Virus record (IMG/VR): IMGVR_UViG_3300006929_000080
Coordinates: 1-28,198 of that record
From: a virus
DNA: 28,198 nt
Direction: 5' to 3' (one strand)
Within the stretch, counting starts at the first letter, position 1. Every line of letters starts with the position of its first letter. The notes beneath the pieces are model-generated. The model saw only the letters and a program-made list of their open reading frames with translations, searched no databases and was not told the DNA's origin. This document shows, piece by piece, positions 1 to 28,198 of this stretch. The translations under genes were made by a program, and so were the position numbers.

Positions 1-642
1 ATAGGAGAGACAAACAAATCTGAGATGTCTTTAACTGCTAAAAGAATTTTAGCAAGCCAAACTCTAGGTCAGGCTTGGGAGAAATTCATAGGTGCGGTGC
101 AAGATAAACTCATACCTCTTGCTTTAAAGATAATAGATACATTATCTGGCGTACTGGAAGATAAGGACTTTATTGATGCAGTTTCTAACCTTGCTAAAGG
201 TTTAACACACGCGGCACTTTGGTTAGTCCAATTTGGCTCCTTAATTGTAACTACACTTTCTAAGCTTGAGGGTTTGCTTGGTGTGGCGGCTGGCGCTGGT
301 ATGGGGTTTGCAGTTGGGGGTCTTCCTGGAGCAATAGCTGGGGGAATCCTCGGTGGTATAACTTCGGCTTTGGGTATCTGGGGAGCGGACGAACCGTTAG
401 CAAAAGATGCAGCATCTACTGCAAAAAACACAGCTAAACTTGTACATATTGAAGAAGCTAGAGAAGCTAGAACTAGGGATAACCTAGGAGACCTTCAATC
501 AGTGATGATGGCTGGATTCTCTGATAGATTTAGAAATAGCGATACAAAGAGAACAAACTCTCTAATACAGACTCTAATTGACCTTAATTTAGATTTGGTT
601 AGGCTTGGTCATAGAGGGACTAATAGAGGAGTAGGAAGATAA
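1..642 (+). CDS. Tail tape-measure protein, C-terminal part (5' end outside window)
   Basis: The frame is open from base 1, so the ATG at base 25 is probably internal and this is the last 213 residues of a longer protein. It begins with an amphipathic alpha-helical stretch. Codons 91-128 form a hydrophobic glycine/alanine-rich segment with many GxxxG-like spacings, followed by a charged helical tail ending in an Arg/Gly-rich stretch. Glycine-rich membrane-active segments near the end of a long helical protein, directly before tube-cap and baseplate hub genes, are typical of tape-measure proteins. These fill the tail tube, set its length and leave with the DNA at infection, where the hydrophobic part may enter the host membrane. 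The stop overlaps the next start as TAATG. No domain is recognised by motif; the call rests on composition and position. Confidence 0.6.
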   Translation: MGETNKSEMSLTAKRILASQTLGQAWEKFIGAVQDKLIPLALKIIDTLSGVLEDKDFIDAVSNLAKGLTHAALWLVQFGSLIVTTLSKLEGLLGVAAGAGMGFAVGGLPGAIAGGILGGITSALGIWGADEPLAKDAASTAKNTAKLVHIEEAREARTRDNLGDLQSVMMAGFSDRFRNSDTKRTNSLIQTLIDLNLDLVRLGHRGTNRGVGR

Positions 643-1679
643 TGGTTAAAGTAAAAAGTGCGTTAGACTTATTTTTAGGAGGACGGGTTGAACCTATCCA
701 AGATAGACATTTATCAGATAGATCTTTACTTAGATTTATGTATCCCAAGGCAGGGGATGACAGGACTGGGGAGATTGGGACTGGAACTATCATAACTTTA
801 CCCTTCTTTGAAAACATTTCTATAACAGAAAGCCAAACTCCTAGGTGGAGTAAACATGATCTCTTAGGAAGAAATGGACAATTGTTCACTTTCACGGGCG
901 CTCAGTCTAGGGTTATCAATTTGAGCTTTACTATGACTCTTCCTCATATAAAAGAATCTAACCCACACCCAGCAGCGAGGTATGTTCACGGTGAAGATTC
1001 TCAGGCTGCTAAAGCGGCTATTAGAAAGAGTATGAAGAATTCTTTGAAGATAGGTCAGGACAAGGTTGAGTCATCGCCTGACATCGCTCCGTGGGATCCA
1101 CAGATGGATGGGCATACGTCCGAGGTGGAATCCGTGATGGTTGATAATTTCGATAAACCTGCTTATATAAGAAATAAAGAAAAACATGCTACTGCCATAA
1201 CAGCGTGGTGGGTAAATGTTATTAGAACTTCTACTTTGAATAATGGAAAAGATCCTAGATTAGGTCCTCCTGTTATTATGTTAAAACATGGTCCACTGTA
1301 TAAAGACGCTAAATTCATATGTCAGAAATATGATATTAGTTTTGATGAAAATGCTGGCTACGATAGTTCTCTTCTCAGCAGAAGAATTCAAGTAACTATG
1401 GATTTAGCGGAAGTTAAGTTTGGCAGTGGCTACAAGCCAGGAAGAGATAGTGCAACTGCTGATGCTCTTACTGGATGGCAAGACCTCTTTGAGTATGGAA
1501 ACTTAGATCCTAATAATGATACAGTTCCATCCCTTGCTAGACATACGAATAAACAACCAGAAAATAAGGACTCTCACGGTCAGTCACTACTAAATTCAAC
1601 CTGGGACGAGTCGTTTCATCGGTTCGACCATTCAAAACCAGGATGGCAGGGCTCCTGGGACAGGGGTAACTTTGTATGA
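642..1679 (+). CDS. Tail-tube cap / baseplate hub protein (gp48/gp54- or CIS-tube-like)
   Basis: This 345-residue protein would join the tail tube to the baseplate hub. Around residues 50-105 it has the pattern 'ITLPFFENISITESQ...W.....LGR....F.FTGAQSR.INLSFTM'. That pattern resembles the start of CIS-tube/LysM-associated baseplate proteins, where a symmetric tube-fold domain is introduced. Around residues 185-260 it has a second block, with WWVNVIR, GPPVIMLKHGPLY and then FDENAGYDSSLLSRRIQVTMDL, reminiscent of the last beta domain of T4 gp48/gp54 and its relatives. The C-terminal 90 residues are polar and look disordered. It sits between the tape-measure gene and a gp53-like gene, the usual place for such a protein. 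Its stop overlaps the next start (ATGA). The family is inferred from pattern and synteny, not from a search. Confidence 0.5.
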   Translation: MVKVKSALDLFLGGRVEPIQDRHLSDRSLLRFMYPKAGDDRTGEIGTGTIITLPFFENISITESQTPRWSKHDLLGRNGQLFTFTGAQSRVINLSFTMTLPHIKESNPHPAARYVHGEDSQAAKAAIRKSMKNSLKIGQDKVESSPDIAPWDPQMDGHTSEVESVMVDNFDKPAYIRNKEKHATAITAWWVNVIRTSTLNNGKDPRLGPPVIMLKHGPLYKDAKFICQKYDISFDENAGYDSSLLSRRIQVTMDLAEVKFGSGYKPGRDSATADALTGWQDLFEYGNLDPNNDTVPSLARHTNKQPENKDSHGQSLLNSTWDESFHRFDHSKPGWQGSWDRGNFV

Positions 1680-1969
1680 AATACACTAACCACTTATCAG
1701 TAGGCAAAAATCTTATTCGACATAAGGGAAAAACCTTAGCTACTGCTTTAGCAAATATAGAATATCAAAACTTCGTAGAGGATTTGGATAATGCTTTTGA
1801 GTATGAAGAGGTTATGGTAACCCCAGAAGTTAAACATAGACCAGATTTAATAGCTGATGCTTTCTATGATACAGTAGACTTAGATTGGTTAGTCTTGCTT
1901 TGTAATAATATAAGCAATCCATTCCAAGGTCTTAATGTTGGTGATAAAATTAGACTACCCTTATTGTAA
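1676..1969 (+). CDS. 53: Baseplate wedge protein, gp53/LysM-like
   Basis: This small 97-residue protein has the signature of the gp53 wedge family and phage LysM modules. The pattern R55-PDLIA, then F/Y-x-D, then D70-W71-L-x-L-L with N77-N78-I, N81-P82-F, L87-x-x-G-D and I92-x-L-P95 matches the usual motif '(R)PDLIA..Y.D..L.WLIL..NNI.NPF.L..G..I.IP'. In T4, gp53 clamps wedge subunits to the hub side of the baseplate; in simpler contractile tails the LysM-type protein bridges tube and hub. It lacks the longer N-terminus of T4 gp53, so it is close to the minimal module. It overlaps the preceding gene by four bases, and its stop overlaps the next start as TAATG. Confidence 0.8.
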   Translation: MKYTNHLSVGKNLIRHKGKTLATALANIEYQNFVEDLDNAFEYEEVMVTPEVKHRPDLIADAFYDTVDLDWLVLLCNNISNPFQGLNVGDKIRLPLL

Positions 1970-4542
1970 TGGATTTACCGTTTTATACAGCAAATGTACT
2001 AGTGAGTACAAGTAAGAAAGATATTGATACTATCTTCTTAAATCCAGATTCTTCCCTGAGTCCAAAAAAAAAGTCCATATCAGAACTTATTGGGGATAGT
2101 AAGTCTACCTTTCTATTCGCTCCAGGAGTTGATTCTGGTTTAATACGACTTACGGATTCTTTTCTTTATACTGGCTCTCCTCTTATTACTCTTGAATTCG
2201 TTGATCCAGGTAAGGATTTTGAAAATGCTCTCTTGCAGAAAGATCTTTCTGATACATTAAAAAGCGTGATGTCGGTCCCAGACATACAGCCACCTGTTCC
2301 TTATAAGAAAAAGAAGAAGACCGCTGATGAGATAATAATTGATAAAATTGGCGATATAGCCAATTCAAGGGATCTTGCTCTCAAGAATCTCGTTCCCCCT
2401 ATGGATCTTATTAAAACTGGAGAGGCTATAGAGTCTTCAACGTGGACTCAACACCGACCACCCAAAGGACCTAAAGATAAAGCTATAGATGATTTAATAG
2501 GGGCAGATGCTCCACTTACGGAAAATGTTTACATTGCTTATGGGGATGGTGTTGATACTAGTAAGTGGACTGTTCAATCTGGTAAACTTATAGATGCTAC
2601 CATGTCTGTGGCAAAAGGGTCTAGAGAAATAACGTTAAAGTTTATTCCATCGTTTGATTCATTAACAATTGAACAACTCATGGAGGATAACAAAATAGAA
2701 AACCCTCCCCTTAATGTTAAGGGGGTCACTAGAAATATTACAGCTAAAACTGATAAACAATTAGTAGAATATTTTAAAATCACAGGCCAGTATGGGTATC
2801 ATGAATTATTTGTTGATATTATGACAAATTACTTAGAAACGGTTACTAATTTGAAAGCTTTAGTATTCCTCCCTGATGCTGATGTTGTATTTTCTAATCA
2901 TTTAAAAATAATAGAAAGTACGACTAAAGTAGAATGGAAACCAAGTGATGAACTAAAAGTAAGGGATATGGGACTTTCTGATGGTGCTGTAGGCTATCTT
3001 AAGAATAAAGAAAAGTATAATGCTTTTCTTAACAGATTTGGTATTTATCTTAATGATAAGGCTTCTGATAAATTTCTAAGTAATGCTTACGTTATAGCAG
3101 ATAAAGTATCTGAAACTATTGATACTAGCTGGTTTCCTAGAATTAATACTACTGTTAATTCTGATACATTAAACGAAGCGTATAGAAAGGTACTACGTAC
3201 ATTTGAATCACCATACAATGCTACAGACTATCATCCTAGATGGGATCTTCATGTTCAAAATAATATGAAGATTCTAAAAATATGGCATGAGGAGCTTGCA
3301 ATTGGAAATGGCGTGGACCCTATTGTAGTTTACGGGGATAGAAGACTTATCGATCAATACTTGTATTTCTCTAATAAGTACAAGGAAGATGGTGCTATTG
3401 GGGATGAAGTTCTCAATTCATTTGTGCAAACTAAAACTAGATCAGTAAAAACAAAGGTTGGTGAAGAATGGATCAGTGCTGGGACAGCAGGGGGTCAGGG
3501 AGTCGCGGTATCAAAGTATGAAATGAAGGACGAACCATATGAGGAAGTAACTTTATCTGATCTAACGCACGCACAGAAAAAAGCTGCTATTGATTTCTTA
3601 TTGCATGAAGCCGAAAGTAGGGGTGCTGACAAAACAATAATTAATAGCTTAAAGGAAAAATTAGATAAACTTAAAGCAGGTGATACACCTGGATTTCCCA
3701 AGAATATAATAAGAGCATCAGATAAAGAAAAGTATGATGTAATTAAAAAATCTATGATAGATTTTAATAAGAATCATTTAAGAGAACAGGCAGACCCAAG
3801 AACTTTAAAAGAGAGAAATATTACTAATGCAATTTTAGATTTGGCTGATACTTACGGATTCCCTATCTTTAGGTCTAATACTGCATCAGTTAGTGATAAC
3901 ATCAAAAGTATTGATTTAAACCTTCACAAGTTTTATTGGGCATCATTATCTTCTGGATACAAAGCGTCAACGGTCCCCAGACTCGCAGCAGCTTTAGCTA
4001 AGGATGAGGATAAAGTTAAAGAACTTTACGGAGACTTGATAGGGGATGCTACGGCTGTAATTGAATGCCTTATACAAGCAAATGAACATGATGTTGCGGA
4101 ATACCTTATGAAAGACAAAGAACTTCAGAAAAGGTTTAAAACTAAATTTGGTCAAGAATCTAAAAATTATCCGTTATTTGTATTTACAGCAATGTTCATG
4201 TCTATGAATAAGGTTGCTTCAACCATGACACTACCTTCTAATAATACTGCAAATCCAATATCTATCCAAATGCATGTTCTTGAAAAACTTGCTACAATGG
4301 CCTATGAAGTTACTATAGAAACTACCCCGATGTTTCATTTGGCTGGATCGCATTCTAAATTTAAATCATGTCTCTTACTTAGTAACGATTTTGATATTCA
4401 TGGAGTATTGAAGAAAGAAGTTAAGTTCAGAAGAGATCAAGTGCATGACGGGGTTTATATTATATTTGGTTATGAACATATTATATCAGCATCTGAAGTT
4501 TCTTCTAAGTTTAATCTAACTAGATTGCCTTCATCTGCGTAA
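1969..4542 (+). CDS. Large putative baseplate hub protein (gp27-like position)
   Basis: This 857-residue protein lies directly upstream of the gp5-like spike and downstream of the gp53-like gene, where the trimeric gp27-type hub is normally encoded. The N-terminal part has hub-like beta patterns: residues 186-240 read 'ENVYIAYGDGVDTSKW...GKLIDATMSV...SREITLKFIPSFDSLT', similar to the discs of hub proteins that support the spike. The middle, residues 300-680, is mostly charged alpha-helix. The last 70 residues return to beta strands (FKSCLLLSNDFDIHGVLK, DGVYIIFGYEHI). T4 gp27 has 391 residues, so this protein is more than twice as long; the extra helical middle is unexplained. No enzymatic motif was recognised. 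Function is inferred from synteny and secondary-structure pattern only. Confidence 0.45.
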   Translation: MDLPFYTANVLVSTSKKDIDTIFLNPDSSLSPKKKSISELIGDSKSTFLFAPGVDSGLIRLTDSFLYTGSPLITLEFVDPGKDFENALLQKDLSDTLKSVMSVPDIQPPVPYKKKKKTADEIIIDKIGDIANSRDLALKNLVPPMDLIKTGEAIESSTWTQHRPPKGPKDKAIDDLIGADAPLTENVYIAYGDGVDTSKWTVQSGKLIDATMSVAKGSREITLKFIPSFDSLTIEQLMEDNKIENPPLNVKGVTRNITAKTDKQLVEYFKITGQYGYHELFVDIMTNYLETVTNLKALVFLPDADVVFSNHLKIIESTTKVEWKPSDELKVRDMGLSDGAVGYLKNKEKYNAFLNRFGIYLNDKASDKFLSNAYVIADKVSETIDTSWFPRINTTVNSDTLNEAYRKVLRTFESPYNATDYHPRWDLHVQNNMKILKIWHEELAIGNGVDPIVVYGDRRLIDQYLYFSNKYKEDGAIGDEVLNSFVQTKTRSVKTKVGEEWISAGTAGGQGVAVSKYEMKDEPYEEVTLSDLTHAQKKAAIDFLLHEAESRGADKTIINSLKEKLDKLKAGDTPGFPKNIIRASDKEKYDVIKKSMIDFNKNHLREQADPRTLKERNITNAILDLADTYGFPIFRSNTASVSDNIKSIDLNLHKFYWASLSSGYKASTVPRLAAALAKDEDKVKELYGDLIGDATAVIECLIQANEHDVAEYLMKDKELQKRFKTKFGQESKNYPLFVFTAMFMSMNKVASTMTLPSNNTANPISIQMHVLEKLATMAYEVTIETTPMFHLAGSHSKFKSCLLLSNDFDIHGVLKKEVKFRRDQVHDGVYIIFGYEHIISASEVSSKFNLTRLPSSA

Positions 4543-4556
4543 TTTGAGAATAAAAA

Positions 4557-5750
4557 ATGGAATCGCAAAGAACAAATACTAAAGTATGGAAAGCTACAGT
4601 CAAGAGTAATTTTGATGTTAATAAAAAAGGAACTCTTTCTGTCGAAGTAGAGGGGTGGGCAAATAACCCTGTTGATGTTGTTTATGTATCTCCTTATTAT
4701 ACAAACAGTCAAGGGGGGTTAATTGCTGTACCTGGACATGGTGCTGAAATTTTAATTATGGGGATAGAAAATTCTGATAGTTATTACTACGCTGGATCCA
4801 TAGTTGATAAAAAGTCTACTAGTAACCTAGATGCTGGAGACCCAGTGCCTATAAGTGGTGATAAAGTTCTTCCAGAGGAAGCATCTTATTCAGATAATTT
4901 TACCCCTGAGAAACTAGTTGTAAAAACACCAAAAGGTCACAGTCTCACAATGTCGGATGAGTGGGATAAGAATAAAAACAATATGCATGTTAATTTGAAA
5001 ACCAAATTAGGTAAATCCTTAATGATGCATGATGGACCAGAGGTTGGTGCTATACTTCTTAAGAATGAGGGTGGAGATGGTCTAACCGTGGGAGGCATGG
5101 AATCGTCTGATTACCCTACCAGAGGTATTATGTTACAGTCTAAATCTGATCAACTTTATCAATCTGCCAAGGGATCTATAGATATAGTGGTTAGTAATGG
5201 GGGTGAGTTGAACATAGAGAATGATTCAAATGGAACTAATTACTTAGCTCCTTTTTTTCTTAATTCTGGTTGTATTAATATAGCAAGCAAATATAGAGAT
5301 ATTAATATTACTAATAAAGCCTTCTTCGATTTTGTTGAAAATAGAGTAGTGAAGCCTGGAAGGGTTATGATTCATGCAGGTAAAGGACTTCAATTAGAGT
5401 GTACTGAGGGAGAAGTTATCATCCATTCAGCTAAAAAAATAAGTATAGCTAGTGAGGGTGATATTGATATGCAATCAGCTACGGGTAATATAAACCTTCA
5501 TGCTGTGCTTGGTGATGTAAATATAAAGGCTGGGAAGAATCTAAACCTAGAAGGCACTCTTATGGCACAAATTCATTCTGAAATTATAGCATTAAATAAC
5601 GCAGCAGCGGAAGGTATGTGGACTCCCATTCCAAAGAGTGGGGCCTTATTGGTTAAGCCTCTTCCTACGACTCCCGCGCTACCCGCTACACCGTCTATCA
5701 TAGAACCCGATGCTAATGGAGATCCTTACATACCCGATCCAGGAATTTAA
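4557..5750 (+). CDS. 5: Central baseplate spike, gp5-like (OB-fold plus beta-helix, no lysozyme domain)
   Basis: This 397-residue protein fits the membrane-piercing spike under the hub. Residues 1-85 look like an OB-fold: 'WKATVKSN', 'KGTLSVEVEGW', 'DVVYVSPYYTN', 'GLIAVPGHGAEILIMG' and 'YYYAGSIV', the last two being the G-x-x-P-x-x-G-x-x-V-x-I-G-like core of gp5/VgrG OB domains. Residues 100-165 have LVVKTPKGHSLTMSD and KSLMMHDGP-type strands. From about residue 180 to 345 short alternating strands with G/N turns repeat every eight or so residues (GSIDIVVSNGGELNIEND; EVIIHSAKKISIASEGDIDM; GNINLHAVLGDVNIKAGKNL), as in the triple beta-helix of T4 gp5. The end is proline-rich. T4 gp5 carries a lysozyme between OB-fold and helix; none fits here. 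A 14-base gap with a weak GAGA ribosome site precedes the start. Confidence 0.75.
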   Translation: MESQRTNTKVWKATVKSNFDVNKKGTLSVEVEGWANNPVDVVYVSPYYTNSQGGLIAVPGHGAEILIMGIENSDSYYYAGSIVDKKSTSNLDAGDPVPISGDKVLPEEASYSDNFTPEKLVVKTPKGHSLTMSDEWDKNKNNMHVNLKTKLGKSLMMHDGPEVGAILLKNEGGDGLTVGGMESSDYPTRGIMLQSKSDQLYQSAKGSIDIVVSNGGELNIENDSNGTNYLAPFFLNSGCINIASKYRDINITNKAFFDFVENRVVKPGRVMIHAGKGLQLECTEGEVIIHSAKKISIASEGDIDMQSATGNINLHAVLGDVNIKAGKNLNLEGTLMAQIHSEIIALNNAAAEGMWTPIPKSGALLVKPLPTTPALPATPSIIEPDANGDPYIPDPGI

Positions 5751-5752
5751 TC

Positions 5753-8700
5753 ATGACACTACCATTTGATTTAAAAAGATTTGCCGAACTACAAGGCCAG
5801 GGCGGGGGGCAGCTATTACAAAACATAGGATCATCCTTTGGTGTTCCTGGGTGCATGATGGACTTAGGTGCTAAGGCATTATCTTTTCTAACTGCTAATG
5901 CTCTGACCTCTGTTTCCGATGAGGTTAAAAAAGCTCGTCAAGCTGCTGAAAATAAAGTAAAAGCTTGGAAAAATAAGATATTATTCGAAATGGGTTTCCT
6001 GAAGAATGAAGATGGTTCAGGAGATGAGCCCTGGACAGTAGACGCATTGAATAATTTTCATTGGGCTAATCAGGCGGGCTTAGATGGTATTGGTGGTTGG
6101 CTTGCTAAGGCTGATGGATACTTGAACTATGCTGGAGAGCTTTATGCTAATGTAGTGGCTACGTATGAAGAGATTGAGAAAATTAAAGAGTGTATTGATC
6201 AATTTAAAGATATGATCGATGCAGGAGGGGGAGGGGGGCTATTTTATGGTCAGCATAGAATTGACACGGATATAAGCCTCATAAGTAGCAAAAAATGGAA
6301 AAGTGCTCTAGACAAGATTAATGTATTTGAATCATTTATAGACGATGCTAACGATCTCCTAGAAAGAATAGATGGGGTCCTCCTAACCAGAGCTATAGAT
6401 CCATCCTTGGAGCCTAGTGATGGAGATGCACTAGAGGAGCTTAAAGGTCCAGTATTTAGATTAGTGTTCGGACCCCCAGAATCCACTCAAGGTAGATTTT
6501 TATTATCCAAAGATGGGCTATACTATGATTCCCAGTCAACTGGTTTAAGTTTAGCGTTAGGTGAAGTAAAGGAAAAAAATAAATTAGTAAATAATGAAGA
6601 TAGATGGAGATTTGAACACGATCCTAACTTGGGTGGTAAAGGTGTTTCTATTACATCCAAAGATCTTAAACAGTATTCAAATACTATTTTTGATTCTACT
6701 ATAGTTGATAATTCTCCCTTTATGAATGACTACTATTATCAAGATAATTTTCTAAGAGTTCTTACAGAACAAAGAGACAAGAGAATTTCAGATATAGAAC
6801 AGCAACTAAGTGAACTATCAAAGTCCAAGGCGGGGGAAGCTATTATTGATAACACTAGACAATCTCTTATTTCCGAAGCTGCCTTAATGGACGATAAATT
6901 AAATAGGAGAAAGAAACAGATTGAGGTTGCTGTAAAGGCTCCTTCTATCTTTGGTGATGGTCCTAAATTTGGAAGAGGTAACATCCCCATTAACGATTTC
7001 TCTTACCTCAAAGATCTTAAGATAACTGTAGCACTATCTACTCAGAGAAAACTAGTGTTAGATCAGGATGATGTTTCGGGTGTAGTGTTACCTATTGAAC
7101 CCGAGTTTGTAGTCGCCCCAGAAAACACGGAGCATACCAGCTTTCCAGAGATCCTTGTGCCAGAAGTTGGTTTAGGTGAGATTATTTATGATACTTCTAA
7201 CGTATCTGGCACCGAGGGAATTGCTTACTCTATAACGGATACAGTTGTAGATGATGGTCTTATAGCTTTATATAACTTCTTAGACACTGAGGTTGTTGCT
7301 CCGTCATCTACAGAATTTGTTGTTAATAATTCTGCTGATGTTTATAGTAAGAACAATTGCCAACTAGTTGCAAAAGATGCCTCTTCTGTATTTACAAAAG
7401 GATTAGGTGTGCCTTACTTTGAAGGAATTACAGAACACCAACCTTCTACCTTAGTAAGCACTCAACCATCGGCACTTGGTAGCTACGCTAGACTACCTGA
7501 TTCTAGAGATTTTAGGGATTTGATGTATAACAGATCTGGATTTAGTATTGATTTCTGGACTCACATACCATCTCTTCTGGATCCTGAAAAGGGATGGGCT
7601 GATAATGGTGTATCATCCCAGCATAGATTGGTTTTAGCGTGTGATAATGTTGGTCTAGTCAGTGGAGCTACCTCTCAAAGTAATATCCTAAGACTTAATC
7701 CAGATTTCGGTGAGTCTGTTGTTAGAGGTTTTGTGATGGGCTTTACTAGAGACAATAGAATGGTGTCTAATACTGATCCTAGTAATAACTTTACGGTGAA
7801 CACAAGTTCCGACGTAAGTTTTTACGTAGCTCCCACTCAATCTAGGGATTCTTCAAGTGCTGGTTTTATAAGTTCTAGTGTGGGGGAGGATTGCGTGTCT
7901 ACTGTTGGATGGCACAAATGGTCTATGAATGCTGCGTCGGCTGGCCCTAATGGGGTTAAATTTAGGAATGCTGCTAAGGAGTATGTCAACATTTGCTTAA
8001 CAGTAGATCCAGAAAAGGATGAAGTTAGGGTATATCTTGATTCCAATTTAATGGGTACTTCTACGCTAACTGATGTATTTGCAACACCTAGTAAACATCC
8101 TCCAAAGCTTCCATCATTCCGAAAGTATAATAGTTTTGAATACTCAGGTGTTTCTGTGGGAGCTAGTGCTGATTCTTACCTTAGTGGGGGTCCTCTGCTC
8201 AACACCTATTTCACTCCCTGGATTATTGGAGGTGGGTATACTGATGGTAACTTCTCTGGTGGTAACTTCCTAGGTGGGGACTATGGTGGAGTGAGAAGTG
8301 GTTTACGAGGACATTTGGGGGGTATGAAATTCTATGAAAAACCCCTTACCGAATCGGGCGTATCTCAGAACTATAATGCTCAAAAATCATTCTTTAAGAA
8401 TGTAAGAACAATTAATACTCTTAAGGGTAAACTATTCTTCTTGTTGGGTGGAGAAAATGCCAAGGGGCAAGCACTTCTTTCCGATATACCATCTGCTAGT
8501 GGTAGTCTATCGTCTCAGAAATTCGACAATGTTTATGTCTGGAATTTAAGATCTACACCAGAAAGGGTTTGGGATAATTTAGAGGCAGGGCATAATAGCG
8601 TTGGGTATGATTCTGCTTGGGGATCACAAACTACATTTGGCCCAGAACTATCCTTAGCTAGTTCTTTATCTTTAGCTTATCCAAATGAGAATATTTATAT

Positions 8701-9271
8701 AGCTAAAATGGCACCCAGCGGGTCGTTCTTAGAGTCCTCAGCAAATTATGGTGGAGTTACTAGGGCTGATTGGTCAACTACTAGTGTACAAACGTCTGCT
8801 GATAGAAATTTGTTCAATCTTATTTTGTCCTCTGCAACTACTACTATTAAAGGTTTATCAGTGTCTAGCGAGGCACAACCTTTCGTGAAAGCTAGAGGAA
8901 ATGAGGTATTCGAAGTTTGTGGTATTTTCTATGTTAATGGTGAATCTGATGCTGCTGTGGCTGCCGCTGCGTCCGATTACCAGACTAATATTAAAGATTT
9001 TGCCGATGGTCTAAGAAGTGATTTATCATCTTTAGATTGGGTTAACACATCAGCAATACCATTTATACAGACAGTAATTCATGATGATACTACGGGGGCT
9101 GCTAAATCGACTGTCCGATCTGCCCAGTTAGCTGTAACTGGTACCGTTGGTATGCTAACTAATTATGACTTAAGTTCTCTAACTCTTCAATCTAATTCTA
9201 GAGATTTAGATGCATCTTCTTGTATAGTTCTAGGAGATGCTTTGTGTAATACTTACCTAGATACATTATAA
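5753..9271 (+). CDS. Large tail/baseplate protein with LamG-like and degenerate SGNH (SASA-type) esterase domains
   Basis: This 1172-residue protein was probably built by fusion. Residues 1-240 are helical, with a polyglycine turn. Residues 335-395 are strongly charged and likely coiled coil. Residues 490-876 have LamG/concanavalin-like features: DDGLIALYNFLD, GFSIDFWTHIP, then VNICLTVD-x-x-x-D-x-VRVYLDSNLMG and GGMKFYEKPLTE before the domain end. Residues 893-1165 follow the SASA carbohydrate-esterase layout: KLFFLLGGENAKG (block I), FGPELSLASSLS, NIYIAKMAPSGS, GIFYVNGESDA (residues 1056-1067), VRSAQLAV and DLDASSCIVLGDAL. Block I normally reads GQSN with Ser as nucleophile; here it is GGEN, with Glu901 in that place. 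The His expected before the last helix appears replaced by Asp1151. The domain may therefore bind rather than cut sugars (inference). It sits between the spike and gp25 genes, suggesting a baseplate-linked host-glycan-binding role. Confidence 0.6.
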   Translation: MTLPFDLKRFAELQGQGGGQLLQNIGSSFGVPGCMMDLGAKALSFLTANALTSVSDEVKKARQAAENKVKAWKNKILFEMGFLKNEDGSGDEPWTVDALNNFHWANQAGLDGIGGWLAKADGYLNYAGELYANVVATYEEIEKIKECIDQFKDMIDAGGGGGLFYGQHRIDTDISLISSKKWKSALDKINVFESFIDDANDLLERIDGVLLTRAIDPSLEPSDGDALEELKGPVFRLVFGPPESTQGRFLLSKDGLYYDSQSTGLSLALGEVKEKNKLVNNEDRWRFEHDPNLGGKGVSITSKDLKQYSNTIFDSTIVDNSPFMNDYYYQDNFLRVLTEQRDKRISDIEQQLSELSKSKAGEAIIDNTRQSLISEAALMDDKLNRRKKQIEVAVKAPSIFGDGPKFGRGNIPINDFSYLKDLKITVALSTQRKLVLDQDDVSGVVLPIEPEFVVAPENTEHTSFPEILVPEVGLGEIIYDTSNVSGTEGIAYSITDTVVDDGLIALYNFLDTEVVAPSSTEFVVNNSADVYSKNNCQLVAKDASSVFTKGLGVPYFEGITEHQPSTLVSTQPSALGSYARLPDSRDFRDLMYNRSGFSIDFWTHIPSLLDPEKGWADNGVSSQHRLVLACDNVGLVSGATSQSNILRLNPDFGESVVRGFVMGFTRDNRMVSNTDPSNNFTVNTSSDVSFYVAPTQSRDSSSAGFISSSVGEDCVSTVGWHKWSMNAASAGPNGVKFRNAAKEYVNICLTVDPEKDEVRVYLDSNLMGTSTLTDVFATPSKHPPKLPSFRKYNSFEYSGVSVGASADSYLSGGPLLNTYFTPWIIGGGYTDGNFSGGNFLGGDYGGVRSGLRGHLGGMKFYEKPLTESGVSQNYNAQKSFFKNVRTINTLKGKLFFLLGGENAKGQALLSDIPSASGSLSSQKFDNVYVWNLRSTPERVWDNLEAGHNSVGYDSAWGSQTTFGPELSLASSLSLAYPNENIYIAKMAPSGSFLESSANYGGVTRADWSTTSVQTSADRNLFNLILSSATTTIKGLSVSSEAQPFVKARGNEVFEVCGIFYVNGESDAAVAAAASDYQTNIKDFADGLRSDLSSLDWVNTSAIPFIQTVIHDDTTGAAKSTVRSAQLAVTGTVGMLTNYDLSSLTLQSNSRDLDASSCIVLGDALCNTYLDTL

Positions 9272-9735
9272 TGGCTATTAATGAAACAATTACTGTTTAC
9301 GGAAATGATATAGATATTCCTGCTAAAAGATCAGTAGAGGGTAAAACCTCCAAGTCTTACGGCTTTAATCACCCAATGGGAGAAAGTACTGGTGGTGGCT
9401 ATTTTCCCAGGTCTTCAGGCAGAAAGCTAATTTTGAATAATTTAAGACAGTTACTTGGAACTGGCAAAGGTGAGAGGGTAAAAATGCCTACCTACGGTGT
9501 TTCTTTACAAAGATTTTTATTTGAACCTCTGGATGAGATAACTGTTGGAAACATCGAGAGGGAAGTGCGGGATGCGGTTTCTAAATGGGAGGGTCGTGTG
9601 GAGGTGACAAATGTTAGGGTCTACCATCTTAATGACTATACTTTAGAAGGATTACAGGCTATAGCAGCAATCGTTACCGTTAGAGTTAAAGACACAGTAG
9701 ACTCTCAAATTAATGTTCCAGTGAGGATTGGGTAA
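9271..9735 (+). CDS. 25: Baseplate wedge protein gp25
   Basis: This 154-residue protein belongs to the GPW/gp25 family, one of the most conserved proteins of contractile tails. Residues 52-110 show the family pattern: KLILNNLRQLLGTGKGERVKMP, with M72-P73-x-Y75-G76, then LQRFLFEP (F84-E85-P86, the usual 'lFEP' motif), followed by the helix 'EREVRDAVSKWEGRVEVTNVRV'. In T4, gp25 binds the gp6/gp53 wedge core and contacts the first sheath ring, and is thought to link baseplate opening to sheath contraction. The N-terminal 45 residues are longer than the bare domain. It starts in a TAATG overlap with the preceding gene and ends in one with the gp6-like gene, the standard gp25-gp6 pairing. Confidence 0.9.
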   Translation: MAINETITVYGNDIDIPAKRSVEGKTSKSYGFNHPMGESTGGGYFPRSSGRKLILNNLRQLLGTGKGERVKMPTYGVSLQRFLFEPLDEITVGNIEREVRDAVSKWEGRVEVTNVRVYHLNDYTLEGLQAIAAIVTVRVKDTVDSQINVPVRIG

Positions 9736-11294
9736 TGATTTTTTCAGGAAATGTTCAGTCAGATTTTCTAAAGTTAGCTAGAGTAGAGGATAGTAAAAAA
9801 TCATCTGTAATAAACTATACATCACAAGATTATATTTCTATTAAAGAATCTTTAATGAAGTATATTAAAGCGGTATACCCTTTAGACTTTCATAATTTCA
9901 CTGAATCAGATTTAGGTGTTATGCTACTGGAGTTGTTCGCTTATGTCGGATCAGTTAATACTTTTCAAGCTGATTATAATGCACATGAGAACTACTTGCG
10001 TTTGGCTAGTAGTAGGAGATCTGTTAAGAACTTATTACAGCTAGTTGGAGTACGTATGAAGGGGCCTATCTCTTCGGCTGCTGATGCTAAAATAACTTTC
10101 AGCACACCAATATCATCAGATTACTCTGTAACCCCTAGTAATAGAGTATTTAACATAACATCCCCAGAGGATGGGGGGAATTTAACTTTTACTTTATATA
10201 AAACTGTGAATGGTAGAGTAGATCCTTCCAATAACTCTGGTGGGTTTACTTTGTCTCCATCAGAAGCTGATAGTTCTGATGGAGAAATTTTTACTAACTT
10301 AGCTGTTCAGGAAGGAGCGTTCGTTAGGGAAACAGGAACATTCGACTCTACTGAGTCTGTAAAGACAATTCCCTTATCCCAATCTCCAATTATTGAAGGC
10401 AGTGTTGAGGTTATAATAAATGGTGACTCTACTACCAGTGGTTCCTATACTCAGGTAGATAATGTTTTCTTTGCTTCTGGAGCCACAGATAAGGTTTATC
10501 AAATGGTTTCAGATGATGATTTTACAGGCACTGTTGTTTTTGGTGACAATAAAATTGGACAATCTCCTAGAGATGGTGATTCCTATTCTGTTGTTTATAG
10601 AGTTGGGGGTGGGTCTAGAGGCAATGTAAAGCAGAGTCTCATAAATACCGATTTTGCAGGTGTTGGAATTCTGGAAAACACTTCAGTCGGTACTGGAGGT
10701 GCAGATGCTGAGTCAGTTGCTCATGCTAAGAGGTATGCTCCACTAACATTCAGAAGACAGGACAGGCTTGTAACCTTAGAGGATATAAAGTCTTTTGGAA
10801 ATTCATACGTAGGAAATTTTGGAAATGTTGGTAAGGTTACTGCGTCTGTGAGAAGAGCCTATAGCTCTGGTAATATCATTGATGTGTTTCTGTTGGAGAA
10901 GGCTAATGATTTTCAATTAAGAAGAGGAACTCCACAATTTAAATTAGATCTGTTAGAGCAGATGAATTTAAAGAAAATGCTAACTAGTGAGTTTGTTATC
11001 CTAGATGGCCTAATACGAACTCTTGATTTGATTGTTTCTGTAAATATTGATAAAGAACTTAAGGGTAGAGCGGAAGTTATAAAAGCTCAAGTTAGGGATG
11101 CCATACAAACTTTTTTCTTAGTAGATAATAATGATTTTGGTAAAACATTAGTTCTTCAAGATTTGAATAGAAAAATATTTGAACTCGATGACGTTAGATT
11201 TTCTACGATAGACAATCTCAGCAATGATGTAACTGTTGATTTCAATGAAATCATCCAGCTAAACAACTTAACTATTACTTTAAATTTAGTTTAA
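9735..11294 (+). CDS. 6: Baseplate wedge protein gp6-like (baseplate J superfamily)
   Basis: This 519-residue protein matches gp6, which forms the ring of wedge dimers around the baseplate. Residues 25-115 carry the typical N-terminal block: INYTSQDY, ESLMKYIKAVYPLDFHNFTE, then SDLGVMLLELFAYVGSVNTF, DYNAHENYLRLASSRRSVK and LLQLVGVRMKG. The middle is a beta-rich insertion including TGTVVFGDNKIGQSPRDGDS and YSVVYRVGGGSRGN, as in baseplate J proteins. The part after residue 325 has AKRYAPLTFRRQDRLVTLED followed by the helical C-terminal domain with RAEVIKAQVRDAIQTFF and LVLQDLNRKIFELDDV. T4 gp6 has 660 residues, so this is somewhat shorter. It directly follows gp25 and is separated from the gp7-like gene by one base. 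Confidence 0.88.
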   Translation: MIFSGNVQSDFLKLARVEDSKKSSVINYTSQDYISIKESLMKYIKAVYPLDFHNFTESDLGVMLLELFAYVGSVNTFQADYNAHENYLRLASSRRSVKNLLQLVGVRMKGPISSAADAKITFSTPISSDYSVTPSNRVFNITSPEDGGNLTFTLYKTVNGRVDPSNNSGGFTLSPSEADSSDGEIFTNLAVQEGAFVRETGTFDSTESVKTIPLSQSPIIEGSVEVIINGDSTTSGSYTQVDNVFFASGATDKVYQMVSDDDFTGTVVFGDNKIGQSPRDGDSYSVVYRVGGGSRGNVKQSLINTDFAGVGILENTSVGTGGADAESVAHAKRYAPLTFRRQDRLVTLEDIKSFGNSYVGNFGNVGKVTASVRRAYSSGNIIDVFLLEKANDFQLRRGTPQFKLDLLEQMNLKKMLTSEFVILDGLIRTLDLIVSVNIDKELKGRAEVIKAQVRDAIQTFFLVDNNDFGKTLVLQDLNRKIFELDDVRFSTIDNLSNDVTVDFNEIIQLNNLTITLNLV

Positions 11295-11295
11295 A

Positions 11296-14200
11296 ATGTT
11301 TGATAAGTTTTCACAAAAACAGAGAAATTATACTAAGGTAAATTTCGTCAAAGCATTAGAGGATATTACTCCTAATATTTATATTGATGAAGATATTACT
11401 ATTAGTGGTACAGGCACCAATCCAGTATCTCAGATAATAAACTCTCATCTGTATACTCTTGGTAATATCTCTAATATATTATCAGTAAGTTCCCTCTCTA
11501 GTTATAATCAATTTTCAGCAATGGACAATGCTTCTGGCATGTCTCAGTATTTTGTAAAACAAAATGGATTAACTAGAGTTGATACTTTAGATTTTGAGAA
11601 CGATATACTGTCTGTTCTTGGGAGGTCTTTATCTAATTTTCAGACTAGTTCTGAGTTTTCTAGTTATCTTGAAACATTTCTCCCCACTATACAGCTAAAC
11701 TCTCCAACAGAAACGGCTTTCGGTACTGACGCTTCAGCTAGACACGAATATCTCATATCTAACCTTTCGTGGCTTTATTTCCTAAACACTACTGGAACTG
11801 CTGGGTGTACGTATGCTCCATCTAGCTCGGTAAAAGATTTATTGGTAGCTAATACATTCATTGGGAAGAGGATAAATCTTAACGATTGTCTAAAAGCATT
11901 TTCTGAGTATATCTTCCATAACTATGAGAATCAATCTAGTTGGCGAAGTATGGGAATCATCCCAGATGACTACCTCCCATCTGGGTACCTAACTCCAAGT
12001 AGTCAATATACTAGTGGCACGCAGCAACTCGACAAGCTAAAGACCATGATTGATGTAGTATACTCCCCAGCCATCATAGATCAAGGGGATACTACGGTTC
12101 AGGATGCAATTTATAACTATCTGACTTTGGGCACTGTGTTAGATGATACCACATCTCAAGGTCCATTTTATAATTTATTGAGAGCTTTCTCCTACGCCAT
12201 GATGGATGTGGAGGAAGATGTTGAAAAGCTTAGTGTTCTTTACGATTTAGAGCAGTGCCCAGATGAACTTCTGCCAGAGGTAGCTGAGCTAATTGGATGG
12301 AGACTTTATGGTCATGAGCCTAATAGCTGGAGAGTACAACTATTTAATGCTGTAGATATCTATAAGCGTGCAGGTACTAAGCAATCTATACAAATTGCTA
12401 TCAACACCATATTTTCTAGAGAAGAATTTGATGTCTCTAGTAACATTCATGAATTGTGGGAATCATATATTCCACATTTAATTTATTATTCTTTAGCTAC
12501 AGATTCTTCTTCATTTAGTGATTTCTCTACCTGGACTCCTGAGAAAGCATTCTCTATGGGAGTTGAAGAATACTCATTCAGTAGTATGGATGAAAATATA
12601 AGGCTATCAGTGGATAGGATTTTGTATGTTTTACACAAATACTTTCCTGATGTTTTTATAATGGGAAATAAAGAATTCCCTACTGATGAGGAGTGGTTTA
12701 GATTTAATTATAGAGGTAGAACTACTTACTTACCTCCTTGGGAAGAAATACCATACTATTCTAATTGTCAAGTAACTGAGAAATTTCTAAAAAAACTAGA
12801 AGATCAATTAGCTTGCTTTGGTGTTAGGCAAGAATTTGCATTAGAGATTGTAAACTATATTAGAGATAATACCATGCGTGCTTACGATGATATTCGTGAG
12901 GGCAATTCATGGTTGATGTTTACCTCTGGGGTAAGCTACCCTAGTAACTGGACACAAACACTAAATGACATATCAACAAATAGGGCAGAATTTTTAAGCC
13001 TTTGGAGTGGTAAGTCTTCTCACTATAAGCTTATATTAGAATCTGATTCTTTCAACTTTGCTAAAAATACAGTCAGATCGGATTCTAAGGGTTCAATTGG
13101 AATTATAGGTAGAGCCGCCAACGACTTTGCACCAGCACATGCCATTGGAGATATTAGATTACAGGCTAGTGCTAATGATGACTATACTACAAGTTCTTCT
13201 AGATTAAATTATCTTGATTTAGGCAAACAGGATAGCTTCACAACTACCAGTGGATGTGTAAGTTCTTTATTCAATAATAGAGCTATTTATGGAATGAATA
13301 TGCCTTCTGGTACTGTGTTTGGGAGGGGTGATGCAAATCACTTATCTGATGTATCATCTCACAACAGTGTTGGATTATCTTACCCTAGAAATGCATTTAG
13401 AAGAAGAGATTTAAAGAATATACTTCCTAGAGACGGGTTCTACGATAGAACTGGATTTAATGGTCCAATATCCTGGCAGGCATCGACGGTTGAATATTCA
13501 TTGAATCCTCTGTCTTCGTTAGGGTTTTTGCCATTAGGATACATACCCTCTGCTGGGGCTTTTCTAGCTATTGATGATTACAATAACGTCCCAGAAGTAT
13601 ACAATAGCTGTCAGACAGTGGGTATTGGTAATCTATTCTCTGGTGTTTACGTTAGCAGTTGCTTCCCGTGTAGAGGTCTTAGTGCTTTAGGGTCTGATGC
13701 TAAGAATACGCAATATTTAGTTAGTTCTGATAGGTATGTGGATAGGGGTCAGCTAGATCCTATAGTGGCAACTATTCATTCTATTGAGGAAAAAAGAAAA
13801 ACTCTTATTGGCGCTTCTTCCGTCAGTTCTTTGTATGCAGATTATGTAGGAACTTTTGATTGGAAAAATAATTCCCAAAGTTGGGCTAATAGTTCAACAG
13901 AACTAAGTGGGGCATTCCCTAACTCCCATCAAGATTATACTAATTTCAAATTCTCTAGAGGTATACATCAACTATACAAGGATTACACTAAGTACTTTAA
14001 TAGACACCACACTAGACCGTCTATATTAGATTCTCATGGACCTAACATAGTAGCACATGCTTTCGGGTCTGTGTTTAATAATTCTAATTTTGATGAATAT
14101 GGCAGTGCTGTTAATCATTTTCCAAATATAGTTGCTTCGTCTACCGTTTCAGCCTTACCTCTCAATAACGGAGAGAAGTTATTCAATTTAGCAGCTACTG

Positions 14201-15378
14201 GTTTATATGGGACTACACTCCACACTACTGCAACAAATAGTATAGTAGTTCCACCACAATTTGTCGGAAGAGATGTTATAGCAGAGTTTAGAAATAACAC
14301 AGTAATAAGCGGCGTTGATCTTGTTCAGACATCTGGTGGATCTGTTAATAGTAGTTTCACATTTTATAATATTGATAAGTCTCATGCCAAAACAGAGCAC
14401 CATAACTTCGCCATAGATAATCCGTTATTAAAATTAACGTCTGTAAACGGATTTCCAAGAATTAGGTATTCAACTAAAGGCTCTGATATACCAATTGAAT
14501 CTAACCTTTCCGTAAGTAAGAACTTGCTAATAAAGGACCATGACTTCAGATTTGATGTAAAATACTCAGGAGGAACCCCAGATGGCAAGGAAGTCGGAGG
14601 TATTGGTATGGGTGTGTGGGTCCATACTGGTGAGGAAGATGGTCATGTGTGGTCTTTGAATAATAAGGGTAATTGGGAATATCTTAATGTTACTTCTATT
14701 GATACTAAAGTGTTATATGACAACCATGTCTACACTAATACAATGGACCCCAGCAATAGAATTTTTGAGCCAGGAAATGAGCCTTATGTTCAATGTTTAG
14801 ATTCTATTGGAATAGAGAATGAGAAGAATGTTGTCATGAGTTTCTCAGAGGGTGACTTTAAAACTTTCTCTGTTAGCTTCTCAACAAGAAATCAACCAAT
14901 ATCTGTTCCAGAGCGTTACTATAAAAACTATCAACAAGTACACAGAGAAGATCAAGATTACATTATAGAAGTGTTCATGCTTAGTAATTACCGTAGTCCT
15001 TACAAATTTGCTCTTCTAGATAATGTTAATCTAATTGATGTAACTCAAAATTTAAGAACTATGATACCTGTGTATGGAGATTCTACAGGATTACCAAAGG
15101 ATATAGATCCTTTATGTAATATTAAGAGAATTGAACTTACTAAGGAAGAGGTTCTAAGTATTATAAAGTATTTCAACAAGATATCTGGGGCTACCTTTAG
15201 AAGGGCTTCCGCTGGAAGGGTCGCTGGTGACACGGCTGGATTCTTAGAAGCTAATGGAGGTTCTAGAATAAATTACAGACAAAGTTATGAGTGGCCTAAT
15301 AACTACGCTACCACAGAAGAAGATGCAGCAGCAGATCATAATATATTGAGTAATGAGAGGTTAATTATAGATTTATAA
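11296..15378 (+). CDS. Baseplate wedge protein gp7-like with tail-protein-I-type domain and long beta-rich C-terminus
   Basis: At 1360 residues this is the longest gene in the window. Residues 290-395 match the P2 tail protein I pattern, with 'VLYDLEQCPDELLPEVAELI' (from residue 314), 'GWRLYGHEPNSWRVQLFNAV' and 'YKRAGTKQSIQIAINTIF'. The hallmark is an R-x-x-x-x-x-A-x-x-x-x-x-x-K/R-x-G-T helix. In simple tails gpI links the wedge to the tail fibres; in T4-like phages this role belongs to gp7, encoded after gp6, as here. The rest is largely beta-rich with aromatic and Ser/Asn-rich stretches. Residues 990-1280 contain repeated strands (VWVHTGEEDGHVWSL; FKTFSVSFSTRNQP; YIIEVFMLSNYRSPYKFALLD) that could be a carbohydrate-binding or jelly-roll domain. 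No enzyme motif was recognised. Function follows from the tail-I motif and gene order. Confidence 0.65.
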   Translation: MFDKFSQKQRNYTKVNFVKALEDITPNIYIDEDITISGTGTNPVSQIINSHLYTLGNISNILSVSSLSSYNQFSAMDNASGMSQYFVKQNGLTRVDTLDFENDILSVLGRSLSNFQTSSEFSSYLETFLPTIQLNSPTETAFGTDASARHEYLISNLSWLYFLNTTGTAGCTYAPSSSVKDLLVANTFIGKRINLNDCLKAFSEYIFHNYENQSSWRSMGIIPDDYLPSGYLTPSSQYTSGTQQLDKLKTMIDVVYSPAIIDQGDTTVQDAIYNYLTLGTVLDDTTSQGPFYNLLRAFSYAMMDVEEDVEKLSVLYDLEQCPDELLPEVAELIGWRLYGHEPNSWRVQLFNAVDIYKRAGTKQSIQIAINTIFSREEFDVSSNIHELWESYIPHLIYYSLATDSSSFSDFSTWTPEKAFSMGVEEYSFSSMDENIRLSVDRILYVLHKYFPDVFIMGNKEFPTDEEWFRFNYRGRTTYLPPWEEIPYYSNCQVTEKFLKKLEDQLACFGVRQEFALEIVNYIRDNTMRAYDDIREGNSWLMFTSGVSYPSNWTQTLNDISTNRAEFLSLWSGKSSHYKLILESDSFNFAKNTVRSDSKGSIGIIGRAANDFAPAHAIGDIRLQASANDDYTTSSSRLNYLDLGKQDSFTTTSGCVSSLFNNRAIYGMNMPSGTVFGRGDANHLSDVSSHNSVGLSYPRNAFRRRDLKNILPRDGFYDRTGFNGPISWQASTVEYSLNPLSSLGFLPLGYIPSAGAFLAIDDYNNVPEVYNSCQTVGIGNLFSGVYVSSCFPCRGLSALGSDAKNTQYLVSSDRYVDRGQLDPIVATIHSIEEKRKTLIGASSVSSLYADYVGTFDWKNNSQSWANSSTELSGAFPNSHQDYTNFKFSRGIHQLYKDYTKYFNRHHTRPSILDSHGPNIVAHAFGSVFNNSNFDEYGSAVNHFPNIVASSTVSALPLNNGEKLFNLAATGLYGTTLHTTATNSIVVPPQFVGRDVIAEFRNNTVISGVDLVQTSGGSVNSSFTFYNIDKSHAKTEHHNFAIDNPLLKLTSVNGFPRIRYSTKGSDIPIESNLSVSKNLLIKDHDFRFDVKYSGGTPDGKEVGGIGMGVWVHTGEEDGHVWSLNNKGNWEYLNVTSIDTKVLYDNHVYTNTMDPSNRIFEPGNEPYVQCLDSIGIENEKNVVMSFSEGDFKTFSVSFSTRNQPISVPERYYKNYQQVHREDQDYIIEVFMLSNYRSPYKFALLDNVNLIDVTQNLRTMIPVYGDSTGLPKDIDPLCNIKRIELTKEEVLSIIKYFNKISGATFRRASAGRVAGDTAGFLEANGGSRINYRQSYEWPNNYATTEEDAAADHNILSNERLIIDL

Positions 15379-16466
15379 TGAGAGGGGAACTATTAGTAAC
15401 TCTATACGACGAAGATGACAATGCAATAAATAGCATTGAAGGCACCAATATGGTATGTGTTGGCGGTGCTGAAGTTTTGGTAGACGGTCTCACAGTATCC
15501 CCTAGTTTATCTGGGATTGCTACGGCTTCTGCTGTTTTAGACACATCAAACTATACCATACATGGAATTAGTTTTGGAAAAGGGTATGACGGCTATGACT
15601 CGTATGCCCACGCCTCTAGCGTGTCATCCTCATGGTCAGTCACTGGGGCTACCTTTGTAAACACCGTTAATGTGGTGAGTGGCTTTAATCCAACCGCAGT
15701 AGAAGGCGTTCTCATACCCACGTTCCCCCACCCAGACGATAGAAGACTCCAGGCAGCGTCTACAAGGTCTCCGATAGCATCAGCGACTATTTCAGATGTG
15801 GGTCATAATATGAATGCTATAGAATTTTCAGCAACCAATGGTTTGGGTATAAGCAGCTTAGGCGTTGGTTGTTTCCCTCCTAGTGGTGGTATTCATTTAT
15901 ACTACGTTACTGGAACTTCTAATGATTTTGTAATGTCAGCTACTTTTGAAAGCAATTTCAATAAAAATCATCTAATGGATCCTAGCGGTATTCTTACTAT
16001 GACGGTTACTAGTATATCCGAGGGAGGTAGTTTAGCAGACTTCCCACATAATCAAGGACTCTACATGACATCCCATAAGATGGGGTTATCTTCGATAGAT
16101 GTAACTGGATTCTCAGGAACAGATGGAAAAGGCCAGATTGGGTATAATGTTGTTTTATCTGGTGGAGATTTTGCATTGCCTAATGCGTATGGTGGTATTT
16201 ATACATTAGGTCTTTGGTGTATTGATACAAAAGCTATGTTAGCTGCTGGTATTACTCCACCTTTTTCTTTCACTGCTCTAAATAATAACAGACTTTATAA
16301 GCTATTTGCCAAGAAAGTCTTCACAAAGGATCTAACGTTTACTCAGGATAATGCTTCTGATAAGGCTGGGTTGATTAATACTTTTTCAACTCCGTACGGA
16401 AATCCTTTTGGATCGGGTAGCGGTAAAACATTTAAAAGTAAAATACAATGGAGAATTAGTTTCTAA
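15378..16466 (+). CDS. Structural protein, probably baseplate/fibre-associated, paralogue of the next gene
   Basis: This 362-residue beta-rich protein is not recognised as a named family. It shares beginning and end patterns with the following gene. Both start with 'G.L.V....D......I...N.(I/M)V..G....(V/L)', here GELLVTLYDEDDNAINSIE and TNMVCVGGAEVLVDG. Both end with 'GL(W/F)......L..(L/Y)...K.F...(L/F)......F.W.I.F', here LGLWCID, LYKLFAKKVFTKDLTF and FKSKIQWRISF. The middle carries an insertion missing from the shorter paralogue, with VSGFNPTAVEGVLIPTFPHP and SATISDVGHNMNAIEFSATN. The ending resembles that of several tail-fibre and collar-type phage proteins that describe a local symmetric interface. 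It is joined by TAATG overlaps on both sides, between the gp7-like wedge and the beta-helix spike, so it may connect fibres to the wedge (inference). Confidence 0.5.
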   Translation: MRGELLVTLYDEDDNAINSIEGTNMVCVGGAEVLVDGLTVSPSLSGIATASAVLDTSNYTIHGISFGKGYDGYDSYAHASSVSSSWSVTGATFVNTVNVVSGFNPTAVEGVLIPTFPHPDDRRLQAASTRSPIASATISDVGHNMNAIEFSATNGLGISSLGVGCFPPSGGIHLYYVTGTSNDFVMSATFESNFNKNHLMDPSGILTMTVTSISEGGSLADFPHNQGLYMTSHKMGLSSIDVTGFSGTDGKGQIGYNVVLSGGDFALPNAYGGIYTLGLWCIDTKAMLAAGITPPFSFTALNNNRLYKLFAKKVFTKDLTFTQDNASDKAGLINTFSTPYGNPFGSGSGKTFKSKIQWRISF

Positions 16467-17077
16467 TGAGCCTTAATTTTGTAGAACAACGTAATATAAC
16501 TGGACATCTCCAAATTGCTAGGATACCAAAACATGGTGGGCAAGAGGAGATTGTGTTTGATGATCACAACATTATCGTCTCTGGCATGGGCGTGGGATTG
16601 AGTATCTTATATTCATTATCTGGTTCTAGTAATATTACAGATTTTCAATTTGATAGATTTCAAATTGGAATCTCAGGGGCTGGTGTTACTGAGGCTAGTT
16701 CTGTATACGAGCTAAGTGGTCCTCTGGTTACTTCAGAAGAGTATGCGGGCACAGCGGGAGGGCTTATCACGGTATCCTCCACTCAGATAGCTAATGGATC
16801 TGATAAATCTAATCAAGTATTTGGTATGATACCTTTTAGTCATGTCACTAGAGTTAACGATACCTCTGTAAGGTATACGATTGTATTGGATGAGGATTCA
16901 GCTAATAATATTCAAAGAAGTAGTGTTGATAGGCCTTTGAATGAGATTGGTTTATTTATGAAGAATCCACAAGGGAGATCTTCTGATGGATCTCTCTTGG
17001 TAGCGTATAGAAAATTTAGTGATATTACTAAAGCATCTGATTTTGCTTTAGTCTTTAGATGGACAATTAATTTCTAA
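16466..17077 (+). CDS. Small structural protein, short paralogue of the preceding gene
   Basis: This 203-residue protein is of unrecognised family. The N-terminus ITGHLQIARIPKHGGQEEIV and DDHNIIVSGMGVGLSILYSL aligns by pattern with the start of the upstream gene. The C-terminus LNEIGLFMKNP, LLVAYRKFSDITKASDFALV and FRWTINF aligns with its end. Residues 54-70 read DFQFDRFQIGISGAGVTEAS, comparable to 'YTIHGISFGKG' upstream. The N-E-I-G-L-F then f-x-d-x-x-K then l-x-x-x-W-x-I-x-F ending is common among phage fibre-network proteins. It could be the minimal version of a module whose larger copy is upstream, the pair perhaps making alternating or hetero-oligomeric fibre connectors. It is coupled by TAATG to both neighbours. 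Confidence 0.5.
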   Translation: MSLNFVEQRNITGHLQIARIPKHGGQEEIVFDDHNIIVSGMGVGLSILYSLSGSSNITDFQFDRFQIGISGAGVTEASSVYELSGPLVTSEEYAGTAGGLITVSSTQIANGSDKSNQVFGMIPFSHVTRVNDTSVRYTIVLDEDSANNIQRSSVDRPLNEIGLFMKNPQGRSSDGSLLVAYRKFSDITKASDFALVFRWTINF

Positions 17078-20000
17078 TGGGAAAATTCGAAGACATTTAT
17101 CAAAATGATATTTATACTGGCTCTGGGTCTGTATCCCTGTTAAACTGCTGGACTGATGCTGTTGACAAGCATGATACTTCTAGTTTTTATAATTGGGAGC
17201 AAGATAACGAACCTCTTTATGATTTAGAGGAAAGAACTTACCTTAATTGGGAGAAACTTGGTTTTCCAACTTCCTCTGTTCCTGGATTAGCTCTTGTTGT
17301 TTCCGCAGACTCCACCGCTACGGGATGTAATAGAAGTGTCTTCAATACTCTATCCTCTTGCATAGCTGCCATACCTAAATTTGTAGACTTCCCAGTTTTG
17401 ATTGAGGTTGCTAATTTTGGATCTCTAGGGAGTATGGATCTAAAAAATATTAATATAGGTAGCGAAGGATCCATAGAAATTATTAATAGAAACTCTTACA
17501 GAGGACTGAGTTATGTTTTATCTGGTAATGGTTCTGGTGGGTTTGAGGAGATTGGTACTGATGGCTTAGGGCACCCATACAACCAGGGTCGGGCTTACTC
17601 TGGGGGTAAGTTTGATAGGTATTTCCTCTTTAGTGGTGTTTCTGCTATTAATGAAAGTTATAGAGAATCCTCTTCTTGGGCTCTGAAGCAGCAAATGGTG
17701 GGGGCTTCTGCGCTTTCAATAGCTACTACAGTATTGTCCGCTACTACAGACACTAGACTTGCTGGGAATACTAACGTATTTATCGCTGGTCCTGGTAAGA
17801 ACTCGGGGAACTGGGGTTTGACCGTTGGAGTTGACGGTAATGGCCCTAGGCTCGCGGGTAGCGAGCAGCAAGTGTCTTGTATTCCTTATGAGGAGGCTAA
17901 TTCATCAGAAGTATTATTATACGATTCAAGCTCTTATAATAGCTTGCTAGGCTTCGGAGCCGCCAGCGAAATTAAAAAAGTAGCTTTGGATACCTTATCA
18001 ACTAACTCTAGAGTTTATGGAAACTATTTGGATTCTATTACAATTACAAATTGTAACGGACCAGTCTATGTAAGAGGATTTTTAGTAAACGGTAAAAGAT
18101 CTGTACAAGATGGAGTTGTTGTAAAGAATTCTAATGTTGTTTTAGAAGGGTGTGCTTCTGTGTTAAATAATGGAAATGGATTCTTATTTGATAATTCAGA
18201 AGTAACTCTTACTAGGGGCGTTATAGCCTATAGAAATTATTTACAAAAGGGCTCAGCTAGACTTGATGGTAATTGGTCTGCTCTTGCTCTTGAAGACTCT
18301 AACTTTAAAGATGACACTGCCGGTATTAAAGCATTTAATAGTCACGTAACTTTGAGTTCTACTTCGGCATTTGAATTTAGTATTAGAGATTCTGTGTCTG
18401 GCATATATCCCGTTAATGATATGAACCAGTGTGCTAGAAATACTAATGGTATATCGTTAATAAATTCTGTATTTGATGGTGGTTTAGAACAAACAACTAA
18501 CATGGCAACCACTGGTACTGCTAATCAGCTATACACAAAGACTTACCTTACTGTTGACCATAATACTCATAATGGATTAGTTTCTAAGGGATCTACTATT
18601 GATCTTAAAGGTAGGCTAAGTTCGTTTAACAATCTTCGTGGTATGGATCTTTGGGATACTAATGCAACTTTAGATGAGTTTGGATTCCAAGCAAATCAAA
18701 GGCAAGCTATTAGGGCTGATAATTCTGATATTAAATATAATTCAAGTTTTCAAAGTGTTGAAGGTTCAGACCTCACTGTAACAAATCAATTTGCATTATC
18801 AGGAAATGGTCAACATTTAGAGTTAAATAATTCTAAATTCCTTCCTGTTTATGGGGATTCTATGGATACTAATTACGGTGCTTTAGTAATGTATAAGCCT
18901 CATGGAATTAATAATAAGTCAATTGATAGTTATTATAATATAGTTCCTTCAGTTAAACTTACTAACGGATCGAAGGCTGAGTTTATACATCCTGTAATGC
19001 AGAGAGAGAAGAACTTTGCTTTAGATTATAAGCCATCTTATGGATCTTTAATGTGTCTAGATGGGGGATCTGAAGCAATAGTTAGAGGCACAAAAACTTA
19101 TGCAACTAAGCTAATTGGACCAGAGGAGCAGGAGAAGCAAAGATTTACTGCTGGTGTGTATGCCAACAATGGATCTAAAGTAGAATTTACTGGTCCTACT
19201 GTTATTGCTCAATTTGGTGTAGATGTTCTTGCTGATAATAACTCTACAATGTCTTTTAATCCTCCTAGAGAAAAACAGAAAGGTGGTGTTGATACTAGTT
19301 CGTTTAACTTAGCAGATGGCGCTAACCATACAATGGTTGAACTGCATAGCACCAGGGCTTGTCTAGTGGCTGATAATGGATCCATTATCAACATGGAGCA
19401 TTTGGGTGATTTCCAAAAGCAGTGGAATAGGGGTACCAATGGCAGTGTTGCTGTAGCTAACACTGATTTTAGTCTAAGTACTGCTACAGCAGGAACTCCA
19501 TATTACGACATTAATACCTATGTTAGTGCTGGGTCTATGCAGTTTTACCCCAATCCAAATGATGATGGGGATTATGAGGCAGTCTCCAATGGTGTTGAGG
19601 AGGTTTCTGGAACCACTGGTAAACTTAATTCGAATACAGCCACGGGTGGATTCGGTGGCTTGGCTGCTTTCACCGCAAAGACAGTAGCTGGTCTAGGGTC
19701 CGAAACTTATTATAGATATCTTCATTCAGTTAAATCATTATGGGATGCTGATTCAGCGGAAGCGGAAGGGCTACCTACCATTACTGGTGGTGGTGTCTGC
19801 GTCAGGGCTTTGCATGGTAGTGAGGTTAATGTTAATAACGTACACTTCCCTGCTGGGTGGGCTAACGCATCTTCCACATATTATGACTCATCTTCCGCTA
19901 ATTTATGTGACAGATTATTCATATGGAATATTGCAGATAGCTCTAAACTGTTTGCTGCATACACTTCAGTTAGTGGATCTTATCCATCAGATATTGGATA

Positions 20001-20691
20001 CTTTGGTCCAAGCTCGGTTTGGGGTATCGGTAATGGGTTAGCCTCATACGCGGCCCCAAGTGCAACCCCAGATACTAGTTCTCTTAGTGTGCTGGATTAT
20101 TTTGGAATTGGACCTACTGGTAATATATTGCCGACTCCTAGCGGAGGAGCTTTAAGTTTCCCATTTGGTCCAGGATCATCTCAGAACCAAGGACCATTCA
20201 GGCTGTTCTTATCCCCAGACCCAGTTGTGAATCACATGTCAAATCAAGATGGTGATCAGTTTGGCTTACCACAACAATTATTCTCTCAGGGTTACCAATA
20301 TTCTGGTACTTTGTATGCTTCTGGTGCTGTTAGCGCGTTACATGGGGAGCTTACTAAGTGGGATATGCCAATGAATGATGTTATTAGGAGAGACTTAGCT
20401 ACCCCAGGAGGATTGGCTGCTGGATCTAATTCTACTCTTCAAACAAACGGATTCTACTATGCTTCAGATATGCTTAAGGAAGCTAATCCGACTATATATC
20501 TGGAAGAGTCTGCTGCTAATATATTTGCTAATGCTAAACATTTATCTGTTGGTAAATCTGGATTAGCTAAGAAAGTTCACATTTATCAACCCTATACAAC
20601 CCAAGAAGGGGATTCTGCGGAAAATGGTAATAAACACTACGGGCGAGGATATAAATCGTCTAGTCAATTTGATTTAGGTAAAGAAAACTAA
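17077..20691 (+). CDS. Tail spike / fibre with right-handed parallel beta-helix
   Basis: This protein has 1204 residues. Residues 38-62 contain an anchor-like motif, Y-x-W40-E-x-D-N44-x-P46-L-x-x-L-E-E-R, shared with the next gene. Residues 75-130 (ALVVSADS, SVFNTLSSCIAAIPKFVDFP, LIEVANFGSLG) look like the cap of a pectate-lyase-like beta-helix. From about residue 340 to 915 irregular coils repeat with a short signature of small polar residue plus Ser before a strand: GVVVKNSNVVLEG, GFLFDNSEVTLTRG, GLVSKGSTIDLKG, AIRADNSDIKYNS, VKLTNGSKAEFIHP, GVYANNGSKVEFTG, DVLADNNSTMSFNP, CLVADNGSIINMEH and CVRALHGSEVNVNN. Such helices form receptor-binding spikes, often with polysaccharide-degrading activity; no catalytic pair could be assigned. 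The last 290 residues are Ser/Gly/Pro-rich and may be the trimerising tip. Confidence 0.65.
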   Translation: MGKFEDIYQNDIYTGSGSVSLLNCWTDAVDKHDTSSFYNWEQDNEPLYDLEERTYLNWEKLGFPTSSVPGLALVVSADSTATGCNRSVFNTLSSCIAAIPKFVDFPVLIEVANFGSLGSMDLKNINIGSEGSIEIINRNSYRGLSYVLSGNGSGGFEEIGTDGLGHPYNQGRAYSGGKFDRYFLFSGVSAINESYRESSSWALKQQMVGASALSIATTVLSATTDTRLAGNTNVFIAGPGKNSGNWGLTVGVDGNGPRLAGSEQQVSCIPYEEANSSEVLLYDSSSYNSLLGFGAASEIKKVALDTLSTNSRVYGNYLDSITITNCNGPVYVRGFLVNGKRSVQDGVVVKNSNVVLEGCASVLNNGNGFLFDNSEVTLTRGVIAYRNYLQKGSARLDGNWSALALEDSNFKDDTAGIKAFNSHVTLSSTSAFEFSIRDSVSGIYPVNDMNQCARNTNGISLINSVFDGGLEQTTNMATTGTANQLYTKTYLTVDHNTHNGLVSKGSTIDLKGRLSSFNNLRGMDLWDTNATLDEFGFQANQRQAIRADNSDIKYNSSFQSVEGSDLTVTNQFALSGNGQHLELNNSKFLPVYGDSMDTNYGALVMYKPHGINNKSIDSYYNIVPSVKLTNGSKAEFIHPVMQREKNFALDYKPSYGSLMCLDGGSEAIVRGTKTYATKLIGPEEQEKQRFTAGVYANNGSKVEFTGPTVIAQFGVDVLADNNSTMSFNPPREKQKGGVDTSSFNLADGANHTMVELHSTRACLVADNGSIINMEHLGDFQKQWNRGTNGSVAVANTDFSLSTATAGTPYYDINTYVSAGSMQFYPNPNDDGDYEAVSNGVEEVSGTTGKLNSNTATGGFGGLAAFTAKTVAGLGSETYYRYLHSVKSLWDADSAEAEGLPTITGGGVCVRALHGSEVNVNNVHFPAGWANASSTYYDSSSANLCDRLFIWNIADSSKLFAAYTSVSGSYPSDIGYFGPSSVWGIGNGLASYAAPSATPDTSSLSVLDYFGIGPTGNILPTPSGGALSFPFGPGSSQNQGPFRLFLSPDPVVNHMSNQDGDQFGLPQQLFSQGYQYSGTLYASGAVSALHGELTKWDMPMNDVIRRDLATPGGLAAGSNSTLQTNGFYYASDMLKEANPTIYLEESAANIFANAKHLSVGKSGLAKKVHIYQPYTTQEGDSAENGNKHYGRGYKSSSQFDLGKEN

Positions 20692-23093
20692 TGGCAGAGA
20701 ACGTATTTAAAGACAGTATCTATAGATTTACTGACCCAATTAGGTATTTTAAAGCAAATGATCCTTATTATTGGGAGGTTGAAAATATACCTCTTAAGCA
20801 GATTCATGAAAATGTTTTATGGCTTAAAGATCAGATTGGACCACAAGAAAGAAATTTTGCTAATGTAGGGAGAAGGGACTTAGCTGAATTAAAACCATAC
20901 GTAAATGGAGAAGATAACGTAGTTAAGGTTATGGCTGGCCGCTATACCGCTAGGATAAATAATGCATATAGACTAGATGACCAATTCCAAGTAGTAGAGT
21001 TAATCGCTGGGACTGAGCTTGGTCATTTGGATAGATGGAAATTGAAGCTACTTAATAGTTCTGATTTACAGACAGTAATAGCTAAGGTTAAAACAAGAAC
21101 TTTAGACAACTATCTTGGTATGAATGGTTTAGCTGAGAGAGTTTTTAATTATCCAACTTTAGATTGGGATTATATCGGTGAGTGGGTTACTGCTTCTACT
21201 GGTCCACACCTTAGTGTTACTATGGGTGAGGGACCTACGAGTAAGATACACAGAAGAGCTTTTCCCCTAACCGATGGACACCAAATAGCCGATGGCGTAA
21301 TTGGGGAAACTGAGTTTGAAATGGATTTCCCAGCAGAATCTATTTATGGTTTTTATAACAATGCCTTATTGTCGAGCCACCTTATTAGAAGGTGGAGAGG
21401 GGTTGCTAGGACTGCTGTTGTCGATGTTCCAGAAGAGCTTTCTATAGAAATTCCACCTTTTAATAAGGAAGATTATTTTTATGAAGATGAGGATGGGGTA
21501 AAACAACTAATTGAAGGAGTTAGTAATAGAATTGATTTATTGTTTGTCTACTCAAAGCCAGTAGACACTAGTTGCGTTTACATTGGGGAATATACTACTA
21601 ACACTCCAACTAAAATCACTAAGGCAGAATTAGGATTAGTTCACGGCGCTGGTATTGGTCTCAATTTTGAAGCAAGGGATCCCTCTGTAGAATACACAGA
21701 AATACCCTTACAGAATACTGATGGGAAAAGTATGATTGTTCCCAATGCTTCTGATCAACTAATGACTGATGCTGGGTTTACGAAGATTGGGACTGGGGTA
21801 CATGGATCATTTCCTGCTCCCGATGATTTAATGAATATTTCACCTCTTCTTGCCGAACAAGTTGAATCTGATAATCCCATGCTTTTAGGTCAGTCAATTT
21901 TACCTATCGCCTATATTGTTACAAGATCCTCTGATTCTGTAAATTTTGCTGGGACTAATGTTCTTGAAGAGACTTCTATTGTAGATATTAGACCCTTCCT
22001 TAGAACAACTGAGCTTTCTTACAATGAACGTGCTGGTATCGCTGCCGCAGTACCGCAGTTATCAAATGCAAACCCAGTCGTAGGTAAAGGGCAGTTGGAC
22101 GAGGAGATGCGTCGAATCAGGGATGAACACAATTTTGAAGTTAAAGAATTAGACAAGAGACTAACCAACAGAGAAACTGAAAAATGGCCTAGGCAAGTTG
22201 CAACTGGCTATGTCTTTGGTGGTACTTTATTTGGAGTTGAATCAGCCCTCATAGATGCTTATAGAACGATAGGTAAGTATGGAACCACAGATGCTGAATT
22301 GCAAGCCCACTTAATTTCGGAGTCTAGTTTACCATCGGACACTGAGTTACCCTCTTTCCCACAATGGGACGTAGCTGATTGGGCTGCAAATGACCCTACT
22401 ATAGCTAGTCCAGGGTCTTTCCCATGTGATTGGATAAATACCCATGTGTCTACTGGTGCGGGGGCAATGGATACTACGTTTGGATCATTTACTAGTCAGA
22501 GCTTAACTGGTAGAGCATCTCATTTTGGTGTTGATAATACTCTTGGATCCTATCCTACATGTATTCACTATGTTTCAAAGAAGATTTGGTTAAACAAGGG
22601 TTCTGTGCCTTGGATGGGTGACTACAATGTTGACGTTGAGTTATGGAATTGTGTTCCACTGTCTTGTAGACCTACAGGGTGGAAGAATATGGCCGCTGGC
22701 GTGAACGGTGTTTGGATAGAGAAACATGATAAGTTTTTTATGCTCTATGTTGCATGGGTAGCTAATGATTTTATACACAGGAAGGATACCCACAATGAAG
22801 AGCAGCATATTCAGCTTAGTGGGTCTTCGACTTATAATAGTGGGAATCTTAGTTCCGATCAATGGACTGTTCCTAGAAATAATAGAGATAGAGGAGATCA
22901 GTATGCTGGATTTGCTGTTATAAACCAAGGAACTCGTTGGATTGGATCTGGGCAATCCGTTGCTTTTAGAGGAGCGACTCAGGCTGGCGTTGCTTTATAT
23001 CCGACAGTGTCATTCACTGTAACTGGGATACCAAAGGGGTTCGCAGGACATCATTCTGGCGTTCCAGAGCAGACTGCCATAAGGCTTTACTAG
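20691..23093 (+). CDS. Fibre/spike-like structural protein with shared N-terminal anchor motif
   Basis: This protein has 800 residues. Residues 26-48 read YYWEVENIPLKQIHENVLWL, matching the anchor of the preceding spike (W-E-x-D/E-N-x-P-L-x-x-L/I-x-E), so both proteins probably dock on the same or equivalent baseplate sites (inference). Residues 50-440 are mixed alpha/beta, with EFEMDFPAESIYGFYNNALL and later RIDLLFVYSKPVD. Residues 465-500 are highly charged and heptad-like (LDEEMRRIRDEHNFEVKELD), a likely trimeric coiled coil. After it comes a Trp/Gly/Ser-rich region of about 300 residues that fits a receptor-binding head domain, with several aromatic clusters and His-rich spots (DFIHRKDTHNEEQHI). 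No enzyme motif was recognised. It ends with TAG, and the next start lies seven bases on. Confidence 0.5.
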   Translation: MAENVFKDSIYRFTDPIRYFKANDPYYWEVENIPLKQIHENVLWLKDQIGPQERNFANVGRRDLAELKPYVNGEDNVVKVMAGRYTARINNAYRLDDQFQVVELIAGTELGHLDRWKLKLLNSSDLQTVIAKVKTRTLDNYLGMNGLAERVFNYPTLDWDYIGEWVTASTGPHLSVTMGEGPTSKIHRRAFPLTDGHQIADGVIGETEFEMDFPAESIYGFYNNALLSSHLIRRWRGVARTAVVDVPEELSIEIPPFNKEDYFYEDEDGVKQLIEGVSNRIDLLFVYSKPVDTSCVYIGEYTTNTPTKITKAELGLVHGAGIGLNFEARDPSVEYTEIPLQNTDGKSMIVPNASDQLMTDAGFTKIGTGVHGSFPAPDDLMNISPLLAEQVESDNPMLLGQSILPIAYIVTRSSDSVNFAGTNVLEETSIVDIRPFLRTTELSYNERAGIAAAVPQLSNANPVVGKGQLDEEMRRIRDEHNFEVKELDKRLTNRETEKWPRQVATGYVFGGTLFGVESALIDAYRTIGKYGTTDAELQAHLISESSLPSDTELPSFPQWDVADWAANDPTIASPGSFPCDWINTHVSTGAGAMDTTFGSFTSQSLTGRASHFGVDNTLGSYPTCIHYVSKKIWLNKGSVPWMGDYNVDVELWNCVPLSCRPTGWKNMAAGVNGVWIEKHDKFFMLYVAWVANDFIHRKDTHNEEQHIQLSGSSTYNSGNLSSDQWTVPRNNRDRGDQYAGFAVINQGTRWIGSGQSVAFRGATQAGVALYPTVSFTVTGIPKGFAGHHSGVPEQTAIRLY

Positions 23094-23099
23094 GATGCA

Positions 23100-25799
23100 A
23101 TGTCTGGAGATACCTTTAATTGTGGTGAATACCGTCCAGGAAAGAAACCTTTTATAAGTGGAGGTACGGGTGGTGGAAGGGGGCCTAGAACTGGAGGCCC
23201 TAAGTGGATAACTAAAACCAAAAAGGGTGGACCATCAGGGCCTATACAGGACTCGGGTGGGAATGGACCTCCTACCCCAGGGAATCCCCAACCCGCTGAT
23301 CCTTGGTGGAAATGTGAAGAAGAAGAGGTCATTTACTGTGGCCCAGAATATATAACTATAAAAAAAGGAATCATACGAAAATGTCATATGTGTACTCTAA
23401 AAGAGATGCAAGATGATTTATTGTTACCTAAAAATAAAAGGAAATGCAACTATAGTAAAAAGTCGAAATGTGAAAAAGAGTGTGTAGATAAAGAACCAGA
23501 GTGTGGCCCTCTTACTGTTCCTGGAGGTCCTATAGCGCCTCCACCGATACCGCCAACTCCAGCCCCTCCAGCCCCTCCTGCGGGGGGTGGGCCATCTGAC
23601 CCTTTATCCTTTTGTCATGCTTTAGTAAATGAGCCTATACGATGCTCTGAAAATGAGCAGACTGTAGTAGAGGGATACCGTAGAAAGTGTATTCCATGTG
23701 ACAAAACTCATACTGGATGTATTCCTTTATCTGTCTGTAAAATAAAGTGTGTTGATGTGAAGCCAACTTGTCTAAAGACAGATGTTGGCCCTAATATGGA
23801 GGTTCGTAATGATTTTAGGAATATCTCTGAGTTAACCGAAGAATCTAGAAAATTTGGTGGTGTTGGAAATAGATTAGTAAAAGAAACAGAGAAGGTTGAT
23901 CTATATGAAGAAATGCTTAAGTCTTTAGAAAATGACCCTAATGCTGAGAGGGGAAATTCCATATATGATCCTAAATTTAACTTATCTCTAACTCCAAATC
24001 CATTCTTAGAAAGTCTTCCTTTAGAATCAAATAATAAATATTTAGATATATTTAAAGATGAAGTATCTCCTCATATTTACTGGTGTCTCTACAGCCTAAG
24101 TCCTAGCTCATCTTGGGATGAATCAGCGTATGCAAATCTAACTATAAAAGATATAGCTAATAGCATTGATCCTATATTATTAAATTCATTAGCATCTATA
24201 AAGTATGTTGGGGGTATCCCAATATCCTTGGAAGACATGTTAGAGGTTATAAAATACCTACTATTTTCAAACAGGATAGATGAGTTTGATCCTGGGTATT
24301 ACATAGAATTAGCAGATGAGCATTCTTCTCACTACAAGGTACAATATGAAGGTACCAACGCAGACTCTAAAGTTAAAACTCAAGCTGCGTTGGGGTTAGT
24401 TGCTAGTGATGCTAATTCAGCAGATCCAGAAGAAGCTCCTGATGGATTTAGACCGTATCTCAGAAAGCTTAAGTATTTAAACGAGGATCTTGGAGTTGGT
24501 ATGCCTGTTCTAGGTTGTGATGGTGCAACTAGTGGTGCTGATTTGTATAACGAAGGTTTACAAGTTGTTAGGCTTAAAAATAGTAATAATGCTAATGAGC
24601 AGGTATCTTCCCTTATAGAGTTAGCAGAAGGTGGTGGGTATTACTTGTCAGCATCCATATGTGATAATTCTGACGTATCTTCCGCTGTTGCTGTGGACGC
24701 TTCTAGTAACTTATCTATAGCACTAAACGTTCCCCCAGAGGTCAGAGCTAATTCCCTTAATATAGTAGAGGAAGATGATAGTATTAAATTTACCGCATCA
24801 GCCTCCTACGTTAATTCTGAATTTGGAGATGATTATGATCTTACATCAGAATTGTCTCCAATGTATTTTATATTAGATTTGTCAACAGTCGGGGAAAGGC
24901 CTAATGTTAATCCCATAGTTACTGATACAACTGGGACATATACCATGGTTACTAGTGTCGATACTATTAATGACCACGCCAGATCTAATGGGTACAATGT
25001 AAGAGTTCTTAACGTTGATTACAATGATCCATTTTTAGTATATGCTAGTGGAACATCTTCAATAGACATGACATCAAAGGATATTTCCTTTAACGATTTT
25101 ATGGTTAAAAAAGGTGGTCCTAGGGAAGATAAAGTTATACTCAGGAGACCTCCATTTGCCGTTATTTTAAATCCAGGAAAGGGAAGTAAACATAACCCTC
25201 TGGCTGGTGAATCCGAGTTAGAATCATGGGAAGGTTCAATAACTAGAAATATTTATTTTATACCCGACATAGACATGACAGAAGATGGTACTCTCGATAC
25301 TGTATTAGAAAAATATTTTACAGGAGTAGAGGACGGGACTTATAGGATTGGATTGATGGAGCCTATAGACACTAATAGTGCTGGTTTTAGATATGAAACT
25401 AGCTCTGCTAAGTTCCAAAATACTTACTACTCTGATGGTTCTGAGTCATCAACAATGCCTACGAGAACTAGGTCTGGTGTAGCAACTCTCGTCAGGAAAG
25501 TAGATACTCTAGTTAGTAAGTATGAGATACCTACAGGTAAGATAACTTGGTTTGATATTTGGAAAAGGTTTGATGCTACTGAATTTTATAATATTCAAAA
25601 TGTTTCAGTAAGTGCTGGATTCACTGAATGGCTCATCGCAGGTGGTCGTGGTGTTAAGATTACAAAAGTACTAAGTAGATCGCCATTAATAATCACTGGT
25701 CTAGGGACTGATAAAGATGCATCAATAGATGATCCAATTTACATTACAAACTATGATAGGGGGTATGACTCTTCGGTAGACCCTCCAATACAAGAATAA
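23100..25799 (+). CDS. Large structural protein with tandem eight-cysteine modules and Pro-rich linkers
   Basis: This 899-residue protein is not recognised as a family. Residues 1-68 are Gly/Pro/Lys-rich and look disordered. Two cysteine modules follow: A has Cys at 72, 80, 95, 98, 116, 124, 128 and 135; B has Cys at 172, 182, 197, 200, 207, 213, 217 and 224. The last part of both reads R-K-C-x2-C ... C-x3-C-V-D-x-x-P-x-C, and the spacings x14, x2, x3 and x6 are identical. A proline-rich stretch (PPPIPPTPAPPAPP) separates them. Residues 235-420 are helical. Residues 430-800 are beta-rich, possibly Ig-like, and the end contains TWFDIWKRFDATEFYNIQNV. It closes the tail-gene block, so it is likely a virion or fibre component. 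It starts at 23100 because the nearby ATG at 23095 is in a different, quickly closed frame. Confidence 0.5.
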   Translation: MSGDTFNCGEYRPGKKPFISGGTGGGRGPRTGGPKWITKTKKGGPSGPIQDSGGNGPPTPGNPQPADPWWKCEEEEVIYCGPEYITIKKGIIRKCHMCTLKEMQDDLLLPKNKRKCNYSKKSKCEKECVDKEPECGPLTVPGGPIAPPPIPPTPAPPAPPAGGGPSDPLSFCHALVNEPIRCSENEQTVVEGYRRKCIPCDKTHTGCIPLSVCKIKCVDVKPTCLKTDVGPNMEVRNDFRNISELTEESRKFGGVGNRLVKETEKVDLYEEMLKSLENDPNAERGNSIYDPKFNLSLTPNPFLESLPLESNNKYLDIFKDEVSPHIYWCLYSLSPSSSWDESAYANLTIKDIANSIDPILLNSLASIKYVGGIPISLEDMLEVIKYLLFSNRIDEFDPGYYIELADEHSSHYKVQYEGTNADSKVKTQAALGLVASDANSADPEEAPDGFRPYLRKLKYLNEDLGVGMPVLGCDGATSGADLYNEGLQVVRLKNSNNANEQVSSLIELAEGGGYYLSASICDNSDVSSAVAVDASSNLSIALNVPPEVRANSLNIVEEDDSIKFTASASYVNSEFGDDYDLTSELSPMYFILDLSTVGERPNVNPIVTDTTGTYTMVTSVDTINDHARSNGYNVRVLNVDYNDPFLVYASGTSSIDMTSKDISFNDFMVKKGGPREDKVILRRPPFAVILNPGKGSKHNPLAGESELESWEGSITRNIYFIPDIDMTEDGTLDTVLEKYFTGVEDGTYRIGLMEPIDTNSAGFRYETSSAKFQNTYYSDGSESSTMPTRTRSGVATLVRKVDTLVSKYEIPTGKITWFDIWKRFDATEFYNIQNVSVSAGFTEWLIAGGRGVKITKVLSRSPLIITGLGTDKDASIDDPIYITNYDRGYDSSVDPPIQE
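23313..23504 (+). repeat. Cysteine module A (protein-level repeat, copy 1)
   Basis: Codons 72-135 of the 899-residue gene. Spacing is C-x7-C-x14-C-x2-C-x17-C-x7-C-x3-C-x6-C, with G-x-x-R-K-C and C-V-D-x-x-P-x-C at fixed places. It could bind two or more zinc ions or form four disulfides. It is lysine-rich between Cys98 and Cys128. Confidence 0.75.
23613..23771 (+). repeat. Cysteine module B (protein-level repeat, copy 2)
   Basis: Codons 172-224 of the same gene. Spacing is C-x9-C-x14-C-x2-C-x6-C-x5-C-x3-C-x6-C. All eight cysteines correspond to those of module A, but the loop after the CxxC pair is 11 residues shorter. Nucleotide identity with copy A is low, so the duplication is old. Confidence 0.75.
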
Positions 25800-25855
25800 T
25801 GAATCGGAATTTAATTTTATCATCATTTAAATGGACTTTATGTCTAAATATCTGA
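25799..25855 (+). CDS. Possible 18-codon leader ORF at the end of the tail block
   Basis: The stop of the 899-residue gene overlaps an ATG as TAATG, the same junction used by most real gene pairs here. The frame runs 18 codons (MNRNLILSSFKWTLCLNI) to TGA. By the coupling seen at other junctions, ribosomes could restart here. It may be a leader peptide, the remnant of a decayed gene, or chance. No homology is claimed. Confidence 0.25.
   Translation: MNRNLILSSFKWTLCLNI
25832..25845 (+). repeat. Intergenic element TGGACTkTATGTCT, copy 1
   Basis: TGGACTTTATGTCT; 13 of 14 bases are identical to copy 2 at 26352-26365. Both copies lie in the only two gaps over 40 bases in the window, and both contain an in-frame ATG-TCT that opens a very short frame. 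Confidence 0.5.
25843..25850 (+). promoter_or_regulatory. Candidate T4-type late promoter box (TCTAAATA)
   Basis: Seven of eight bases match the T4 late -10 box TATAAATA, used by the phage-encoded gp55-type sigma factor, which needs no -35 element. It lies 42 bases before the ATG of the first head-block gene, a suitable distance. No similar box was seen at other gene junctions. A single near-match in AT-rich DNA is weak evidence. Confidence 0.3.
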
Positions 25856-25857
25856 TA

Positions 25858-25872
25858 GGTATAAGATATACC
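25858..25872. repeat. Perfect inverted repeat GGTATA-AGA-TATACC
   Basis: Six-base arms with a three-base spacer, just upstream of the ribosome site of the acidic core-protein gene. It could be an operator, the stem of a leader hairpin that controls translation, or a weak processing site. There is no following T tract, so it does not look like a terminator. Confidence 0.4.
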
Positions 25873-25892
25873 AAACTGGAGTAATAATTATT

Positions 25893-26246
25893 ATGAATCA
25901 TATTAGCGTAGAAGATGCACTGGTCCAGGAGTTACTGGAAAACGCCGCGTGGCATCAAATTGGTAAGAAGATCATCGTTGAGGATGGTGCTGTCGAGGGT
26001 GCAGAAAAGGTTGACGAGGCTAACATGTTTGGCAACGAAGATCAGGAAGTTATTTCCGAGGATTCCGAGACTGAGGAGTGCTTCTCATGTCCTATGTGCG
26101 AGAGTACTTTAGAGGAAGCTCTTAGCGATGAGCAAATTATGGAGTCTGTCAACAGAATCTGTGATGTCATTGATGAGCTTAACGAAGATGCTATCTCAGA
26201 GGACGTTGAAGATGAAGACACCGACACCGAAGAAGACAAAGACTAG
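25893..26246 (+). CDS. Acidic prohead core-type protein (gp67-like in character)
   Basis: This 117-residue protein is extremely acidic, with long Glu/Asp runs ending in DEDTDTEEDKD. It lies a few genes before the prohead protease, like the acidic T4 core protein gp67. Residues 63-69 hold C-x-x-C-x-x-C (C63, C66, C69) and a fourth Cys is at 90, an uncommon feature for a core protein and possibly a metal site. A candidate gp21-type cleavage site, L73-E-E75|A76, follows the cysteines. GGAG lies 11 bases before the start. Its last 35 bases overlap another gene in a different frame. Assignment as a core protein rests on charge and position, not on recognised homology. Confidence 0.55.
   Translation: MNHISVEDALVQELLENAAWHQIGKKIIVEDGAVEGAEKVDEANMFGNEDQEVISEDSETEECFSCPMCESTLEEALSDEQIMESVNRICDVIDELNEDAISEDVEDEDTDTEEDKD
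26198..26203 (+). promoter_or_regulatory. Ribosome binding site AGAGGA for the overlapping basic gene
   Basis: AGAGGA lies eight bases before the ATG at 26212, inside the acidic gene. It is stronger than most ribosome sites in this window, and it selects 26212 rather than the in-frame ATG at 26128 as the start of the overlapping basic gene. Confidence 0.5.
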
Positions 26247-26334
26247 AATCCACGATAGCTTACTTTCCGAGAAGAAGGCTAACAAGAAGAAGTCTTCTAA
26301 GATTTTAGTTAAGCTAAAAAGTGGTCCTACGTGA
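26212..26334 (+). CDS. Small lysine-rich protein overlapping the acidic core gene in another frame
   Basis: This 40-residue frame begins MKTPTPKKTKTRIHDSLLSE and continues with a KKANKKKSSKILVKLKSG-type basic tail. It starts inside the acidic gene, is preceded by AGAGGA at eight bases, and continues 88 bases past the acidic stop. The part outside the overlap still looks like coding sequence: it is lysine-rich like the C-termini of the next two genes and fills what would otherwise be a gap. T4 also encodes small charged core components next to gp67. Alternatives are that it is the C-terminus of the acidic protein reached by a +1 (or -2) frameshift, or by a sequencing indel; no classic slippery heptamer was seen. 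Coding is likely, mode of expression uncertain. Confidence 0.5.
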   Translation: MKTPTPKKTKTRIHDSLLSEKKANKKKSSKILVKLKSGPT

Positions 26335-26351
26335 CCAGGGAAGTAAATTCG

Positions 26352-26365
26352 TGGACTGTATGTCT
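26352..26365 (+). repeat. Intergenic element TGGACTkTATGTCT, copy 2
   Basis: TGGACTGTATGTCT in the 50-base gap before the 83-residue gene. The contained ATG (26360) opens a seven-codon frame (MSHVNRK) ending at TAA 26383, two bases before the next real start. See copy 1 at 25832. Confidence 0.5.
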
Positions 26366-26384
26366 CATGTGAATAGGAAATAAT

Positions 26385-26636
26385 ATGAAAGAATCAAAAG
26401 GATATCACGGCGCAAACCAACCAGTCCCCTCAATTGATCCTGAGCTTTTAGATAATTCTAATGCTAAGCTTAGTGAGATAAGTAAGAGGTGGGGAGATTA
26501 TTCAGAGGTGACTCCTGAGCAAATAGAACAGGGGCAGAAGAAGGTCAAGAAACCAGATAACTCCCCAGAGCGAAACGCAATAAATGCTAGAATTGCTGCG
26601 AACAAGAAGAAGGCACCTAAACCTAAGAAGAAATAA
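26385..26636 (+). CDS. Small Lys/Pro-rich protein, probable prohead core component
   Basis: This 83-residue protein is of unrecognised family. The first 55 residues are mixed polar (MKESKGYHGANQPVPSIDPE, LSEISKRWGDYSEVTPEQIE). The end is strongly basic, with KKVKKPDN and the C-terminal KKKAPKPKKK. An AGGA ribosome site lies about ten bases before the start, and the stop overlaps the next start as TAATG. Location among charged small proteins before the protease suggests a core or internal DNA-binding protein (inference). Its basic end resembles those of the neighbouring proteins. Confidence 0.5.
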   Translation: MKESKGYHGANQPVPSIDPELLDNSNAKLSEISKRWGDYSEVTPEQIEQGQKKVKKPDNSPERNAINARIAANKKKAPKPKKK

Positions 26637-27190
26637 TGGCTAACAACGAATTACCAGATATTTGTATCGCAGACTTCGTAGAGGACATGCTCACGGAGCA
26701 AGCTGATCGTGTTATCGAAGGCAAAGAGGCACCACCAGATCTTACCAGGGATACTGCAAATCAACCAACCTCCAAAGGTGCCCCAGTTCCCGACATATCC
26801 AATGTCGAGGTGCCAGATACCTTGATGGAGATGTGGACTGGTAAGAAGGCTATTAATTATGAAGCTCCTTTAGAAACTAAAAAAGAGCCCATAGTTGAGA
26901 CTAAAAAAGTAGAAGAGACTCCAACCGCTTCAAAGATTCCAATGGACAAATTCTCGTCTGTTGTAAAGAAGTTGCAAGAAGCAGTTGTAGAGGCTCAACA
27001 TCTTCTCATTGAAATGACCACAGTTGGAATGATTGGTACTAACTTATCTGGACCAACTTCAGATCCAATGAAAAAAAGTTCTTATGGATATAGCAAAAAG
27101 AAAGTATCCAAGAAGAAGAAAAAGAAGAAAGCAGTTACTTCTGAAAATTCAATAATTGCTGATGCCCTAAAGGAGTATCTGGAAAACTAA
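26636..27190 (+). CDS. Probable prohead core/scaffold-type protein with poly-lysine segment
   Basis: This 184-residue protein is of unrecognised family. The N-terminal third is acidic and helical (ICIADFVEDMLTEQADRVIE), the middle is Pro/Thr/Glu/Lys-rich and likely disordered, and residues 105-130 form a helix (VVKKLQEAVVEAQHLLIEMT). Residues 146-166 are almost all Lys/Ser/Tyr with a run of seven lysines, and a short helix (SIIADALKEYLEN) closes the protein. A gp21-like site, L113-Q-E115|A116, would release the lysine-rich tail. Such layout fits an internal head protein or scaffold that holds core and DNA (inference). It is coupled by TAATG overlap on both sides. Confidence 0.5.
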   Translation: MANNELPDICIADFVEDMLTEQADRVIEGKEAPPDLTRDTANQPTSKGAPVPDISNVEVPDTLMEMWTGKKAINYEAPLETKKEPIVETKKVEETPTASKIPMDKFSSVVKKLQEAVVEAQHLLIEMTTVGMIGTNLSGPTSDPMKKSSYGYSKKKVSKKKKKKKAVTSENSIIADALKEYLEN

Positions 27191-27603
27191 TGGATATTAT
27201 TGAAGCGATTACTGAATCTAGGTCTGAGAGTGGTAGAGGATCAGAGAAGGGCAGATCTAAAATGAAAGGTGACAAAAAAGGCAAAACTACTTCTGAAAAG
27301 TCTAGAGTCAAAATTTATCCTAGTATAGTAAAAGCTCTCAAGAAAGGCTACCCTGGTCAAATATTCTCTACAAAGAATGCTGATCGCCTTTATGTTATTA
27401 CTGATAAAGGTTGGGGCAAGGACAAGGATCAAAGAGTTGGTGGGAGAACTGCAAAAGGGTTTACCCCAGGCAGTGCTACTCCAGGAGCTTCATTTAAAGA
27501 TGTTAAAAACTATGCCGCTAGAACCATGGTTAAGCACGGCAAGAAAACTGATAAAACTCTCATAAACAAAAGACACTACAAGAGTGGGTATAGAGGAAAA
27601 TAA
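27190..27603 (+). CDS. Basic small protein before the prohead protease, probable core component
   Basis: This 137-residue, strongly basic protein is of unrecognised family. Residues 1-12 (MDIIEAITESRS) contain a possible prohead-protease site, I3-I-E5|A6, near the start. Residues 13-38 are Lys/Gly/Ser/Arg-rich and disordered. Residues 40-135 look folded (VKIYPSIVKALKKGYPGQIF, NADRLYVITDKGWGKDKD, FKDVKNYAARTMVKHGKKTD). Short N-terminal leaders ending in an IxE/LxE site are found on internal proteins that T4-type proteases mature. Its stop overlaps the protease start as TAATG, which suggests it is made together with the protease. DNA binding inside the head is a plausible role (inference). Confidence 0.5.
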   Translation: MDIIEAITESRSESGRGSEKGRSKMKGDKKGKTTSEKSRVKIYPSIVKALKKGYPGQIFSTKNADRLYVITDKGWGKDKDQRVGGRTAKGFTPGSATPGASFKDVKNYAARTMVKHGKKTDKTLINKRHYKSGYRGK

Positions 27604-28198
27604 TGTTATTACAAGAATTCAATCCAGTATTTAAATTAACTGTCATCTCAGAAGGTAGAGGTGGTAACTCTAAAACCTGTCTTCGCGGTAAATTCCAAGA
27701 AGCTAACCAACTCAACAAAAACAAGAGAATTTACTCTAAAGAACTTCTTGAGAGAGAAACTAATAAACTACAAGGTTTAATTGATGAGAACAGATTAGTT
27801 GGCGAACTTGACCATCCTACTTATGACGTAGTTAAGTTGCAAAATGCTTCTCATAGGATTACTAAATTATCTTGGGAAGGCAATAACCTCATTGGAGAGA
27901 TGGAATTATTGTCAACTCCTGCTGGCAAAGTAGCGGAGTGCCTCCTGAAGGATGGAGTGCAATTGGGGATCTCCAGCAGAGCCCTGGGCTCTCTCAGCCC
28001 CTGTGACGAGAACGAGGGCGCAAGTAAGGTCAATGATGATCTGGACATGAGAACATACGACTTGGTTGCAGATCCTTCAGTCAAGGGAGCTTTCCCTGGT
28101 CTTACTGAGAGTGTTCAAGCTGAGAAGAAAATTAAGAGTGCCTACAAGCAAGTTCTTGGTGAGAAGGTTTTTGTCTCAATGTTGAAGGAGTCTTTACA
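27603..28198 (+). CDS. 21: Prohead core protease gp21-like (serine protease), 3' end outside window
   Basis: The first 198 codons are present and the frame is still open at the right edge. The protein matches T4 gp21-type (MEROPS S77) prohead proteases, which degrade the core and trim head proteins before packaging. Motifs in order: FQEANQLNKNKRIYSKELLE (residues 31-50, the 'N.N.RIY' block); VGELDHP, with the likely catalytic His71; LIGEMELLSTPAGK; then GISSRA at 122-127 with Ser124/Ser125 as nucleophile region; and YDLVADPS (152-159), also conserved in the family. A self-processing site could be I15-S-E17|G18. The start at 27603 gives the TAATG overlap used by its neighbours. Bases 27931-28020 are much richer in GC than the rest. 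Confidence 0.88.
   Translation, partial: MLLQEFNPVFKLTVISEGRGGNSKTCLRGKFQEANQLNKNKRIYSKELLERETNKLQGLIDENRLVGELDHPTYDVVKLQNASHRITKLSWEGNNLIGEMELLSTPAGKVAECLLKDGVQLGISSRALGSLSPCDENEGASKVNDDLDMRTYDLVADPSVKGAFPGLTESVQAEKKIKSAYKQVLGEKVFVSMLKESL
27931..28020. other. GC-rich patch inside the protease gene
   Basis: I count 56 G/C in 90 bases (about 62 %), against 21 in the preceding 60 (35 %). Codons here end mostly in G or C (CTC CTG AAG, AGC, GCC CTG GGC), unlike the rest of the window. The frame is unbroken and the patch covers the conserved GISSRA motif. Confidence 0.6.

Follow-up and report, generated by a model that had tools for sequence, protein, structure and literature searches.

A SASA/CE6-type domain devoid of esterase residues in a T4-like baseplate-region protein, probably a carbohydrate-binding pseudo-esterase

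SGNH domains of phages are usually read as deacetylases on the basis of the fold alone. The locus described here, in a window of 28,198 nucleotides (positions 1 to 28,198 of IMG/VR virus record IMGVR_UViG_3300006929_000080), raises the question of what such a domain does once the residues of the esterase reaction are no longer in it. A preliminary description of the window had proposed that a tail protein ends in an SGNH/SASA esterase domain which appears to have lost its catalytic residues and is fused to a LamG-like domain, and had suggested either a sugar-binding pseudo-enzyme used for host recognition or chemistry by a new set of residues. The analysis presented below favours the first of these. 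The domain is probably a carbohydrate-binding pseudo-esterase at the periphery of a T4-like baseplate, where it would be exposed on the virion, bind glycan and contribute to adsorption.

Layout and predicted fold

The protein consists of a base part, which includes a LamG-like region, and a C-terminal SASA-like domain (Table 1). Over about 900 amino acids the base part shares 36–39% identity with most other baseplate homologues (blastp). The LamG-like domain of the preliminary description holds up in a weaker form than stated. In the window, Laminin_G_3 scores 24.7 bits over residues 678–780, below the Pfam cut-off of 27.6, yet 8 of 10 homologues match this family at E up to 0.05 (best E 2.5e-6). 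Comparison of the LamG-like region with the PDB gave no convincing match.

Table 1. Positions in the window of the gene, its domains and motifs, and the neighbouring genes
Feature	Position	Strand	Remarks
Spike-like ORF	4557-5750		Adjoins the 5753-9271 gene on the other side from gp25
Whole gene	5753..9271	+	Open frame, 1172 aa; encodes a baseplate-region protein that has a LamG-like part and ends in a putative SASA-like pseudo-esterase
Base part, residues 1-886	5753..8410	+	Common to relatives that end there or continue as a sulfatase
LamG-like (concanavalin A-like) region, residues about 677-780	7781..8092	+	PF13385, sub-threshold in the window
SASA/CE6-type SGNH domain, residues 892-1169	8426..9259	+	PF03629; AF2; Foldseek 2APJ
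Block I GGEN, 899-902	8447..8458	+	Stands for GQSN; Q and S in 14/14 canonical relatives
FGPEL block, 962-966	8636..8650	+	Kept in relatives
Block III NGESDA, 1062-1067	8936..8953	+	Gln replaced by Asn1062; Gly1063, Glu1064 and Asp1066 retained
His1110	9080..9082	+	Kept in the phage clade, right behind a predicted strand; would be a candidate residue if there is new chemistry
Block V NSRD, 1148-1151	9194..9205	+	Triad Asp replaced by Asn1148, catalytic His by Asp1151
gp25-like baseplate wedge gene	9271..9735	+	PF04965, E=2e-16
gp6-like baseplate wedge gene	9735..11294	+	phrog_219, E=1.3e-38; anchor for finding relatives

The assignment of the C-terminal domain to the SASA family is borne out by a profile search, a structure prediction and a structural comparison. 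Pfam places SASA (PF03629) at residues 892–1169 with E=2.8e-11 and a score of 43.9 bits, the cut-off being 24.8. An AlphaFold model of residues 886–1172, calculated with 19 alignment rows and aided by the canonical SASA rows among them, reached a mean pLDDT of 77.3 and a pTM of 0.83; with 4 rows, three of which are near-identical, the pLDDT was 34.7. The best solved match in Foldseek was 2APJ (E=6.3e-14, TM 0.82 by target length), with 1ZMB and NanS 3PT5 as further top structures, all three being SASA/CE6 proteins. When compared by sequence, the window domain alone finds 2APJ at only E=0.099 (phmmer). A profile derived from the alignment gives 1.6e-34 for 2APJ and 3.1e-25 for 1ZMB, values which test the family and not the window domain alone, as canonical members are included in the profile. 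In the model the esterase fold of residues 892–1169 is retained, with a predicted SGNH three-layer arrangement like that of 2APJ. The motifs also lie where they had been placed within residues 893–1165, with VRSAQ at 1121 and NSRDLDAS at 1148 of the 1172-aa protein.

Esterase residues lost and kept

The window domain shares its fold, the order of its blocks, the Glu and Asp of GESD and the final LG helix with the SASA/CE6 esterases At4g34215 (2APJ), CAC0625 (1ZMB) and NanS (3PT5), but in it the Ser, His, Asp, oxyanion Gln and Block III Gln of these enzymes are all replaced. Across a reference set of 14 canonical relatives, viral and bacterial, 11 alignment columns never vary. Six of them are kept by the window (the structural glycines Gly899, Gly905, Gly963 and Gly1063, together with Glu1064 and Asp1066) and five are replaced, Ser by Glu901, Gln by Gly900, Gln by Asn1062, His by Asp1151 and Trp by Tyr1060.

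The two substitutions named in the preliminary description are both confirmed. GGEN stands for GQSN, with Glu901 in a column that is Ser in 14/14 canonical relatives, and Asp1151 occupies a column that is His in all 14, phmmer placing it opposite H238 of 2APJ and Asn1148 opposite D235. The GESD motif is intact, as had been stated, with Glu1064 and Asp1066 both kept. Three further losses were found beyond those already listed: that of the oxyanion Gln (Gly900), of the Block III Gln (Asn1062) and of the triad Asp in the DxxH of Block V (Asn1148). The oxyanion hole of SASA proteins uses the Gln beside the catalytic Ser, oriented by the HQGE motif of Block III (PMC9487903). With both of these Gln residues replaced, in addition to Ser, His and Asp, the nucleophile, the base, the triad acid and the oxyanion partner are all gone. 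The Block V Asp is also absent from some active members, for example NanS, but the Block V His is not (PMC9487903). The features that mark an active SASA/CE6 enzyme, namely the Ser of GQSN, the His and Asp of DxxH, and the oxyanion Gln with HQGE, are each missing from the sequence.

The Pfam score above the cut-off would also agree with a normal, active SASA esterase in which the first alignment had misplaced the Ser and the His. Such a misplacement is highly improbable, however, as GGEN falls in the Ser column (MAFFT), NSRD falls in the His column by both MAFFT and phmmer, and the oxyanion Gln is missing too.

Selection in a sister lineage and a separate loss in planctomycetes

One sister lineage carries the same replacements as the window at the catalytic positions. 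It comprises the IMG/VR contigs 3300025112_000048, 3300002484_000756 and 3300006738_001263, with a domain identity of 57–59% to the window, and since hardly any differences separate these contigs they provide a single independent comparison. Between the window and this lineage, codon positions 1, 2 and 3 differ within the domain at 0.36, 0.20 and 0.57, respectively. Among the 20 most conserved columns of the family, 19 are identical in the two phage lineages, against 109/184 (59%) of the other columns (Fisher p=0.0007, a pair-identity test based on just two independent lineages). The conserved pocket columns, the codon-position differences and the shared replacements together indicate a selected pocket and not decay. 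As read from the sequences, they argue for purifying selection that maintains the pocket without the esterase machinery, in a gene that is not decaying. The proposal of a pseudo-enzyme is supported in this respect, the fold being kept, the triad and oxyanion Gln being gone and the replacements being fixed in a sister lineage of 58% identity. The loss of catalytic residues and the lack of an extension in some relatives could also be taken for the remains of a decaying esterase, but this is hardly credible in view of the open frame, the 58% identity between lineages with its third-position excess, and the identical replacements.

The GGEN form appears to be confined to the clade of the window and its sister in IMG/VR, at the sensitivity of a scan of viral sequences for LL-GGEN-xx-GQ, which returned just the known sister contigs and chance matches. 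In 50,697 phage records, tblastn gave no match for the domain (even at E up to 10) or for the whole protein, and scans with the upstream part alone, or with A1 or A3, added no new relatives.

The best match of the genome scan came from Planctomycetaceae (26% identity, E=3e-12) and corresponds to the second of the two SASA domains in a tandem protein. Such tandem proteins occur in 9/197 genomes of an order-level sample. Their first domain has AGQSNM and HYH[YF]G, while the second has G[HQ]RN for GQSN, with Ser replaced by Arg, in 10/10 examined; the His of the second domain is gone in most, two retaining KHFG. This second domain is a degenerate SASA domain like that of the window, but it belongs to a cellular protein, where an intact SASA domain precedes it, and its loss is separate by the tree. 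There, first and second planctomycete domains group together (99/97) and the phage clade lies apart on a long branch. The planctomycete and phage losses look independent on these grounds, with the caution that long branches demand. Common ancestry of the phage domain with the planctomycete degenerate domains was considered and rejected, since the latter group with their own intact first domains, which makes two losses likelier. The second domains with GHRN or GQRN (L059, L064 and L074-L081) form a cellular pseudo-SASA group, of which we know of no earlier description. In one of these proteins (L059:3496-3498) an in-frame stop lies within the first SASA domain, being either a MAG error or a sign of a broken gene.

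The baseplate slot and the use of the pocket

The gene order with gp25 and gp6 is the same in L004 and L022, and a T4-like head maturation protease lies at the window's end. The location in a tail protein that had been proposed is supported by synteny with gp25 and gp6 of the T4-like baseplate. A gp6-anchored scan collected 18 loci of relatives. Among these related uncultivated phages, the base protein stops at about residue 886 in six contigs, while in eight it is extended by a C-terminal domain of about 780 aa. In the members scanned this domain is a Pfam sulfatase (PF00884, E 2.7e-26 to 4.7e-30) with the motifs C(T/S)PTR, GKWH and DNG, and it looks complete; for the shorter sulfatase loci the assignment comes from sequence. 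The topologies of the gp6 and base-protein trees fit a single acquisition of each, the sulfatase and the SASA-like domain. No intact-triad homologue turned up in this C-terminal slot, nor was the base gene found in isolate phages by tblastn.

Glycan binding is the most likely use of the domain, given a conserved cleft without machinery, the LamG-like part, and a slot which in relatives is occupied by a glycan-modifying enzyme. The SASA/CE6 fold, stripped of its catalytic machinery, would have been retained as a carbohydrate-binding appendage of the baseplate protein. Its old active-site cleft, now lined by Glu901, Asn1062, Glu1064 and Asp1151 where the esterases have Ser, Gln, Glu and His, would bind a glycan on the surface (or capsule) of the host but leave its acetyl groups in place and, lying beside the LamG-like region, would aid adsorption of the virion. 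It is the gene neighbourhood that suggests presence on the particle and host binding.

A purely structural role in the baseplate, as a spacer or for protein-protein contacts, with the old pocket devoid of ligand, would suit a domain on a baseplate-region protein. SGNH folds are indeed reused without catalysis, as in the OSK domain of Oskar, where the fold serves for binding, but of RNA (PMC12247748; PMC9487903). This role is nevertheless unlikely, as conservation is higher in the pocket columns than elsewhere (19/20 against 59%); the six relatives without any extension also imply that the domain is not an essential structural piece.

The domain may instead still be an enzyme, in which an acid pair or metal site built from Glu901 and Asp1151, and possibly also His1110 and Glu1064, would serve for non-serine cleavage or modification of sugars. 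The residues at the Ser and His places are acidic in each of the two lineages and fixed there, both lineages also share His1110 and Asp1112, of which His1110 comes after a strand in the predicted structure, and sister phages have a complete-looking enzyme, the sulfatase, in the same slot. However, the retained Glu1064 and Asp1066 are simply family columns, His1110 is not a family residue, and L058 has a His in that column alongside an intact triad. We know of no SASA member that works by such a non-serine mechanism, which also counts against it. New chemistry is less likely than glycan binding and, in our judgement, about as unlikely as a structural role; slightly more doubtful still is its specific form, in which the SGNH fold has been re-armed by Glu901 and Asp1151 with His1110 as a new active or metal site acting on host polysaccharide, making a non-serine SASA-fold enzyme on the baseplate.

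The probable carbohydrate-binding pseudo-esterase can be set beside known systems. SGNH domains are borne by tail components in a host-glycan context, as here, in G7C gp63.1, in Klebsiella prophage RBPs (PMC13123978) and in the cyanophage Pan3 tailspike (9VYH). The G7C and Klebsiella proteins are active esterases where tested (gp63.1 and two Klebsiella prophage SGNH proteins; PMC13123978), and the SGNH domain of a related Pectobacterium phage fibre is active (PMC9569702), whereas the window domain is without the machinery and lies in a T4-like baseplate-region gene. Non-catalytic binding is also ascribed to CE2 esterases (title of 2W9X), but the CE2 enzyme retains catalysis, unlike the window domain. 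A literature search found no paper on phage receptor-binding pseudoenzymes in the collection consulted, a weak negative. That a conserved natural family has the fold but not the esterase machinery implies that a deacetylase annotation based on fold can mislead. Furthermore, a single baseplate gene that carries nothing, a sulfatase or a pseudo-esterase offers a natural set in which to ask if binding can by itself take the place of host-glycan modification.

Another viral ORF (L057:11380-13665) has a comparable architecture but retains the catalytic residues; in it, an intact SASA domain (PF03629, E=2.8e-22) lies behind a region that is LamG-like by eye; its reading as a sulfatase-SASA fusion was rejected, as Pfam gives SASA alone. 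Three large ORFs beside the baseplate genes of the window (17077-25799; 1204, 800 and 899 aa) have no Pfam or PHROG match and are possible fibres.

The sulfatase-base fusions of related T4-like phages (L024:3155-5518, L025:272-5533, L028:317-5518 and L031:367-5415) share the base protein and the C-terminal slot with the window, but hold a PF00884 sulfatase with C(T/S)PTR, apparently active, instead of the SASA-like domain. The baseplate-fused sulfatase is a possible virion sulfatase, and a search for its counterpart in isolate phages gave nothing beyond one short weak match. A sulfatase would require formylglycine maturation; no formylglycine-generating enzyme was seen on nine relative contigs, which are possibly fragments. 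In L035 (3521-3551) a frameshift, accompanied by a short duplicated segment, splits the sulfatase-bearing ORF that is intact in L024, and is probably an assembly error.
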